The notes below the pieces were generated by a model. The model searched no databases. It worked only from the letters and a program-made list of their open reading frames with translations, and was not told the origin of the DNA. Positions 1 to 64,000 of a DNA stretch of 64,000 nucleotides are shown one piece after another. Position 1 is the first letter of the stretch; the number at the start of each line of letters is the position of its first letter. The position numbers and the translations under genes are program-made. The DNA lies in the NCBI GenBank assembly GCA_017642965.1, contig JAEPOJ010000002.1, forward strand, positions 1-64,000, in the 5' to 3' direction. Source of the DNA: Phycisphaerales bacterium. Lineage in GTDB: Bacteria; Planctomycetota; Phycisphaerae; Phycisphaerales; UBA1924.

Positions 1-98
1 TATAGATACAACCCAGATCAGCCCGGGGCTGTCACCGCTGTGTCACGATGATGTTGCAAAGCCGTTACAGAGCCCGCATCACCCCGTTCGGGTGTGAT

Positions 99-1517
99 TC
101 AGTGGCGTGCAACACGCCTGACGAGGGCGCCCGGCAGCAGCATCGCGATCAGGCCGGCAAGAAAAAGCACCGCCGCGACGAACGTGAACCCGCTCGTCAG
201 CCCCATGCCCTCGAGCAGGGGCTCGCCGATTGCGTCCGGGAGCGAACCGGCCGCGTCCAGGAGCCATGCCGGGGCGCTGGGCTTGTTCGCGAGCCCCTTG
301 TGGATCAGTTCCGCGACGATCGGCCCGAGGAAGGCGATCATCCAGGCGCCACCGAGCATCAGCCCGGACGCGAGACTGGTGCGGTGCGGCAGCAGGCGCT
401 GAGCGAGCGAGATGCTCACCGGGATCACCGCGCCGAACCCGACGCCCGTCAGGATCGTCGCGATAATCGCAATGGGGACCTCCGAGCCCGCCATGATCAT
501 GTGCGTGCGCGGGATCATGAACAGCGCGATCGAGCCCAGCATCGGGAACACGACGAACGCGAGCTTCTCGTACTTCGCGGAGAGGATCAGCCCGAGGACG
601 ATGCCCATGCCGCCCATGCCGACCTGCATGGAGGCCTGCAGGATGCCGTTGAGTTTGGACGCCTCGACGCTCAGGCGTTCGGTCATCACCAGCGCGTCGT
701 GCTTGATGAGCGTGTGCTCGCTCACCCATTCGATGAGCAGGTAGACGAGCGCCATGTTGACGCTGAAACGCAGCATATTGGTGACGTAGAGCACCCCGAC
801 GGCGAACCACCGCTGGCGCCGCTCGTGCGTGTCCCACTCCGTGTGCGTCGCGTGCGCCCCGTTGTGGCGGTGTGCCACGCCGTGCGTGGCCTTCGCGAGC
901 ACGAAGGCCGCGACGAGCCCGATCGGGATCAGATACAGCAGGGATCGCAGCCCGGCGGACGTGTCGGGCACGCCGTCGATCCGGGGTGTGAGCATCGCGA
1001 CATACTCGGGGATGAGCACGTTGCCCGTCATCCCCCCCACCATGCCGGCGAGGAAGAAGAACGCGACATACTTTGACCGCTTTGAGCCACCGAGGTGACC
1101 GGTGATCGCGGCCGCGGGCGGATGGAACGCGCCGATCCCCGCGGCGCCGACCGAGTACAGGATCGCGAGCTGCACGAAGTTCTGGGCGAGCCCGAAGCTG
1201 CCGATGCACAGCACCGCCACGACAAAGCCCAGCGTCCCCACGGCCCGCGTGTCGAACCTGTCGCTCACCCACGCGACGATCGGCTGCACCACGCCCGAGC
1301 ACAGCGACCCCAGCGCCAGAAGGAGGGCTTTCTGCTCCGTGCCCATGCCCAGCGTGACGGCGAGCAGCGGCATCAGCGAGACGCCGACGAACGAGAAGAC
1401 ATCCACGAGGAAATGCGTGCCGATGGTGATCGTGGCGCGCGTCGCCGGGTACGTGGTCTCGCTGATCGATTCCGGGCGCTGATCCACAGCAACTGAATGG
1501 GACGGCACGCTCGTCAT
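99..1517 (-). CDS. MFS transporter, fosmidomycin-resistance (Fsr)-like
   Basis: The 472-residue protein is strongly hydrophobic, with about 12 predicted membrane segments in two halves separated by a His-rich, charged central loop (residues ~205-235). The N-terminal part (residues ~28-65: GTHFLVDVFSFVGVSLMPLL, then a short loop and VVQPIVAW) resembles the Fsr-type MFS drug exporters, which act as proton-coupled inner-membrane antiporters. The substrate cannot be read from sequence. The start is the first in-frame ATG; an AACAAT element lies 6 nt before it, possibly a weak leaderless -10. It lies 76 bp downstream of the gamma-glutamyltransferase gene on the same strand, so the two may be cotranscribed. 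Confidence 0.8.
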   Translation of the reverse strand: MTSVPSHSVAVDQRPESISETTYPATRATITIGTHFLVDVFSFVGVSLMPLLAVTLGMGTEQKALLLALGSLCSGVVQPIVAWVSDRFDTRAVGTLGFVVAVLCIGSFGLAQNFVQLAILYSVGAAGIGAFHPPAAAITGHLGGSKRSKYVAFFFLAGMVGGMTGNVLIPEYVAMLTPRIDGVPDTSAGLRSLLYLIPIGLVAAFVLAKATHGVAHRHNGAHATHTEWDTHERRQRWFAVGVLYVTNMLRFSVNMALVYLLIEWVSEHTLIKHDALVMTERLSVEASKLNGILQASMQVGMGGMGIVLGLILSAKYEKLAFVVFPMLGSIALFMIPRTHMIMAGSEVPIAIIATILTGVGFGAVIPVSISLAQRLLPHRTSLASGLMLGGAWMIAFLGPIVAELIHKGLANKPSAPAWLLDAAGSLPDAIGEPLLEGMGLTSGFTFVAAVLFLAGLIAMLLPGALVRRVARH

Positions 1518-1593
1518 CGCTGGATTGTTCGCCCGATGATCCTCGCGGACGCGGGCGGACTGATATTTGGTTCAGATCGCTGGCTGTTTCTGA

Positions 1594-3318
1594 TCAATCG
1601 ACGCCCGCCGGGATGCCGCCCTTGCGTGGATCGCTGGCGGCCTGCCAGCCGTGCCCATCCGGGTCGCGCCGGATGAGCTGTACATTGCCGATATCGCGCC
1701 GTTGGCGCAGCTCGTTCCAATCGCCCTGCGCGGCCCGGCGTGAGAGCATGGGCATCAGCCCCGGCTCGGCGTAGAGCGCGTCCGGAAGCCACTGGTGGTG
1801 GATCCGCGGCGACGCCACGGCTGGGTACGCGTCCATGCCGCCCAGCGTGTAGAGCAGGGCCTGCATGGTGCCCGAGATGATGCGGGGCCCCCCGGAAGCC
1901 CCCGCGACCGCGAGGACCCGCCCATCGCTGTCGAGCACGATGGTCGGCGACATGCTCGAGAGCGGGCGCTTGCCGGGCATCGGCAGGTTGCGATCGGACT
2001 GGATGAGCCCGAAGGCGTTGGGCTTGCCGCGCCGGGTCGTGAAGTCGTCCATCTCGTTGTTGAGCATGAAGCCGAACGCGTCGACCCCCACCAGCGAGCC
2101 GAAGCTCAGGTTGATGGTCTCGGTCATCGCGACGGCGCCGCCGAACGGGTCCACCACGGAGACGTGGCTCGTCCCGCCGTCCTGGGGGATCAGGTTGGGC
2201 GTGCCGTAGTACGCCGGCTCGTGGACCTCGTCCGTGACGAGCTGCGCACGCTCGTGGATGATGGAGAGATCAAGCAGGTCGTCGATCGGGACCTCAACGA
2301 AGTTCGGGTCCGCGAGGTAGCGGGCCCGGTCCGCGAACGCGTGCTTGGATGCCTCCGCGAGCATGTGGGCCTTGCGCACGTCCATCACAGGATCATCGAA
2401 CGGGTAGTTCAACGCCTCAAGGATCAGCAGCGTCTGGAGCATGGTGATGCCGCCCGAGCTGGGCGGCGGCATCGCGATGAAGCGGTGATCGTTCACCTCG
2501 CCCATCAGCGGCTCGCGCTCCTCCACCTGAAACATCGCGAGCTGCTCGAGCGTCATCTCGCCGCCCGCCCCCTGGATCGCGCGAACGATCGCGTTCGCGA
2601 CAGGGCCCGCGTAGAAGCCGCCCACGCCGTCGCGCGCGATCCGCTCGAGCACACGCGCCTGCATCGAGTTGGTGATGCGATCGCCTTGCTTCACCTGACC
2701 CCCGAGCAGGAAGTGGTTCCACACCAGCGGGTAGCGGTCCTTCATCGTGGGCTCGCCCTCGAACTGATCAATCAGCGGCCCGGACATGATCATGTAGTGC
2801 TCGTCCACGACGAAACCATCGCGCGCGGCGCGGATCGCTGGCCCGAGCACCGTTGCGCGGCCGAGCGTGCCGTAGGTCTCCAGCGCGTGCAGCACGCCCG
2901 CGACAGTCCCCGGGATCGCGACGGCCGCGCCGCCGGTCGTGCTGGACTTTCCGGTGCGTTCGTAGTAATCCGGATTGACATACGCCTGCTCGCGGTAGTT
3001 GATGGCGGTGTGCACGGAACCGTGCGTCGGGTCATCGGGCAGATGGACGACCATGAAGCCGCCGCCGCCGATGCCGCAGGAATAAGGCCGCACCACCGAG
3101 AGGGTGAAACTCGCGGCCACAGCAGCGTCCACGGCATTGCCCCCCATCGCCAGCATCTCCGCGCCCGCGCGTGAAGCGATGGCGTGATCCGCGGCAACGA
3201 CCCCCTTCGCGTACAGCCCGTCCTCGTGAACGGTCGCTTGAGACACGCGGGCGTGGCGGCCCGAGCACGCCGCGAGCGGGATCAGCACCAGAGCGCAGAG
3301 CAGGAATCGCATCTTCAT
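1594..3318 (-). CDS. ggt: Gamma-glutamyltransferase (lipoprotein)
   Basis: The 574-residue protein matches the Ntn-hydrolase gamma-glutamyltranspeptidase family across its length. It has an N-terminal lipobox (LIPLAACSG), the family block GGNAVDAAVAA at residues ~59-69, and the autoprocessing site in GGTSHVSVVD, where Thr383 would become the N-terminal nucleophile of the small subunit. Later blocks include the PLSSMSPT region and GASGGPRI. The enzyme cleaves gamma-glutamyl bonds of glutathione and related peptides in the periplasm or at the cell surface. The start is the ATG at 3318: a TAGACT box ends 6 nt upstream, giving a leaderless transcript. It reads towards the MFS gene and is divergent from the ATPase gene. 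Confidence 0.92.
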   Translation of the reverse strand: MKMRFLLCALVLIPLAACSGRHARVSQATVHEDGLYAKGVVAADHAIASRAGAEMLAMGGNAVDAAVAASFTLSVVRPYSCGIGGGGFMVVHLPDDPTHGSVHTAINYREQAYVNPDYYERTGKSSTTGGAAVAIPGTVAGVLHALETYGTLGRATVLGPAIRAARDGFVVDEHYMIMSGPLIDQFEGEPTMKDRYPLVWNHFLLGGQVKQGDRITNSMQARVLERIARDGVGGFYAGPVANAIVRAIQGAGGEMTLEQLAMFQVEEREPLMGEVNDHRFIAMPPPSSGGITMLQTLLILEALNYPFDDPVMDVRKAHMLAEASKHAFADRARYLADPNFVEVPIDDLLDLSIIHERAQLVTDEVHEPAYYGTPNLIPQDGGTSHVSVVDPFGGAVAMTETINLSFGSLVGVDAFGFMLNNEMDDFTTRRGKPNAFGLIQSDRNLPMPGKRPLSSMSPTIVLDSDGRVLAVAGASGGPRIISGTMQALLYTLGGMDAYPAVASPRIHHQWLPDALYAEPGLMPMLSRRAAQGDWNELRQRRDIGNVQLIRRDPDGHGWQAASDPRKGGIPAGVD

Positions 3319-3324
3319 GCCATG

Positions 3325-3330
3325 AGTCTA
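3325..3330 (-). promoter_or_regulatory. Putative leaderless -10 box of ggt
   Basis: TAGACT on the minus strand is followed by exactly 6 nt and then the ATG of ggt, so transcription would start at or next to the start codon. No convincing -35 hexamer is visible. Confidence 0.5.
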
Positions 3331-3376
3331 CACCAAGTCGTGTTCTCGAACCCACGCGCGACTCAGCCCGAGTCTC

Positions 3377-3382
3377 TATAAT
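3377..3382 (+). promoter_or_regulatory. Putative -10 box of the ATPase gene
   Basis: A perfect TATAAT lies 42 nt upstream of the ATG at 3425. This gene would have a leader of about 35 nt, unlike the leaderless genes nearby. No clear -35 element is visible. Confidence 0.5.
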
Positions 3383-3424
3383 GGGTTACGCACGGATCGC
3401 GACTCACACACCCGCGGAGCACTG

Positions 3425-5020
3425 ATGAACCTTTCGCAGTTCTTTGAGCACTGGTCGATCGTCGAGAACCCCTTCCGCGACGAGGAAGCGCGGCACGACG
3501 CGATCTTCGCGCGCATGGGGATCACGCCCAACACGCACTCGCAGCACGTCGAGGACGAATCGCCCGGCTCGGCGGCGCTCGCGCTCCCACGCGCTCAGAG
3601 CATGCACCCCGACTTCGAGAAGATCCTCGGCGACATCGCCCATCCCTCGACCTCGATCGTCTTCGGGGAGAAGGGATCGGGCAAAACCGCGATCCGCCTG
3701 CAGCTGGCCGCAAAGATCGATCGCCACAATGCCGAGCACCCGGACCGCAAGGTCTTCCTGATCCCCTACGACGATCTGAACGCGGCGCTGGACCGGTTCA
3801 ACTCGTCGCAGGGCGGCAAGAAGGACGCGAACCCGTTCACGTCCATGCGCCTTGTTGACCACATGGACGCAATCCTGAGCATCGGCACCGCGCGGGTCAT
3901 GGGCGCGCTGCTGCCCGGTGGGCACGACGCCCCCACCGCGGATCTGGGTGAGCAGCCCGCCAAGCAGGCACGCAAGCTCCCGCAGACCGTCCGCAAGGAC
4001 CTGCTGCTCCTCCAGGCCATCTACGACAGCGCCGACACCAGCGGGCAGCGGACCACCCAGCTGCGGCAGATGCTCAAGCTCCCGATCGGCGGGCACAACC
4101 CGTTCATCGTCATGCTGCTCTGGATCGGCTGGGTCCCCGCGATCGCCCTGTTCCTTTCCGCGCGCCTCTTCCTCGACCTGCCCGAGGACTGGATGACGAT
4201 GGGCACGGACATCCTCTCGGGCGTGCTGCTGCTCGCGTGGGGCATGCTGATGGTCAAGGCCTTCCTGCTCGACCGCCTTGTCGTCAACCGCGTCGCGGGC
4301 AAGCTCAGCAAGCAGCTGCGGATGGTCAACCGCCCCGCCAGCGGCTTCCTCGGATCGCTCAAGCGCATGCCGCGCGGGCTGCTGAGCTCGGGCGAGCTGC
4401 CCGTCGACGATTCCGACGAGCAGCGTTACGCCATGCTCGCGCGCCTGCGCCGGTTCATCGAGCACTTCGGCTACACCGGCATCCTCATCATCATCGACCG
4501 CGTGGACGAGCCAACCCTGATCAACGGCGACCCGGACCGCATGCGGTCCGTGATCTGGCCGCTGCTCAACAACAAGTTCCTCCAGCTCGAGCGCGTCGGG
4601 ATCAAGATGCTCCTGCCCATCGAGCTGCGCCACGCGCTGTTCAAGGAATCCAGCGCGTTCTTCCAGGAGGCCCGCCTCGACAAGCAGAACATGATCGAGC
4701 GCCTCAGCTGGACGGGCGCCATGCTCTACGACCTGTGCAACGCTCGCCTGGGTGTCTGCCGACCCGCGAGCGCGGACCCGATCTCGCTCATCGACCTCTT
4801 CGACGAGGACGTCTCACGCTCGGACCTGGTCGAAGCGCTCAATAACATGCAGCAGCCACGCGACGCGTTCAAGTTCATGTACCGCGTCTTCAACGAGCAC
4901 TGTGCCAGTGTGACGGCCGAAGACGGCAAGTGGAAGATCGCACGCCACACGCTCGACCGCATCCGGCGCGACGAGGCCGAGCGGGTGATGCAGCTGCAGC
5001 GCGGGATCCGCCCGGCGTGA
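3425..5020 (+). CDS. P-loop ATPase with central membrane hairpin, function unknown
   Basis: The 531-residue protein has a Walker A motif GEKGSGKT at residues 81-88 and a hydrophobic strand ending in DRVDE at 358-362 that could act as Walker B. Between them are two hydrophobic segments (residues ~227-247 and ~262-282) that should form a membrane hairpin on a cytoplasmic ATPase. This layout, a P-loop domain interrupted by two membrane segments, resembles KAP-type NTPases, but I see no decisive KAP signature and do not assign a function. The C-terminal 150 residues are helical and charged. It is divergent from ggt and convergent with the small dispanin-like gene. Confidence 0.8.
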   Translation: MNLSQFFEHWSIVENPFRDEEARHDAIFARMGITPNTHSQHVEDESPGSAALALPRAQSMHPDFEKILGDIAHPSTSIVFGEKGSGKTAIRLQLAAKIDRHNAEHPDRKVFLIPYDDLNAALDRFNSSQGGKKDANPFTSMRLVDHMDAILSIGTARVMGALLPGGHDAPTADLGEQPAKQARKLPQTVRKDLLLLQAIYDSADTSGQRTTQLRQMLKLPIGGHNPFIVMLLWIGWVPAIALFLSARLFLDLPEDWMTMGTDILSGVLLLAWGMLMVKAFLLDRLVVNRVAGKLSKQLRMVNRPASGFLGSLKRMPRGLLSSGELPVDDSDEQRYAMLARLRRFIEHFGYTGILIIIDRVDEPTLINGDPDRMRSVIWPLLNNKFLQLERVGIKMLLPIELRHALFKESSAFFQEARLDKQNMIERLSWTGAMLYDLCNARLGVCRPASADPISLIDLFDEDVSRSDLVEALNNMQQPRDAFKFMYRVFNEHCASVTAEDGKWKIARHTLDRIRRDEAERVMQLQRGIRPA

Positions 5021-5092
5021 CCGGGCGGCTGATCGCCACGGGGCCCGACGATCTCAGCCGACGCGTGCATCAGCTCGAACGCAGGGCGCATG

Positions 5093-5119
5093 AAAATCGC
5101 CGGCAACAAGCGCCGGCGA
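5093..5119 (-). terminator. Hairpin terminator for the dispanin-like gene
   Basis: An 8-bp GC-rich stem (TCGCCGGC paired with GCCGGCGA) with a 7-nt loop is followed on the minus strand by a short T-rich tail (TTTTC). It lies 32 nt beyond the stop of the gene at 5151. Confidence 0.5.
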
Positions 5120-5150
5120 AGAAGAGAGGTCGTGCGGAGAGACGCCGCTC

Positions 5151-5492
5151 TTAAGGATTCGAGGCCACGCCCGCGAAGACGCCAAGCACCATCAGCAGCG
5201 AGTAGCCGATGATGAACACGAATCCGACACCGAAGCCGATCCAGCACCAGAGCTTGGCGGTCTTGGCGGCCTTCGCTGCCTCCTCATACTCGCCAGACGA
5301 GTTCTTGCTCATCGCGATCGCGGAGAACACGATCGCAACGATCCCCAGGATCTGGCAACAGAAGATCGTCACCAGAATCGAGGGCACCAGGTATGTCGGG
5401 GACGGCGTGCCGTGCGAACTCGCGGCGTATCCCTGCGGTGGCGGCGGGGCGGCTGGCCCGCCCTGTGGACTGTTCTGATCATGCTCATTCAT
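5151..5492 (-). CDS. CD225/dispanin-like two-TM membrane protein
   Basis: The 113-residue protein has a Pro/Gly/Gln-rich cytoplasmic N-terminus (residues 1-33), a first hydrophobic segment (PSILVTIFCCQILGIVAIVF), a charged loop (SGEYEEAAKAAKTAKLW) and a second membrane segment near the C-terminus. The pattern of TYLVPSILVTIFCC, an acidic/Lys-Ala loop and CWIGFG is that of the CD225/dispanin family (Pfam CD225), known in eukaryotic IFITM proteins and in many bacteria, where the role is not established. It is convergent with the ATPase gene and is followed by a hairpin terminator. Confidence 0.75.
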   Translation of the reverse strand: MNEHDQNSPQGGPAAPPPPQGYAASSHGTPSPTYLVPSILVTIFCCQILGIVAIVFSAIAMSKNSSGEYEEAAKAAKTAKLWCWIGFGVGFVFIIGYSLLMVLGVFAGVASNP

Positions 5493-5595
5493 CTGAATCG
5501 ATTCCCCTTTCTGCTTGGGCGCATGGTATCACAAATCCACGCCCCGGGTGTGGCCACGCACGCGGCAAGAACGGCCCCTTGCCCGCGGTAATCTC

Positions 5596-5601
5596 TACAA
5601 T
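5596..5601 (+). promoter_or_regulatory. Putative -10 box of the DUF2752 gene
   Basis: TACAAT overlaps the upstream ATG at 5600 and ends 10 nt before the ATG at 5612. This favours 5612 as the true start, with a leader of only a few nucleotides. Confidence 0.45.
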
Positions 5602-5611
5602 GCACCCAAGC

Positions 5612-6103
5612 ATGACCGTAAACCCACCAGCAGAGCCCGACCAATCCTTCCCCCGCCTGCGGGCAGTCCCCGTGACCGGCCGCCAGCGACTTGGCTCCGG
5701 GCTCCTGATCATCGCGGGCATCGCCCTCACGATCGCCCTCGCGACCGCGCACCCCAGCGGGTGGGTCCCCGAGTGCCCCACGCACCGCTTCCTCGGAGTC
5801 TACTGCCCCGGGTGCGGCTCGATGCGCGCCTCCCACCTGCTCCTGCAGGGACAGCTCACGGACGCATTCGCCCACAATCCGATGCTCATCATGCTCGGCG
5901 TGCCGCTCGCGGTGCTCTTCTGGGGCGAGCAGTTCATGATCGCCCTATCGGGCAGACGCATCGCCTTCATCCCCCGCTCGGCGTGGATGGCGTGGGCTGC
6001 ATTGATCGTCCTGCTGCTGTTCTCGCTGCTGCGGAATCTGCCGGGCGAGCTGGGCGATCGGCTCAGCCCACCGGAACATCACGAGCACGGGTCTTCGGCG
6101 TGA
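5612..6103 (+). CDS. DUF2752 family membrane protein
   Basis: The 163-residue protein carries the DUF2752 hallmark CPTHRFLGVYCPGCGSMRA (three Cys, including the CPGCG core) between a first membrane segment (residues ~30-48) and two later ones. The following stretch LLLQGQLTDAFAHNPMLI is also characteristic. The family is small, membrane-embedded and of unknown function. An upstream in-frame ATG at 5600 exists, but the likely -10 box overlaps it, so 5612 was chosen. A palindromic repeat follows immediately downstream. Confidence 0.8.
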   Translation: MTVNPPAEPDQSFPRLRAVPVTGRQRLGSGLLIIAGIALTIALATAHPSGWVPECPTHRFLGVYCPGCGSMRASHLLLQGQLTDAFAHNPMLIMLGVPLAVLFWGEQFMIALSGRRIAFIPRSAWMAWAALIVLLLFSLLRNLPGELGDRLSPPEHHEHGSSA

Positions 6104-6111
6104 TCTGTTTG

Positions 6112-6300
6112 CCTCACCCGCGGGGCGGGGAAGGTGGGTCCGCCGCAGGCGGAGTCGGATGGGGTCTTGATCCTCCCCGCGCCCCGCGGGGAGGTGCCCG
6201 ACGCAGGAGGGCGGAGGGGTCTTGCTATGCGTGCGGTTCTTTGGAAGACCCCTCCGTCACGCGAAGACGCGTGCCACCTCCCCGCGGGGCGCGGGGAGGG
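6112..6300. repeat. Intergenic palindromic repeat, family B (composite copy)
   Basis: The whole gap between the DUF2752 and helicase genes is a GC-rich set of inverted repeats: CCTCACCCGCGGGGCGGGG at the left, GGGTCCGCCGCAGGCGGAG, a nested CCCCGCGCCCCGCGGGGAGG, then GACCCCTCCGTCACGCGAAG and a right end rich in CCTCCCCGCGGGGCGCGGGG. The same modules in the same order occur at 39972-40100. No coding potential or transposase is present, so it behaves like a REP/BIME or MITE-like element. Confidence 0.75.
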
Positions 6301-6324
6301 ACAATGAGGATGCCTGGGAATAGG

Positions 6325-8370
6325 TTAGATCCGCTCGATCTCCACCCCGCCCGGGATCGAGCGCAGGAACGACTTGCCGTACCCGGTCTTGAGCACGCGC
6401 GGGTCCAGGATCACGACCTGACCCGAGTCCGTCGCGCTGCGGATCAACCGCCCGAAGCCCTGCTTGAAGCGGATGACCGCGCGTGGGAGCGCGTCGTCGC
6501 GGAAGGGGTCGCCGCCGGATTCGCGGATCTTCTCGCCGCGTGCTTCGACGATGGGCCGATCGGGCGGGTCGAAGGGCAGGCGTGTGATGATCACATTGCG
6601 GAGCGCGCTGCCGCGCACGTCCACGCCCTGCCAGAAGCTGGCCGCCCCGAACAGCACGCCGCGGTCGTGGCTGCGGAACTCGTCGAGGATCTGTGTGCGT
6701 GAGCCGTCGCGCCCGTGGACCCAGACCCGCATGCCCAGCGATTCCAGCGGCCCACGCAGGCGGTCGGCGGTTTTGAAGAGCAGGTTGAAGCTCGTGAAGA
6801 GCACGAACGCGCCGCCATCGGTCGCGACGACCTGGTCGTGCACACGCGAGGCGATCGCGTCGTCGAAGTTCTCTTCGTTGGGGTTTCGGTTGCGTTGGTA
6901 GCCGGGCGAGGGCACCGTCGTGTCCACGATCACCCGCACCTGATTCTGGTAATCAAACGGCGAGCCGAGCTGCAGCGTCCTTGAGCCCTCCGCGCCCAGG
7001 CGGCTGAGCGTATGGGCGAAGGCCGTCTCGGCGTGCTCGGGCTCCTCGTCCTCGCTGACCTGGCGCGTGGAGAGCGTCGCGCTGGTGAGCACCACGCTGC
7101 ACTCCTGCCCGAACAGGTGCTCGCGGAGGATCGGGGCGACCTCGATGGGCGAGCATGAGAGCGTGACCTTGGGCCCGCCCCGCCCGGTGCCCTGCGTGGA
7201 CTCGATCCAGTAGACGCAGTTGGGCAGCGTCTGCTCCAGCAGCGCGTGAGCGTGGTCGCCGATCTCGGCTGCTCTGATCGAGTATGCGTTAAGCTCGAAC
7301 TGGTCCGCCTCGCGCGTGACGACCTCCTTGAGGCGCTTGAGACGCACGGAGAGCTCGTTCATCGCCTGCGAGAGGTGGTTCTGGATCAGGTTGGGCTCGC
7401 GCATGCGACCGTTGACGAGCGTGCCCGAGGTGCTCAGGCGGTAGAGGTCGTCGAAGAACCCCTCGCACACGCGCCGGGCATGGTCGACGAGCTTGTGCGC
7501 CTTGGCGATCGGCTCCATGTCCCCCGCCTGCAGCGCGATGTCGCTGAGGTAGCCCTTGCCGGTCTTGGCGTTGTAGAGCTGGTTGAGCAGGAACTGCACC
7601 CGCCACTCGGTCAGGCGCACCCCGAAGTGGTCGGCCGCCGCGTCCTCCACGCCGTGCGCCTCGTCGAGGATCACGTGGTCGTAGTCCGGCAGGAACCCAG
7701 TGCCCATCGAACGCAGCGCCAGATCCGAGAAGAACAAGGCGTGGTTGCACACAAGCACCTGCGCCCCCTCCATCTCGCGCCGGGCGCTCTGGTAGAAGCA
7801 CTCGTTGTAGTGCGGGCACTTGCGCCCCATGCAGTTGGCGCTGTCGCTCATCACGTGCGTCCACACGCCCTGTCGCTCGAGCTGCGGCAGGGTGGAGAGC
7901 GTGCCGTCCTCCGTCTCGTAGGCCCAGTCCTCGATCTGCTCAAGCGAGCGGCGCTGCGCGGGCTCGCCCAGCAGCTTGTTCTTGCGCTCGCTGGCGAGCT
8001 TGAGGCGCCGGATCGACATGTAGTTGCCGCGCCCCTTCACGAGCACGGACTTGCAGTGCCCGTACTGATCCAGCGCCCGATCCAGCAGCGGGATGTCCTT
8101 CTTGACGATCTGCTCCTGCAGCGAGATGGTGTTCGTCGCAACCACCACCGTCTCGCGGTTGGTGATCGCCCGCATCATCGCGGGGACGAGGTACGCGAAG
8201 CTCTTGCCCACCCCCGTGCCCGCCTCGACGAGCAGGTGGGTGCGCTCCTCGAGTGTCCGCTCGACCGCCCGCGACATCGCGATCTGCTGATCACGCGGCT
8301 CGTAGCCCTCGCCGAGCAGCGTGGCGATGGGGCCGGCGTCGCCCAAGATGGATTCGACGCCGGCGGTCAC
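6325..8370 (-). CDS. DinG/XPD-family ATP-dependent helicase
   Basis: The 681-residue superfamily 2 helicase has motif I EAGTGVGKS (residues 49-57), motif II DEAH at about 236-239, and a C-terminal motif VI of the type QGFGRLIRS. The Fe-S region keeps three cysteines (C180, C185, C191), but the position of the first ligand, normally Cys after a GRxNY block, reads NYMS with Ser119. DinG-like 5'-3' helicases unwind R-loops and repair intermediates. The start codon overlaps the stop of the upstream ABC exporter gene by 4 nt (ATGA), implying translational coupling. Confidence 0.88.
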   Translation of the reverse strand: MTAGVESILGDAGPIATLLGEGYEPRDQQIAMSRAVERTLEERTHLLVEAGTGVGKSFAYLVPAMMRAITNRETVVVATNTISLQEQIVKKDIPLLDRALDQYGHCKSVLVKGRGNYMSIRRLKLASERKNKLLGEPAQRRSLEQIEDWAYETEDGTLSTLPQLERQGVWTHVMSDSANCMGRKCPHYNECFYQSARREMEGAQVLVCNHALFFSDLALRSMGTGFLPDYDHVILDEAHGVEDAAADHFGVRLTEWRVQFLLNQLYNAKTGKGYLSDIALQAGDMEPIAKAHKLVDHARRVCEGFFDDLYRLSTSGTLVNGRMREPNLIQNHLSQAMNELSVRLKRLKEVVTREADQFELNAYSIRAAEIGDHAHALLEQTLPNCVYWIESTQGTGRGGPKVTLSCSPIEVAPILREHLFGQECSVVLTSATLSTRQVSEDEEPEHAETAFAHTLSRLGAEGSRTLQLGSPFDYQNQVRVIVDTTVPSPGYQRNRNPNEENFDDAIASRVHDQVVATDGGAFVLFTSFNLLFKTADRLRGPLESLGMRVWVHGRDGSRTQILDEFRSHDRGVLFGAASFWQGVDVRGSALRNVIITRLPFDPPDRPIVEARGEKIRESGGDPFRDDALPRAVIRFKQGFGRLIRSATDSGQVVILDPRVLKTGYGKSFLRSIPGGVEIERI

Positions 8371-10382
8371 CGGGAGTGCTCCCGGGCCTCCTCGGTGTCC
8401 TCCCCTTCCAGCTGCATCTTGAGCAGCTCGGCGTACCGCCCGTCGTGCTCGAGCAGCTCGTCGTGCGTGCCGACCTCGCGCACGCGACCGTCCTCGATCA
8501 CCACGATCCGGTCCGCGTGGCGGATGGTGCTCAGGCGGTGGGCGATGACGAAGCTCGTCCGCCCGCGCATCAGCCCCGCCAGCGAGTGCTGGATCAGGCG
8601 TTCGCTCTCGGTGTCCAGCGCGCTGGTCGCCTCGTCGAGGATCAGGATGCGCGGGTCCGCGAGGATGGCCCGCGCGATCGCCAGGCGCTGCTTCTGCCCG
8701 CCCGACAGACGCACGCCGCGCTCGCCGATGCGGGTGTCATAGCCGAGGTCCAGGTCGGTGATAAACCCGTGCGCGTTGGCGGCCTTGGCCGCCGCGATGA
8801 TGTCCGCTTCGCTCGCGTTGCGCTTGGCGTAGCCGATGTTGTCGCGCACCGTGCCATCGAAGAGGAACACGTCCTGCTCCACGATGCCCAGCAACGCCCG
8901 GTACTGCTCGATGGGGATGTCCCGCAGGTCGATCCCGTCGATGGTGATCCGACCCTGCGTCGGGTCATCGAATCGCGCGATCAGGTTGCACAGCGTCGTC
9001 TTGCCCGCGCCCGAAGCCCCGACCAGCGCGATGGTCTCGCCCGACTCGATCTCAAGATCAATATCGAACAGCACCGGCTCGCCGCGCCCGTCGTCCGACT
9101 CCTCGCCCGTGTCGCTCGTGTCGCGCTTCCTGGTCTGTGTCGGGTAGGCGTAGGTCATGCCCTCGATCGCGATCCGCCCACTGATCTGCGCCGCCTCGAT
9201 ACTCGTCGTCGGCGTCGTGCCCTCGAACTCGCGCTCCTCGGCCAGCAGGTCCAGCACGCGGTCCAGGGCCGCCAGATTGTTCTGCACATTCGTCGCGCTG
9301 GCGACCAGCGCCTCCAGTGGGCCCAGCAGCGCCAGCAGATAGGCCGAGAAAGCCATCAGGTCGCCGATGGTGAGCACGCCGTCGATCACCGCGCCGCCGC
9401 CATAAATGAGCACCGCCACCGAGGCCATGGGGATGAGCATCATCCAGACCATCTCGACGCCGCGTGCCCACCACCAGGTGTACAGCTCCTGGCGCGCCAG
9501 CAGGTGCCCCTCGCTCGTGAAACGCGCGGCCTCCGCGTGCCTCCGATTAAACGCACGAACGACCCGCATCCCCGAGAACGCCTCGGCGCTCATCGCATCA
9601 ATCCCCTGGCGGCGCGTGCGGATATCGCGGTAGAGCGGGCGAATTTTGGTGATCCAGGTCTTGTGCGAGAACCAGATGACCGGGATCATGAGGATCGCCC
9701 CGACCACCAGACGCCAGTCGATGAGCAGCAGGATGAACAGCGTGCCGATGAGCTGCGAGATCGCACGCCACGGGTTGTAGATCAGTGAGAAGATCAGATC
9801 GCCCACGCCGCCCGCGTCCTCGCGCAGGATCGACGACACGCCGCCGGACTTGAGCTGATAGATGCGGTGCAGCGGCAAACGCGACGCGTGCTCAAAGACC
9901 CGGCGCCGCAGCGACACCTGCACGCGCTTGGTGATGCGGGTGCACTGCCAGCGCCCCCACATGCCGATGATGACCGAGGCGCCCGCGACCGTCACCATCG
10001 CCCCGCCGAGCATCCAGATCAGACGCATGCGATCGCTGCGTTCGGCGCTGAACTCGCCCACGAAGCCCGGCAGCCCGGTGGGGCCGGGCGAGTCGGTGAT
10101 GATGTAGTCGATCGCGATCTTGGTCGAGTAGGGGATCAGCAGCCCGAGCAGCACCGAGACACTCAGCGTGACCAGCGACATGGCCACCACGCCGCGGAAC
10201 CCGGTCAGCAGCGAGATGAACGCGCCAAAGAGCCCAACGAACGAACGCTTGGCCCGCTTGGCGCGCTTGGCCTCCGCCCGCTCGTCCACATGCTCATGCA
10301 CGCGCTCCTGAGCGGCCCGCTGCTTGCGTTGCTGGAGGTACTTGCGGAAACGGTTTCGGCTTGAAGAACGAGAAAGGCGCAC
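8367..10382 (-). CDS. ABC exporter (fused permease and ATPase)
   Basis: The 671-residue half-transporter has a basic N-terminus (residues 1-50), a six-helix ABC type-1 transmembrane domain (about 55-375), and a nucleotide-binding domain with Walker A GASGAGKTT, signature LSGGQ and Walker B ILILDEATSALD followed by an H-loop (IAHRLST). This is the MsbA/lipid-A or multidrug exporter architecture; the substrate is unknown. The start is GTG at 10382. A TACGAT box ends 5 nt before it, so the mRNA is probably leaderless, and the start sits inside the terminator hairpin of the preceding gene. It is coupled to the downstream helicase gene. Confidence 0.88.
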   Translation of the reverse strand: MRLSRSSSRNRFRKYLQQRKQRAAQERVHEHVDERAEAKRAKRAKRSFVGLFGAFISLLTGFRGVVAMSLVTLSVSVLLGLLIPYSTKIAIDYIITDSPGPTGLPGFVGEFSAERSDRMRLIWMLGGAMVTVAGASVIIGMWGRWQCTRITKRVQVSLRRRVFEHASRLPLHRIYQLKSGGVSSILREDAGGVGDLIFSLIYNPWRAISQLIGTLFILLLIDWRLVVGAILMIPVIWFSHKTWITKIRPLYRDIRTRRQGIDAMSAEAFSGMRVVRAFNRRHAEAARFTSEGHLLARQELYTWWWARGVEMVWMMLIPMASVAVLIYGGGAVIDGVLTIGDLMAFSAYLLALLGPLEALVASATNVQNNLAALDRVLDLLAEEREFEGTTPTTSIEAAQISGRIAIEGMTYAYPTQTRKRDTSDTGEESDDGRGEPVLFDIDLEIESGETIALVGASGAGKTTLCNLIARFDDPTQGRITIDGIDLRDIPIEQYRALLGIVEQDVFLFDGTVRDNIGYAKRNASEADIIAAAKAANAHGFITDLDLGYDTRIGERGVRLSGGQKQRLAIARAILADPRILILDEATSALDTESERLIQHSLAGLMRGRTSFVIAHRLSTIRHADRIVVIEDGRVREVGTHDELLEHDGRYAELLKMQLEGEDTEEAREHSR

Positions 10383-10406
10383 GGCAGATCGTATCCACCG
10401 TGCGCC
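10376..10406 (-). terminator. Hairpin between secreted-protein gene and ABC exporter
   Basis: A 9-bp perfect stem (GGCGCACGG paired with CCGTGCGCC) is followed on the minus strand by TTTCTCGTTCTT. It lies just beyond the stop of the gene at 10439 and includes both the -10 box and the GTG start of the ABC exporter gene. Confidence 0.5.
10388..10393 (-). promoter_or_regulatory. Putative leaderless -10 box of the ABC exporter
   Basis: TACGAT on the minus strand is followed by 5 nt and then the GTG start at 10382. It lies in the loop of the 10376-10406 hairpin. Confidence 0.4.
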
Positions 10407-10438
10407 CTCACTGCTTGGGGAATGTTCGGCTTATCCGC

Positions 10439-10975
10439 TTATCGGCGACGACGCGTCATAAACACGCCACCCGCACCGATCAGCGCCAGCGAGCCCGGCG
10501 AGGGGACCGCGGCCTGCGAGAAGACCACGCGGAAGACCGCGTCGTTGTGGTCCATGTCGCCACTGGGGTAGCGGATATCCTCGACCCCCACCACCACGTT
10601 CCGCGGATCGCTCGCGTCCACGCTGAACTGCGCCCAGTCCGCCGGCACGAAGGTCGCGAACGCGTCGATGTTGCCGGAGATGATCTCGTAGCGGAAATCC
10701 ACCCGCTCGCCGGCCGCGAAGAGACGCGGGATGCGGTACGTCTGCTCCGCCGTCGCGTTGTGGTTGGTCCACAGCGTCTGCGGAGCGCCCTCGAAGGCCG
10801 TGTCCACCCACTGCACCTCGCCCGTGTACCCGGCGCTGGAACCGCCCCAGACGATATCGACCTGGGCGTTCCCAAAGGGCGCGAAGATCCCCGGGTCCTG
10901 ATAAATGTCCGCCTGCGCCCCGGCCGCGACGGCGGCAACGATCGCGAATGCTGCGTGCGTGCTCATGGTCTTCAT
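10439..10975 (-). CDS. Secreted protein with PEP-CTERM-like tail
   Basis: The 178-residue protein has a Sec signal peptide (hydrophobic to about residue 20, AAGAQA cleavage region) and a beta-rich body with no recognised domain. Its C-terminus, VPSPGSLALIGAGGVFMTRR, is a short Pro-containing motif, a hydrophobic helix and an arginine cluster, matching the PEP-CTERM type of surface-sorting tail. The sequence DMDHNDAVFRVVF precedes it and resembles the linker of choice-of-anchor proteins. An AAGGTGAG Shine-Dalgarno-like site lies 5 nt before the ATG. Confidence 0.7.
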   Translation of the reverse strand: MKTMSTHAAFAIVAAVAAGAQADIYQDPGIFAPFGNAQVDIVWGGSSAGYTGEVQWVDTAFEGAPQTLWTNHNATAEQTYRIPRLFAAGERVDFRYEIISGNIDAFATFVPADWAQFSVDASDPRNVVVGVEDIRYPSGDMDHNDAVFRVVFSQAAVPSPGSLALIGAGGVFMTRRRR

Positions 10976-11199
10976 TGGATCTCACCTTTCTGTGCCGTTG
11001 ATCTGCGATGCCCTGCCCCAAGCCCGGGCTGATCCAAGAATCGAATTCAAACGCTCGCACGCCAACGGATCGCTCAACCGATCTGGGTGGGTCACCCGAA
11101 GAGCCGCGCAACCCGACCCAGCTTCACTGGCGACAAGACCCTGCGTCCGGTAAGGTATGGAACTGAGTCAGAATCGGTTGAACTGAAAGGAACGGGCCC

Positions 11200-12636
11200 A
11201 TGGGCGGGACCAAGAAGATCGCGTTGCACTGGCAGATCCTGATCGGCCTGATCCTGGGCGTTGTCGTCGGGCTCATCATCAACGCCGCGTGGGACGCGGG
11301 AACGTGGTCGTCGCTTGGAGTCGAAAACCCCGCCCTGTGGGTCGCCGGCGGCCCCGCCGAGGGTGTCAACGAGAACGCGAACTTCGTCGCCCGCACCACC
11401 CGATTCATCCGCGACGCCAACGGCTTCATCGGCGACTTGTTCCTCCGCGGGCTGCGCTTTATCGCCGTGCCCATCGTCGTCTTCTCGCTCATCGTCGGCG
11501 CTTCGAGTCTCAACGACCTCTCCAAGCTCTCGCGCATCGGCGGCAAGACCATCGGCATCTACATCGTCACCACCGCCATCGCCATCACCGTCGGGCTCGT
11601 CTTCGCCAACGTCGTCAAGCCCGGATCCACCCGCTTCATCAGCACCGAGACCCGCGATAGCTTCGTCGCCCAGTTCGGCGCGGACGCCGACGCCAAGGTT
11701 CTCGCGGCCCAGAAACCCGACGTCTGGGACACCGTCCTCAACATCGTGCCCAAGAACCCCTTCGAAGCGATCGCCGCGGGCAACATGCTCCAGGTCGTGT
11801 TCGCCTCGCTGCTGGTCGGCATCGCGCTCACCATGATCAAGCGTGAGAAGGCCAGGCCGGTCATCGCCTTCTTCGACGCCATGACCGATGTGGTCATCAA
11901 GGTGGTCGAGATCGTCCTCATCATCGCGCCCTACGCCGTCTTCGCCCTGATCGTCGAGCAGATCGCCGAACTCGGGCTCGATATCCTCGGCTCGCTCGCC
12001 GTCTACTCGATCACCGTGGTCGCCGGTCTCGCCACGATGATGTTCGTCGTCTACCCCATCGGGTTTAAGCTACTCGGCGGCGTGGGCTACGGGCGTTTCT
12101 TTGCCGCGATGTCGCCCGCGCAGCTCCTCGCGTTCTCCTCCGCAAGCTCCAGCGCCACGCTCCCGGTCACGATGGAGTGCGCCGAGCAGCGCCTCGGGGT
12201 CAAGGAAGAGGTCAGCTCGTTCGTGCTGCCCATCGGCGCCACCATCAACATGGACGGCACCGCCCTCTACCAGGGCGTCGCGGCCGTCTTCATCGCCCAG
12301 CTCTACGCCATGGACCTGACGATCGCCGACCAGCTCACCATCGTGCTCACCGCGACGCTCGCCTCCATCGGCACCGCCGGCGTGCCAGGCGTGGGCATGA
12401 TCATGCTCGTCATCGTCCTCCAGAGCGTCGGCATCCCGCTCGAGGGCATCGCCGTCATCCTCGGCGTGGACCGAATCCTGGATATGTGCCGCACAAGCTG
12501 CAACGTGACGGGCGACGCGATGGTCTGCTCGGTCGTGGCCAACTCGGAAGGCGCGTTGCTCTCCGAATCCGAGGTGGCTGCCCGCGCCGATCACCCGCTC
12601 GATGAGGACCCGGTCGACGAAGGCCGCCTGGACTGA
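11200..12636 (+). CDS. Dicarboxylate/amino acid:cation symporter (DAACS)
   Basis: The 478-residue membrane protein belongs to the GltP/DctA/EAAT family. Visible hallmarks are the serine-rich hairpin SSASSSATLPVTM (HP1), the NMDGTALYQG motif of transmembrane segment 7, and the later GVPGVGMIMLVIVLQ and DMCRTSCNVTGDA region where the Asp and Asn contact the substrate and sodium. A loop insertion after the first segment (residues ~30-70) is somewhat longer than usual. It would import C4-dicarboxylates or acidic amino acids with Na+ or H+. The ATG is preceded by AAAGGAA. It stands alone, upstream of argS. Confidence 0.9.
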   Translation: MGGTKKIALHWQILIGLILGVVVGLIINAAWDAGTWSSLGVENPALWVAGGPAEGVNENANFVARTTRFIRDANGFIGDLFLRGLRFIAVPIVVFSLIVGASSLNDLSKLSRIGGKTIGIYIVTTAIAITVGLVFANVVKPGSTRFISTETRDSFVAQFGADADAKVLAAQKPDVWDTVLNIVPKNPFEAIAAGNMLQVVFASLLVGIALTMIKREKARPVIAFFDAMTDVVIKVVEIVLIIAPYAVFALIVEQIAELGLDILGSLAVYSITVVAGLATMMFVVYPIGFKLLGGVGYGRFFAAMSPAQLLAFSSASSSATLPVTMECAEQRLGVKEEVSSFVLPIGATINMDGTALYQGVAAVFIAQLYAMDLTIADQLTIVLTATLASIGTAGVPGVGMIMLVIVLQSVGIPLEGIAVILGVDRILDMCRTSCNVTGDAMVCSVVANSEGALLSESEVAARADHPLDEDPVDEGRLD

Positions 12637-12768
12637 CAATGAAGGGTGGCCCGATGGAGACGGAGTCTCTTTCGGGTATCCAATCCACCCCGATCACGAA
12701 GCAGGCGTCGCCCGCATCGGGCCACCCAGTCACTGATCATCTGGGAGCCCATCCGCCACGGGCGCACC

Positions 12769-12774
12769 TACACT
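12769..12774 (+). promoter_or_regulatory. Putative leaderless -10 box of argS
   Basis: TACACT ends 6 nt before the argS ATG at 12781, predicting a transcript that starts at the A of the start codon. No good -35 is seen. Confidence 0.5.
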
Positions 12775-12780
12775 ACCCCG

Positions 12781-14655
12781 ATGAACACGCAAACCCCAGA
12801 ATCCGCCGGCATTGTCGATCCTTCCGCTGTCCTCGATGAGCGCTTCAAGGACGCGATCTCGTCCGTGCTCCCGGACCTGCCCCGCGAGCAGATCCAGACG
12901 CACATCACGCCGTCGAGACAGCCCAAGTTCGGGGATTTTCAGTCCAACTGCGCCATGCCGCTCGCCAAGCGCTTCCAGATGCAGCCGCGCGAGCTGGCGG
13001 CGAAGATCGCATCCGCGATCGATGTGAGCGGCATCGCCGAGCCCATCGACGAGTCCAGCATCGCTGGCCCTGGCTTCATCAACATCACGCTCCTGCCGAG
13101 CGCGATCAGCGACGCGCTGGGCACGCTCGATACGCCCGAGCTGGGGATCATCGCCCCGGACGCGCCCCCCACCGTTGTCGTCGACCTCTGCGGCGTCAAC
13201 CTTGCCAAGCAGATGCACGTCGGGCACCTGCGCTCCACCGTCATCGGCGACGCGATCGCACGACTCTACGAGCGGCTCGGCTACAAGGTGGTCCGCCAGA
13301 GCCACGTGGGCGACTGGGGCCTGCCCATCGCCATGGTCGTGCAGAAGCTCATCGAGATGGAGGCCGACGGGCTCGACCTGAACCTCGTCACGCTCTCCCA
13401 GCTCAACGGGATGTACAAGAAGGCCCAGGCCCAGTGCAAGCCCGAGACCCGGGCCGTGCAGATCCTGGAAAAGGTCGGCGGCCACCCGAAGGCGATGGCC
13501 GAGCTGGAGCTTCGCATCGAGAACGCCAGCGAGCACCTTGAGCGGGCCAAGGCACGCCTGGTCGCCTTGCAATCGGGCGATGAAGAGTCTGTCCGCGTGT
13601 GGCAGCGGATCTACGACATCACCATGGGCGCGTGCCTGCACACCTGCCAGCGTCTCCACGCCAACGTCACCGACGAGCACAGCGCGGGCGAATCGACCTA
13701 CCGCGACGAGCTTGGCTCGGTGGTGCAGGACCTCATCGACCGCAACATCGCCGAGGAGGACGACGGGGCCCTCATCGTCAAGTGCGACGGGATCAAAGAG
13801 CCCACGATCATCCGCAAGCGCGACGGCGGCTACCTCTACGCCACCACCGACATGGCCGCCATCCGTCGGCGCGTGCAGAAGCTTGGCGGCGACATCCTCG
13901 TCTACTGCGTCGACTCACGCCAGTCGCTGCACTTCAAGCAGGTCTTCGCCGCCGCCCACAAGGCCGGGTACACCGCGACAAGCGACGGGCACAGCGCGAA
14001 CCTCGTCCACGCGATGTTCGGCAGCGTCATGGGTGAGGACGGCAAGCCGCTCAAGTCCCGCTCCGGCGAGAACCTCAACCTCTCCGACCTGCTCGACGAG
14101 GCCGTGAGCCGCGCAGCGGCCACCCTCAGCGAGCGGAACCCGGATATCGGCGGCGACGAACGCCACCAGATCGCCGAGTCCATTGCGATGGCCGCCGTGA
14201 AGTACGCCGACCTCTCCATCGAGCGGATCAAGGACTACGTGTTCAGCTTCGACCGCATGCTCGCGTTCGAGGGGGACACCGGCCCATATCTCCTCTATGC
14301 GCTCGTCCGCATCAGGAGCATCTTCCGCAAGGCCGAGGAGTCCGGGATCGACACGAGCGGGATCGAATCTGCCCCGTTCGATCTCCGTGACCCCGCGGAG
14401 AAGGCCCTGGCGCTCAAGCTGCTCCGCTACCCGGGCACCGTGGAGGGCGCCGGGCTCAACCACGAGCCCAACCGCCTGTGCGCGTTCGCCTATGAGCTCG
14501 CCTCGAGCTTCAGCTCGTTCTTTGATCAGTGCCCCGTGCTCAAGAACGACGACGATGCGCTGCGCCGCTCACGCCTGCGCCTGTGCCAGCTGACCGGACG
14601 CGTGCTCGAGGACGCCCTGCACACGCTGGGTATCCCCACCGTCGAGCGGATGTGA
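12781..14655 (+). CDS. argS: Arginyl-tRNA synthetase
   Basis: The 624-residue class I synthetase charges tRNA-Arg. It has an N-terminal Add1-like domain (FGDFQSNCAMPLAKRF near residue 45), the HIGH-type motif in NLAKQMHVGHLRST, the block GDWGLPI, and a C-terminal DALR anticodon-binding domain ending in HTLGIPTVERM. In the KMSKS region the sequence is MGEDGKPLKSRSGE, the usual ArgRS variant. The open frame extends 135 nt upstream, but 12781 is the first ATG that fits the family N-terminus and it has a correctly spaced leaderless -10 box. A terminator follows. Confidence 0.95.
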   Translation: MNTQTPESAGIVDPSAVLDERFKDAISSVLPDLPREQIQTHITPSRQPKFGDFQSNCAMPLAKRFQMQPRELAAKIASAIDVSGIAEPIDESSIAGPGFINITLLPSAISDALGTLDTPELGIIAPDAPPTVVVDLCGVNLAKQMHVGHLRSTVIGDAIARLYERLGYKVVRQSHVGDWGLPIAMVVQKLIEMEADGLDLNLVTLSQLNGMYKKAQAQCKPETRAVQILEKVGGHPKAMAELELRIENASEHLERAKARLVALQSGDEESVRVWQRIYDITMGACLHTCQRLHANVTDEHSAGESTYRDELGSVVQDLIDRNIAEEDDGALIVKCDGIKEPTIIRKRDGGYLYATTDMAAIRRRVQKLGGDILVYCVDSRQSLHFKQVFAAAHKAGYTATSDGHSANLVHAMFGSVMGEDGKPLKSRSGENLNLSDLLDEAVSRAAATLSERNPDIGGDERHQIAESIAMAAVKYADLSIERIKDYVFSFDRMLAFEGDTGPYLLYALVRIRSIFRKAEESGIDTSGIESAPFDLRDPAEKALALKLLRYPGTVEGAGLNHEPNRLCAFAYELASSFSSFFDQCPVLKNDDDALRRSRLRLCQLTGRVLEDALHTLGIPTVERM

Positions 14656-14677
14656 CCCCACTAGTCAGCAGCCCACA

Positions 14678-14703
14678 AGCCCCGCCACGCGGGGCTTCTT
14701 TGT
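14678..14703 (+). terminator. argS terminator
   Basis: An 8-bp perfect stem (AGCCCCGC paired with GCGGGGCT) with a 3-nt loop is followed by a T-rich tail (TCTTTG), 22 nt past the argS stop. Confidence 0.7.
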
Positions 14704-14707
14704 GCGC

Positions 14708-14740
14708 AAAAAAGAAGCGGCGATGGTTTCCCATCGCCGC
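14708..14740 (-). terminator. Terminator of the first porin gene
   Basis: On the minus strand a 10-bp stem (GCGGCGATGG paired with CCATCGCCGC, 4-nt loop) is followed by TTCTTTTTT. It faces the argS terminator across 4 nt, insulating the two convergent genes. Confidence 0.75.
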
Positions 14741-14800
14741 CCGCAGAGTCATCCGGAGTGAAGATTCTGCAATTGGAGTCTGTGACTCAACAGCGCAGAA

Positions 14801-16000
14801 TCAGAAGAGGAACTGCATCTGTGCGGTCAGTGCCAGCTGCCCGTCTTCGGAGTCGGCGAGCAGGTTGTGCCCGTCGCTGGTGTTCACGATGCTGGTGGTC
14901 GTCTCGTCGAGGTACCAGGCGACGTCAAGGGTGAACTTGGCGGCGTGGCTCTCGGGGACGAAGTAGTGGTTCCAACCGACGGTGATGGAGTTGAAGTCCT
15001 CGTCAGCCGGGGCGTTGTTGTCATCGGGGTAGATGGAGTCCCAGCGGGCGAAGAGCTCGTCCTGATCGGTCACGAAGAAGCCGCCCTGCGCAACGAAACC
15101 GAAGTCATCGGTGTCCGAGCCGGTCGCGGGGTCCATGTTCTGCCAGATACCGGCGACGAAGAAGTTCCAGCCGTCAGCGACGTGCGAGTAGTCGATGGTA
15201 CCGGTGGTCATCTCGGCCGAGCCAGCGGGGTTCGACGGGTTGGTGTCGCCCATGCTCTGGTGAGCGATCGCCGCACCGAGCATGCCGCCGGCGTTGCTGC
15301 CGCGCCACGAGGTGAACTGCTTGAACTGGCTCCACTCGGCGTCGCCGAAGAGCATCTCGAAGCGAGCGTGGAACGCGTAGTCGCCCTCAGCGGAGGAAGT
15401 GAACGCGGTGTTGTCGGTGTTGAAGCCGTCGGTGAAACCGATGGCACCACGCCACGCGTCGCCGCCGAAGTGGGCCTCGATACCCTGGCTGCGGTCCATG
15501 TTGAAGGTCTCGTTCACGGCCGAGCGATCGGTCGCGAGCTGACGCTTGGACGAGACGTTCTCTTCGCGGATGAGCTGGGTCTTGAACTGACCAACGCGGA
15601 GCTTGACGTCCTCGTTGATGGACCAGTCGGCGTACGCGTCCTCGAGGGCCGCGGCACCGCTGCTGCGGCTGAACGCCATGCTCAGGTAGCCCTTCATGTT
15701 GTCGGTGATGTCGCCCGAGACAGCGACCTTCGCACGACGGATCGAGAAGCCGATGGTGGTGTCGTCATCGGGGTTCGCGAGGGTGGTGCTGGCGTCGTCA
15801 CGCAGGTTGACCTGGTAGCGTGCCTGAACCTGGGCCGAGACCTTGATGTTCGCAACGTTGCTGCTGCTCAGGAGCGAGTCGTACTGCGAAGCGTCGTTGG
15901 TGAGCTCGTAGGAGCGTGCGAGCGAGAGATCCGAACCCGCCTGAGCGAGGCCGGCCGAAGCGGCGACTGCGGCCGCCAGTGCTGTGAGCTTGGTGTTCAT
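14801..16000 (-). CDS. Porin, OprO/OprP-like (porin 1)
   Basis: The 399-residue outer-membrane beta-barrel protein has a signal peptide (cleavage near GLAQA|GSD) and alternating aromatic/polar strands. Family marks shared with the next three genes are a FSIRRAKVAVSG-type strand (residues ~86-97), a QGIEAHFGG strand, the SWRGSNAGG turn, and the C-terminal block YFVPESHAAKFTLD. It ends in MQFLF; a terminal Phe is the usual BAM signal. The resemblance is to the phosphate-selective porin O/P family, but actual selectivity cannot be inferred. It has its own terminators on both sides, so each porin is probably a separate transcript. Confidence 0.82.
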   Translation of the reverse strand: MNTKLTALAAAVAASAGLAQAGSDLSLARSYELTNDASQYDSLLSSSNVANIKVSAQVQARYQVNLRDDASTTLANPDDDTTIGFSIRRAKVAVSGDITDNMKGYLSMAFSRSSGAAALEDAYADWSINEDVKLRVGQFKTQLIREENVSSKRQLATDRSAVNETFNMDRSQGIEAHFGGDAWRGAIGFTDGFNTDNTAFTSSAEGDYAFHARFEMLFGDAEWSQFKQFTSWRGSNAGGMLGAAIAHQSMGDTNPSNPAGSAEMTTGTIDYSHVADGWNFFVAGIWQNMDPATGSDTDDFGFVAQGGFFVTDQDELFARWDSIYPDDNNAPADEDFNSITVGWNHYFVPESHAAKFTLDVAWYLDETTTSIVNTSDGHNLLADSEDGQLALTAQMQFLF

Positions 16001-16067
16001 GTCTTTCAGTTCCCTTGATCAAAGGAGTGAATGCCCGGAATCCACTCGATCCCGGTACATATGGTGC

Positions 16068-16073
16068 ATACTA
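16068..16073 (-). promoter_or_regulatory. Putative -10 box of porin 1
   Basis: TAGTAT lies 67 nt upstream of the porin 1 ATG. Further upstream (16111-16128) two TGT-type heptamers 11 bp apart (CTGTTAA and GTGTGAA on the minus strand) loosely resemble a Pho box, but they are 38 bp from this -10, further than usual. Confidence 0.3.
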
Positions 16074-16194
16074 GCCTTTTCGGTTCAAACCTCACCTGTG
16101 CGCAAGTTGGTTCACACAAACTTAACAGTTTGGCGGCTTCTCCCTAACACTTCCTTGCGCCGGTAGAAACCCTCAGCGCACTCGATGAGCTCGC

Positions 16195-16231
16195 AAAAAT
16201 GAACACCCGCCAACCATGCGGTTGGCGGGTG
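16195..16231 (-). terminator. Terminator of porin 2
   Basis: A perfect 12-bp stem (CACCCGCCAACC paired with GGTTGGCGGGTG, 4-nt loop) is followed on the minus strand by TTCATTTTT. It lies 55 nt beyond the porin 2 stop. Confidence 0.75.
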
Positions 16232-16286
16232 CGATTCACAACTGAGGTTGTGTGGGTGCCGATCCCGAGGGATCAGGCAATCCAGA

Positions 16287-17540
16287 TTAGAACATCCACT
16301 GCATGATCGCGGAGACCATGAACTGGCCGTCCTCACCCGCAGCGTCGGTCAGGAAGCCGGACGAACCGGGGCTGCCGATCGGGGTGACGCCGGTGTCGCC
16401 AGCGGTGTTGGTGATGTCCGCGGTCTCGTCGAGCGAGACACCGACCTCGAGGGTCAGCTTGGCCGCGTGGCTCTCGGGCACGAAGTAGTAGTTCGCACCG
16501 AGCGAGACGAAGTTGAAGGTGTCCTCACCCGAGGTCTGGCCAGCACCCGCGTCGTCGTCGAGGAGCAGGCAGTCCCAGCGTGCGAAGCCTTCCCACTGGT
16601 CGCTGAAGAAGACCGAACCAGCGACTTCGAAGCCGTAGTTCGAGTGATCGGTACCGGTGTCGGGATCGACGTCGGTGCCGTAGAACGCTGCCCAGACAGC
16701 CCAGCCGTCGCCTTCGTATGCACCGTCGAGGGTGAACCAGAGGACGTCGGCCTCAGCGGTGGTTGCCGAGGGGTTGGTCTCGCCGTAGGTGGCGTAGATC
16801 GCACCAGCACCGAGACGCCAGCCGGCGTCCGAGCCGCGCCACGAGCCCTGATCCGCGAAGCGATCCTTGTTGGAATCGCTGTAGAGGTCAAAGCGTGCGT
16901 TGAACGCGAAGTCAGCTTCGCTGGAGCTGTTGAATGCGGTCGACCAGGTGCCGGGGCCGTCGTTGAAACCAACGCTGAAGTCCCAGGTGTCGCCACCCCA
17001 GGTTGCCTGGATACCCTGCGTCCACGACGGGGTGCCGAGGAACTCGTGGGTGACCGAGCGGTAGGCGTTCACGGTGTGGAAGGTCGAGGTCGAAGCTTCC
17101 GAGGAGAACGCGGGGATGAACTGACCGATGCGGAGGTCGAAGCTGTCGTTGACGTTCCAGTCAGCGTACGCGTCTTCGAGGTTCACGCCGGCGGCGCCAG
17201 AAACGCCGTCATCGGGACCGAAGTCGAAGCTCAGGCGGCCGCGCATGTTGTCGGTGATGTCACCTTCAACTGCGACGGTTGCTTCCGAGAACTGGAAGCC
17301 GAGGGTGACGTCGTCGTCACCGAGTGCGGCGCCGTCGCGGCTGTTGTAGCTGTAACCGAACTGGACGCCGACGGAAACTTCAACGTTCCCGAGGTTGCCC
17401 TGGTTCAGGACCGAGCGGGCACCCGCGTCGGCCTTGAGCTCGGATGCGTAGCTGCGGTCGAGCTCGAGCGAGCCTGCGCTTGCAGCGGTGGTCGCCGCGG
17501 CGATGAGTGCGGCAGCAGTGATTTGAGCGCTGTTATTCAT
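16287..17540 (-). CDS. Porin, OprO/OprP-like (porin 2)
   Basis: The 417-residue paralogue of porins 1, 3 and 4 has the signal peptide MNNSAQITAAALIAAATTA plus a short ASA|GS cleavage region, the mature N-terminus LELDRSYASELKAD, a GFQFSEATVAVEGD strand, the SWRGSDAGWRLG turn, the NYYFVPESHAAKLTLE block and a terminal WMF. The open frame extends to 17651, but the ATG at 17540 gives a proper signal peptide and has GGAG 9 nt upstream. The extension also overlaps the 11-bp repeat array, which supports the shorter gene. Substrate is unknown; phosphate or another anion is possible from family and context. Confidence 0.82.
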   Translation of the reverse strand: MNNSAQITAAALIAAATTAASAGSLELDRSYASELKADAGARSVLNQGNLGNVEVSVGVQFGYSYNSRDGAALGDDDVTLGFQFSEATVAVEGDITDNMRGRLSFDFGPDDGVSGAAGVNLEDAYADWNVNDSFDLRIGQFIPAFSSEASTSTFHTVNAYRSVTHEFLGTPSWTQGIQATWGGDTWDFSVGFNDGPGTWSTAFNSSSEADFAFNARFDLYSDSNKDRFADQGSWRGSDAGWRLGAGAIYATYGETNPSATTAEADVLWFTLDGAYEGDGWAVWAAFYGTDVDPDTGTDHSNYGFEVAGSVFFSDQWEGFARWDCLLLDDDAGAGQTSGEDTFNFVSLGANYYFVPESHAAKLTLEVGVSLDETADITNTAGDTGVTPIGSPGSSGFLTDAAGEDGQFMVSAIMQWMF

Positions 17541-17651
17541 GGTGTCAATCTCCGGATGACTTCCAACTCTTGATTGGCCGGGGTTCCTTTGATTACCCAC
17601 GACCGTTCGTGACGTGTTCCGCTCTGGGGTCTCCAACTCCCGAGAGCACAT

Positions 17652-17684
17652 TGTTCAGAATCGGTTCATGACCGATCCATGAGC
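17652..17684 (-). promoter_or_regulatory. Three tandem 11-bp repeats, Pho-box-like
   Basis: On the minus strand the units read GCTCATGGATC, GGTCATGAACC and GATTCTGAACA. Units 1 and 2 agree at 8 of 11 positions and units 2 and 3 at 7 of 11. The 11-bp period is that of PhoB-family DNA-binding sites, and CGGTCAT matches 6 of 7 bases of the E. coli heptamer CTGTCAT. A possible -10 overlaps the last unit. Confidence 0.4.
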
Positions 17685-17769
17685 AGTACATCGGCGTTTG
17701 TCAGTACAAACAACAATGTTTGCCCTTACTATTTTCCACCTATCGGACGGATTTTCCTCCTCAAGGCGC

Positions 17770-17811
17770 AAAAAACAGCCGGCGAGAACCCTATGAGGGG
17801 CTCTCGCCGGT
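17770..17811 (-). terminator. Terminator of porin 3
   Basis: A GC-rich stem (CCGGCGAGA paired with TCTCGCCGG, extended by a CCC/GGG inner pairing) is followed on the minus strand by CTGTTTTTTG. It lies 81 nt beyond the porin 3 stop. Confidence 0.8.
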
Positions 17812-17891
17812 AGTCAAGTAAGCACCAACTTACCGTGCTCAAATTGTTCAGATTCTGCAAATCACCCCCTCTGATGGGGGATTTTGCTCAC

Positions 17892-19187
17892 TCAGAACAC
17901 CAGCGTCAGCTGCCCACGGAGCAGGAACTCGGAATCCGAGAGCCCCAGGAGCCCCGTGGCGCTCGGGTCGTTGCTGCCCGCGCCGCCGAAAATCAGATCC
18001 ATGTTCACGCTCTCGTCGATCGCGAACACGGCGTCGAGGGTGAACTTCGCCGCGTGTGACTCGGGCACGAAGTAGTAGTTCATGCCCGCGGTGATGCTCT
18101 GGTAGTTGTCGCTCGTGCCGGCGAGCACGAGCACGTCGTCGAGCATCACCACGTCGTAGCGACCGAAGAGCTCGACCTGATCCGAGACAAACACACCACC
18201 CTGAGCGATGAAGCCGTGGTTGGTGTAGTTCAGGTTCGTTGTTGCCTCGATGTCAACATCATGGCCGACATACTGCGCAAACGCGTTCCAGCCGTCGCCT
18301 TCGACCTGCGCATCGACTGTCCAGAAGGTCACCTCGGTGGAGTCGTGACCAGCGGGCAAGCTGCCAGAGCCCGCGCCCGAGTCATTGGTGTCACCCTGAG
18401 TCTGCCAGTGGGCACCGGCACCGATCTTCACGCCGTAGTTCGAGCCACGCCAGCTTGTCGCATCAGCGAACTGATCCCAAGTGCCCTCGATGAGCCAGTC
18501 GAAGCGGCCCGTGATGCCGAAATCGTTCTCGCCCGCGGCATTAAACGCCGAGTTGGACACGCTGCTGTAGTTGGTGATGTACTCCGCACCGTCAGAGAAG
18601 GCACCGACAAACTTGAACTGGTCACCAGAGTACGCGAACGCGACACCCTGGGTGTACCCGACCTGGAAGAACTCGTTGGTGAACGACTTGTCGACCGCGA
18701 GGGTGTGCTCGGGCGCGAAGTTCTCAGAACCCATGACCGGGTTGTGCCACTGGCCGAAGAGCATCGCCCAGTTGTCATTGAGCGACCACGCACCCTGCGC
18801 AACCAGCAGGTTCGCGGTGCCCTGAGCCGTGCCGTTCTCGGCAGCACCGAAGTCAAAGACCACGAGCGCCGAGATGTCATCGGTCACGCTGCCGCTCAGG
18901 CGGACCTGCGTGCGGGGTGTATCGAAGCCCATGGTGGTGTCGTCGTCGCCCAGCGCGCCGGGGGTGAGCTCGTCACGCGAGTTGTACATGTAGCGGAACT
19001 GGGTCATCACCTCGATGTTCACGTTCGCGCTGTTGGTATTGCCCAGCAGGCTCGAGCGGGTTTCCGCGTCCGAGCGGAGCTGCGACGCGTAGGCGCGATC
19101 GAGATCCAGCCCTTCCTGTCCCAGAGCGGTCCCGCTGATCGCGGCAAGGATGAGCGCGGTTCCGGTGACGTTGAATGTGTTCTGCAT
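17892..19187 (-). CDS. Porin, OprO/OprP-like (porin 3)
   Basis: The 431-residue paralogue starts with a signal peptide (MQNTFNVTGTALILAAISGT, cleavage near ALG|QEG) and the mature N-terminus LDLDRAYASQLRSDAETRSS, very like porin 2. It has the GFDTPRTQVRLSG strand, the SWRGSNYGVKIG turn, the NYYFVPESHAAKFTLD block and ends in LTLVF. A strong GAGGAG lies 7 nt before the ATG. Porins 2 and 3 are the closest pair by eye, suggesting recent duplication. Confidence 0.82.
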   Translation of the reverse strand: MQNTFNVTGTALILAAISGTALGQEGLDLDRAYASQLRSDAETRSSLLGNTNSANVNIEVMTQFRYMYNSRDELTPGALGDDDTTMGFDTPRTQVRLSGSVTDDISALVVFDFGAAENGTAQGTANLLVAQGAWSLNDNWAMLFGQWHNPVMGSENFAPEHTLAVDKSFTNEFFQVGYTQGVAFAYSGDQFKFVGAFSDGAEYITNYSSVSNSAFNAAGENDFGITGRFDWLIEGTWDQFADATSWRGSNYGVKIGAGAHWQTQGDTNDSGAGSGSLPAGHDSTEVTFWTVDAQVEGDGWNAFAQYVGHDVDIEATTNLNYTNHGFIAQGGVFVSDQVELFGRYDVVMLDDVLVLAGTSDNYQSITAGMNYYFVPESHAAKFTLDAVFAIDESVNMDLIFGGAGSNDPSATGLLGLSDSEFLLRGQLTLVF

Positions 19188-19388
19188 TGTGCGACTCCTC
19201 TTCTATAGAAGGCTGAACACCAGTATGTATGATTCGCTGTCGCTCTAACGGTTTGTGAGCACCAACAGCTTATCGGCAGTGGTCCGGTACTGTAGCAAAG
19301 AAACAAGATGACTTTGTCCGTTGAACGAGAATTTTTGCACTATACCCGCAATTATGCCGCTCAGGAGCGCCAAACGAGCCTGGGCCGC

Positions 19389-20741
19389 TCAGAAAGCCAG
19401 CTGGAGTTGCAGGCGGAAAACGAGCTCTTCGTCCGTAAGTCCCTGAAAACCCGTCACCGACGCATCCGGCAGCGTCACGCTCACGCTCCCCACGGACAGC
19501 ACCGTGAGCGAATCGAAGGAGAAGCTGACGTCCGCGGAGAGTTTCGCGGCGTGGCTCTCAGGGAGCAGGTAACGCGTCACGCCCATCGTGGCGATCCGGT
19601 GGATGTAGCCGTTGGGCAGCCCGAACGCGTTGCGGAACTGTTTATCGATCCAGAACGTCTCGAAGCGGGTGTACCACTCCATGTTCTCGGTGATGAACCA
19701 GCCGCCCTGCAGGAGGATGGCGTTGTTCTGGAACCCGAGCGTGGTCAGCGGCCCGCCGTCGATGAACTCGAAATCGACCCAGGTCCCCGTGTACGCGGCG
19801 AAGAAGTTCCAGCCGTCGTCCTCGTACTGATAATCAACGGTCCATGTCCAGTACTGGCCCGAATCGATCCCGGTCGGGAAGAGCGGGTTCAGGTTGGTGC
19901 CCGGGTTGAACTGCCCTGCGAACTGGTAGAGGAACCCTGCCCCGATCTTGGCGGCCTCGTTCGAACCCCGCCAGCTCGTGAAGTCGCTGAACTGGTCCCA
20001 ATCGCCCTTGAGCTTCCAGTCGAAGCGTCCCGAAACACCCAGGTCTCGGGCGTCCTGATCGGTGAAGCTCGTGTTGTCGGACTCGCGGAGCAGGAAGTTG
20101 CGCCCGCCGTCGTTGACCGAGATCTCCCACGCGTAGTTGTCGAGCACGCGCCCGAGCGCGATGCCCTGCGTGTAGCCCGGGCCGAAGATCTCGGAGATCA
20201 TGGAGCGGTCGATCGCGAGCTGATGCGCCGAATCGATCGCTTCCTCCGCGTTCACGATTGACTGGAACTGCCCCGCCTTGAGGTAGTAGCCCTCCCGCTT
20301 GCCGGTGAAGTTGTACTGCGCGTATGCGTCCAGCAAGCGAGGCGTGCCGGTCGAACCAGCGAGGAACCCGCCGCCGTTGTTCCCGCGTGAGAGCTCGGCG
20401 TCGCCGGCATCGAAGCTGATCCGGTAGTTGAACTGTGAGGACACGATGTTGCCGTCGAGGGCGATCCGGGTCCTGGGCATGGAGAAGCCATGCGTCTGGA
20501 TGTCATTGGTGGCCGTAAACCCGGACTGGCGGACGGTGTACATGTAGCGTGCCTGGGTGAGTACGCTGAGGCGGAGCGAGCTGTTGTCTGATCGCTCGAC
20601 GTACCACGCCGGGTCCTGCTCGGGCTGGCTGTATCGGAGGCGTGAGGCCTCATCCCGGGCGAAATCGAGACCGGTGCCAGCCGCCCCCTGCGTGGCCACC
20701 CCGCCGATCAATCCCGCGATACACACACAACGCTTGCTCAT
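19389..20741 (-). CDS. Porin, OprO/OprP-like (porin 4)
   Basis: The 450-residue protein is the most divergent of the four. It has a Cys-containing signal peptide (MSKRCVCIAGLIGGVATQGA), the mature N-terminus LDFARDEASRLRYSQPEQ, a GFSMPRTRIALDG strand, the SWRGSNEAAKIGAG turn, a YLLPESHAAKLSADVSF block and a C-terminal LQLAF. It is divergent from the PhoB-like regulator gene across a 331-bp intergenic region, so it shares that regulatory region. Confidence 0.82.
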   Translation of the reverse strand: MSKRCVCIAGLIGGVATQGAAGTGLDFARDEASRLRYSQPEQDPAWYVERSDNSSLRLSVLTQARYMYTVRQSGFTATNDIQTHGFSMPRTRIALDGNIVSSQFNYRISFDAGDAELSRGNNGGGFLAGSTGTPRLLDAYAQYNFTGKREGYYLKAGQFQSIVNAEEAIDSAHQLAIDRSMISEIFGPGYTQGIALGRVLDNYAWEISVNDGGRNFLLRESDNTSFTDQDARDLGVSGRFDWKLKGDWDQFSDFTSWRGSNEAAKIGAGFLYQFAGQFNPGTNLNPLFPTGIDSGQYWTWTVDYQYEDDGWNFFAAYTGTWVDFEFIDGGPLTTLGFQNNAILLQGGWFITENMEWYTRFETFWIDKQFRNAFGLPNGYIHRIATMGVTRYLLPESHAAKLSADVSFSFDSLTVLSVGSVSVTLPDASVTGFQGLTDEELVFRLQLQLAF

Positions 20742-20804
20742 TGCCGCACTTCCTGCCCGTCCGAACCCATGTGAGAGACACGTCCGCGAGCCTCACACGG
20801 CTCG

Positions 20805-20810
20805 ATTGTA
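20805..20810 (-). promoter_or_regulatory. Putative -10 box of porin 4
   Basis: TACAAT on the minus strand lies 63 nt before the porin 4 ATG, giving a leader of about 57 nt that includes the AGGAAG Shine-Dalgarno-like site. Confidence 0.45.
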
Positions 20811-20941
20811 GCGATCGCGTCCGACGCGCTCATGCAGGAGCGAGCCGATTCGTCCTACGACCGCGATTACCCATTGTGTCGGCATAGTCGTGTGAATCTC
20901 ACAAAACTGTCGGGGGTCTGCCTTGGTCTTTTATTTAGATT

Positions 20942-20958
20942 CTGTAAACTGTTCACAG
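20942..20958. promoter_or_regulatory. Near-palindromic operator candidate upstream of phoB
   Basis: CTGTAAAC and GTTCACAG are inverted arms separated by one base, agreeing at 7 of 8 positions. The element sits 115 nt upstream of the chosen phoB start and could bind a dimeric regulator. Confidence 0.35.
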
Positions 20959-21072
20959 GGCTTGGTTTGGATCGAGAGGGATGTGAATACGATCATCGGG
21001 TCCGAAACCGGCGCGGTCCTTGCTTCAGCCATCGGGCGATCGATCTTCATGAATCTGCTGGAGAACAGTGCG

Positions 21073-21813
21073 ATGTCCCCCAAGAGCACCCAACTCAAGA
21101 CTGTCCCGCTCACGGTTCTCGTGGTGGATGACGAGCCCGATCTCGTCGAGCTCATCGCCTACAACCTTCAGCAGCAGGGGCACACGGTCCTGACCGCGTG
21201 CAACGGTGCCGAGGCGATCGATCAGGCCAAATCCCGACAGCCCGACCTGATCGTGCTGGATGTGATGATGCCCGAGCTCAACGGGATCGAGGTCGCCCGC
21301 CGTCTGCGTTCCCGCACAGAAACCGCGTCCGTCCCCATCATCATGCTGACCGCGAAGACCGAAGAGGCCCACGAGATCGAGGGGCTCGGCGCCGGTGCCG
21401 ACGACTACATCACCAAGCCGTTCTCCATGCAGGTGCTGATGGCACGGATCGACGCCATGGCCCGCAGAACAGGCGGGACCAGCGCGAGCGGCCGGGATTC
21501 CGTCCTCACCCTCGGCGCGGTCAGCATCGATCTCGATGAGCACCAGGTCAGCGTCGACGGCACGCCCGTCTCCCTCACGATCACCGAGTTCCGCCTGCTT
21601 TCCACCCTCTTCGCCAACGAGGGCAAGGTCATGACCCGCCCGGCACTGATCTCCAGCGCCATCGGGCCCGGCGTCACCGTCACCGAGCGGACCATCGACG
21701 TCCACGTCACCGCGCTCCGAAAGAAGATCACCCCCTACTCGTCGATGATTTCTACGGTGCGTGGCGTGGGCTACCGCGCGGACGCACCGCAGACCGTCGA
21801 GCAGAATGCCTGA
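21073..21813 (+). CDS. phoB: PhoB-like response regulator
   Basis: The 246-residue OmpR/PhoB-family transcription factor has a receiver domain with the acidic pocket VVDDEPD, phosphoacceptor Asp63 in VLDVMMPE, the conserved T in MLTAK and the Lys of ITKPF. A winged-helix DNA-binding domain follows (TITEFRLLSTL through RTIDVHVTALRKKI to VRGVGYR). The ATG at 21073 has GGAGA 8 nt upstream; the frame also contains ATGs at 21049 and 20923. It lies 59 bp upstream of the PhoR-like kinase and is divergent from a row of four porins, which makes a phosphate-starvation role likely but not proven. Confidence 0.85.
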   Translation: MSPKSTQLKTVPLTVLVVDDEPDLVELIAYNLQQQGHTVLTACNGAEAIDQAKSRQPDLIVLDVMMPELNGIEVARRLRSRTETASVPIIMLTAKTEEAHEIEGLGAGADDYITKPFSMQVLMARIDAMARRTGGTSASGRDSVLTLGAVSIDLDEHQVSVDGTPVSLTITEFRLLSTLFANEGKVMTRPALISSAIGPGVTVTERTIDVHVTALRKKITPYSSMISTVRGVGYRADAPQTVEQNA

Positions 21814-21860
21814 AGCCCCCGGTCAGATCACCCTTTTCGGTGTGAATCGCGCAGACAAGA

Positions 21861-21866
21861 TAAGAT
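21861..21866 (+). promoter_or_regulatory. Putative leaderless -10 box of phoR
   Basis: TAAGAT ends 6 nt before the phoR ATG at 21873. GTGTGAATC (21840-21848) covers the -35 area, where an activator site would be expected. Confidence 0.5.
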
Positions 21867-21872
21867 GCGACG

Positions 21873-23228
21873 ATGACTGATCGCCCGGAACCAGTGCGCC
21901 CACGCGAGATGTGGTGGACCGTCTTCACGATCGTGCTTGGCTCGATCGTGCTCGGGACGCTGCTCCCGGTCTTCCTCGTCGTGGCCGCGCTGGGCACACT
22001 GCTGATCCCGTTTCTCGCCATCCGAGAGCAGCGGACCCTCCGGCGTGCTCGGCGTGAGCTCATCGAGCAGCGGGAAGTGCTGGACCACGAAAAGCGGCTC
22101 TCGCAGCTGCGGCGCAGCGTGATCGATGCCGCCGACATCCCGATCGTTGTGACCGACGTGGACGGCGTGGTGAGCAAGGCCAACGCGAGGGCCGGTGCCG
22201 TGCTCGGCGTCAGGCCCGCCATGATCGGGCGCCGGTTCGACGAGCTCTTCACGCAGGAGGTGCTCCACGAGCTCGAATCGCTCGCGCGAGCGGGCGAGCA
22301 GGGCCACGCGCGGGCCTCGATCCCGCTCAGCGGGCAGATGCACGATTTCGATGTCTCGGCAGACCCGGTCCCGGTCTCGGGCGGTGCGGTGCTCACGTTC
22401 CGCGACATCACCGAGCTCTCGAGAGCGATGACGCTCAAGGCGGATTTCGCCGCCAATGCGAGCCACGAACTGCGAACCCCGATCGCCTCGATCAAGGGAG
22501 CCGCGGAAACACTGATGGGCCCTGCCCGCGATGACCCGCGGATGCTCTCGCGTCTCATCGAGATGATCGCGAGCAACGCGTCGCGCCTCGAGCTGCTCGC
22601 GCAGGACCTGCTGGATCTCTCCAAGATCGAAGCCGAGGACCTGCCGGTCGACATCCGCGAGGTGGACCTCGCTTCGCTGGTTGACTCGGTCTTCGCCGAG
22701 TTTGCGCCCGGGGCGCAGCGTCGCGAGCTCCGACTCCGCTTCGAGATGGAACAACCGATCGGCCTGATCCACAGCGACCCGTCGCTGCTCAAGCTCATGC
22801 TGCGGAACCTCGTGAGCAACGCGATCAAGTTCGCGCACGAGGGAACCGCCGTGCGCGTGATCGCGGGCGTTGAACGCGTGCCGATCGATCGGACCGCCAC
22901 GCCGCCCGATACCCTGAGCGCAGAGCACGACGGCCTGGTCATCAGCGTGCGAGACAAGGGCGTGGGCATCCCGCTGGAGCATCAGAAGCGGGTCTTCGAG
23001 CGCTTCTATCAGGTCGATGAGGCCCGCAGCGGCTCCGCGGCCAAGCGGGGCACGGGGCTCGGGCTCGCCATCGTCAAGCACGCCGCCCGCCGTCTCGGCG
23101 GCAACGTCACGCTCGAGAGCGTCTACCAGAGCGGGACGAGCTTCACTATCGGGCTGCCCCGGTGCGTCCCCAAGCCTGAAGACACCAGTTCGCCACGTTC
23201 CGGCGACGCGGGCGAAGAAACCCCCTGA
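21873..23228 (+). CDS. phoR: PhoR-like sensor histidine kinase
   Basis: The 451-residue kinase has two membrane segments close together (residues ~16-50) with almost no periplasmic loop, then a PAS domain (about 80-180). The dimerisation box is FAANASHELRTPIASIKG with phosphoacceptor His198, followed by a HATPase domain with N-box (LVSNAIKFA), DKGVGI and GTGLGLAI motifs. The lack of an extracellular sensor and the FAANASHELRTP box are typical of PhoR. A leaderless promoter suggests it can be made separately from phoB even though the genes are adjacent. Confidence 0.87.
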   Translation: MTDRPEPVRPREMWWTVFTIVLGSIVLGTLLPVFLVVAALGTLLIPFLAIREQRTLRRARRELIEQREVLDHEKRLSQLRRSVIDAADIPIVVTDVDGVVSKANARAGAVLGVRPAMIGRRFDELFTQEVLHELESLARAGEQGHARASIPLSGQMHDFDVSADPVPVSGGAVLTFRDITELSRAMTLKADFAANASHELRTPIASIKGAAETLMGPARDDPRMLSRLIEMIASNASRLELLAQDLLDLSKIEAEDLPVDIREVDLASLVDSVFAEFAPGAQRRELRLRFEMEQPIGLIHSDPSLLKLMLRNLVSNAIKFAHEGTAVRVIAGVERVPIDRTATPPDTLSAEHDGLVISVRDKGVGIPLEHQKRVFERFYQVDEARSGSAAKRGTGLGLAIVKHAARRLGGNVTLESVYQSGTSFTIGLPRCVPKPEDTSSPRSGDAGEETP

Positions 23229-23377
23229 TAACACCGTGCGGACCTCAAACACCCCGCTGGGGCGTGGAATCACGCCCCGAACTGGCGTGGTGCGCCTCAG
23301 GAGGGCACGGATCGGGTCGAAGAAGTGATCAGTCACCGTTCGGCGCCTTCTTGTCTCCTTCCTCAACCATCGCCTGA

Positions 23378-23383
23378 TAGAAT
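23378..23383 (+). promoter_or_regulatory. Putative -10 box of the 7TM-HD gene
   Basis: TAGAAT lies 27 nt before the ATG at 23411, giving a leader of about 20 nt. Confidence 0.35.
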
Positions 23384-23410
23384 GACGGACCGCGGTAACG
23401 CCGCCTCCTT

Positions 23411-25915
23411 ATGGGTAAAGACGGATCCAAACCCAGCACCAAGCCCGTGAACCGACCGGGCACCAAGAGCGCCTCGCGGACGAACGGGAAATCCACGCGC
23501 CGGGTCGTTGTGCAGATCCGTGAGCGGACACTCAAGCAGCGTCTCTCCGACTGGATCGCGGACCCCAAGCTGTTCTGGGGCGTGCTCGCGTTTCTCGGGT
23601 TCGTGCTCGTGGTCGGCACGGTCACGATGTGGGCCCTGAGCCAGCTGCAGGTCGAGGTCGGGCAGATCATGCGCGAGACACGCATCTCGCGGGTCGAGTT
23701 CAACACGCAGGACCAGCAGCTGACGCAGACGCAGCGGACCGCCGCCCGCATGAACGTCCCGCGTGTGTTCAGCGCGGACATCACCGCGTTCGAGGAGCTC
23801 CGCGCGGACCTGAGCAACCTGCCCCGCACGCTCGCGGGCATCGAGAACCTCGATGAGGTGGCACGCGAGATCCGCGAGCGCTTCTCGCTCGATCAGGGCC
23901 TCTTCGGCTCCATCAAGGCCGTTGGGAATGACGAGCAGCTGAGCTCGCAGTGGAACGACAACGTGCTCCAGCTGATCCGCATCCTCCGCCGGCGTCCGCT
24001 GCTGACACGATCGAACTGGCAGATCGCGACGCAGGAGGGGCAGAACACGCAGATCGAGCTGCGTTACGCGCTGCCGCAGACGGGCGACGAGAGCGACAGC
24101 ACCATTCCTTCGGTGCTTATCAGCCGCGACGACGCGATCAACATCGACAAGTCGGATCAGCTCATCGCCGAGATCAGCCGCATCGTTCGGATCGCCGGCT
24201 TCGACGACCAGAGCGGCGAGCTCGTCGAGAAGCGCCTGCTCAAGACACCCCGGGCGACCTTCGTCTTCGACAGCACCGCGACCAACACCGAGATGGACAA
24301 GGCCGCCGCCCGTGTGCTCCCGGTCCGGCGCACCATCACCATCGGGCAGCGACTCTACTCACGCGGCGAGGTCCTCGACCAGGCGAGCTTCGAGCTCGCA
24401 CGCGAGGAGAACGCACGCTACCACGAAACCAAGGGCTCCTACGCACGCCTGCTCGTTCGCGCCATCGGCGTGTACGGCTCGATTGCGCTGCTGGCCATGC
24501 TGCTGGGCGGCTACATCGCCCGCTACGTCCCCAAGATCCTCTCCAAGCCCGCCCGCATCGGCTGGATGACCCTGCTCGTGACCTCGGCGATCGTGATCGC
24601 GAGCATCGCCGGCACGCTCGATCCACGCATGATCTGGCTCGCGACGATCACGCCCATGGTGCTCATCGCGGTGCTGATCTCCATCGCCTACGACCAGCGG
24701 GCGGGGCTCGCCATCACCGGCGTGGCCACGCTGATCGTCATGGTCGCCATCGGGGCGCACATGGGCCTGCTGGCCATCGTGCTCGTCGGTGTCGCCAGCG
24801 CGATCGCGCAGCTGGGTGAGCTGCGCGAACGGCGGGCGCTCATCCGCATGTCGATCGTGATCGCGGTGCTGCTCTTCGTGGTGACGGCGCTGGATCAGCT
24901 GATCGAGCTGCCGAGCATCGGCGTGGAGCGATCCGAATACATCACCTCCCTGCTCAGCGCCAGCGCTCAGGCGGGCATCTCTGGGCTGTTCGTCGGCGGG
25001 ATCGCCCTGTTCACGCTGCCGTTCATCGAGCGGGCCTTCGATATCACGACTGGCATGACGCTAATCGAGCTGCGTGACCCCAAGCAGCCGATCCTCAAAG
25101 AGCTCCAGCAGCGGGCGCCTGGAACGTACAACCACTCGCTCAACGTCGCCTCGATCGCGGAGAACGCCGCGGAGTCGGTGGGCGCGGATGCCCTGCTAAC
25201 GTATGTCGGCTGCCTGTATCACGACATCGGGAAGATGAACAAGCCCGGCTATTTCATCGAGAACCAGTCCGGCGGGCCCAACAAGCACGACAAGCTCACC
25301 CCCGCCATGTCGCTGCTCATCATCGTCGGGCACGTCAAGGACGGCATGGAGATGGCCCGCGAGCACGGGCTGCCCAAGGCCCTGCACCACTTCATCGAGG
25401 CGCACCACGGCACCACGCTCGTGGAGTACTTCTACCGGCGCGCCCGCGAGCAGGCGGCCCAGGCCGACGAAGAGCGGACCGCGGAGCAGATCCTGCAGGA
25501 GCAGGCCGAGCAGCTGCCCGACGAGGTCGACTACCGCTACCCGGGGCCGAAGCCTCAGACGAAGGAAGTCGCGATCGTGATGCTCGCCGACGCCATCGAG
25601 AGCGCGACCCGCTCGCTCTCGGACCCGACCCCCGCGCGCATCGACGCGCTGGTGCGATCGCTCGCGAACAAGCGCCTCATGGACGGGCAGTTCGACGAGT
25701 GCGACCTGACCTTCCGCGAGCTCAGCGCGATCTGCGAATCGATCTCCAAGTCCGTCGCCAGCATCTACCACGGGCGGATCAAGTACACGAGCGATCAGGG
25801 ACGCGAGGACGACGAGCCCAAAGCCAAGGAACCCACCAAGAGCAAGGACACCGGCGGCTCGGCCAAGGGCACAGACAAGAACAAGCCCGAGGACCCGCCG
25901 GCCCGCTCGGCGTAA
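23411..25915 (+). CDS. PgpH-like 7TM-HD phosphodiesterase
   Basis: The 834-residue protein has a basic N-terminal tail, one membrane segment (~58-78), a large extracytoplasmic 7TMR-HDED-type domain (~85-345), several more membrane segments (~350-545) and a cytoplasmic HD domain with YNHSLNVA and YHDIGKMNKPGYF (His604, Asp605), then the HHGTTLVEYFY block. This is the PgpH/YqfF architecture; characterised members hydrolyse cyclic di-AMP. A charged Lys/Asp/Pro tail follows the HD domain. No diadenylate cyclase gene is in the window, so the nucleotide is inferred from the family. Confidence 0.88.
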   Translation: MGKDGSKPSTKPVNRPGTKSASRTNGKSTRRVVVQIRERTLKQRLSDWIADPKLFWGVLAFLGFVLVVGTVTMWALSQLQVEVGQIMRETRISRVEFNTQDQQLTQTQRTAARMNVPRVFSADITAFEELRADLSNLPRTLAGIENLDEVAREIRERFSLDQGLFGSIKAVGNDEQLSSQWNDNVLQLIRILRRRPLLTRSNWQIATQEGQNTQIELRYALPQTGDESDSTIPSVLISRDDAINIDKSDQLIAEISRIVRIAGFDDQSGELVEKRLLKTPRATFVFDSTATNTEMDKAAARVLPVRRTITIGQRLYSRGEVLDQASFELAREENARYHETKGSYARLLVRAIGVYGSIALLAMLLGGYIARYVPKILSKPARIGWMTLLVTSAIVIASIAGTLDPRMIWLATITPMVLIAVLISIAYDQRAGLAITGVATLIVMVAIGAHMGLLAIVLVGVASAIAQLGELRERRALIRMSIVIAVLLFVVTALDQLIELPSIGVERSEYITSLLSASAQAGISGLFVGGIALFTLPFIERAFDITTGMTLIELRDPKQPILKELQQRAPGTYNHSLNVASIAENAAESVGADALLTYVGCLYHDIGKMNKPGYFIENQSGGPNKHDKLTPAMSLLIIVGHVKDGMEMAREHGLPKALHHFIEAHHGTTLVEYFYRRAREQAAQADEERTAEQILQEQAEQLPDEVDYRYPGPKPQTKEVAIVMLADAIESATRSLSDPTPARIDALVRSLANKRLMDGQFDECDLTFRELSAICESISKSVASIYHGRIKYTSDQGREDDEPKAKEPTKSKDTGGSAKGTDKNKPEDPPARSA

Positions 25916-25920
25916 TGGCC

Positions 25921-26109
25921 TCAGCGGCTCTTGTGCGGGCGAGATTTGTTGTTCTTCTTGTCCGGGGTCCGCTTCGACTTCCGCTTGCCCCGCATCGTGC
26001 CCGTCTCACGCTTGGTCTTCATGCTCATGAAGGTCGCGATCATGAGCAGCAGCACCCCGATGACAAGGGCACCGATCACGATCAATGAGATGAGCATCCA
26101 GATGGGCAT
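25921..26109 (-). CDS. Small single-TM protein with basic tail
   Basis: The 62-residue protein has one membrane segment (MPIWMLISLIVIGALVIGVL and onward, residues 1-28) followed by a strongly basic Lys/Arg tail. The ATG at 26109 has a perfect GGAGG 7 nt upstream, which excludes the longer frame beginning at 26175. It is convergent with the 7TM-HD gene with a 5-bp gap. No family is recognised; the basic tail might contact membrane or nucleic acid. Confidence 0.65.
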   Translation of the reverse strand: MPIWMLISLIVIGALVIGVLLLMIATFMSMKTKRETGTMRGKRKSKRTPDKKNNKSRPHKSR

Positions 26110-26185
26110 CGTCCGTCCTCCAGTCGTAAGGGCACCACACTCTACCAGACACGAGATCATCCACGCAAGGACCATCCCGGCACAC

Positions 26186-26191
26186 TACACT
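26186..26191 (+). promoter_or_regulatory. Putative leaderless -10 box of the FkbM gene
   Basis: TACACT ends 5 nt before the ATG at 26197. The possible TTG start at 26191 overlaps the box, so ATG is preferred. Confidence 0.5.
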
Positions 26192-26196
26192 TGGGC

Positions 26197-26973
26197 ATGA
26201 TCCAGAAGCTCCGGCTCATCCAGCGTGCCCACCGCTATCGAAACCGACACGACCCGGCCGAGCTCGGGGCGATCCGCGCGGCGCTGAGCCCGGGGTGCAC
26301 CGTGCTCGATATCGGGGCCCACAAGGGCGCGTACACCTACTGGATGAGCAAGTGGGCACGCCCGGGCGGGCGCCTGATCGCCATCGAGCCCCAGCCGGAC
26401 CTGGCCGACAAGCTCCGTTCGCTCTACGCCTCTTCACGCGACATCACCGTCCTGCACGGGGCCGTCGGCTCCACCCCCGGGACCATCACCCTCCACATCC
26501 CCGGCGAGGGGCCCTCGCACGGCGCCTCCATCCGTGAGCTCGAGGCGGAGGACGGCATCGTCATCCGCGATGTGGATGTGCCGTGCTTCACGCTCGGGTC
26601 CATCGCGTCCGAGCACGCGCTCGATCGCATCGACCTGATCAAGTGCGACACGGAGGGTGCCGAGCGTGAGATCTTCCGCAGCGGGTCCGAGGTGCTCCGG
26701 CGCTTCACCCCCACCGTGCTCGTCGAGTGCGAAAAGAGGCACGCCGAAGACGACGCGGACCCGGTCGGCGAGCTCTGGGCGATCTTCCGCGAGCTCGGCT
26801 ACCGCGGGCAGTGCTTCGCCGGCGGTCGCCTGATCCCCATCGGCGAGTTCGACTACGCGAAGCACCAGGCCGACCCGGACGACAAGCCGAACTACGGCAA
26901 CAACTTCTTCTTCACGCACCCCGAGCACAAACGGCCCGGCGGGTGCGGGAACGGGTGCGCATGCGCGCGGTGA
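26197..26973 (+). CDS. FkbM-family methyltransferase
   Basis: The 258-residue protein has a Rossmann SAM-binding core: motif I VLDIGAHKGAYTYWMSK, the acidic end of strand 2 in IAIEPQPDL, and the FkbM block LIKCDTEGAEREIFR. The family methylates hydroxyl groups of sugars, lipids or polyketides; the substrate is unknown. The C-terminus ends in a Cys/Gly cluster (CGNGCACAR). Its last 13 nt overlap the start of dtd. Confidence 0.85.
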   Translation: MIQKLRLIQRAHRYRNRHDPAELGAIRAALSPGCTVLDIGAHKGAYTYWMSKWARPGGRLIAIEPQPDLADKLRSLYASSRDITVLHGAVGSTPGTITLHIPGEGPSHGASIRELEAEDGIVIRDVDVPCFTLGSIASEHALDRIDLIKCDTEGAEREIFRSGSEVLRRFTPTVLVECEKRHAEDDADPVGELWAIFRELGYRGQCFAGGRLIPIGEFDYAKHQADPDDKPNYGNNFFFTHPEHKRPGGCGNGCACAR

Positions 26974-27428
26974 TCCAACGCGTCGAGTCCGCGACGCTGC
27001 ACCTCGTCGATGCGTCCGGCGCACGCTCGGCCCACACGCACATCGACGCGGGGCTGGTGGTGCTGCTCGGCGTCGCGGCGGATGACACGCAGAAGGACGC
27101 CGCGTGGATGGCGTCGAAGCTCGCGCACATGCGGATCTTCGAGGACGCCGACGGCAAGATGAACCTCGGGGCGCTCGACTGCACCCCGCCGGGGCAGGCG
27201 CTGGTCGTGCCGAACTTCACCGTCGCGGGGACGGCCCAGAAGGGGCGACGCCCGGACTTCATGGGCGCGATGAAGCCGCCGGAAGCCGGGGCGATGTTCG
27301 AGCGGGTGTGCGAACTGATCGCAGCCGAGGGCCTCGAAGTCCAACGCGGCGTGTTCGGCGCGGACATGCGTGTCGAGCTGATCAACGACGGCCCGATCAC
27401 GATCGTGATCGAATCGCCCAAGAACTAG
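26961..27428 (+). CDS. dtd: D-aminoacyl-tRNA deacylase
   Basis: The 155-residue protein begins MRAVIQRV, as in all Dtd proteins. It has the VLLGV block, NFTVAGTAQKGRRPDFMGA in the region of the usual SQFTL motif (the catalytic Thr is kept but Ser-Gln is Pro-Asn here), and the C-terminal INDGPITIVIES that supplies the Gly-cis-Pro chiral selector. It hydrolyses D-aminoacyl-tRNAs. The gene starts inside the end of the FkbM gene (13-nt overlap) and its stop shares a CTAG palindrome with the convergent DUF1572 gene. Confidence 0.92.
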   Translation: MRAVIQRVESATLHLVDASGARSAHTHIDAGLVVLLGVAADDTQKDAAWMASKLAHMRIFEDADGKMNLGALDCTPPGQALVVPNFTVAGTAQKGRRPDFMGAMKPPEAGAMFERVCELIAAEGLEVQRGVFGADMRVELINDGPITIVIESPKN

Positions 27429-27991
27429 CCGTTGCCCATGAGCTTCGCGTTGAACGCCTTCGTTCCGCCGGGCGGCAGGGTGAACCACTGCCAGTTCTCG
27501 GTGCCCACGAGCTGGCGGGCGATGATGTTGATCTGCCCGATGTGGAAGCTGTAATGGTCCATCGCCCGCGCCATGGCCGCGTGGACCGGGTGCGGCACCG
27601 ATCGGATTGTCACCACTTTCCCGATGTCCTCCATCGTCAACGACCCGAGCGTGTCGAACAACACACCCCACCCCCGCTCCCAACGCTGCACGATCTGGGC
27701 GCGGACTTCGGGCGTGTGCGTCTGCGGCGCGTTGAACTCCGAGTCTCGATCGCGGTCGGGCTTCTCGCCATCGGTGGTGAGGAAGTCCGTGAATCGTGAG
27801 ATCAGGTTGCCCGCGATGTGATTCGCAATGATCGCGCACGAGTTGAGCCCCGGCGCGAGGATCGTGAAGAACTGCTCGTCGGCGAGCTGATTGAACGCGT
27901 GCTCGCCAAAGTCTTTCTGTCGCTCGAATACACCCAACCAGACGGCGATGAGGTCGTTGGGGAGGGGTTGGGTGTATTGGGTGTCGGTCAT
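27425..27991 (-). CDS. DUF1572 (DinB-like) protein
   Basis: The 188-residue helical protein resembles the DinB/DUF1572 four-helix-bundle family. Likely metal-binding histidines are in NHIAGNLISRFTDFLT (residues ~57-72) and in DHYSFHIGQINIIAR (~145-159), as in that family. The family is often a thiol-dependent metalloenzyme, but the reaction here is unknown. Its start overlaps the stop of the upstream orphan gene by 4 nt (ATGA), and that gene overlaps the dihydrouridine synthase gene, so the three form a coupled operon. Confidence 0.78.
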   Translation of the reverse strand: MTDTQYTQPLPNDLIAVWLGVFERQKDFGEHAFNQLADEQFFTILAPGLNSCAIIANHIAGNLISRFTDFLTTDGEKPDRDRDSEFNAPQTHTPEVRAQIVQRWERGWGVLFDTLGSLTMEDIGKVVTIRSVPHPVHAAMARAMDHYSFHIGQINIIARQLVGTENWQWFTLPPGGTKAFNAKLMGNG

Positions 27992-28569
27992 GCCAGGACC
28001 CTCTCGTGATCTTTCATGATTCTGCGCTTCAGTCGTTCATTCGTGCAACGGCTCATGAGTTCTTCGATGTAGACTGTGTACACATGGCGGTGAAAGTAGC
28101 TCGCACAGGAGATGATCGCCCGCTCAACACGCCAGCCACCTTTGCTTTCGAGCAGTGAAACCAGCTTCGTCATAATCGCCATGCGGTGATCCTCGCGATC
28201 GGGCTTGCAGCGCTCGAAAAGCAGCTCCAGCATGTACCCTTGCGAGTTGCTCGGGATAATCCTGTCCGAGCTTATGATCAGCTGATTTATGAGCAGGTCG
28301 GCATCATGCGTGAACCCACACTCATACATCGCCTCAACCACCCAGACCTGTACGGCCTGCTTCCGATACTCATCTGTCTCGGTGTTCGCCGCGGTGATGC
28401 CAGCATTGCACGCCTTCATTCGGTCCTGCCTCGGCAGCTTGTGAGCACTGCCAGCGAGGGCCTGACACCGGTACCAACCCTGATTGATCCTTTTGCAGAA
28501 CTTGGCAAGATCTTGATAGGAATCAAAGCTGGTACGCCCTGCCTCGTTTCGTAGCTGCGAATCAGACAT
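27988..28569 (-). CDS. Hypothetical protein, helical, lower GC
   Basis: The 193-residue protein has no family I recognise. It looks all-helical, with several Cys residues (including KFCKRI, RCQALAG, KACNAG and ISCASYFHR) and a repeat-like feel reminiscent of ARM/HEAT proteins (LINQLIISSD, LLELLFERC-type helices). It lacks a signal peptide. Its base composition is visibly lower in GC than the flanking genes, which suggests acquisition. The ATG at 28569 overlaps the dihydrouridine synthase stop by 8 nt; 28578 is an alternative in-frame ATG. Confidence 0.65.
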   Translation of the reverse strand: MSDSQLRNEAGRTSFDSYQDLAKFCKRINQGWYRCQALAGSAHKLPRQDRMKACNAGITAANTETDEYRKQAVQVWVVEAMYECGFTHDADLLINQLIISSDRIIPSNSQGYMLELLFERCKPDREDHRMAIMTKLVSLLESKGGWRVERAIISCASYFHRHVYTVYIEELMSRCTNERLKRRIMKDHERVLA

Positions 28570-29851
28570 ACCACTCATCCAGCGCCACCCGCCAATCATC
28601 CAGCGACTTCACATAGATGAAGCTCTTCTTCACCTCCTGTGCCTGCGGATGGTGGGCCGCGAACTTGATCCCGAACTTGCGCATGTTCTTCGCAGTGTGC
28701 AGCTCCGGGTCGCGATAGTTCTTGTTCACCGCCAGCGCGAGCTCGAAGTGCTGCTCGAGCACCGCCCGCTGCTCTTGAATCGTCGGATCACGCGGCTCGC
28801 GCCCCTCGAGCAGATCCCGCGCCTGACGGAAGATCCACGGGTTCCCGATGCACCCGCGCGCCACGCTCACGCCTGCAAGTCCGGTATACCCGATCATGCG
28901 GAAGATCTGGTTCACATCCCACACATCGCCCGAGCCCATGATGATGCGTTCGGGGTTGCGATCAACGAGCGCCTTGAGCGGGTCCCATCGCGAGGGGCCG
29001 ACATATTTCTGCTCGACCGTGCGCCCGTGGACGACGACCCATGCGCACCCCAGGTCGTAGGCCGCGTCGAAGAGGTACAGGAAGTTCTGGCGCATCTCCT
29101 CCGTGTCGTCGAAGCTGCGGCGCATCTTCACCGTGACGGGGATCGACTCCGGCACGGCGTCGCGTACCGCCCTGAGGATCTCGATCGCGCCCTCTGGCTC
29201 GCGGAGCCAGTGCCCGCCGCGCGATTTCTTGGATATCTTCTTCACGGGGCACGCGAGGTTGACATCGATGGCGGAGAAGCCGAGGGGAGAAGCCATCGGG
29301 GATCGGCCATCAGCCATCAGCCCGTCTGCCTTGCCCTCTTCCCCTGATGGCTGATGCCTGATGGCCGATGGCTCTTTCTCCGCGAGCTTGCGATACTCCT
29401 TGTTCGATCGCAGCTTCCCCTGCTCGATCATCTTGATCGCGGCGGCGGCCATCTCGGCGGGGTCGGAGCCCATGATCTGCCCGATCAATGGATGATCCTC
29501 GTCGCCGCCGGGCACGTTGTCGTGGATCTCGCCCAGATCGGCCTTGGCGAAGCCCTTGCCGCCATCGAGCAGAGTGCGGTCCAGCAGCGCCTCGGTGACG
29601 CATATCGGGCAGCCGTGGCGTCGGGCGATGATCCGCATCGCGGCATCGGAATACCCCGCGAGCCCGGCCTGGAAGAACGGCGCATCGAACGCGGGGATGT
29701 GCTGCTTGACCCGCGGGTCCATCCCGCCCGGGCCGAAGCGATCAACGAGGTCCGCGGCGACCGCGCGGGGGTCGATCTCTTGCGCCCCCTCGGCGATCGC
29801 GAAGCTCGGCCCCGTGGCATTCTGGCTGGATGAGTTGCTTTGACAGCCCAT
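28562..29851 (-). CDS. tRNA-dihydrouridine synthase with in-frame insertion
   Basis: The 429-residue FMN TIM-barrel enzyme reduces uridines in the tRNA D-arm. Family blocks are the N-terminal FFQAGLAGYSDAAMRIIARR, VTEALLDRTLL, IGQIMGSDPAEMAAAA, the catalytic-Cys loop VNLACPVKKISKKSRGG, TVKMRRSFDD, VVHGRTVEQKY, and GSGDVWD plus GVSVARGCIGNPWIF. Residues ~160-187 are encoded by an inverted repeat (29292-29372) and look like an insertion. An in-frame ATG at 29722 is a shorter alternative start (386 residues). The frame stays open a further kilobase upstream, antisense to other genes; that part is not coding. Confidence 0.86.
   Translation of the reverse strand: MGCQSNSSSQNATGPSFAIAEGAQEIDPRAVAADLVDRFGPGGMDPRVKQHIPAFDAPFFQAGLAGYSDAAMRIIARRHGCPICVTEALLDRTLLDGGKGFAKADLGEIHDNVPGGDEDHPLIGQIMGSDPAEMAAAAIKMIEQGKLRSNKEYRKLAEKEPSAIRHQPSGEEGKADGLMADGRSPMASPLGFSAIDVNLACPVKKISKKSRGGHWLREPEGAIEILRAVRDAVPESIPVTVKMRRSFDDTEEMRQNFLYLFDAAYDLGCAWVVVHGRTVEQKYVGPSRWDPLKALVDRNPERIIMGSGDVWDVNQIFRMIGYTGLAGVSVARGCIGNPWIFRQARDLLEGREPRDPTIQEQRAVLEQHFELALAVNKNYRDPELHTAKNMRKFGIKFAAHHPQAQEVKKSFIYVKSLDDWRVALDEWYV
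29292..29372. repeat. Palindromic element inserted in frame in the dus gene
   Basis: Two 29-nt arms (29292-29320 and 29344-29372) are imperfect inverted repeats built from GCCATCAG/CTGATGGC units, with a 23-nt spacer. The 81-nt element is a multiple of three and contributes a low-complexity stretch (around MADGRSPMASP) to the protein. Confidence 0.75.
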
Positions 29852-29869
29852 ACATGGGACGATAGGTGT

Positions 29870-30343
29870 GTGAAGACGCACAACGCCACAATCCGACGCG
29901 TGGGCTTTGCCCTCTCCGCCGCCCTCTTTGCATCCCCGATCGCCCTCACGGCGGGCGGGTGCCAGCTCTTCAACGAGAAGCTGACGGCCGAGCCGGGCCC
30001 CGCCTACCCCGAGGACGCCCCGATGGGCGGCGTGCTGAATATCCAGGTCTTCCGCGACGTGACGACTCTCCGCTTCACCAACACCACCACCGAAGACATC
30101 CCCGAGAGCACGATGTGGCTCAATAAACGCTTCTCGGCCCCGCTGCCAAGCGTCCCATCGGGCGAGACGAGCGAGCTGGACCTTCGCAGCTTCGTGGACG
30201 AGTTCGGCGACACCTACAAGGCCGGCGGGTTCTTCGCCCAGCGCGAGCCCGCGCCTGTGGTCCTCGCCCAGATCGAAGTCCCCGACGGCAACGGCAACCC
30301 CCTGCTCTACGGGCTCGTCGTGGTGCAGAACAAGTTCGACTGA
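29870..30343 (+). CDS. Small lipoprotein, function unknown
   Basis: The 157-residue protein has a twin-basic N-terminus, a hydrophobic stretch and a lipobox (ALTAGGC), then a beta-rich body (LNIQVFRDVTTLRFTNTTTE, then SGETSELDLRSFVDEFG). It ends PLLYGLVVVQNKFD. No family is recognised. The start is probably the GTG at 29870; the ATG at 29840 would begin inside the divergent dus gene. It lies 15 bp upstream of the PIG-L gene, probably in one operon. Confidence 0.65.
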   Translation: MKTHNATIRRVGFALSAALFASPIALTAGGCQLFNEKLTAEPGPAYPEDAPMGGVLNIQVFRDVTTLRFTNTTTEDIPESTMWLNKRFSAPLPSVPSGETSELDLRSFVDEFGDTYKAGGFFAQREPAPVVLAQIEVPDGNGNPLLYGLVVVQNKFD

Positions 30344-30358
30344 GCCGGAGCCCGACAC

Positions 30359-31099
30359 ATGGCACGCATACTCGTCGTCGGCCCCCACCCGGATGATCAG
30401 GAACTCGGGATGGGCGGCACGATCATCAAGCTCGCGCAGCAGGGGCACGATGTGCTGCTGCTCGATGTGACCAACGGCGAGCCCACGCCGCTGGGCTCCG
30501 TAGAGACACGCGCGAAGGAAGCCGCTGACGCACTGGAGATCCTCAGGGAAGGCGCGACCGGGCGCGTGGAGCGCTGGCTGCTCGACCTGCCCAACCGGTT
30601 CGTCGAGCACACGATCGAGAACCGCCACGCCCTCGCGGGGGTCATCCGCGCCTGGCAGGCGCAGATCATCTTCGTCACCTACCCCGAGGACGCGCACCCC
30701 GACCACCGGGCCGTGACGCGCTGCGTCGAGGATGCACGCTTCGACGCCAAGCTCAGCAAAATCGAGATGCCGGCTCCTGTAGACGCGTGGACGGGCGAGC
30801 AGAAGGAGCTCGGCCCGACGCTCTATCCCAAGTGGCTGTTCTATTACTACGCGACGCACCTGCGCTGGGTGGCGGACCCGAAGTTCGTCTTCGATATCTC
30901 CGGGGTGCTGGAGCAGAAGATGCGTTCCATCCGCGCGTACGACACGCAGTTCGTCCAGCCGCAGAAGAACCGCAAGGCCCTCGAGTGGATCGAGGCCGGG
31001 GCGAAGTACTTTGGGTCACGCATCGGCACCGAAGCCGGCGAGCCGTTCTATACGAAGGAGCCGGTCGGGCTCACGGGCTTTGATTCGCTGAAGATGTAG
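30359..31099 (+). CDS. PIG-L/LmbE-family deacetylase (BshB-like)
   Basis: The 246-residue protein has the zinc motif PHPDDQELGMGG at residues 9-20 and the second metal motif PEDAHPDHRAV near residue 105, the hallmarks of the LmbE/PIG-L fold. Family members remove acetyl groups from N-acetylglucosaminyl conjugates such as bacillithiol precursors. The C-terminal section (AYDTQFVQPQKN, residues ~197-208) matches BshB-type proteins. A GGAG lies 9 nt before the ATG. Bacillithiol biosynthesis is a possible role, but no partner gene is in the window. Confidence 0.85.
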   Translation: MARILVVGPHPDDQELGMGGTIIKLAQQGHDVLLLDVTNGEPTPLGSVETRAKEAADALEILREGATGRVERWLLDLPNRFVEHTIENRHALAGVIRAWQAQIIFVTYPEDAHPDHRAVTRCVEDARFDAKLSKIEMPAPVDAWTGEQKELGPTLYPKWLFYYYATHLRWVADPKFVFDISGVLEQKMRSIRAYDTQFVQPQKNRKALEWIEAGAKYFGSRIGTEAGEPFYTKEPVGLTGFDSLKM

Positions 31100-31110
31100 G
31101 CCGTCCGCAT

Positions 31111-31133
31111 CCTCCCCCACACCTGCGGGGGAG
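31111..31133. repeat. Short GC-rich hairpin, possible family B fragment
   Basis: CTCCCCC and GGGGGAG are inverted around ACACCTGC, just past the PIG-L stop. The core resembles the left end of the repeat at 39972 (CTCCCCCGCACCTGCGAGGG). No T-run follows, so it is not a classical terminator. Confidence 0.45.
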
Positions 31134-31143
31134 CCAGCATGGT

Positions 31144-31623
31144 TTATTTTCGATCGAACGCGTACGCGTACCCGCCCTCGACGGCCCGGAAGTTGCCGCT
31201 ACGCAGATTGCCATCGTCGATATACGTGTCGAGGGCCTCGGCATCTTCGATGGTCGGGGGCTCGATGAAGTCGGAGCCGCGGATCACGATGCAGATCGCG
31301 CCGAGGTCTTTCTTATTCTCGTAGTCGTACTGCCCGCCGATGGGGGTCTCGCCCTCGAACGGGTTCTCGCTCTTGAGCATCGAGCGCATCTCGGGCGGGA
31401 GCTTGCCGACCACCGTGTCCGGCGGCCAGTAGCCGTTGGTCGCCTGGAAGTAGGAGAAGGCCTGGCTGAGACGCTCAAGCTGGTTGGCACACGCCGAGAT
31501 CCGGGTGTCCGACTCCGCCCGCACGAAGTGAGGCAGGGCCACCACCGCGAGCGTGCCAAGCACGATGACGCAGAGCCCGATCTCGAATCGTGAGAATGCC
31601 CGGTTATCCAAGGTCCGCTTCAT
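31144..31623 (-). CDS. Pseudopilin-like protein
   Basis: The 159-residue protein has a short basic leader, then AFSRFEIGLCVIVLGTLAVV: a type IV prepilin-like helix with the conserved Glu at position +5 after the probable cleavage site, though the usual GFTLIE reads AFSRFE. The body resembles GspG-type pseudopilins (ALPHFVRAESDTRISACANQ and the WPPDTVVGKLPPEM segment). A major pseudopilin would form a periplasmic fibre in a type II secretion or pilus-like system, but no other secretion gene is nearby. GAGGGAG lies 9 nt before the ATG. Confidence 0.7.
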   Translation of the reverse strand: MKRTLDNRAFSRFEIGLCVIVLGTLAVVALPHFVRAESDTRISACANQLERLSQAFSYFQATNGYWPPDTVVGKLPPEMRSMLKSENPFEGETPIGGQYDYENKKDLGAICIVIRGSDFIEPPTIEDAEALDTYIDDGNLRSGNFRAVEGGYAYAFDRK

Positions 31624-31816
31624 GTGGGTTCGCTCCCTCTCGATCAGGTCCCTCGTCCCGATGTTGATTTCGGATCAAACCAGTCGTGAATCCAACGAAG
31701 CAGCCAACCAGATCGCGCCGGAACACGTTTGTAGCGTCTATACAGCCGGTTTGATTCCTGCGCGGACCTTCGCGTAGGGAGGACCACCTACTCATCTTTG
31801 TGTGTACGTCCGGGTA

Positions 31817-31822
31817 TACCAT
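31817..31822 (+). promoter_or_regulatory. Putative leaderless -10 box of mgtE
   Basis: TACCAT (within GTATACCAT) ends 5 nt before the GTG at 31828. Confidence 0.45.
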
Positions 31823-31827
31823 TCTCC

Positions 31828-33216
31828 GTGCCGACCACCTTCACGCATCTGCTCGAGCCCGAACTCCAGCGTCTCATCGACGAACGCTCGTACCGTGAGC
31901 TCCGCGATGCGCTCGGGGTCATGGAGCCCGAAGATATCGCGGACATGATCGAGACCCTGCCACCCGAATCCGGGGTGGTGGCCTTCCGGGTCCTCCCGCG
32001 TGAGGTCTCGGGCGAAACCTTCGCGTCGCTGAATCAGCAGGCACAGGAGTCGCTCCTCCAGGAGCTCGGCACCGAGCGTTCCGCACGCGTCGTCGAGTTG
32101 ATGGACCCGGACGATCGTGTCGCCCTGCTCGACGAGCTGCCCGTCGAGATCTCCACGCGTCTGATCGCCCAGTTCTCGCCCACCAACCGCAAGGTCACCC
32201 AGGCGATCCTCGGCTACCCGCCCGAGTCCGTCGGACGCCTGATGACCCCGGACTACGTCCGCGTCCGTAAGGACTGGACCGTCGCGCGGGCGCTCGATCA
32301 CATCCGACGCTACGGCCACGACGCCGAGACGATCAACTGGGTCTTCGTGACCGACCACGAGCGCAAGCTGATCGATGACATCCACATCCGCCACATCATC
32401 CTCGCGGATCCCGAGTCGACGATCGAGGAACTGATGGACGACGAGTACGTGGCCCTGTTCGCCGCCGACGACCAGGAAGAGGCCGTCCGCATCATGAACC
32501 GCTACGACCGCTCGGCCCTGCCGGTGGTCGATTCGCTGGGGCTGCTGGTGGGCATCGTGACGGTGGACGACATCGCCGACGTCGCGGAAGAGGAGTTCAC
32601 CGAGGACGTCCAGAAGCTCGGTGGTATGGAAGCGCTCGACGCGCCGTACATGACCTCGCCCGTGATGAGCATGTTCAAAAAGCGCGGCGGCTGGCTCGCC
32701 GGGCTCTTCCTGCTCCAGATCTTCACCATCTCGATCATGGGCTTCTTCGACGAGCAGCTCAACGAGGCCGTCGTGCTCGCGCTCTTCGTCCCGATGATCA
32801 TCGCGTCGGGCGGGAACACCGGGACGCAGGCCGCGAGCCTGCTGGTGCGCGCTATCGCGGTCGAGGAGGTCACCCTTAGCTCGTGGTGGAAGATCATGCA
32901 CAAGGAGCTCTTCACCGGTCTGCTGCTCGGGCTCGCGCTGGGCGTGCTGGGCGGCGGCGTGGTGTGGCTGCTCTCCATGACCCCGATGGTCGACACCCCG
33001 CACCTGTGGCCGCTCTCGCTGACCGTGGGCGGCGCGGTGTTCATGATCGTGATCTGGGGCTCGCTGATCGGCTCGATGTTCCCGCTCATCCTCGACCGCG
33101 TCGGCCTGGACCCCGCGACCTCGTCCTCGCCGCTGGTCGCAACCCTCATGGACGTCTCGGGCCTCTCGATCTACTTCGGCGTGGCGCTGGTGCTGCTGCG
33201 CGGGACGATCCTCTGA
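31828..33216 (+). CDS. mgtE: Magnesium transporter MgtE
   Basis: The 462-residue protein has an MgtE N domain (residues ~1-125, with repeated EPEDIADMIETLP-type helices), two CBS domains (~130-250, including SALPVVDSLGLLVGIVT) and a five-helix membrane domain containing the family block IASGGNTGTQAASLLVRAIA. It is a Mg2+-gated channel/transporter. The start is taken as GTG 31828 because a -10 box sits 5 nt upstream; a TTG at 31798 in the same frame would overlap the promoter. Confidence 0.92.
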   Translation: MPTTFTHLLEPELQRLIDERSYRELRDALGVMEPEDIADMIETLPPESGVVAFRVLPREVSGETFASLNQQAQESLLQELGTERSARVVELMDPDDRVALLDELPVEISTRLIAQFSPTNRKVTQAILGYPPESVGRLMTPDYVRVRKDWTVARALDHIRRYGHDAETINWVFVTDHERKLIDDIHIRHIILADPESTIEELMDDEYVALFAADDQEEAVRIMNRYDRSALPVVDSLGLLVGIVTVDDIADVAEEEFTEDVQKLGGMEALDAPYMTSPVMSMFKKRGGWLAGLFLLQIFTISIMGFFDEQLNEAVVLALFVPMIIASGGNTGTQAASLLVRAIAVEEVTLSSWWKIMHKELFTGLLLGLALGVLGGGVVWLLSMTPMVDTPHLWPLSLTVGGAVFMIVIWGSLIGSMFPLILDRVGLDPATSSSPLVATLMDVSGLSIYFGVALVLLRGTIL

Positions 33217-33289
33217 GTCAACCGAACACGCTCTGTTGCGGATCGATGAAACCCACGATTGACCGCGAGGAAAGGGCGCATCCGCACGA

Positions 33290-33295
33290 TACCAT
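33290..33295 (+). promoter_or_regulatory. Putative leaderless -10 box of the PhoX-like gene
   Basis: TACCAT ends 5 nt before the ATG at 33301, the same spacing as at mgtE and ribBA. Confidence 0.45.
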
Positions 33296-33300
33296 TCCCC

Positions 33301-34713
33301 ATGCCCCCCATCTCCCGCCGCCATTTCCTGAGCCGTTCCAGCTGCGTCGCCATGGGCTTCGCCGGGCTCTCTTCCTCGCTCGCGCGGGGCTCGACCGCCT
33401 CGCTGCTCTCCAAGCTTGCCGACGACGGCGGGATCGACCCCACCCTCGGGCTCGGGCCGCTGATTGAGGACCCGCGTGGGATCATCGCGCTGCCCGAGGG
33501 GTTCAGCTACACGCTCTTCTCGCGCACCGGCGAGCGGATGGACGACGGGCTGAGCGTGCCCGGCAAGCACGACGCGATGGGCGCGTTCCCCTACATCAAC
33601 GACGACGGCTCTGTTGACCCGGACCGCACCGTCCTGATCCGCAACCACGAGATCGAGGACGGGCACCGCACCACTGGCCCGTTCGTGCACGTGGACGACC
33701 TGCTCGGCTTCGACAAGGCCAAGCTCTACGACCCGGGCCACGGTCGCCCGTCACGCGGCGGCACCACCACCATGGTCTACAACACCAAGACGCACGAGCT
33801 TGAGGCGCACTGGATGTCGCTCGCGGGCACCGAGCGCAACTGCGCCGGCGGCATCACCCCCCGCAACACCTGGCTCACCTGCGAGGAGACCGCCAGCGTC
33901 AAGGGCGAGCGCTTCGAGCACGACCACGGCTACGTCTTCGAGGTCCCCGCGACGACCAGGCCCGCGCTCGCGGACCCCAGGCCCATCAGCGGCATGGGGC
34001 GCTTCATGCACGAGGCGTGCTGCACCGACCCGCGCACCGGTATCGTCTATCAGACCGAGGACCGCCACGACGGGCTCATCTACCGCTACGTCCCCAACGA
34101 CCCCGACGATCTGCACGCGGGCGGCAAGCTCCAGGCCCTTCGTGTGGACCACACGCCGAGTCTCGACACCCGCAACTGGGACGCCGACACCATCAAACCC
34201 GGCGAGCCCATGACCTGCTCGTGGATCACGCTCGACGAGGTGGACGCGCCCAAGGATGACCTGCGTTATCGCGGGTTCAACGCCGGCGCGGCGCGTTTCG
34301 CGCGGGGAGAGGGCATGTGGTGGGGCGACAACGCGGCCTACTTCGCCGCGACCACCGGCGGCAAGGGCTATCACGGGCAGCTGTGGCGCATCACGCCCGA
34401 CCCCAAATCGGGCGTGGATACGCTCGAGCTGTTCATCGAGCCGCGCGACCCGAGCGTGCTGCACCGGGCGGACAATATCTGTTTCTCGCCGTGGGGCGAC
34501 CTGATCGTGTGCGAGGACGAGAACGAGCCCCCCCGCATGATCGGCGTGACCATGAACGGCGAACTCTACGTCATCGGACGCAACGCGCGGAGCAACTCCG
34601 AGTTCGCGGGCGCCACCTTCAGCGCCGACGGCTCAACGCTGTTCGTCAATATCCAGAACCCGGGCTACACGCTGGCGATCAGCGGGCCGTGGGAGCGGAT
34701 CACGCCCGAGTGA
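33301..34713 (+). CDS. PhoX-like (DUF839) Tat-exported protein
   Basis: The 470-residue protein begins with a Tat signal (SRRHFLSRSSCVAMGFAGL). The body is the DUF839/PhoX beta-propeller type: GGTTTMVYNTKTHELE, the NCAGGITPRNTWLTCEET segment that in PhoX carries active-site Cys and Glu, GYVFEVP, and MGRFMHEACCTDP followed by VYQTEDR. PhoX enzymes are Ca/Fe-dependent periplasmic alkaline phosphatases induced by phosphate limitation. It lies 10 kb from the PhoB/PhoR pair, not in an operon with it. The longer frame beginning at 33259 would overlap the -10 box. Confidence 0.82.
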   Translation: MPPISRRHFLSRSSCVAMGFAGLSSSLARGSTASLLSKLADDGGIDPTLGLGPLIEDPRGIIALPEGFSYTLFSRTGERMDDGLSVPGKHDAMGAFPYINDDGSVDPDRTVLIRNHEIEDGHRTTGPFVHVDDLLGFDKAKLYDPGHGRPSRGGTTTMVYNTKTHELEAHWMSLAGTERNCAGGITPRNTWLTCEETASVKGERFEHDHGYVFEVPATTRPALADPRPISGMGRFMHEACCTDPRTGIVYQTEDRHDGLIYRYVPNDPDDLHAGGKLQALRVDHTPSLDTRNWDADTIKPGEPMTCSWITLDEVDAPKDDLRYRGFNAGAARFARGEGMWWGDNAAYFAATTGGKGYHGQLWRITPDPKSGVDTLELFIEPRDPSVLHRADNICFSPWGDLIVCEDENEPPRMIGVTMNGELYVIGRNARSNSEFAGATFSADGSTLFVNIQNPGYTLAISGPWERITPE

Positions 34714-34714
34714 A

Positions 34715-35530
34715 TCAGCCGCGCCGACGGCGAGCCGCAACCAGCCCGCCCATCGCGAGCACCATCGGCACGCCCGGCGCGGGGATACGGAACGCGACAC
34801 CACTCGTGGCGCCAATCGTCGCCCCCGAAACGCCCATGATCGAGCCGTAGAACTCTGTCTCACCCGTCACGGTGTCGAATGTGAAAAGGTCCGAGCGGTC
34901 ATCGAGGATGTAGAGCTGCCCGTCAAGTTCGAGGAAAGATGCAGGATCCAGATCGAGCTCGAAGCGATCGACCTGCGAGCCATCGGTGATGTCGGTCACG
35001 GTGACATGACCGCTCGACCAGTTGAGACCGAGCATGATGGTCGATGAGACCTGATACACATCGAGATACCCTACATCGTCCGTGGCATACCCGGAGAGCT
35101 CCTCATACTCGCCTGTGAACGGGTCATATGCAGCAAATGCCCTGTCTGTACCGGTTGGCACCGTGTACTCGAAGACGCTGAACCCAAGGCGATCGTCGAG
35201 GGTCCGCACAAGCCCGGACGCCTGCTGGATACCCGAGTCGTAGTGATCACTCAGGGTCATGATCGTGGTTTGCACCCCGGTCACCATGTTGTACTGGACA
35301 AGCTGGCCGGTGATATTGGCGAGCATCGTATCACCGCCGGTGAACAGGATTTCGTTGATCCCGATCTGACCATTCCTATCGATCTGAAAGATCTCGGTCG
35401 CCTGAAGTGTCTCGCCATTCACCGAATAGATCCGGGAATCTGCACCAGCGACATAAAAATCGGAAATCCCGGCGAGGGCCGTGCTGCTAAGAAAACAAGC
35501 AGTGAGAATCAGCTGAGTCATGCGCATCAT
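34715..35530 (-). CDS. Secreted protein with PEP-CTERM-like tail
   Basis: The 271-residue protein has a Sec signal (MMRMTQLILTACFLSSTALA), then a beta-propeller-like body made of short repeats (IYSVNGETLQATEIFQID, QLYILDDRSDLFTFDT), suggesting a DUF4394- or quinoprotein-like fold. The C-terminus PAPGVPMVLAMGGLVAARRR is a Pro-rich motif, a hydrophobic helix and an arginine cluster, a PEP-CTERM-type sorting tail. It is convergent with the PhoX-like gene with only 1 bp between them. GC content is lower than its neighbours. A GGGAG site precedes the ATG. Confidence 0.7.
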   Translation of the reverse strand: MMRMTQLILTACFLSSTALAGISDFYVAGADSRIYSVNGETLQATEIFQIDRNGQIGINEILFTGGDTMLANITGQLVQYNMVTGVQTTIMTLSDHYDSGIQQASGLVRTLDDRLGFSVFEYTVPTGTDRAFAAYDPFTGEYEELSGYATDDVGYLDVYQVSSTIMLGLNWSSGHVTVTDITDGSQVDRFELDLDPASFLELDGQLYILDDRSDLFTFDTVTGETEFYGSIMGVSGATIGATSGVAFRIPAPGVPMVLAMGGLVAARRRRG

Positions 35531-35611
35531 ATTTCTCCCTTATTGATAGTGAAATCCAGTATGGACCCATTCGATTTGATTCACGGCGTGGTTCCATGTT
35601 CGCATTCATTA

Positions 35612-36166
35612 TCACGACTCCCCCACCCACATCGCCATGATCACCTCATCGTCGTAGGAGCCGTCGAGCTGCCGGAGCCCGCGGACCTTCACGCCCTCCT
35701 CGACGAAGCCCGCACGCGTGTACATCCGCCGAGCCGTTATGTTCCGGGCAAGCACGGTCAGGTCCAGGCGTTCGACCGTCGGGTGCGCGCGCATCTCCTC
35801 GATCGCCCGTGTCAGCAACGCCGTTCCCAGACCCAAGCCCTGGTGACTCGGCAGCACGCCCATCCCCAGGTCCGCCGTGTGCGCAAGCTTCTTGCGGACC
35901 GCGAATCGGAAGCTCGCGTTGCCCACGACATCGCCCGTCTCCGGATCGATCGCCACCAGCGAGTAGAACTGCCCCTTCGGGATCATCTCGATGTGCGACT
36001 GGATCCGCTCAATCGGCGGCAGATCCTCGGCGCACGTCAGGATCATGTCGGTCGAGCGTCCGAGGGCGCAGATGTACGCGTGCACCCGCTGCGCATCGCC
36101 CTGGCGCGAGTGACGCACGGTCACGCTGCGCCCGTCACGCAGCGCGAGGCGCTGCTCTTCGCTCAC
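35612..36166 (-). CDS. GNAT-family N-acetyltransferase
   Basis: The 184-residue protein has the acetyl-CoA loop VLPSHQGLGLGTALLTRAI, preceded by the beta4 strand AHTADLGMGV and followed by LDLTVLARNITARRMYTRAG, the RimI/RimJ-like pattern in which the Asn and Tyr contact the cofactor. The acceptor substrate is unknown. The start is GTG at 36166, whose GTGA overlaps the stop of the upstream AhpD-like gene by 4 nt; a longer frame from 36193 would run into that gene. Confidence 0.83.
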   Translation of the reverse strand: MSEEQRLALRDGRSVTVRHSRQGDAQRVHAYICALGRSTDMILTCAEDLPPIERIQSHIEMIPKGQFYSLVAIDPETGDVVGNASFRFAVRKKLAHTADLGMGVLPSHQGLGLGTALLTRAIEEMRAHPTVERLDLTVLARNITARRMYTRAGFVEEGVKVRGLRQLDGSYDDEVIMAMWVGES

Positions 36167-36543
36167 GACGCACCATCCTGCTGCGCCCTGCACTCATCGA
36201 GGAACGCCACCGCCCGGCGCAGGTGCGGGATCACGATCGATCCGCCAACCACCAGCGCGATGTCGAACGTCTCGAACAGCTCCTCGTCGCTCGCGCCCGC
36301 CTGCACGCACTGGTCGATGTGGTACGCGATGCAATCGTCACACCGCAGCACCATCGAGGCGGACAGCCCGAGCAGCTCCTTGGTCTTCGCATCGAGCTCG
36401 CCCGGCTCGTACGTCTTGGTATCGAGTGTGAAGAACCGCTTCGTGATCGTCGTGCCGCGCGCTAAGATTCTGTCATTCAGGTCCGACCTGAACTCCTGAA
36501 AATCCTTGTACGAACGTGCTTTATGCGATCCGCTCTCGCTCAT
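36163..36543 (-). CDS. AhpD-like/carboxymuconolactone decarboxylase family protein
   Basis: The 126-residue helical protein has the CMD/AhpD block LSASMVLRCDDCIAYHIDQC with the redox CxxC and the following His, then AGASDEELFETFDIALVVGG. AhpD-type proteins are alkylhydroperoxidases that relieve oxidative stress. It is the first gene of a coupled pair with the GNAT acetyltransferase. The frame runs back to 36636, but ATG 36543 matches the family length. Confidence 0.83.
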   Translation of the reverse strand: MSESGSHKARSYKDFQEFRSDLNDRILARGTTITKRFFTLDTKTYEPGELDAKTKELLGLSASMVLRCDDCIAYHIDQCVQAGASDEELFETFDIALVVGGSIVIPHLRRAVAFLDECRAQQDGAS

Positions 36544-36660
36544 GGTTATCACCGCCTGTCCACAGGGTTGCGTGCGTCGGCAATCATGTGCCGACGCACT
36601 GATTATCGCGTCAACAAACCCACACCGCACACCCAACGCGGCAGATTCAGGAGATCAACC

Positions 36661-36912
36661 ATGAACCGCACGATCACACGCACCGCCATCGTCGCCGCCT
36701 CGTCCGCCCTTCTCGCCCTCGGCGCGTGCTCCAGCACCCAGGAATGCTGCAGCAGCGAGGGCAAGACCACCATCACTCAGGCCGAGAAGATGTACGGTGA
36801 GCCTTCCAAGGTCCGCTACGGCGCCGACGGCTCCGAGACCTGGACGTGGGAAGACAAGGGCATGAGCATCACCTTCAAGGACGGCGTCGCGCTCGGCACC
36901 CACCAACACTGA
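36661..36912 (+). CDS. Small lipoprotein, BamE/OmlA-like
   Basis: The 83-residue protein has a signal peptide and lipobox (LLALGAC), then Cys-rich SSTQECCSSEG and a compact domain: YGEPSKVRYGADGSETWTW followed by ITFKDGVAL. This GxP...DGxExWxW...FxDGV pattern is that of the SmpA/OmlA/BamE fold. The gene at 37368 encodes a longer homologue. GGAGA lies 7 nt before the ATG and a strong terminator follows. Confidence 0.7.
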   Translation: MNRTITRTAIVAASSALLALGACSSTQECCSSEGKTTITQAEKMYGEPSKVRYGADGSETWTWEDKGMSITFKDGVALGTHQH

Positions 36913-36963
36913 ACCAACGCACCGAAAGGCATGAGACGCTGCGTACTCCCGCGGCTCATCCAC

Positions 36964-37002
36964 AACGCGCCGACATTCCCTCCCGTGTCGGCGCGTTTTT
37001 TC
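36964..37002 (+). terminator. Terminator after the first BamE-like lipoprotein
   Basis: A perfect 12-bp stem (AACGCGCCGACA paired with TGTCGGCGCGTT) is followed by a run of seven T. Confidence 0.85.
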
Positions 37003-37087
37003 TGCGCCCCATTCCTGCGCTTTGATGTCAGTGCACACCAACCCCGGTCGGTACCCATGCACAAAACCATACCGAAAGGAACGCACG

Positions 37088-37291
37088 ATGCGAAAGCACC
37101 GAAACAAATCGTTGCTGCTGATTCTCTGCGCACTCCCCATCGCCCTGAGTGGCTGCGGGATCCGATACGCTGTCCATGAGCACAGGCACGGCTACCACCG
37201 CCCGCCGCCGCCCCCGCCGCGCTACGGTCACCACCACCACGGGCATCATCACGGGCACCCGCCGGGGTGCGGCTGCCGGCGCTGCCGCTGA
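37088..37291 (+). CDS. Very small His/Pro-rich lipoprotein
   Basis: The 67-residue protein has a lipobox (PIALSGC), then a histidine-rich region (HEHRHGYH, a run of Pro, and GHHHHGHHHGH) and ends PPGCGCRRCR. The composition suggests metal (Ni, Zn or Cu) binding at the cell surface, but this is inferred from composition alone. An AAGGAAC site lies 6 nt before the ATG. Confidence 0.6.
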   Translation: MRKHRNKSLLLILCALPIALSGCGIRYAVHEHRHGYHRPPPPPPRYGHHHHGHHHGHPPGCGCRRCR

Positions 37292-37367
37292 CCGCTGCAA
37301 CCCGGGGCCGCGAATCCCAATACACTGACTCACGAAGCGAAACCCACGATACTGAGAGGCTCAACCC

Positions 37368-37733
37368 ATGCACCGTACCCGAACCGCCGCACTCGTCGCC
37401 GCCGCTGTCCTTGCACCCATGACCATGACCGGGTGCCTCGTCAGCTCGTCACGTGCGAACAAGATCGAGGGCGCGTACGTCCAGCCCGGCGCGGTCTCAC
37501 GTGTCCAGGTCAACGAGACCACCACGACCGAGACCGAGGAGATCATGGGCCAGCCCTCGTTCCGCAAGACCAACGACGACGGCACCGAAACCTGGACATG
37601 GCACTGGACCGAGACACGCGGCGAGAGCGGGGCCGTGCTCCTCATCTTCGCCGGCAACAGCAAGAAAACCGTCAGCGAATCGGTCCACGTCAAGTTCAAA
37701 GACGGCGTCGCCATCAAGAAGTGGCGCGACTGA
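37368..37733 (+). CDS. Small lipoprotein, BamE/OmlA-like (paralogue)
   Basis: The 121-residue protein has a lipobox (MTMTGC) and a domain MGQPSFRKTNDDGTETWTWH followed, after a hydrophobic insertion (AVLLIFAG), by VHVKFKDGVAIKKW. It is clearly homologous to the protein at 36661 (shared GxPS, DGxETWTW and FKDGVA). A GAGAGG precedes the ATG. A palindromic repeat begins 8 nt past the stop. Confidence 0.7.
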   Translation: MHRTRTAALVAAAVLAPMTMTGCLVSSSRANKIEGAYVQPGAVSRVQVNETTTTETEEIMGQPSFRKTNDDGTETWTWHWTETRGESGAVLLIFAGNSKKTVSESVHVKFKDGVAIKKWRD

Positions 37734-37741
37734 CCCCGTCA

Positions 37742-37833
37742 GGGTGCCACTACTCGCCGCGAAGCGGCGCAGTAGTGCTCTTATACCGCACTCGAAGACA
37801 CTACTGCGCCGAAGACGGCGAGTAGTGGCACCC
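37742..37833. repeat. Palindromic repeat family A, copy 1
   Basis: The 92-nt element begins GGGTGCCACTACTCGCCG and ends with its near reverse complement CGGCGAGTAGTGGCACCC. Inner arms GGCGCAGTAGTG and CACTACTGCGCC are also inverted, so the element can fold as nested hairpins. A second copy is at 40114-40204. Confidence 0.85.
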
Positions 37834-37841
37834 AGATACGA

Positions 37842-39233
37842 TCATTCCCCGATCAACCCCTCGATCAACGCCTCAAACCGCTCGCGTTGCGAGGTGTACG
37901 CCTCGCCCGTCGCCGGCCCAGAGAACCCGGAGTACACGGCCTGCACCTCGTTGCGCTCGTTGAGGAAGATCAGCGTCGGGTAGGAGCGGACCTTGTCAAG
38001 GAACCCCAGCGTCTCGGTGGCCTTCGCCTTATCGCTCAGACCCGCAATGAGGACCTCCCAGTCGCTGCCGATGTGCTCGTGATGCCGTTGGACCTGCTGC
38101 GATGAACGCTCGAAGTCCTCCGTCACCTCGAACGCGAGCCCGACGATGCCCAGGTCGTCGCCGTACTTCTCTTTGAGCGAAACCAACTCACGCCCCGCGT
38201 CGGAGCAGTTCGGGCACCACGTCCCAAAGATCTCCAGCACCCGCGCCTTGGCGTTGGTTTCATCGAGCGCATCGAGCACGCGGGTTGGGTTGCCGTAGAT
38301 GTCCTTGAACACCGCGTCCGCGAGCGCCTGCTCGTCGGCGATCGTCGTCTGCTCGAACGCGTCGGGGAGGGTCGCGTCGTCATCGCGGACAGCCGTCCAC
38401 TTCTCGTGGTGCCAGTTGCCGGACCAGAAGTCGCCCTTGATTGAACCATCGCCTTGCATCTCCGCGTGGAAGAGGAAGGCGTGGGCGCCGTCGAAGGTGG
38501 AGAGACGAAGGTACGGTCCATCGACCCGGCCTTCAAGGAACCGGTAATCGCCTGTTGTGGTCAGGAACGTGCCCGTAGCGAGCTGGTTCTCATCGACCTC
38601 GAAGACCCCGATCGCCGGCTCGTCGGAGGACTCGAACTCGACGCGCCAGCGGCCCGAAAAATCGACCTCAACATCAGCATCTAAACCATATCCGCTTGGC
38701 ATCGGTTCAAACCGCGCCGCGGTGTACTTGTCTCCGTCACGACCAACCTGTGTGACGATGACCGGAAGCTCATAGACCTTGTCGCCCCTCTGCTTCTTCC
38801 ACGCACCCTCATAGCGCTGAATAGGTTCCTCCTGAAGGTCATGTCCAGACCAGTGCGACCACTGAAGTACCGACCCATATGCGTCAAAGGGAACAACTTG
38901 AGTGATGCGCGTTCTCCGCGTGAATCGTCCAAGTATATCTCGACGGTCACGATCCTCTGTGCCGAACTTTTCACGTGTGGTATGCTCTGGCTTCTTGCGG
39001 ACAGGGATTCGTTCTTCTCCGTTCTTGATGACGAGGAATGACTTAAACTCACTGGGTGTGCCCACCTCCCCGAAGATACTTCCCTCAACATCACCAAACA
39101 TGATAAAAGGGAGCGCACCGCCGGGTGTCATGATTTCCACCCGATAGACCGGCACGCTGATGTCATCAGCGTGCGCCGAGCTTGTCATGAGAGAGAGCCA
39201 AAGCACAATGACTGCGGAGAGTGTCAACTTCAT
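37842..39233 (-). CDS. TlpA-like thioredoxin-fold secreted protein
   Basis: The 463-residue protein has a Sec signal peptide (to about SAHA), a long N-terminal region without a recognised domain (~24-310), and a C-terminal TlpA/ResA-like domain with redox motif GTWCPNC (Cys340 and Cys343) and cis-Pro in VRSYPTLIF. It should act as a periplasmic thiol-disulfide reductant or electron carrier. The N-terminal half has lower GC than the C-terminal domain, suggesting a fusion. A TATACT box 6 nt before the ATG predicts a leaderless transcript. Confidence 0.82.
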   Translation of the reverse strand: MKLTLSAVIVLWLSLMTSSAHADDISVPVYRVEIMTPGGALPFIMFGDVEGSIFGEVGTPSEFKSFLVIKNGEERIPVRKKPEHTTREKFGTEDRDRRDILGRFTRRTRITQVVPFDAYGSVLQWSHWSGHDLQEEPIQRYEGAWKKQRGDKVYELPVIVTQVGRDGDKYTAARFEPMPSGYGLDADVEVDFSGRWRVEFESSDEPAIGVFEVDENQLATGTFLTTTGDYRFLEGRVDGPYLRLSTFDGAHAFLFHAEMQGDGSIKGDFWSGNWHHEKWTAVRDDDATLPDAFEQTTIADEQALADAVFKDIYGNPTRVLDALDETNAKARVLEIFGTWCPNCSDAGRELVSLKEKYGDDLGIVGLAFEVTEDFERSSQQVQRHHEHIGSDWEVLIAGLSDKAKATETLGFLDKVRSYPTLIFLNERNEVQAVYSGFSGPATGEAYTSQRERFEALIEGLIGE

Positions 39234-39239
39234 CCACAG

Positions 39240-39245
39240 AGTATA
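39240..39245 (-). promoter_or_regulatory. Putative leaderless -10 box of the TlpA-like gene
   Basis: TATACT, 5 of 6 matches to consensus, is followed by 6 nt and the ATG at 39233. This is the best example of the leaderless arrangement in the window. Confidence 0.55.
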
Positions 39246-39278
39246 ACCTGCATCAACTGTACTACTGTAACGACGCCG

Positions 39279-39944
39279 TCACACCTTCATCCCCACCGCC
39301 ACACCCTCCCGGATCGGCACGCAGAACGCATCGAAGTCCTGATCCCGCGTGATCAGGTCGTTCAGCGCTGCCGCGCCGTCGCGATCGAGGTTGTGCCCAT
39401 CGGGATCGTCGATCCACCAGTCGCCCCCGCCCAGCGCGTTGTCCGCGATCAGCAAACCGCCCTTTCGCAGCAGGCGCTTGCTCGCGGGGAAGTAGTCAGG
39501 GTACTCGCTCTTGATCGCATCGAGGAACACCGCGTCCACCGATCCATCGCCCAGATCGCTCAGCAGGTGCGGGAGCGCATCGAGCCCCGTCTCCTCAATC
39601 ACCGTCACCTTGTGCGCGATGCCGGCCCGCTCGAAGCCCTCGCGGGCGATCCGGGCGTGCAACTCGTTGGGTTCGATCGCATAGACCATGCCGTCGTCCG
39701 GCAGGGCGCGGGCCATCCACGTCGTCGAGTACCCGGCCAGCGTCCCCACCTCGACGACGGTTTTCGCATCGATCATCCGCAGCAAGACCCGCAGCATCCG
39801 ACCCACGCTCGCCGAAACCGCGATGCTCGGCACGCCGTTCTCGATCGCCCCGGGCATGAGATCGATCAGGTGCTGATCCTCCTGCCCAAACACGGCATCG
39901 AGGTACTCGGAGGTGTTGTTCCAACGCTGTGGTGTCATATCCAT
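39279..39944 (-). CDS. O-methyltransferase (COMT/CCoAOMT type)
   Basis: The 221-residue SAM-dependent enzyme has motif I VVEVGTLAGYSTTWMARAL, the acidic motif MVYAIEPNE, and the divalent-metal site DAVFLDAIKSEYPDYF with ADNALGGGDW, as in cation-dependent O-methyltransferases. The acceptor is unknown. A TATCCT box lies 6 nt before the ATG. Confidence 0.87.
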   Translation of the reverse strand: MDMTPQRWNNTSEYLDAVFGQEDQHLIDLMPGAIENGVPSIAVSASVGRMLRVLLRMIDAKTVVEVGTLAGYSTTWMARALPDDGMVYAIEPNELHARIAREGFERAGIAHKVTVIEETGLDALPHLLSDLGDGSVDAVFLDAIKSEYPDYFPASKRLLRKGGLLIADNALGGGDWWIDDPDGHNLDRDGAAALNDLITRDQDFDAFCVPIREGVAVGMKV

Positions 39945-39950
39945 GCATCA

Positions 39951-39956
39951 AGGATA
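39951..39956 (-). promoter_or_regulatory. Putative leaderless -10 box of the O-methyltransferase gene
   Basis: TATCCT is followed by 6 nt and the ATG at 39944. Confidence 0.5.
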
Positions 39957-39971
39957 GCCAGTCGCACGCGG

Positions 39972-40100
39972 CCTCCCCCGCACCTGCGAGGGAGGCGGGT
40001 CCGCCGAAGGCGGAGTCGGAGGGGGCGATTACACAAGAAATGTCCAAAGACCCCCTCCGTCACACTTCGCGTGACACCTCCCCCGGAAGTCCGGGGGAGG
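39972..40100. repeat. Intergenic palindromic repeat, family B
   Basis: The element has the order CCTCCCCCGCACCTGCGAGG, GGGTCCGCCGAAGGCGGAG, GACCCCCTCCGTCAC, CACTTCGCGTG and CCTCCCCCGGAAGTCCGGGG. The same modules in the same order occur at 6112-6300. It lies between divergent genes and directly abuts a family A element. Confidence 0.8.
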
Positions 40101-40113
40101 CCGCAATCTCTCT

Positions 40114-40204
40114 GGGTGCCACTACTCGCGGCGCAGCCGCGCAGTAGTGTCTTGAGGAGTACGGAAGTGCACGACTGCGCCGAAGACGGCGAGTAGTGGC
40201 ACCC
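40114..40204. repeat. Palindromic repeat family A, copy 2
   Basis: The 91-nt element has the same ends as copy 1 (GGGTGCCACTACTCGC and GCGAGTAGTGGCACCC) and the shared GACTGCGCCGAAGACGGCG segment. The central spacer differs. It ends 18 nt before the ribBA -10 box. Confidence 0.85.
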
Positions 40205-40222
40205 AGGTCAGAAGAACTCCCC

Positions 40223-40228
40223 TACCAT
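40223..40228 (+). promoter_or_regulatory. Putative leaderless -10 box of ribBA
   Basis: TACCAT ends 5 nt before the ATG at 40234. The upstream DNA is the family A repeat, so any -35 contact would fall at the repeat end. Confidence 0.45.
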
Positions 40229-40233
40229 CCCCC

Positions 40234-41448
40234 ATGCCCGAAACCTCGCCCCAAACCCTCTCCGACGACGCCATCTTCTCCCCCATCGACGAGATCCTCG
40301 ACGAGCTCCGCAACGGGCGGATGGTCATCCTTACGGACGACGAGGATCGCGAGAACGAGGGCGACATCGTGCTACCCGCGCAGTTCATCACGCCGCAGGC
40401 CGTCACCTTCATGCTCTCCGTCGCGCGTGGGTACATGTGCCTCTCGCTCACCGAATCCGATTGCGATCGCCTCGGGCTCGAGCCGCAGTCGTCCGTGAAC
40501 ACCTCGGTGCGCGGCACACCCTTCACGGTCTCGATCGATGGCCACCCCAAGCACGGCTTCACCACCGGCGTCTCGGCGCAGGAACGCGCCAAGACCATCC
40601 AGCTCGCGATCGACCCCAACTCCAAGCCCGAGGACTTCGTCAAGCCCGGGCACATCAACCCGCTCCGCTCACGCGACGGCGGCGTGCTCGTCCGCATCGG
40701 GCAGACCGAGGGCTCGCTCGACCTCTGCCGCCTCGCAGGGCTGCACCCATCGGCGATCATCATCGAGATCATGCGCGACGACGGCGAAATGGCCCGCGTG
40801 CCCGACCTCGTGAAGCTCTGCAAGGAGCACAACATCAAGATGTGCTCCGTCAAGCAGATCATCGAGCACCGCCTCGCCGAGTCCTCGCTCATCTCGCGCA
40901 TCGATCCGGTCGAGGGCACGCCGATCCAGACGCCCTACGGCCAGTTCAACCTCGTCGCGTTCCGCTCCGTCGTCGACCCCATGCCCCACCTCGCGCTCAC
41001 CGTCGGCGACGTCGGCAAGCTCGATCGTTCGGGCATCCCCATCGAAACCACCGACCCCACCATGGTCCGTGTGCACCGGCGCGACCTGCTGGGCGACATC
41101 TTCGACGACCTCGGCTCGGGCTCGGACGACACGACCTCCACCGGGCACCTGCTCCGCGAGTCGATGCGGATGATCCAGCAGGAAGGCCGAGGCGCGATCG
41201 TCTACCTCCGCCCCCACGGCGTGGGCGACGCCCTGTCGCAGCGCCTCAGCCGCCCCTTCGATCACGACACGGAAGACAAGCCCATCCAATCGATCTCGCC
41301 CGCGATGCTCGAGATCGGCACCGGCTCGCAGATCCTCCGCGCACTGGGTATCCACAACCTCAAGCTCATCACCAACTCCAACACCCCCTACCCCCAGCTC
41401 GAAGCCTTCGGCCTGAGCATCACCGAGCGCGTGCCGGTCGGAAAGTGA
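40234..41448 (+). CDS. ribBA: RibBA-type protein: DHBP synthase with degenerate GTP cyclohydrolase II domain
   Basis: The 404-residue protein has a RibB domain (1-213) with the acidic site DDEDRENEGD (35-44), RGYMCL and PGHINPLRS. It makes 3,4-dihydroxy-2-butanone 4-phosphate for riboflavin synthesis. The metal-ligand His of the usual GHTEA motif is Gln157 in GQTEG, a variant I believe occurs in other RibBA proteins. The RibA-like domain (214-404) has VHRRDLLGDIFDDLGSGSDD where active enzymes have three zinc cysteines: the positions read Asp284, Ser295 and Ser297. The DTVEAN region is also missing, so this half is probably inactive as GTP cyclohydrolase II. Confidence 0.85.
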   Translation: MPETSPQTLSDDAIFSPIDEILDELRNGRMVILTDDEDRENEGDIVLPAQFITPQAVTFMLSVARGYMCLSLTESDCDRLGLEPQSSVNTSVRGTPFTVSIDGHPKHGFTTGVSAQERAKTIQLAIDPNSKPEDFVKPGHINPLRSRDGGVLVRIGQTEGSLDLCRLAGLHPSAIIIEIMRDDGEMARVPDLVKLCKEHNIKMCSVKQIIEHRLAESSLISRIDPVEGTPIQTPYGQFNLVAFRSVVDPMPHLALTVGDVGKLDRSGIPIETTDPTMVRVHRRDLLGDIFDDLGSGSDDTTSTGHLLRESMRMIQQEGRGAIVYLRPHGVGDALSQRLSRPFDHDTEDKPIQSISPAMLEIGTGSQILRALGIHNLKLITNSNTPYPQLEAFGLSITERVPVGK

Positions 41449-41454
41449 TCGTTC

Positions 41455-43530
41455 TTACGGGCACCCGTCGCGCACGGTTTCGATGTACACCCGCACATCG
41501 AAGTAATCCCACTCGCCGTCGAAGTTCAGGTCCGCGTATACCTCATGGTCGGCGTGCGCCTCGATGTACGCGTGCACATCAGCAGCATCGACATCCGTAT
41601 CGCCATCAAAGTCTGAGAGGCACGTGCTACACCCAATGCCGTCACGGATATCGAGCACTTCCAGGAACCGCCCCGAATACACGAGCGAGTCCCCCGTGAC
41701 ACTGTACCGGCCTCTCCCGTAGATGCCCTCGCCGCGGTACGTCCCGACGTGCCGAAGCGGGTCATCCTCGTCTTCGAGATCGAAGATCATGATCCCTCGA
41801 TCGCCATCACGGAGGTACCCATAGCGGCCCTGAAGCTCGAACTCCACCGCTTCGGTTGCGTAGAAGCTGTCGAACCTGACCTGCTCAACGATGCTCGGGG
41901 ATGATGTGTCCTGAATGTCAAAGCGGTACAGCTTCGTGTCTGGGAATGCACCGGTACTCCCGACGATCTTGCAGTAGTACGCATCGCCGTCTCCGAGCGT
42001 GATGTCCAATACATCTCGACGCAGCCCGGTTCTTGATAGAAACACCGGCGAACTCGGCACCTGCACGTCCAGCAGATGGATGCCGACCCCCTCAATGGCA
42101 ACACCCACGAGGCCATTCCTCGCATCGAGCGCAGGCACACGCGCCTCACCTTCGTCACCACGAAACTCACCGACAAGAACCGGCTGCGCTGGTGATGACA
42201 CATCAAAGATCTGCAATCCCGCGTGAGCGCACCCGACGAACACGTGCCCCCCCTCAAGTTCCATCGCCAAAATCGGATCACCGACATCAAGGCTCCCGAT
42301 CAGCGTGGGATCCTCGGCATCTCCGATGTCGATCATTCGAATCAACTCGTCTGAGCCCGCAACGTACAACACCCCTGCGTGCATGGACAGATCAACGACG
42401 TCCTCCGGCATCCCCGCAAAGCTGAACACGCCGGCTTGGGTCGCGTGCTGCGGTTGCGAAATGTCCACGATACGCAACTCATCTCCATCCACGACACACG
42501 CGATCAACTCATCGGCGACAACGTCCCCGCGTTGACCCGTCAATGGAACAGAAGATCGCCGCGCTGTGCGTCGCATGCGAGAGGTACTAAAAACCTCGAG
42601 GCTCGAAGCTGCGTAGCTATAACCAGAGGAAAAGACATATCCATTATTAACCCAAACACGCTTCGAATCTCGATATGTGCTCAACACATCAAGAGTCTGA
42701 AGGCGATATGGATCTGTGACATCAACTACTCGCACACCACGCTGTTCATTGGCAAGGAACAGCGTTGATCCGACCAGCTCTAAATCATCGACACGGAACG
42801 AATCTTCGACGTACGCCTCAACAACATTCCGCGGATCGCGTACATCATACACGAACAAGCCATGAGAGTACCCCGCCACATACATGAACCCGTCCTTGAG
42901 GGCAAACCTCCCCCCAGGAGCGTTGCTGACTAACTCTGTCACCTTGTACTTCCCACTCAATGCGTCCTGCAGTTCAAACACAGATATCCGCCCCCCCCGA
43001 TTGGCGTAGACCTGCCCATCAACAACATCGAACTGACCATGACGCATCCATCGCGGCAATCTAATACGATCAATGAACACAGGCAATGATGGGTCCGAGA
43101 TATCAAACACGCTCATGGAGTCGCCACTGACAATCAACAGGTCGTCACCTTCAGCGCAAACATATTCCGGGAAGATATCGATTTCTGAGAGCGCCTGCGG
43201 GTTCGCGGGATCGCGGATGTCGACCAGCTGAACAGGCAGGTAAGTATCGTCGCCGACGATCAGCAAATCGTGATGGCGTATGAGAAGAGTACCGCCGAAG
43301 AAGGGGATGTTCGCGAGCTCTGTAGGGTGGAGCGGATCTGATATGTCGAAGATCGATAGCCCGTCTAGAGCATGAACCCCGTAGCCATACATACCTTCAA
43401 GCAGCAGCTCATGCTGATCCCCGAAGTACACACTCCCAACGAGCGTGTCTTCAGAGCAGGCAAGCTCGTCCGCCACTGAACAAGGAACGCACAACAAACA
43501 ACACGTCACCACCAGAACGACCAACCGCAT
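41455..43530 (-). CDS. Secreted LVIVD-repeat protein with dockerin-like tail
   Basis: The 691-residue protein has a signal peptide (to about VPCSVA) and a body made of LVIVD-type beta-propeller repeats (LSIFDISDPLHPTEL, VQLVDIRDPANPQAL, LRIVDISQPQHATQA, LQIFDVSSPAQPVLV). The C-terminus is a dockerin-like pair of Ca-binding loops (DFDGDTDVDAADVHAYIE and DLNFDGEWDYFDVRVYIE) ending DGCP, the GC-type dockerin tail of planctomycetes. It is likely surface-anchored. GGAGGA lies 6 nt before the ATG. The gene ends 6 bp from ribBA, convergently. Confidence 0.82.
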   Translation of the reverse strand: MRLVVLVVTCCLLCVPCSVADELACSEDTLVGSVYFGDQHELLLEGMYGYGVHALDGLSIFDISDPLHPTELANIPFFGGTLLIRHHDLLIVGDDTYLPVQLVDIRDPANPQALSEIDIFPEYVCAEGDDLLIVSGDSMSVFDISDPSLPVFIDRIRLPRWMRHGQFDVVDGQVYANRGGRISVFELQDALSGKYKVTELVSNAPGGRFALKDGFMYVAGYSHGLFVYDVRDPRNVVEAYVEDSFRVDDLELVGSTLFLANEQRGVRVVDVTDPYRLQTLDVLSTYRDSKRVWVNNGYVFSSGYSYAASSLEVFSTSRMRRTARRSSVPLTGQRGDVVADELIACVVDGDELRIVDISQPQHATQAGVFSFAGMPEDVVDLSMHAGVLYVAGSDELIRMIDIGDAEDPTLIGSLDVGDPILAMELEGGHVFVGCAHAGLQIFDVSSPAQPVLVGEFRGDEGEARVPALDARNGLVGVAIEGVGIHLLDVQVPSSPVFLSRTGLRRDVLDITLGDGDAYYCKIVGSTGAFPDTKLYRFDIQDTSSPSIVEQVRFDSFYATEAVEFELQGRYGYLRDGDRGIMIFDLEDEDDPLRHVGTYRGEGIYGRGRYSVTGDSLVYSGRFLEVLDIRDGIGCSTCLSDFDGDTDVDAADVHAYIEAHADHEVYADLNFDGEWDYFDVRVYIETVRDGCP

Positions 43531-43655
43531 AATGAGTCCTCCGAATCAAAGGTGCATGACAACACGCCGCGTTCAACAGCACAGCGATCATGCACCTCGT
43601 ATCGGTCGGCACGCGAAAACTCAATGAGAATGCGGTTGTCGTGAGCGTATCAGGC

Positions 43656-44948
43656 CTACGCCGCCTGATTCCCCGTCAGCAGCTTGAACACCAGCTGCGT
43701 CTCACCCCGGCTCCCGAGGCGTTTGCTCAGGTACTTCGCCGACATGGCCGCCCCGTCCTCGGGCTGCAGCTCGACCTGCTCGCTGCAATCCAGACGCACG
43801 TCCGCGCTCAGGATGACCTCGCACAGCGTGGTCTGAACCACCTCCGCGCTGGTCCCCGTGCCGTCGCCGCGTCGGATCGTCATGTAGCCGTTTTCCGGTC
43901 GGCTCTGCGCGATCGGGGAGGGGATCATCGCCTCGAGCTTCATGCCAGGCGTCTGCGTGCCGCTCGCGGCCCGCGCGGGGTTCTCCTCGATCATCCGCTC
44001 GACGACGCGCTCCCACGCTCCGAACACCTTAGCGTCGAACGCCTTGCCCACGTCCTCACGCATCATGTCCAACACCGCCCGCGGTGCGATCGGGCCGCGG
44101 TACGGGCGCGCACTCGAAAGGGCGTCGTACACATCGACCACCGAGCAGACGCGGGCGTGAAAGCTGATCTCGTCCGCACGAATCCCGTTCGGGTAGCCCT
44201 TGCCGTCCAATCGCTCGTGGTGGTTCAGCGTCATATCAACGATCTCAGGGCTGACCTCCTTCTGCGCACGCAGGATCGAAGCACCCAGCTCCGGGTGCTT
44301 GCGGATCATCCCCCACTCCTCGTCGCTGAGCTTGCCCTCCTTGTTGAGCACATCGGTCGGCACGCCGCACTTACCGATATCGTGGATCAGCCCGCCCAGC
44401 GACAGGACCTGCACCATCTCGTGGTCGTTGCCCAGCAGCTCCGCGCCCAGCAGCGTGCACCCGACACCCACGTTCACCATGTGCGTCGTGGTGTAGAAAT
44501 CGTGCTCCGACATATCCAGCAGATAACTGAACTCGGACTTGTCGTTGTTGCACCACTCGCCGAACTTCCCGGCCATCATGCCCAGCGTCTCGCTGATCCC
44601 GTCGACACGCTTCGAGGTCATGAAGTTCTCGATCATCTTGCCGCACGAATCACGAACGATCCGGGTCCGCTTCTCACGCACCACCGACTCGTCCTCGAAC
44701 GCGTCGCACGCCTGCTCGCACACCGCACGCTGGAACTGCTGGTGCTGCACATTGCGGACATAAAAATGGGTAATACCCTTCTCGCGCAGCTCATCGCAGT
44801 CGCACATGCTGTAGCTCGCCCCGCTCTTGCGATAGAGCACGGCTTGGCACCCCTCATACATCAGATACAAATCGAATCCCAGCCCCTCACTCTGGATGGC
44901 ATCGATCGGTACTGGAAAATACTCAGCATTCGGCGACGAAATGGTCAT
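43656..44948 (-). CDS. HD-GYP domain protein (c-di-GMP phosphodiesterase)
   Basis: The 430-residue protein has an N-terminal region of unknown type (1-140), then an HD-GYP domain with HDIGKCGVP (His189, Asp190) and HHERLDGKGYPNG (GYP at 251-253). This predicts hydrolysis of cyclic di-GMP. The region after ~330 (YMTIRRGDGTGTS, then VELQPEDGAAMSAKYL) is a conserved-looking tail I cannot assign. No signal peptide is seen. It is a single gene with its own upstream region, which contains a perfect palindrome. Confidence 0.86.
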   Translation of the reverse strand: MTISSPNAEYFPVPIDAIQSEGLGFDLYLMYEGCQAVLYRKSGASYSMCDCDELREKGITHFYVRNVQHQQFQRAVCEQACDAFEDESVVREKRTRIVRDSCGKMIENFMTSKRVDGISETLGMMAGKFGEWCNNDKSEFSYLLDMSEHDFYTTTHMVNVGVGCTLLGAELLGNDHEMVQVLSLGGLIHDIGKCGVPTDVLNKEGKLSDEEWGMIRKHPELGASILRAQKEVSPEIVDMTLNHHERLDGKGYPNGIRADEISFHARVCSVVDVYDALSSARPYRGPIAPRAVLDMMREDVGKAFDAKVFGAWERVVERMIEENPARAASGTQTPGMKLEAMIPSPIAQSRPENGYMTIRRGDGTGTSAEVVQTTLCEVILSADVRLDCSEQVELQPEDGAAMSAKYLSKRLGSRGETQLVFKLLTGNQAA

Positions 44949-45055
44949 GCATCAATCCCATCATTTCAGGCAACGGCCATTGCATCGGCTCGCGATAACC
45001 CCGAATGAACGGATCAATTACAACACATCGCAGATTGTGAACACGCATCACACAC

Positions 45056-45071
45056 GACACAGATCTGTGTC
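45056..45071. promoter_or_regulatory. Perfect 16-bp palindrome upstream of the HD-GYP gene
   Basis: GACACAGATCTGTGTC is a perfect palindrome 108 nt upstream of the HD-GYP start. A second inverted pair, CACAC and GTGTG, lies at 45088-45101. It could be an operator; there is no T-run, so it is not a terminator. Confidence 0.35.
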
Positions 45072-45115
45072 AATGCACACCAGACACCACACTGCTGTGT
45101 GAAGCCACACCCCAT

Positions 45116-45198
45116 GCTCAGGGACACCCCAGCGTGTAATCGCCCAAGAACCCTGACACATCGAAGAAATCCCAGACGCCGTCGCCGTTCCAGTCGCC
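45116..45198 (-). repeat. Dockerin-tail DNA repeat, copy 1
   Basis: This 83-nt stretch covers the last coding segment, stop and flank of the LVIVD gene. It is identical to 47140-47222 at 82 of 83 positions (one C/G difference). Confidence 0.9.
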
Positions 45199-47118
45199 TG
45201 ATGCGTCCTGCCCCAGGTATCCCTCAAGGAATGTGGAGACATCGAAGAAGTTGAGCGAGCCGTCGGTGTTGAAATCCGCGGGGCACACATCGCATAACGC
45301 GGCTGTATCCACAACGGCGATCGCATCATCGCTGTCCGGTACGAAGGCCAGGTCGCCGATGATCCTGGGCCGCCTCAACGCAGGCCTCGAGCCGAGCGTG
45401 GCCAATCGCAACCGATCGCCAAGCGGCAGAGCAAGATCAAACACCATCAGACCGCAGTCTGTATCCACCACGATGGTCTCTGAAAAGCGATCCATCGACT
45501 GAGCTTCACAGCCCGTATGAAGCGTGAGCACAAGCTCAGGCGAGTTCGGATCGCGCACATCGTACCCGTCGATGCGCTGATCATCGGCTGCAACATACAG
45601 AATCGAATCTTCAATATGCACCGGATACGCCGAGTCGATCGACTCTACCTCACCGATCAGCTGAGGCATCGCTGGATCCGAAATGTCATAGACATAGGTG
45701 CCGCGTGATGATGAGACAAGGTAGAGCCGATCGCCCTCAAGATGCAACCACGAGTATCCGAGGGTATGGTTCTCGTAGAACACCTGCGCCATATTCTGAG
45801 GATCGCGGGCATCGATCGCGCGCAGGCCGAACTTCGTGACGTACGCATAGCCATCCCTGACCTTGACATCCCCGAGGGCCCCCAGCTCATCGTACACACC
45901 AAGCCCGGCCGGGCTCGATGGATCATGGATGTCATACACGTGCAACCCGCCGCGCGATACGTACAGGCGATCATCCTCAACATCCGCACCGTCGATCACC
46001 GGTGCAAAAGGAAGCTCGGTCACAGCCGGACCAATCCCACCGTGGGTGTCATAGTTCGCGATCCGCACGCGCTGCGGCGCAATAGCGACAACAAGACCAT
46101 CCTCCATGTACTCGATCTCACCCAGCGATGATGCATACTGAAGGATCTCGTTGCCCGTGCGCCGTAGAGAGATCGCCCCGAGCCCACGATCCAAATCCGC
46201 GTAGTACAGCGTGTCGCCGTACGCATCGATCCACCCCGTGTGACGCGCCGACCCAAAGCTTCTCGTTTGAGACAGCTGACCCTGCGCGTTGAACTCAAAC
46301 CTGAAGATCCCGTGATCGCGCACGCTGACGAAAACGCCCGAACCATCATCGATCATCCCCTCGGACTGCCCCGGGATTGGGCACGAACCAGCCAGCGAGA
46401 ACCCGCTCCCCTCCACGACAAAGTGATTGATCGCCGTGTCCGTTGTGACGATCAGCTCATTACCAAGAAACGCGAGATCCTTCGGTCGATCGAGCACAAG
46501 CGCATCGCCGATCATGTACGGCTGGGTCGGATCAGAAAGGTCAAACACAACGAGCTCGGAGTTCAAAGTCGCGACCGCAAGTGTGTTCCCACTCATGTTC
46601 GCGGCGATCAGTGGTCCCTCGAGCTGTACCTTCGAGTACAAAGGCGGGTACACACCCTGATTCGTGTCATATACCCTGACCGAATCGTCTGACCATGCCA
46701 CGACAAGGTACCCGTCTTCGAACGCGATTGAAACCGGATCGTGTGGGGGAACCGAATACGATCCCCGCCAGATCGGATGTTCAGGGTCTGCGAAGTCGAC
46801 GATGTCCACACTGCCCACACTCCCTTCGAACACAGCATACACGATGCTCCCGTGCGCCACCGCATCGATGCAGTTGCCAAAGCTCGTGTACTGCCCGGCT
46901 TCCTCAAGTCGCCCGTGCCCGAGCATCCGGTACGCCTGAAGGTGCCCGTCGTCCCGCGCGGCGTACACCATACCGGGCACAACGGCCCCACCGACCACAT
47001 CAGGAAAGAACTCGAGCGTTGCAAGCTCATACGCCGAGGCACACGGCCCGCTTGTCGATTGCGCGTTGATGAGCGAGCAGACGCAGGACAGTACGAAGAC
47101 ATGGCTGATCCGAATCAC
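45118..47118 (-). CDS. Secreted LVIVD-repeat protein with dockerin-like tail
   Basis: The 666-residue protein begins at GTG 47118, with GAGGGAG upstream, and has a signal peptide (IRISHVFVLSCVCSLINAQS). The body has about ten LVIVD-like propeller units (for example ELVVFDLSDPTQPYMI, LHVYDIHDPSSPAGLG, TYVYDISDPAMPQLIG, IDGYDVRDPNSPELVL). The tail has CPADFNTDGSLNFFDVSTFL and DWNGDGVWDFFDVSGFLG, ending DYTLGCP. It lies 23 bp downstream of the FG-GAP protein gene in the same direction, probably one operon. Confidence 0.82.
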   Translation of the reverse strand: MIRISHVFVLSCVCSLINAQSTSGPCASAYELATLEFFPDVVGGAVVPGMVYAARDDGHLQAYRMLGHGRLEEAGQYTSFGNCIDAVAHGSIVYAVFEGSVGSVDIVDFADPEHPIWRGSYSVPPHDPVSIAFEDGYLVVAWSDDSVRVYDTNQGVYPPLYSKVQLEGPLIAANMSGNTLAVATLNSELVVFDLSDPTQPYMIGDALVLDRPKDLAFLGNELIVTTDTAINHFVVEGSGFSLAGSCPIPGQSEGMIDDGSGVFVSVRDHGIFRFEFNAQGQLSQTRSFGSARHTGWIDAYGDTLYYADLDRGLGAISLRRTGNEILQYASSLGEIEYMEDGLVVAIAPQRVRIANYDTHGGIGPAVTELPFAPVIDGADVEDDRLYVSRGGLHVYDIHDPSSPAGLGVYDELGALGDVKVRDGYAYVTKFGLRAIDARDPQNMAQVFYENHTLGYSWLHLEGDRLYLVSSSRGTYVYDISDPAMPQLIGEVESIDSAYPVHIEDSILYVAADDQRIDGYDVRDPNSPELVLTLHTGCEAQSMDRFSETIVVDTDCGLMVFDLALPLGDRLRLATLGSRPALRRPRIIGDLAFVPDSDDAIAVVDTAALCDVCPADFNTDGSLNFFDVSTFLEGYLGQDASGDWNGDGVWDFFDVSGFLGDYTLGCP

Positions 47119-47139
47119 ATGCACTCCCTCGCCCCATCC

Positions 47140-47222
47140 GCTCAGGGACACCCCAGCGTGTAATCGCCCAAGAACGCTGACACATCGAAGAAATCCCAGA
47201 CGCCGTCGCCGTTCCAGTCGCC
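47140..47222 (-). repeat. Dockerin-tail DNA repeat, copy 2
   Basis: This stretch covers the 3' end of the FG-GAP gene and its stop and is almost identical to 45116-45198. The two genes are otherwise unrelated in their repeat bodies. Confidence 0.9.
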
Positions 47223-49658
47223 GCGTGGCAGCTGCCCGCCGAACCCGCTGAGGAACAGCGACACATCGAAGAAGTCGATCCCGCCGCTCAGATCCAGATC
47301 CGGTCGGCAGTAGCTGATGCACCCGTTGTGCACCGTGCCCAGCACACCGAGTTGCGAGTCCATGAACACAAGATCCGCCTTCCCGTCGCCGGTCACATCG
47401 CCGCTCGCGGTCAGCCCGGTACCCAGCCACCCGCTGACCGCGTCGTCGCTGGCGTTGAGCTCACCCGTTGAGTCGTTGATGAAGAATCGGTACGGGATGT
47501 TGAACACCGAGTAGTTGGCGAACCAGACGAACACATCCAGGTCGCCGTCCTGGTCGCGATCCATCAGCTCCATATCCACCAGCAGATCCGCGGGGAGATC
47601 CACGCCCGAGTCCCACCGGCGCGCCTCCACATACCCGCCCGCGCCGTCCGCGAGCAGCACGCGAAGCTGCATATCCAGATCGCCGGCGACCTCGCCCAGG
47701 AGCACCAGGTCCCGCAGCCCGTCGCCGTTGAGATCGCCCATCCGCAGGTGCGCCGGGCGGTTCGCCCCATCAAAGCCCACCGGCGCCGCGAACGTCCCGA
47801 ACCCGAGCGCGTTGTTCTCGAGCACCGCAATCCCGCGCCCGGCGCTGCCGCCGAGCGGCGTGCCGACCGTAATGATGTCGAGATAGCCGTCCCCGTTGAC
47901 GTCATCGAGCCCGAGATCGTCGCCCGTGTTCAGCGTCGGGTACGGGATGGGCGGGAAGTACACGCGCCCGGGGAAGCCGCTGGACACGCCGACGCGGTCC
48001 GGGCTGAGCTGATTGGTGAAGACCAGGTCAGGCACCCCGTTGTTGTTGACATCGCCGATCTCTACCGCGGTCGGCCGCGCCCGCGCATCGAGCTCGCTCA
48101 CCACCGAGAAAACACCCGCCCCGTCATTGAACAACAGGCTCGCCGTGCCGGCGTCATAACTGATCACCACGGCATCGAGCGCACCGTTGGCGTCAAGGTC
48201 GCCGATCCTCAGGCCGCTGGGCACCGCGCCCAGGAAGTACCGCTGCGGAGCGCCGAAGTACCCCCCACCCACACCGAAGAGCACCGAGAGCATCTGCTCA
48301 TTTATACTGAGCGTGATGACGTCGAGCAGCCCGTCGCCGTTGAGATCGGCCAGCTCCACCCCGCCCGCGCCGCTGCCCACGTCCTGCATGCTCTGACGGA
48401 AGCCCGCCTGGCCCTCATTGAGCATCACCTGGTGGATCATCTCCTGACGCGTGACGATCAGGTCCGGGTCGCCGTCGTGCTGCAGGTCGACCGCCAGACC
48501 ACCCCACACCTCACGGAACGTCGTGCTCCGCGAGGTCTCAACAATCGCGCTATCCGCGTCCAGCTGCAGGGTCCGGATCGTGGTGCCAAACGCCTGCGCG
48601 ATCTCCTCGATGCCGTCACCGTCGAAATCTCCCGCGGCGATGTGCCCGCCCGATTCCGCACCGAGACTCCGAGCGATGAAGTAGGGCGCGCTCAGCTTGC
48701 CCTCGTACAGCACGGATGAGCGCGAATGGAACGAGCCGATGCTCATCACAAAGTCGGTGATGCCGTCCCCGTTCGCGTCCAGCGTCTCGATCAAGGCGAG
48801 ATCGTCCGCGAGTCCCGTCGCCAGCACCTGCGTCCAGACCCCGGGCCCATCGTTCCGCAGCGTGTACAGCGCCTCCCCGACGCCCCCCACAAGGTCGGGG
48901 TCGCCGTCCGCGTCGATATCGATCTGCCGCATGATCAGCATGCGGTCCGCGGGCGTCGATTGGGTCGACTGCACCACCGTCCCGTCCGCCTGCGTCAGGT
49001 AGGTCACCAGCCCGGGCAGGGTTGACGCCACAACATCCGTATCCCCATCGCCGTCGAAGTCGCCGAACTGCGCCGCCTGCACCGACAACCCCGGGTGCGC
49101 ATACAGCTGCTCGACCGCGTACCCCGTCACGCTCACATCGGTGAGGCGGTACAGCCCGCTCGAAGAACCGATGCCGAGCAGGTCCTTGATCCCGTTGCCG
49201 GTCAGATCCTCGGCATGAAAATGCGTCATCGGCGGGAACACCTGCAGCCCGAACGGACGCGTGAACCCACCCTCCCCGTTATTCAGCAAGAGGATCAGCC
49301 CCGTCCCATCGTTCTCGAAGGTGCTGTAGAGCAGGTCCATGTCGCCATCGTTCTCAAGATCGAACGCGATCTCAAAGATCGCGTTGTTGCCCGTCGGAAG
49401 ATTAATCCGCGGCCCCGAGCGCAGCTCGCCCAGCTCGTTCGTCTGCACGATCTGGAACAACCCGTTGCGGATGATGTCCGGGATCAGCTCCGGGTACGGA
49501 TCGCCATCCAGCTCGATCACCACATGCCCGGCGTCCGCCAGATGCTCGTAATGCGAGAGCAGGAGATACTCCCCACACCCAAGCGGAGGCGTGCCCGCGG
49601 CGGAGAACGAGCCCCCCAGCGCACACACGGAGGCAGCGACAAACACATCTCTTCTCAT
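47142..49658 (-). CDS. Secreted FG-GAP/VCBS-repeat protein with dockerin-like tail
   Basis: The 838-residue protein has a signal peptide (MRRDVFVAASVCALGGSFSA) and at least eight FG-GAP-type units with Ca-loop cores (FGDFDGDGDTDVVAS, DLNGDGLLDVITLS, DVNNNGVPDLVFTN, DVNGDGYLDIITVG, DLNGDGLRDLVLLG, DVTGDGKADLVFMD), giving an integrin-like propeller. The C-terminal dockerin-like tail is DLDLSGGIDFFDVSLFLS and DWNGDGVWDFFDVSAFLG, ending LGCP. An upstream TTG at 49664 is possible, but ATG 49658 gives the cleaner signal peptide. It precedes the LVIVD gene in a probable operon. Confidence 0.82.
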   Translation of the reverse strand: MRRDVFVAASVCALGGSFSAAGTPPLGCGEYLLLSHYEHLADAGHVVIELDGDPYPELIPDIIRNGLFQIVQTNELGELRSGPRINLPTGNNAIFEIAFDLENDGDMDLLYSTFENDGTGLILLLNNGEGGFTRPFGLQVFPPMTHFHAEDLTGNGIKDLLGIGSSSGLYRLTDVSVTGYAVEQLYAHPGLSVQAAQFGDFDGDGDTDVVASTLPGLVTYLTQADGTVVQSTQSTPADRMLIMRQIDIDADGDPDLVGGVGEALYTLRNDGPGVWTQVLATGLADDLALIETLDANGDGITDFVMSIGSFHSRSSVLYEGKLSAPYFIARSLGAESGGHIAAGDFDGDGIEEIAQAFGTTIRTLQLDADSAIVETSRSTTFREVWGGLAVDLQHDGDPDLIVTRQEMIHQVMLNEGQAGFRQSMQDVGSGAGGVELADLNGDGLLDVITLSINEQMLSVLFGVGGGYFGAPQRYFLGAVPSGLRIGDLDANGALDAVVISYDAGTASLLFNDGAGVFSVVSELDARARPTAVEIGDVNNNGVPDLVFTNQLSPDRVGVSSGFPGRVYFPPIPYPTLNTGDDLGLDDVNGDGYLDIITVGTPLGGSAGRGIAVLENNALGFGTFAAPVGFDGANRPAHLRMGDLNGDGLRDLVLLGEVAGDLDMQLRVLLADGAGGYVEARRWDSGVDLPADLLVDMELMDRDQDGDLDVFVWFANYSVFNIPYRFFINDSTGELNASDDAVSGWLGTGLTASGDVTGDGKADLVFMDSQLGVLGTVHNGCISYCRPDLDLSGGIDFFDVSLFLSGFGGQLPRGDWNGDGVWDFFDVSAFLGDYTLGCP

Positions 49659-49897
49659 AGACAAGGCAACGCTCTCTCAGATCAATATGAAGTCTCGACA
49701 GGATCAGTGATACCAGCATACTGCCCTGATTCCGGATGAAAAGGGAAATACACACGATCTTGTACGGACAATTTTCGGCCAGCCCCGATAATTCCGCTCG
49801 ACTCACGCCCCAAAACCCGTCACAATACCATTCACCCCCGTCAACCCCTACGGCGGGCACTCATCACACACCTCAGGGGTACGCAGGAGACATCCAA

Positions 49898-50527
49898 ATG
49901 AACACCCGTTCACTCATCGCCTTCGGTGCAGGCGCACTGGCCGCATCAACGCTCGCATTCCTCGTCGCTTCCGGCCCCGAGCACGACGAGCACAAAAACA
50001 CCCATCAGCCCGACGCGATGGAAGAGATGGGCCCAGCTGAGATGATGGCGGCCATGGCCGAGAAGGCAGCCCCCGGTGAGGAGCACGAGCAGCTCATGAA
50101 AACCTGCGGCGAATGGACCGCCAAATCCAGCTTTATCATGGACCCAGCCGCGCCACCCATGGAGAGCACCGGCACCATGACCATCGAATCCGTCATGGGC
50201 GGACGCTTCGTCAAGTGCGACTTCGAGATGGACTTCATGGGACAACCGTTCAACGGCCTCTCCTACGCCGGCTACGACAAATACCACAACCAGTATGTAT
50301 CCATCTGGATGGACACCATGTCCACCAAGATCACCTACCTCGAAGGCAACCACAACGAGGACGGCGACCTGGTGATGAAGGGCATCTCATCAACACCCAT
50401 GGGCGACAACCCCATGAAGATCGTCACCACACACCACGACGACGACCACTTCACCGATCACTTCTACGACAAGATGCCCGACGGCACATGGTTCCAATCG
50501 GGCACCATCAAGTACACACGCAAGTAA
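49898..50527 (+). CDS. DUF1579-like secreted protein
   Basis: The 209-residue protein has a hydrophobic N-terminus (RSLIAFGAGALAASTLAFLV), then a His/Glu-rich spacer and a DUF1579 domain: EHEQLMKTCGEWTAKSSFIM, ESVMGGRFVKCDFEMDFMGQ, YDKYHNQYVSIWMDTMS, ending WFQSGTIKYTRK. The family has a lipocalin-like beta-barrel of unknown role. A CAGGAGA site lies 8 nt before the ATG. It is followed 9 bp later by a homologue. Confidence 0.78.
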   Translation: MNTRSLIAFGAGALAASTLAFLVASGPEHDEHKNTHQPDAMEEMGPAEMMAAMAEKAAPGEEHEQLMKTCGEWTAKSSFIMDPAAPPMESTGTMTIESVMGGRFVKCDFEMDFMGQPFNGLSYAGYDKYHNQYVSIWMDTMSTKITYLEGNHNEDGDLVMKGISSTPMGDNPMKIVTTHHDDDHFTDHFYDKMPDGTWFQSGTIKYTRK

Positions 50528-50536
50528 GGCCACGCC

Positions 50537-51067
50537 ATGAGTGACCACACAGACACCATGCCCGAAGAGCTCGCCGCCTGCGCCGCCGTCGGAAAGACCA
50601 GCCAGGAGCACGAGCTCCTCAAGCAGTTCGTCGGCCAATGGGACTCCAAAGTCACCATCTGGTTCGGAGAAGGCCAGTCCCACACCTCCGAAGGGGTCAT
50701 GACCAACGAGATGGATCTCGGCGGCCGCTTCCTCAAGCACACCTACTCGGACAGCGACGACTACTTCCACGGGCGCGGGTTCTGGGGCTACAACACCCTC
50801 GACAAGCGCTGGGAAGGGTTCTGGATCGACGACATGGCCACATTCTTCCAGGTCGACCACGGGCAGCACGACCCCAAGACCAACACATGGGAGATGACGG
50901 GCAACATGACGGACCCCGGCTCAGGCACCCCGATGCACAAGCGGACCGTCATCACCGTCAAGGACGCGGACCATCACTCGATGGAGACCTACTTCACCCC
51001 GACCCAGGGCGAGCACGCCGGCCAGGAATCCAAATGCATGGAAATCCAGTACAGCCGCAAGCCCTGA
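50537..51067 (+). CDS. DUF1579 protein (cytoplasmic paralogue)
   Basis: The 176-residue protein is a DUF1579 member without a signal peptide: EHELLKQFVGQWDSKVTIWF, TNEMDLGGRFLKHTYS, GFWGYNTLDKRWEGFWIDD, ending ESKCMEIQYSRKP. It is clearly homologous to the preceding gene product (the EHEQ/EHEL, GGRF and YSRK/YTRK blocks align). The pair may act on the same ligand in two compartments. A strong terminator follows. Confidence 0.8.
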   Translation: MSDHTDTMPEELAACAAVGKTSQEHELLKQFVGQWDSKVTIWFGEGQSHTSEGVMTNEMDLGGRFLKHTYSDSDDYFHGRGFWGYNTLDKRWEGFWIDDMATFFQVDHGQHDPKTNTWEMTGNMTDPGSGTPMHKRTVITVKDADHHSMETYFTPTQGEHAGQESKCMEIQYSRKP

Positions 51068-51130
51068 TCCACCGCAATCCGGATGATCCGGAAATGCGGC
51101 GTATCTGAGCAGAAACGCAACTTCTTTACA

Positions 51131-51159
51131 CCCCGCCCCAACAATCGGCGGGGTTTTTT
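51131..51159 (+). terminator. Terminator after the DUF1579 pair
   Basis: CCCCGCC and GGCGGGG form a 7-bp stem (9-nt loop) followed by six T, 63 nt past the stop. Confidence 0.85.
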
Positions 51160-51201
51160 CGTACAGTAGATTCCCAACCCCGACCGACCCGGAGTAGCCC
51201 C

Positions 51202-51498
51202 ATGCCTCAGTTCATCTGTTTCCTCGAGCCAACACGCCCCGACCTGCCAGAGAACCTCAGCAACGAGGAATCCGCCGCGATCGAGGCCCACTTCAAGTAC
51301 TACCAGAAGCTCCTCGACAAGGGCTCGCTGCACATCGCCGGGCGCACCCACGAGCCGCCCTACATCGGCATCATGATCTACGAAGCGCCCACCAAGGAAG
51401 ACGCCATCTCCATCGCCGCACAGGACCCCGCCATCACCAAGGGTGTCCTCAAAGCACGCGTCCAGGTCTTCGAGACCGCACTGCAAGCCAAGGCCTGA
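51202..51498 (+). CDS. YciI-like protein
   Basis: The 98-residue protein has the YciI/YCII-related alpha-beta ferredoxin-like pattern: FICFLEPTRPDL, then HFKYYQKLLDKGSLHIAGRT, and IMIYEAPTKEDAISIAAQDPAITKGVLKARV. The family is enzyme-like with a His/Asp pair, and its reaction is unknown here. GGAG lies 7 nt upstream of the ATG. Its TGA overlaps the ATG of the next gene by one base. Confidence 0.82.
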   Translation: MPQFICFLEPTRPDLPENLSNEESAAIEAHFKYYQKLLDKGSLHIAGRTHEPPYIGIMIYEAPTKEDAISIAAQDPAITKGVLKARVQVFETALQAKA

Positions 51499-52010
51499 TG
51501 CCCCCCAGAAGCACCGACGCGGACCAACGAATCAGCGACGAACTCGCCAGCGCCTACCTCAGAGACAGAAGCGCGGCCTGCCCGCGATGCGCCTACCCGC
51601 TTCGCGATGCAACATCCCACACATGCCCGGAATGCGCCTGCCCGCTCGGACTCGTGCTGACCGATGCCGCAACAGGCAGATCACCCCAACGCCTGCTCAG
51701 GACAATGCTCGGGTTCATCGCGCTCTTCGCCGCGTTCTCGGTCATCGCCAACACCGCATCCCTCATCTACACGCTCGTGCTCGGCGAGGTACCCGCAACG
51801 CTGATCGATGGCGCGCTCTACTTCGGTGCGCACCTGGCGTGGCTCGCGATACTCTTCTGGAGCGTGCGGCTGTGGTCACGCGCCCGCAAGGGCAATACCA
51901 TCAGCGCCACCTCGGCCTTCCGAGCGGCATCCGCGTGCATCGTGATGTCCTGCCTCGGCGCGGCGATGCATATCTACAGCGCGATCCTCGCGCTCAGCAC
52001 CGTGCTCTGA
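51498..52010 (+). CDS. Zinc-ribbon membrane protein, function unknown
   Basis: The 170-residue protein has an N-terminal zinc ribbon (CPRCAYPLRDATSHTCPECAC, four Cys) and three or four hydrophobic segments (LLRTMLGFIALFAAFSVIAN, LIDGALYFGAHLAWLAILFW, AACIVMSCLGAAMHIY-type). No family is recognised beyond the pattern of zinc-ribbon plus membrane proteins common in planctomycetes. It is translationally coupled (TGATG) to the YciI-like gene. Confidence 0.72.
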   Translation: MPPRSTDADQRISDELASAYLRDRSAACPRCAYPLRDATSHTCPECACPLGLVLTDAATGRSPQRLLRTMLGFIALFAAFSVIANTASLIYTLVLGEVPATLIDGALYFGAHLAWLAILFWSVRLWSRARKGNTISATSAFRAASACIVMSCLGAAMHIYSAILALSTVL

Positions 52011-52017
52011 ACACGCC

Positions 52018-53307
52018 CTACTCCCGCCGCCCCTCGAACAGCATCCCGTACAGGTCCTCAGCAAGGTGGACCGCGCTTGGGACATCGCCCGGATGGACAC
52101 CGTGGACATCGAGCCGGTACCGCTCAGGATCACGCACATCTGGCCGGGTGTATCCGAAGTACGCCAGCATGCTGATCGACTGATCCGCGCGATGCTCACG
52201 CGCGAGCTCTCGCATGACCACCTCAACGTGACGCATGTAATCCGTCGCTGTCTCGTCCTCGATGGGCCAGAGCGTGAGATACACGAAGCTCGGGCGTTCC
52301 CGACCCAGAATCGCGTATGCCTTCTCCCAACTCGCCCTCAGCGCCCGAAGCGACGGCTCAACATCCTTGATACCGCCCGGCTCGCGGTTATGCCCGAGAG
52401 CGATCACGATGTGCTCAGGCTCAATGAGATAAGCGAGCGCCGCACGCGCACGCATTGATATATGCAGAAGATGATCTCGAATGTTCCAGCCGCCATCACC
52501 CTGGAATCCAATGAAAGATCCCCCAAGACGCTGCCCCGACGGCGTGACCCGTTCAATAAACACGCCAAGAACCTGGAGCATCTCTCCCGCGTGCTCGTCG
52601 TGCCCGGCGGGGAAGTAAATCCCGATGCCTGCATCCTGACCGTGCGGGTTCGCTCCGAGCGGTATGGGCTGCTCGAGTATCTGAATCCCCCACTGCTGCG
52701 ACAGGTAGTGCGTTGTGCGCGATTGCTCATCGACCACACCGCCACGCTCGGGAACCGTATCGATCGCACCGACGCTGTTCGGGCTGGTGCGCACGGCGAT
52801 CCTCGCCACCAGCGGGGTGTTCACGCCCCAGGCATGGCTCCAGGGCGCATCGGTGTTGTCACCCCCGAACCCGATGCGGTATCTCCCGACCCGAGCACCG
52901 GGATCATCGACATCCCCGAGCAGCGTCCAGTTGGCCGCGCAGATCGAGAAAAAGTCCGCATCGCCTCCATTCGGCCAGCCAACGCGAGGATCCACACACT
53001 GAAACTCAACCTGCTCCAAACCGCCATCGTTGTTGTGAACAAGACTCCCGGTCGCCGGATACCAACGACCGAGCTGTGCCCCGCCGTGCTGGATATCCCA
53101 CCGATGCGTCTGTGGCAGCACGCGCGCAGAATAGGGCACGGTTGTTTGTGAGTCACCGACAATGATGCAGCGGAACGATCCGGGATCGAACCTGCTCACC
53201 GAGGGGACGTGCTTGCCCGCACCGCTCCGAGTGCTCGGGGGGAGGAAGACACAACACGCACACAACGCCAGAACGAGACTCGCGTGCACACAAAGATATC
53301 GAAACAT
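52018..53307 (-). CDS. Secreted SGNH-like hydrolase
   Basis: The 429-residue protein has a signal peptide (SLVLALCACCVFLPPS) and an SGNH/GDSL-like pattern: IIVGDSQTTVPYS (nucleophile Ser near residue 53), HIVIALGHNREPGG in the central part (block III GxN-like), and DVHGVHPGDVPSAVHLAEDL near the C-terminus with the Asp-x-x-His motif. A large beta-rich insertion separates the first block from the rest (residues ~75-280). The family hydrolyses esters in carbohydrates or lipids. GGAG lies 8 nt before the ATG. It is convergent with the zinc-ribbon gene. Confidence 0.75.
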   Translation of the reverse strand: MFRYLCVHASLVLALCACCVFLPPSTRSGAGKHVPSVSRFDPGSFRCIIVGDSQTTVPYSARVLPQTHRWDIQHGGAQLGRWYPATGSLVHNNDGGLEQVEFQCVDPRVGWPNGGDADFFSICAANWTLLGDVDDPGARVGRYRIGFGGDNTDAPWSHAWGVNTPLVARIAVRTSPNSVGAIDTVPERGGVVDEQSRTTHYLSQQWGIQILEQPIPLGANPHGQDAGIGIYFPAGHDEHAGEMLQVLGVFIERVTPSGQRLGGSFIGFQGDGGWNIRDHLLHISMRARAALAYLIEPEHIVIALGHNREPGGIKDVEPSLRALRASWEKAYAILGRERPSFVYLTLWPIEDETATDYMRHVEVVMRELAREHRADQSISMLAYFGYTRPDVRDPERYRLDVHGVHPGDVPSAVHLAEDLYGMLFEGRRE

Positions 53308-53422
53308 AAATCCGTCTCCAATGTCAACAGCTTATGACAATAGAGATAGACCGCAACCAAAATAGAAATGAAAAGTCAAAAGTACATATCAGACGCTGGC
53401 CCCAACCCGAGCCCGGCCGCGC

Positions 53423-54682
53423 TCAGATCCGCTCGTACAGCGGCAGATCGCCCACCAGCGGGCGGCAGTAGTCCAGGAACTTCTGCGACACGTTGTTGTG
53501 CCCCTCGATGAACTCCTCGGGCATGTGCTTGGTCTTGGCCGCCACGTCCGCCAGCTCGATCCGCTTGTACTGGGCCGCGTAGGGCTGCCCCTCGCCGATC
53601 GGGCTGGTGCGGATGATCGCCACCGAACCATCGACATCCCCGCTCGTCGCCAGGCGGGCCGCGTAGCGACCCACGCCCCGCGCCTCCTTCTGATCCACCG
53701 GCGATTGGTCCGGGAAGCACCGCTGCACGTACCCGAAGGTGTCCGCACGAACACGCGGCGCCTTGCCGCCCGCGGGCGTCATCTTCTCTTTCAGAAGGTC
53801 CGAGAGCGCATCGCCCAGCGCACCCGAGCCCGAGAGCTGCACGTTGCCGTGCGCGTCGGTCTGGGCGTTCTTGATCAGCATCGCGCCGATGGAGTTCCCG
53901 TCCTTGTCCGCGATGCCCTCGCTCACCGCGATGTGGCAACGCTTCTTCTCGTCGTAGATCTTCGCGACATCCTGCACGAACCGCTCGGTGTCGAACGGTA
54001 CCTCGGGCAGGTAGATCAGCTGCGGCCCGTCCGTTGTGCCACCCTGCGACTCGAGCCGGTCGTCACGCCGCGCCAGCGCACTGGCCGCCGTCAGGAAGCC
54101 CGCGTGGCGCCCCATGATCACGTTGATCTTGATGCCCGGCAGCGAAATGTTGTCCAAAAAGTCCGCCATGCACGCCTTGGCCACGAACCGCGCCGCGCTC
54201 GGAAAGCCCGGCGTGTGGTCGTTGATCATCAGGTCGTTGTCAACCGTCTTGGGGATGTGGAAGCACCGCAGCTCGTAGTCCGTCTCCCGCGCCATCTCGT
54301 TCACGATGCGGCACGTGTCGCTGCTGTCATTGCCCCCGATGTAAAAGAAGTACCGGATCCCGTGCTCCTTGCACGCATCCAGGATCCGCATGCAGTAGGC
54401 CGCGTCGGGCTTGTCCCGCGTCGAACCGAGCCCAGCGCTGGGGGTCTGGGCCAGCAGCTGCAAACGATCGTGGGGGTAGTCCGTCAGGTCGTACAGATCA
54501 CCGGTCGTCAGCCCGGTCACCCCGTGACGCATGCCCAGGATCTTCTTGATCGGGTTGCCCGGCATACCCGCGCCCGCCGCACGCAGCCCCTCGACCACAC
54601 CCACAAGCGATTCGTTGATGACCGCCGTCGGCCCGCCAGACTGCCCGATGACCGCGTTTCCCTTGACCAGATCGATCGACAT
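53423..54682 (-). CDS. pfp: 6-phosphofructokinase, PPi-dependent type
   Basis: The 419-residue protein has the phosphofructokinase fold: VIGQSGGPTAVINESL at the N-terminus, GGNDSSDTCRI, PKTVDNDLM, and MGRHAGFLTAASALA. The combination of a residue other than Gly in the GGDG position (here GGND) and Lys in PKTVDND is typical of PPi-dependent rather than ATP-dependent enzymes. It would phosphorylate fructose 6-phosphate in glycolysis, reversibly. The start at 54682 has AGAGGA 7 nt upstream; a longer frame to 54772 lacks this. Confidence 0.87.
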   Translation of the reverse strand: MSIDLVKGNAVIGQSGGPTAVINESLVGVVEGLRAAGAGMPGNPIKKILGMRHGVTGLTTGDLYDLTDYPHDRLQLLAQTPSAGLGSTRDKPDAAYCMRILDACKEHGIRYFFYIGGNDSSDTCRIVNEMARETDYELRCFHIPKTVDNDLMINDHTPGFPSAARFVAKACMADFLDNISLPGIKINVIMGRHAGFLTAASALARRDDRLESQGGTTDGPQLIYLPEVPFDTERFVQDVAKIYDEKKRCHIAVSEGIADKDGNSIGAMLIKNAQTDAHGNVQLSGSGALGDALSDLLKEKMTPAGGKAPRVRADTFGYVQRCFPDQSPVDQKEARGVGRYAARLATSGDVDGSVAIIRTSPIGEGQPYAAQYKRIELADVAAKTKHMPEEFIEGHNNVSQKFLDYCRPLVGDLPLYERI

Positions 54683-54866
54683 CGAAGATTCCTCTGCTGT
54701 GTTCAACCCATACGAAATCGGTTGTTCGGCTCCATTTTCGCGTGATGCGTGATCCTGCACGCCACGGAACAAGAGCGTAGGCCCTTTTCACGCCCCGGCG
54801 GCACGACCCTGCACCCAAACGGGTGATCATTCGGTACCATGGGGCTCACGAAGGAGTCTCTCACAC

Positions 54867-57800
54867 ATGAAATCTGCAACAATCGCTCTGCTCGCGGGCT
54901 GCTGTACCATCGCGCTCGCCCAATCGCACGATCCACTCGCCCCACGCCCCAACGGGATGTCACCCGCGACACCCGCCAAGTTCATGATCCAGGGCGGCAC
55001 GGTCCACCTCTCTCCAACAGAGTCGATCCCGGCCGACGACTCGCCGCTGATCGTGGTCGAGAACGGCAAGGTCGTGGGCATCAACACGAACACCCAGTTC
55101 GAACGCCTCGATACCAACGGCTATCAGGTCTTCAGACTCGACCCCGACAGCCACGTCTACGCCGGCTTCATCGACCCCTACATCGAGGTCAGCACCCCGG
55201 ACCTGCCGTCGAGCGAGTCCGGCACCCACTGGTCTACGCGCGTCACCCCCAACGACAACGCACTCCGCGTCGGGCTGGGATCGGGAGACGCCGAGTCGCT
55301 CCGCTCGATGGGCTTCACCACCGCCATGATCGCCCCCGACTCGGGCATCTTCCGCGGCTGGACCGCCGTCGTCTCGACCGCCGCCAGCTACGACGACCCC
55401 TCGCAGGGCAACCCGCCCATCCACCGGTCCAACGCCGGGCAGGCCATGGGCTTCGACCGCGGCAGCTGGGGCGACCGGGGCTACCCGACCTCCCACATGG
55501 GCGTCGTCGCCCTGATGCGACAGAACTTCAGCGACGCCGACACCCGGCGCGGGATGGGTGACCACGCCGACTCCAACATCCTCGACCACATCAACCCGGG
55601 CGAGACCACCTTCTATTACGACATCTCGCAGGAACTCGAGGCCGCGCTCGCCGACGACATCGCCACCGAGTTCGAGCACCCCAGCATCGTCATCGTGGAC
55701 AACGGCACCGCGCACCGCCGACTCGATCTCTTCAAAGAGATGGGCCACCCCGTCATCGTCCCGCTGCGATTCCCCGAGACGCCCGACGTGTTCAGCGTCG
55801 GCGCGATGGAGGACGTCGATCTCGCCACCCTCCAGCACTGGGAACGCGCACCGGCCAACGCACGCTGGCTCCACAACGCCGGGCTCGACGTCGCGCTGAC
55901 CACCTCCAAGCTCCGCTCCGGCGAGAAGTTCTGGAACAACCTCCACACCGCGATCGACAAGGGACTCCCCGCCGACGACGCGCTCGCCATGATCACCACC
56001 AACCCCGCGCAGATCCTCGGGCTCGAAGGGCACGGCACGATCAGCGAGGGCGCCATCGCCAACCTCGTCGTCGCCTCGGGCGACCTCTTCGACCCCAACG
56101 GTGACGCCAAGATCATCGATACCTGGATCGACGGGCGTCGCCACCACATCAGCGACGTCGAAGACGCACGATTCGACGGATCGTGGACCTCCACCATCGT
56201 CGGCACCGAACTCTCCATCGAGATCAAGATCGACGGCAAGTCCGTCACGCTCATCGACTCCGCCGGCGAGAAGCCCGTCGAGACCAAGGCCACCAAGGTC
56301 AGCATCGACGGCAACTCGATCTCGTTCCTCACCGACTACAAGGACGACGAGCACGGCGCCTACATCCACACCGCCACGCTCGCTTCCGACGGCACCATCC
56401 GCGGCACCACCATCAACCCGGCGCCCATGTCGTTCACCCCAAACCCCGATTCGTTCGAGTGGGTCGCGACGCCCAACGACGCCGCCGCGAGCATGTCCGA
56501 CTTCCGCGGCACATGGAACGCCGTGCTCTCCGATGAGCACAAGCTCGACTTCCAGATCGGCAAGGACAAGATCACCGTCATCGAGCGCGTCGAAGACGGT
56601 GACGACATCAAGCAGGACGCGTCTGAGTTCGAGCTCAAGGACGGCGTACTGACCTTCTCCTTCGAGCACGAACCGTTCGGAGACGCTGGCACCTTCAGCG
56701 TCGCGCTCACCGCGCCAGACGACGACGGCAACATCGCCGGCATGGGCACCCTCCCCTCGGGCAAGGGCTTCGGCGTCGTCGCCACCAAACAGGAGAAGGA
56801 CCCCGACCCGGTCCACACCCTCCCCGACACGCCCGACGCGCCATTCGGCCCGTTCGCGTATGGCGAAGCACCCGAGCAGGGCACCTACATCCTCCACAGC
56901 GCCACCGTCTGGACCCAGTCCGACGACGGCATCCTCGAGGACGGATGGGTGCTGATCCGCGACGGCAAGGTCGCCCAGATCGGCACCGGCGGCTACCCCC
57001 GCATCGCCGCCGAGACCATCGACGCCACCGGCATGCACATCACGCCGGGGCTCATCGACGCGCACTCGCACACCGGGCTCTTCCGCTTCGGCGTCAACGA
57101 GTCCGGGCAGGCCGTCACCTCCGAGGTCCGCATCGCCGACTCCATCGACCCCGCGCACCCGGGCTACTACCGCGAGCTCGCGGGCGGGCTCACCTCGTCG
57201 CTGCTCCTGCACGGCTCGGCAAACCCCATCGGCGGGCAGTCGCAGACCATCAAGCTCCGCTGGGACAGCGACAAGCCCAGGGATATGTACTTCGAGGATT
57301 CCAAGCCCGGCATCAAGTTCGCGCTGGGCGAGAACGTCAAGCAGTCCAACTGGAGCTCGGACGGCACCCGCTACCCCCAGACACGCCTCGGTGTCGAGAC
57401 GCTCATGCGTGACCGCTTCATCCGCGCTCAGGAGTACGCCGCACGCGGCAACAAGACCGAGGCCGGCTACCGTGACATCGAGCTCGAGACGCTCGCCCAG
57501 ATCCTCGCCGGCGACCGCCTGATCCACTGCCACTCTTACCGCCAGGATGAGATCCTCATGCTCTGCCGCCTGGCCGAGGAGTTCGGCTTCAAGATCGGCA
57601 CCTTCCAGCACGGGCTCGAGACCTACAAGGTCGCCGAGGTCGTCAAGGAGCACGCCATCGGCGCGTCCATCTTCTCCGACTGGTGGGCCTACAAGTACGA
57701 GGTCGTGGACGCGATCCCCTTCGCCGGCCCCATCAACCACGAGGTCGGGCTGCTCACCAGCTTCAACTCCGACTCCGACGACGTCGCCCGGCGCATGAAC

Positions 57801-58259
57801 GTCGAGGCGGGCAAGGCCCTCAAGTACGCCAAGCTCAGCGGCATCGAGATGACCGAGCAGGAAGCGCTCAACTTCGTCACGCTCAACCCCGCCAAGCAGC
57901 TCATGATCGACGACCGCGTCGGCTCGCTCGAGCAGGGCAAGGACGCGGACGTCGTGGTCTGGACGGGCAACCCGCTCTCGTCGCTCTCTCGACCCGAGAT
58001 GACCTTCGTCGACGGCCGCCTGCTCTTCTCACGCGACCTCGACGCTCAGATGCGTCAGCGCGACGCGGCCGAGCGCCAAAGACTGATCCAGCTCATCATC
58101 CGCGACGGCAAGCCGCTCGAAGAAAGCGACAAGCCCGACACGCACGAGCATGATCACGATCACGCCGAGCCGGACCACAACCACGATCACCACTTCAACA
58201 CCGCCCGGGGCGAGTGCGGCTGCGGCGACACGCTCCCCGCGTTCCACACCGGCTATTGA
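54867..58259 (+). CDS. Secreted double amidohydrolase fusion
   Basis: The 1130-residue protein has a signal peptide (ATIALLAGCCTIALAQS). Region 1 (~35-430) has the outer frame of an amidohydrolase (GGTVHLSP, VYAGFIDPYIEV, MITTNPAQILGLEG) but lacks the HxH metal site. Two ~100-residue beta domains follow (GSWTSTIVGTELSIEIKIDG and GTWNAVLSDEHKLDFQIGKD). Region 2 (~655-1080) is a complete amidohydrolase: DAHSHTGLF (His733, His735), IHCHSYRQDEI, GTFQHGLE, FSDWWAYK. The C-terminus is His/Asp-rich (HEHDHDHAE, HNHDHHF) then ECGCG. It probably acts on a cyclic amide or peptide in the periplasm. The next gene is a homologue of its N-terminal half. Confidence 0.82.
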   Translation: MKSATIALLAGCCTIALAQSHDPLAPRPNGMSPATPAKFMIQGGTVHLSPTESIPADDSPLIVVENGKVVGINTNTQFERLDTNGYQVFRLDPDSHVYAGFIDPYIEVSTPDLPSSESGTHWSTRVTPNDNALRVGLGSGDAESLRSMGFTTAMIAPDSGIFRGWTAVVSTAASYDDPSQGNPPIHRSNAGQAMGFDRGSWGDRGYPTSHMGVVALMRQNFSDADTRRGMGDHADSNILDHINPGETTFYYDISQELEAALADDIATEFEHPSIVIVDNGTAHRRLDLFKEMGHPVIVPLRFPETPDVFSVGAMEDVDLATLQHWERAPANARWLHNAGLDVALTTSKLRSGEKFWNNLHTAIDKGLPADDALAMITTNPAQILGLEGHGTISEGAIANLVVASGDLFDPNGDAKIIDTWIDGRRHHISDVEDARFDGSWTSTIVGTELSIEIKIDGKSVTLIDSAGEKPVETKATKVSIDGNSISFLTDYKDDEHGAYIHTATLASDGTIRGTTINPAPMSFTPNPDSFEWVATPNDAAASMSDFRGTWNAVLSDEHKLDFQIGKDKITVIERVEDGDDIKQDASEFELKDGVLTFSFEHEPFGDAGTFSVALTAPDDDGNIAGMGTLPSGKGFGVVATKQEKDPDPVHTLPDTPDAPFGPFAYGEAPEQGTYILHSATVWTQSDDGILEDGWVLIRDGKVAQIGTGGYPRIAAETIDATGMHITPGLIDAHSHTGLFRFGVNESGQAVTSEVRIADSIDPAHPGYYRELAGGLTSSLLLHGSANPIGGQSQTIKLRWDSDKPRDMYFEDSKPGIKFALGENVKQSNWSSDGTRYPQTRLGVETLMRDRFIRAQEYAARGNKTEAGYRDIELETLAQILAGDRLIHCHSYRQDEILMLCRLAEEFGFKIGTFQHGLETYKVAEVVKEHAIGASIFSDWWAYKYEVVDAIPFAGPINHEVGLLTSFNSDSDDVARRMNVEAGKALKYAKLSGIEMTEQEALNFVTLNPAKQLMIDDRVGSLEQGKDADVVVWTGNPLSSLSRPEMTFVDGRLLFSRDLDAQMRQRDAAERQRLIQLIIRDGKPLEESDKPDTHEHDHDHAEPDHNHDHHFNTARGECGCGDTLPAFHTGY

Positions 58260-58295
58260 TCATCACCATTCCACATCATCCATGAGATTCACATC

Positions 58296-59606
58296 ATGAA
58301 ACATACAACAACACTCATCACGACACTCGCCATCGCCGCTACGGGCGCATTGGCCCAGGATCTTGAGCACACCGCGCCGGCGCAGTCCAGCCCGGTCTTC
58401 CTCGTCGGCGCGACCGTGCACACCGTCTCGGGCGAGACCATCGAGAACGGCGTCGTCTCCTTCGCCGACGGGATCATCGGCATCGTCGGCAAGGCCGACG
58501 ACATCATGCCGCGCATCTCGCTGGGCCCGGACACGCAGATCGTCGACCTCTCTGGCAAGCACCTCTACCCGGGGCTGATCGACTCGGTCACCGTGCTGGG
58601 GCTCGAGGAGGTCTCGGCGGTCCGCGCCACGCTCGACCGAAACGAGGTCGGCGACATGACCCCCGAGGTCCGCGCCTACGTCGCCGTCAACCCGGACTCG
58701 ACCGTGATCCCCACCGCGCGGACCAACGGCATCCTCACATTCGGCGTCTTCCCAACCGGCGGGACCATCCCCGGGCGTGCCTCGGTCCTCAAGGCCGACG
58801 GGTGGACCACCGAGGATCTCGCCATCGATCGCGACGCGGGGGTCATCATCAACTGGCCCCGCATGCGCTACACCGGCGAAAACGCCCGTCGCCAGCGTGA
58901 GCGCCGCGATGAGCGCATCGCCGGGCTCGATGAGGTCTTCGCCAACGCGAGCGCGTATGCCGCAGATCACGACATGCGCGACCTGCGCCTGGAAGCGCTG
59001 GGCACCGTCCTGGAGGGCGCAGAAGACCAGAACCCCGTGTTCATCAACGCGGACGATTACGACCAGATCACCGCGGCGGTGAACTGGGCGACCGACACCG
59101 GGCTCAGGCCCATCATCGTCGGCGGACGCGATGCGCACCTCTGCACCGACCTGCTCGCCTCGACCGACACCCCGGTCATCATCGGCGGCACCTACGGGTT
59201 TCCCAAGCGGAACGACGGGGCTTACGACGAGCCCTACACGCTGCCGGCCAAGCTCGAGGCCGCGGGCGTGCGCTGGTCGCTGACCATGTCCGGGCGCTTC
59301 GCGCACGAGCGGAACCTGCCCGAGGCGATGGGCATCTCGGTGGCCCACGGGCTCGACCACGATGCGGCGCTGCGGGGCATCACCCTGAGCGCCGCTGAGA
59401 TCCTCGGCTTGGGCAACGAGTTGGGCTCGATCGAGCCGGGCAAGCACGCCACGCTCGTCGTGACGGACGGCGACATCCTCGATGTCACCTCGATCGTCGA
59501 GCACGCCTGGATCCAGGGTTCCGAGATCGACCTGACCAACAAGCAGACGGAGCTGCGGGATAAGTACCGTGAGAAGTACCGCCAGCTCGATCTGATCGAG
59601 GACTGA
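58296..59606 (+). CDS. Secreted amidohydrolase-like protein lacking metal site
   Basis: The 436-residue protein has a signal peptide (TLITTLAIAATGALAQ) and the composite-domain frame of an amidohydrolase (FLVGATVHTVSGETIENG, KHLYPGLIDS, VAHGLDHDAALRGITLSAAE, LGSIEPGKHATLVV). Where active enzymes have HxH after PGLID, it reads PGLIDSVTVLG, so the binuclear site is absent. It is 36 bp downstream of the double amidohydrolase, whose N-terminal half is degenerate in the same way. It may be a structural or regulatory partner of the active domain. Confidence 0.8.
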   Translation: MKHTTTLITTLAIAATGALAQDLEHTAPAQSSPVFLVGATVHTVSGETIENGVVSFADGIIGIVGKADDIMPRISLGPDTQIVDLSGKHLYPGLIDSVTVLGLEEVSAVRATLDRNEVGDMTPEVRAYVAVNPDSTVIPTARTNGILTFGVFPTGGTIPGRASVLKADGWTTEDLAIDRDAGVIINWPRMRYTGENARRQRERRDERIAGLDEVFANASAYAADHDMRDLRLEALGTVLEGAEDQNPVFINADDYDQITAAVNWATDTGLRPIIVGGRDAHLCTDLLASTDTPVIIGGTYGFPKRNDGAYDEPYTLPAKLEAAGVRWSLTMSGRFAHERNLPEAMGISVAHGLDHDAALRGITLSAAEILGLGNELGSIEPGKHATLVVTDGDILDVTSIVEHAWIQGSEIDLTNKQTELRDKYREKYRQLDLIED

Positions 59607-59633
59607 TCAGGAAACAAAATGCGTATCAATCGA

Positions 59634-59662
59634 GCCGCATCCGAAGGGGTGCGGCTTTTTTA
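59634..59662 (+). terminator. Terminator of the amidohydrolase operon
   Basis: AGCCGCA and TGCGGCT form a stem with a 10-nt loop followed by six T, 28 nt past the stop. Confidence 0.8.
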
Positions 59663-60199
59663 CCGCATCACGAACTCGTCCTGCAGGACCACGGCCTCGC
59701 CGTCGGCCTTGGCGGTGCGGAAGAGGACGCGGACGCGTGCGGCTTCGGGCTTCGCGGCGAGGACGGACTCGCCGAGCCAGTCGGGGAGGCCGCCGAGCAC
59801 GATGCGGTAGGTGCGGGTTGCGGAGTCGAAGTAGGAGATGTTCTGCTCAATCTCGCGCAGGTCGAGGTCCCAGCGTGTGCCGCGATCGCCGATAGTGCTT
59901 GTTCCGCTTGCGCGCCTGAGCTGCACCTGCACCTGTCCCACGCCCTTGACGGTGTCGCCCCAGGAGTCCTTGAGCTCGACGTGCAGGACCATGACCGGCT
60001 CGCCGTCGGCGCGGGTCTCGGTGTGGGTGAGCGGGTGGACGCGCATGACGGACGGGCGGAAGGGGCCGGGCACGGCGAGCAGATCGTCGGTGCGGACCAC
60101 CTGCTCGCGGAAGATGACCGAGCCCTGGCATCCGGGCAGCGCGGCGATGCCTGCCAGCATCAGTGCCCCCAGGATGGCTCGTTCACGTCGGATCGGCAT
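59660..60199 (-). CDS. Lipoprotein, function unknown
   Basis: The 179-residue protein has a lipobox (LAGIAALPGC) and a beta-rich body: GEPVMVLHVELKDSWGDTVK and VQVQLRRASGTSTIG, then IVLGGLPDWLGESVLAAK and VRVLFRTAKADGEAVVLQDE. No family is recognised; the body resembles a periplasmic beta-sandwich. A TACGAT box 6 nt before the ATG predicts a leaderless transcript that separates it from the phage-like operon upstream. Confidence 0.7.
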   Translation of the reverse strand: MPIRRERAILGALMLAGIAALPGCQGSVIFREQVVRTDDLLAVPGPFRPSVMRVHPLTHTETRADGEPVMVLHVELKDSWGDTVKGVGQVQVQLRRASGTSTIGDRGTRWDLDLREIEQNISYFDSATRTYRIVLGGLPDWLGESVLAAKPEAARVRVLFRTAKADGEAVVLQDEFVMR

Positions 60200-60205
60200 A
60201 GCTAC

Positions 60206-60211
60206 ATCGTA
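60206..60211 (-). promoter_or_regulatory. Putative leaderless -10 box of the 60199 lipoprotein gene
   Basis: TACGAT on the minus strand is followed by 6 nt and the ATG. It lies in the 25-bp gap after the last phage-like gene. Confidence 0.5.
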
Positions 60212-60224
60212 TGCCGGGTGACGG

Positions 60225-60497
60225 TCATGGTGCGTGGCGGTCGGTCCGTGCGCCCAATCGTTCGATGGCACCGATGAGTTCCCGCTGCGAGCCCTCGAGC
60301 ATGGCGAGGGCCTTGGTGTTCTCCCGCACGACCTCGATCAGGCCGTCGCGCTCGTCTCGCTGCTCAAGAATGGCCTTGTGCGCCTCGGTGATCTGGCGTT
60401 CCCGCTCCGCCGATGCGCGCCGTTCGACCAGCCACATCCAGCAGATCAGCCCCGCGGCCCCGAACTGTGTCAGTGCGCTCATGATCTCTGCGTCCAT
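60225..60497 (-). CDS. Small membrane protein, holin-like
   Basis: The 90-residue protein has one N-terminal membrane segment (MSALTQFGAAGLICWMWLV) and then a charged coiled-coil helix (residues ~28-85, with RERQITEAHKAILEQRDERD). It is the last gene of the phage-like operon. Small one-helix proteins with a charged tail at this place are often holins or holin-like, but this is a positional inference. A GAGGTG site precedes the ATG. Confidence 0.55.
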   Translation of the reverse strand: MDAEIMSALTQFGAAGLICWMWLVERRASAERERQITEAHKAILEQRDERDGLIEVVRENTKALAMLEGSQRELIGAIERLGARTDRHAP

Positions 60498-60506
60498 CGT
60501 TTCACC

Positions 60507-60887
60507 TCACCCCGTGATCCCGAACTCGGCCCGATACCCGATGCTCAGCGCTCGCCCGCGGTCGATCCCGCCGTCCCACTCGACACGCAGCAGCTTGACG
60601 TCTTGCCACGTCCGCCCGTAATGATCGATCAGGTCGCCTGCGGGCACCTCGTAGGCGGCCTGATCCGTGATCGCCTCGCGGAGGGTGTCGAGCGCGCTCT
60701 CGCTCTCGGCGATGAGCCGCCCGTGCACGGAGAGGCGCAGCTCGTCATCGCCGGTCTCGATGGTTCCCGCGATGCTCGGGTCGTTGGCGATCGCGCTGAG
60801 TGGGACCACGCGCCGTCCCTGGCGGTGCACCTCGAAGCGGTGCGGCCCGCTGGTGAAGAGATTGAGCCCCTTGAATGTGCTTGTCAT
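60507..60887 (-). CDS. Phage-like protein of unknown function
   Basis: The 126-residue protein has a beta-rich sequence (GPHRFEVHRQGRRVVPLSAI, ELRLSVHGRLIAESESALDT) and ends ALSIGYRAEFGIT. It may be a tail or head-completion protein, but I have no family match. A strong AAGGAGGA lies before the ATG. Confidence 0.5.
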   Translation of the reverse strand: MTSTFKGLNLFTSGPHRFEVHRQGRRVVPLSAIANDPSIAGTIETGDDELRLSVHGRLIAESESALDTLREAITDQAAYEVPAGDLIDHYGRTWQDVKLLRVEWDGGIDRGRALSIGYRAEFGITG

Positions 60888-60900
60888 GCGTTTCCTCCTT

Positions 60901-61299
60901 TTAGAGCAGCGAGATCTCGACGGGGTCGACGTTGCCCGCCTCGCTCTGCGCGATCAGCACGATGTTCCTGGTTGATCCGTAGTCACTGAACTTGTTCTGC
61001 ACGGATTCGACGACGCACACGCACCGCACGCGTCGGCGATTCGCGTCCGAGCCGCTGCCCGCGATCAGCTCGAGCTGACCCAGGTCGCCGGGGGACGGCG
61101 CCTCGAGGTTGTCCGCGTCGATCTCCTGGGTGACGCGGATGAGCACACGCTGGCGTGCCACGTCCACGAACGACGCGAAGGGCCCGAGCTCGTCGTGGCC
61201 CTCGAGCGTGCGCGTCGAGACGCGGTCGATCGCCACGCGCACGACGCCCTCCCAAACCTGATACTCGAACTCTACCCTGTCCGGTCGGAGCACGATCAT
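60901..61299 (-). CDS. Phage-like protein of unknown function
   Basis: The 132-residue protein is beta-rich (VEFEYQVWEGVVRVAIDRVS, SFVDVARQRVLIRVTQEI) and Asp-rich near the middle. It lies 3 bp downstream of the connector-like gene and 13 bp before the next, consistent with a tightly packed structural operon. No signal peptide or catalytic motif is seen. Confidence 0.5.
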   Translation of the reverse strand: MIVLRPDRVEFEYQVWEGVVRVAIDRVSTRTLEGHDELGPFASFVDVARQRVLIRVTQEIDADNLEAPSPGDLGQLELIAGSGSDANRRRVRCVCVVESVQNKFSDYGSTRNIVLIAQSEAGNVDPVEISLL

Positions 61300-61302
61300 G
61301 GC

Positions 61303-61938
61303 TCACCCCCTTCCCAGGATGGCGGCGTTTGGGCGGCGCGAGACCTCCGCGATCCCGTCGCCGTCGGTATCGAGCATCGCCACGACCGATTCTCGCTCGC
61401 GCCGGAATCGCTCGAGGTACAGCGCCGCCCGCTGCTCGTAGCGGTCGTTGGCGCGCGATGGCGCCGACGCACCCGCGTAGATGAGGTGCAGGGTCCCGAG
61501 TGTCTCGAGGCGTTTGAGCGCGCCGGCGTTGGTGATCATGGATTCGCTGACACCGCTGGTGTCTTCGCCTTCCGCGTCGATGCCCAGCATGGTGAGGATC
61601 TGCTGGTGCACGATCGCGCGCTGCGCGGAGAACTCAAAGAGCAGCACGCTTCGGTTGCTCGCGTCGAGCGGCGGGATGGCGGCGCCGGCGATGTCCGCGC
61701 GCATGAGGCTGATGGTGGCGGTTGTGTCGGTGTCGATGCTGACGATCTCCAGCGTGACGCCGTCGAATACGATCACGTTGCCGGGCTCGATGCCGGCATC
61801 GGTGAACGATCCGCTGTGGATGGTCAGCTGTGTGCCGCTCACGCTGCCCAGCGCGTAGACCCTTCGTTGCCCGATCCATCCGACGTCGCGCATGAGCGCG
61901 GGTTCGTGTACGACCAGATCTCGATCCTGTGAAAACAT
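61303..61938 (-). CDS. Phage-like head protein, connector candidate
   Basis: The 211-residue protein combines a beta domain (TQLTIHSGSFTDAGIEPGNV and following strands) that recalls an Ig-like insertion, and a helical second half (RYEQRAALYLERFRRERESV, then DTDGDGIAEVSRR). It directly follows the major capsid gene, where head-completion or connector proteins usually lie. The assignment is positional. GAGGAGG lies 4 nt before the ATG. Confidence 0.5.
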   Translation of the reverse strand: MFSQDRDLVVHEPALMRDVGWIGQRRVYALGSVSGTQLTIHSGSFTDAGIEPGNVIVFDGVTLEIVSIDTDTTATISLMRADIAGAAIPPLDASNRSVLLFEFSAQRAIVHQQILTMLGIDAEGEDTSGVSESMITNAGALKRLETLGTLHLIYAGASAPSRANDRYEQRAALYLERFRRERESVVAMLDTDGDGIAEVSRRPNAAILGRG

Positions 61939-62064
61939 TGGTGCCTCCTCGTTTCGTTGATGTTGGAATGGTCCGGGCGGGCACCCCTCCCGCCCGGACC
62001 CAGGCCCCAGCGCCCCCGCTGAAACCACGCGTTTGTTGACGGCCTTTCGGCCGGCTGGTTCTTG

Positions 62065-62092
62065 CTCCTCCCCCGTCCTGACGGGGTAGGAG
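62065..62092 (-). other. Hairpin after the capsid gene
   Basis: CTCCTCCCCCGT and ACGGGGTAGGAG are nearly perfect inverted arms around a 4-nt loop, 6 nt past the capsid gene stop. No T-run follows. It may stabilise the capsid mRNA or partly terminate, raising capsid expression relative to the downstream genes. Confidence 0.4.
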
Positions 62093-62098
62093 AAGACC

Positions 62099-63274
62099 TC
62101 ACACCGCCAGGCCGGAGATCACGCCGTGGGCGTTCTCGTTCTTGAACTCCAGGGTGTACTCGCCGAGCACCTGCCCGCTGATCGAGTCTCCTGTGGCCGC
62201 GAGCGGCTTGTACTGGAAGCTGCGCCCCTGCATGGGCATGACGCTGATACGTGACGAATCGAGCAGCAGCACGCTGTCGGTGGGCACCCACCGGCTCATG
62301 ATGACGCGGCAGACGCCGAAGTCGCTCTCGTAGACGCTGATCATGTCCGAGAAGACCTGGTCGTCGGGCAGGTACGCGCGGCTGCCGCTGGCGAACGAGT
62401 TGATGCGTCGCTTCTGTGCGCCGCCGACGACGATGGTGTCGATGTTGCCGCTGCTCTGTTCCCAGATGGACTTGAGCGCGGCGTTGAGGACCGCCTCGTT
62501 GAGCTGGTCGGTGCCCGCGCCGTCGCCGTCGGGGATGGCGTCCATGCCCGGCATGAACACGTTGGTCTGGATGGAGTGGAGGATGCCGTTCATCGAGCGG
62601 CGGACCGTCGTCGAGCCCTGCCCATCGCTCGTCGGCGCGACGCCGTTGATGACGCAGTTCTCCAGGTCGCGCAGGAGCTCGCGCATGCGTTCCTGCTTCT
62701 GGTAGTCCACCTCGTCAGCGACGCCGTAGGCCCGGCTGGCCTGCATCGAGCCCGAGACGTCGATGCCCGCGGTGAAGATCTGCGTGAAGTTGCTCCTGCG
62801 GACGCGGCTGGTGAAACGTGCCTCTGGCGCGGCGTCGCCCTCGAGCGCCGCGTTTCCGATGATGGTGAGCTTCATGTCGTCGGTGAGTGTTGCCGCGGTG
62901 GTTGCCCCGTATCCGCGGACCAGCGCGATCTGATCGGAGGCGCTGACGACGGCGACGACCATGGCGACCTCGCCGGACTCGCCGGGCCTGATGAGATCGC
63001 CCTCGCGGAAGATGCTCGCGTCGTCGACGGTGATGGTGCTCGCGGCCTGCGGGCTCGGGTTGAAGCTCGATTGGTTGATCTGCCCGCTGTTGGGCAGCAG
63101 GGCGTCCTCGATCCATTCGTGGACCGTGGACATCGCGGCGCGTTTCGCGTCTCCGATGTGATCGAGCAGCGGCGTCTCGTGCGGGCTGACGATCCCGATG
63201 ATGTCGCTGACGTCTTCGACCAGTTCGGGGAGCTGCGTCCCCGCCGAGTATGTTGCTTTTCCTGTGAATGCCAT
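62099..63274 (-). CDS. Major capsid protein, SU10/DUF5309-type
   Basis: The 391-residue protein starts MAFTGKATYSAGTQLPELVE, then ISPHETPLLDHIGDAKRA-type sequence, HEWIEDALLP, a small beta insertion (ASTITVDDASIFREGDLIRP), SNFTQIFTAGIDVSGSMQAS, LRDLENCVINGV, and late ISVYESDFGVCRVIMSRWVP. This order is that of the phage SU10-type major capsid protein (DUF5309), an HK97-fold protein. GGGAGG lies 4 nt before the ATG. It is the anchor for calling the operon phage-like. Confidence 0.78.
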   Translation of the reverse strand: MAFTGKATYSAGTQLPELVEDVSDIIGIVSPHETPLLDHIGDAKRAAMSTVHEWIEDALLPNSGQINQSSFNPSPQAASTITVDDASIFREGDLIRPGESGEVAMVVAVVSASDQIALVRGYGATTAATLTDDMKLTIIGNAALEGDAAPEARFTSRVRRSNFTQIFTAGIDVSGSMQASRAYGVADEVDYQKQERMRELLRDLENCVINGVAPTSDGQGSTTVRRSMNGILHSIQTNVFMPGMDAIPDGDGAGTDQLNEAVLNAALKSIWEQSSGNIDTIVVGGAQKRRINSFASGSRAYLPDDQVFSDMISVYESDFGVCRVIMSRWVPTDSVLLLDSSRISVMPMQGRSFQYKPLAATGDSISGQVLGEYTLEFKNENAHGVISGLAV

Positions 63275-63349
63275 GTTGCCTCCCGTTTTTCGTTCCCTGT
63301 CTCAGTCCCTTGTTTCAAACCCATCCTGATCTGTTGCGTGTGTGCGCCT

Positions 63350-63862
63350 TTACCCACGCCGTGCACGCAGGTATCGAAGCAGCTCGCTGCGATCGCCCGT
63401 TGTGCGTGCGGTGTGCGCCATGTCGCCCAGCGGGTCCGCGGCGCCGCGCTGTGGCGCGGGCGACATCGAGACCCCGCCGGCGCTGCGCCGCGAGCACCCG
63501 AAGAGGAACGGCTTGCGATCGCACAGCTCGCGCACCGCCGCCGCCACGTCCGGCTCGTCCATCTCCGCGACGACCGCCTCTGTGAGGAGTCGCGCTGTCT
63601 CCAGGTCGACGGCTTTGGCGGCCGTGAGCTCGCGGTCGATCTCGCCGCGCCGCTCGGCGTGCACGAGTGATTCCCGCGCCTGGCTGAGCGCTGATTCCAG
63701 CTCGGAGATCTCGATGCGGAGCGCCTCGATCTGCTCCTCCGCCTCCTCCGCCCTTGCTTTCCAGATGACTTCCTCGTTCACCGCGGCGCTGTGCGTATTC
63801 GTGCTCGCGTCGCCCCCGCCGCCGTCCAGGTTGTCTGCGCCTCCCGCGCCCGATTTGCTCAT
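63350..63862 (-). CDS. Coiled-coil protein, scaffold candidate
   Basis: The 170-residue protein has a Gly/Asp/Asn-rich N-terminus (SGAGGADNLDGGGG), a long coiled coil (EEVIWKARAEEAEEQIEALR to about residue 75), and an Arg-rich C-terminus (LLRYLRARRG). Length, coiled coil and a position just before the major capsid gene fit a scaffolding protein, as in many tailed phages. Not proven. AAAGGAGA lies 5 nt before the ATG. Confidence 0.6.
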   Translation of the reverse strand: MSKSGAGGADNLDGGGGDASTNTHSAAVNEEVIWKARAEEAEEQIEALRIEISELESALSQARESLVHAERRGEIDRELTAAKAVDLETARLLTEAVVAEMDEPDVAAAVRELCDRKPFLFGCSRRSAGGVSMSPAPQRGAADPLGDMAHTARTTGDRSELLRYLRARRG

Positions 63863-63879
63863 TGTCGTTCTCCTTTGGT

Positions 63880-64000
63880 TTAGACCACGCCCGGGTCGTT
63901 CTCGTTGTATCCCAGCTCTTCGAGCACACGCTCCTCGTCCACGCCCAGCTCAAGCTTGGCCCGACCCGCGGCGATCACCGATTCCTCGTCGACCACCGGC
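63880..64000 (-). CDS. Partial CDS, possible phage portal protein C-terminus
   Basis: The last 121 nt on the minus strand encode 39 residues ending ERVLEELGYNENDPGVV and a TAA stop. The sequence (PVVDEESVIAAGRAKLELG) looks like the C-terminal tail of a phage portal protein, and its place upstream of scaffold and capsid genes fits. It is cut by the window edge, so this is a guess by position and tail character. Confidence 0.4.
   Translation of the reverse strand, partial: PVVDEESVIAAGRAKLELGVDEERVLEELGYNENDPGVV

Follow-up and report, generated by a model that had tools for sequence, protein, structure and literature searches.

A widespread bacterial gene set that combines one ligand-complete amidohydrolase module with two ligand-less homologues, likely an exported enzyme with pseudo-enzyme partners

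Two adjacent genes of a planctomycete of the order Phycisphaerales were found to encode three homologous amidohydrolase-like barrels. One of them, the C module, carries the metal ligands of a catalytic member, while the other two, N and P, have lost them. The genes lie in the window, i.e., the whole stretch of 64,000 nucleotides that was analysed; the first encodes a fusion of N, two beta domains and C, and the second encodes P (Table 1). It is likely that the products make up one exported complex, with C as the active enzyme and N and P as pseudo-enzymes. The preliminary description had already divided the 1130-residue fusion into a ligand-less half, two beta domains and a ligand-complete half, and this layout is borne out by the open frames, the ligand residues and the profile alignments. 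The two-gene arrangement is not a matter of chance, since relatives are present in 49 of the 61 genomes of the order and dN/dS is below 1 in every module.

Table 1. The two-gene set and other genes mentioned in the text (positions in the window, except where a locus is named)
Feature	Position	Strand	Basis
Fusion protein N-beta-beta-C, 1130 aa, with N-terminal signal peptide (by eye) and C-terminal tail	54867..58259	+	open frame
N module, residues 36-435, amidohydrolase-like barrel without metal ligands	54972..56171	+	hhalign to C; ligand counts
Two homologous beta domains, residues 436-542 and 543-648	56172..56810	+	all-beta secondary structure; hhalign
C module, residues 664-1075, catalytic amidohydrolase barrel	56856..58091	+	candidate ligands H733, H735, K817, H889, H915, D969
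Disordered C-terminal tail, residues about 1086-1130, His/Asp run and GECGCG (1115-1120)	58122..58256	+	pLDDT <50
P module, 436-aa exported amidohydrolase-like partner without metal ligands	58296..59606	+	open frame; VIA-align; HxH counts
First of two adjacent DUF1579 genes	49736-50527	+	
Second of two adjacent DUF1579 genes	50537-51067	+	
SU10-type major capsid protein gene	62099-63274	-	
Unnamed frame beside the capsid gene	63315-63953	-	
SPP1-type portal gene	L191:581-2092	-	

The fusion matches Amidohydro_1 and Amidohydro_3 of Pfam, and its C module scores above the cut-off of PF01979. Among solved structures, 3ooq, an amidohydrolase of Thermotoga maritima, is the best sequence match for C as well as for P (E-values of 4e-53 and 1.4e-27, respectively). 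With VIA-align, whose rows for the fusion cover residues 670-1067 only, C was superimposed on 3ooq_A with a Z of 45.0 and an rmsd of 2.2 over 365 aligned positions, and P on 3ooq_F with a Z of 46.5 and an rmsd of 2.6 over 360; both have the amidohydrolase fold. The structure model of the fusion has a pLDDT of 82.9 and a pTM of 0.76, and that of P, which consists of a signal peptide and a single barrel, 89.1 and 0.86. N is also a full amidohydrolase-like module, as its hhalign comparison with C gave a probability of 100 and an E-value of 2.6e-49 over 378 columns. The N-C, N-P and C-P profile comparisons each reached a probability of 100, so that the three modules are full-length homologues. The two beta domains align with one another as homologues (probability 99, E-value 3.9e-17), and a sequence search of the pair against solved structures returned chance-level matches only.

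In the C half, the HxH motif reads HSH (733/735) and is followed by K817, H889, H915 and D969. H733, H735, K817, H887, H889, H915 and D969 are invariant in all 112 distinct fusions of the alignment. The ligands (HxH, K817, H889, H915 and D969) were also found in 20/20 further C modules, and in 15/15 complete C modules of the three-module system of Bacteroidota, a count that omits locus L174, where C is in two pieces, and L187, a paralogue. H889 is the likely ligand of the H887/H889 pair, as H887 is replaced in some of the further C modules while H889 stays. The N half, in place of HxH, reads AGFIDPYIEV, and in the profile alignment with C no His or Asp of N falls on the remaining ligand positions. 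P reads PGLIDSVTVLGL in the same place, which, along with its frame and its homology to C, confirms the earlier view of the second gene as another metal-less paralogue. The full ligand set of a catalytic member (HxH, His, His and Asp) is, therefore, present in C and absent from N and P.

The same loss is seen in the relatives. Among N modules with letters at this site, HxH was found in none of the 101 fusion N halves, none of the 18 further modules and none of the 14 from Bacteroidota. Among P modules, it was found in 2/109 partners, 0/20 further rows and 0/17 Bacteroidota rows. Before counting, 11 duplicate rows of each kind were removed (123 fusions to 112, and 120 partners to 109). The two HxH-keeping partners (L072 and L073) have lost the remaining ligand positions, and they may be relics of an active ancestor. 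The degenerate sites are thus conserved as degenerate, which had been proposed as a check. Relatives with an intact first-half HxH, which would have pointed to recent decay, were looked for specifically; since no intact N site occurs in any of the 101 + 18 + 14 rows, recent decay is rejected.

The three modules occur in four genetic forms. With a hyphen for modules in one chain and a slash for separate genes, these are N/C/P, N-C/P, N/C-P and N-C-P, and the order is always N, C, P. Where the modules are separate genes, each has a signal-peptide-like N-terminus (by eye). P is the next same-strand frame after the fusion in 119 of the 120 loci with room for it, a count which retains some genomes twice; two more loci end at a contig edge. 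The single exception, L102, has the fusion and no P nearby. A nearby unrelated frame of that locus, on the opposite strand (L102:10813-12837, -), also ends in a GxCGC motif. Twenty Planctomycetota loci, chosen for a partner match in a long frame or for comparison, comprise six N-C-P (L149-L152, L154 and L155), seven N/C-P and four N-C/P forms, two C-P chains with N in another frame, and one locus truncated where its contig begins. The 16 regions chosen from Bacteroidota comprise ten N/C/P forms, five N-C/P forms and one paralogous pair. Such a fixed order, along with the natural fusions, is strong evidence, at the level of gene arrangement, that the modules work as a unit, but it does not prove that they bind; the linkage would be functional and not necessarily physical. 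Adjacency of the genes and fusions in every neighbouring combination also sustain the earlier suggestion that one enzyme and two pseudo-enzyme modules form a set.

The set is by no means confined to the order of the window. A scan of named genomes gave at least 588 confirmed stretches. From the matches listed in it, 80 loci were kept, of which 61 are labelled Planctomycetota, 14 fall under nine other phylum labels and 5 have no phylum. The other labels are Verrucomicrobiota (4), Ignavibacteriota (2), Pseudomonadota (2), and Bacteroidota, Calditrichota, Latescibacterota, Fidelibacterota, Cyanobacteriota and Acidobacteriota (1 each); where such labels belong to metagenome bins, they may in general be wrong. 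The Acidobacteriota locus (L091, Vicinamibacteraceae) is doubtful and likely stems from a mislabelled bin, as its contig is equal in length to contig C41 of G047, which belongs to the same order as the window. The partner profile matched, at E <= 1e-60, in 46/149 Planctomycetota genomes and in 86/148 Bacteroidota genomes, the latter figure including at least one paralogous system (G300, L187). A quick tree built from 93 modules resolves each of N, C and P as a single clade, with SH-aLRT values of 100, 100 and 99, respectively. Judging from the sequences, the three-module set is ancient and widespread, with a single origin for each module, and is not a product of recent decay. In one Hymenobacter plasmid record, such genes are annotated as 'amidohydrolase'. 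On this plasmid (Hymenobacter volaticus, NZ_CP095062.1, L174), the N-C part of the cassette is split among several annotated pieces, and a further short one follows the partner gene.

Selection acts on the modules to different extents. Against three relatives with unsaturated dS (a fourth was saturated), the barrels have a dN/dS of 0.13-0.21 (C), 0.10-0.21 (P) and 0.34-0.44 (N), the beta domains one of 0.41-0.58 and the tail one of 0.30-0.98. N changes more quickly than the other two barrels. This might count against the functional-unit model, as it fits a looser tether or a decaying domain.

Some known systems resemble the set in part. 3ooq has the same ligand pattern as C, and both share the motifs GSANP-GGQ, GEN-K, H--R-D-I and H--E-YK (EHG-E-YK). 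On account of these motifs, C should carry out metal-dependent hydrolysis of a related substrate. However, 3ooq is a single-module protein without N, beta domains, tail or P, and no paper describing its function was found in the literature searched. The amidohydrolases of COG1228, namely imidazolonepropionase HutI and Xaa-Pro dipeptidase-like enzymes, share the general fold and the metal motifs and are among the best NCBIfam matches, but the scores lie far below the cut-offs. For XaaProDiPepCaul it is 51.9 of 500, and an identity as HutI was rejected at 68.7 bits for TIGR01224 against a cut-off of 298.15. The CRMPs are non-catalytic dihydropyrimidinase homologues, which have the amidohydrolase fold without metal ligands, as do N and P, and work through assembly. 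They are, however, eukaryotic cytosolic signalling proteins with no enzyme known to be encoded alongside. Another likeness in kind is the pseudo-dihydroorotase (pDHO) of the Pseudomonas aeruginosa aspartate transcarbamoylase, a dead homologue of the amidohydrolase superfamily which is inactive and yet needed by its partner for ATCase activity (PMC7053772). In that case the active partner is a transcarbamoylase, whereas in the present set it is an amidohydrolase and the proteins are exported. The gene upstream of the fusion is a phosphofructokinase and not a transcarbamoylase, and across the 80 named loci no neighbour beyond the pair itself is shared between phyla that could name a pathway. The largest cluster of neighbours was discarded as a conserved gene, since we read it as an artefact of antisense frames in GC-rich DNA. 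The example of pDHO shows that an enzyme may be served by a dead amidohydrolase homologue (PMC7053772); a description of an amidohydrolase served by two dead amidohydrolases was not found in the literature searched.

The following working of the set is proposed. The complex would be exported, probably to the periplasm. C would be the catalytic part, with a divalent metal bound by HxH along with H889, H915, D969 and possibly K817, and would act on a small amide-, lactam- or peptide-like substrate. N and P, with their metal ligands lost, would serve as pseudo-enzyme subunits, and they most likely pack on C where homo-oligomeric relatives, e.g., 3ooq, place identical subunits. Packed in this manner, they may stabilise C and shape or gate the mouth of its active site. 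The beta pair would tether N to C, and the tail would be a mobile arm, with its conserved cysteine involved in metal or redox chemistry. The set may have arisen from a homo-oligomer that became heteromeric as two of its three kinds of barrel gave up catalysis. The ligand patterns, the old single origins, the fixed gene order, the natural fusions and the purifying selection are direct results; from them we infer the physical complex, the one-metal catalysis and the roles of N, P and the tail. A second two-gene system was seen in related genomes (L133-L137), with an active single barrel followed by a degenerate single-barrel paralogue, and it supports a habit of pairing active with dead barrels. 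Clusters of six or seven amidohydrolase-like frames, with long ones of 959-1340 aa, were also observed (L140, L141 and L142); a clear HxH-type motif is present in one frame per cluster.

Other readings of N and P have to be weighed. They may be repurposed binding proteins which capture or present a substrate, such as a peptide or a polymer end, for C to cleave. P has long invariant stretches outside the old metal site (among them E105, D114, E117, E124, N132-D134 and W170-T171), and its residues 106-114 have a pLDDT below 50 in the monomer model, as would be expected for a segment that orders on binding. However, much of the loop motif NE..TP.V...NP is present in C and 3ooq as well and may, therefore, be a structural element of the whole family. 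This role is unlikely, though it is the one that competes best. We regard it as very unlikely that N and P are active through another chemistry or a different metal site. P is close to 3ooq in fold and has a near-invariant R339, with H337-E338 in many rows, at the loop of the old Asp ligand, but in the invariant columns of N and P no alternative cluster of His, Asp or Glu ligands stands out. A view of N and P as paralogues in decay, retained by nothing more than operon inertia, is hardly credible: N is indeed the fastest-evolving module (dN/dS 0.34-0.44), but the ligand loss is common to relatives across many phyla, each module is one old clade, selection on P is as strong as on C, and the fusions keep all three modules.

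The tail of the fusion was earlier described as His/Asp-rich with a CGCG end, and it was suggested that it may load metal into the active site. The motif GECGCG is present, though 'end' is slightly loose, as it lies at 1115-1120, 10 residues before the terminus. As for conservation, it is the cysteine that holds. Cys is found in 106 of the 111 fusion tails of at least 10 aa, with two or more in 88, whereas the His-rich stretch, though frequent within the genus, is patchy outside it (H.H in 33/112 fusion rows). Of the residues in the tails, 2.75% are Cys, as compared with 0.35% in N and 0.89% in C. The commonest form is GDCGC/GECGC (45/106), while other lineages have CCGIP, EFCHH or YSCH, and the five Cys-less tails are short ones from rare lineages. 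The three-module system of Bacteroidota is represented by 16 C modules (15 regions and L174; the paralogue L187 is omitted), and 15 of these finish in a tail with Cys, in many cases DRCMEG or DACMEG. In the C-P fused chains, Cys was found in just 2/16 linkers, against 4/4 free tails in the same comparison.

From this pattern, the conserved feature of the tail is probably a mobile thiol or a metal ligand. Metal binding would fit the surroundings of the cysteine, as an acidic residue lies within 6 residues in 95/106 tails and His in 50/106. Nevertheless, metal loading by the tail cannot be needed everywhere, since the C-P chains are mostly without Cys. An obligatory disulfide of the tail cysteine with another module was rejected as a general rule, as in L116 the tail Cys is the only one of the mature set. 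A genome-wide C-terminal tag was rejected too: the own genome has four G-[DEKN]-C-G-C matches against two in the reversed control, and only the fusion has the motif near a stop. In matrix metalloproteases, a pro-peptide cysteine on the catalytic metal keeps the enzyme latent. By a similar principle, the tail Cys could be a built-in thiol switch that swings onto the catalytic metal of the exported C and keeps it latent until it is oxidised, cut or displaced; or it could hand metal to C, with the two dead barrels as a cradle presenting the Cys. We consider this extension rather improbable.

The window also holds the two DUF1579 genes, and the capsid and unnamed frames, which, together with the portal frame, sit among chromosomal genes such as those for phosphoglucomutase and an ATP synthase subunit. 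The capsid family is present, mostly in one copy, in 49 of the 61 genomes of the order and in 0/14 controls; within the genus, the distance between the capsid gene and the two amidohydrolase genes is usually a few kb. This looks like a vertically kept cluster of head genes, either a domesticated head or something akin to a gene-transfer agent.

The contribution of the pseudo-enzymes can be tested with natural constructs, as the modules occur both separate and fused in nature. Two of the three modules cannot be ordinary metallo-enzymes, a fact hidden by the name 'amidohydrolase'. The set is kept together across many bacterial phyla, whether as separate genes or fused, which suggests that the dead modules take part in the working of the enzyme.
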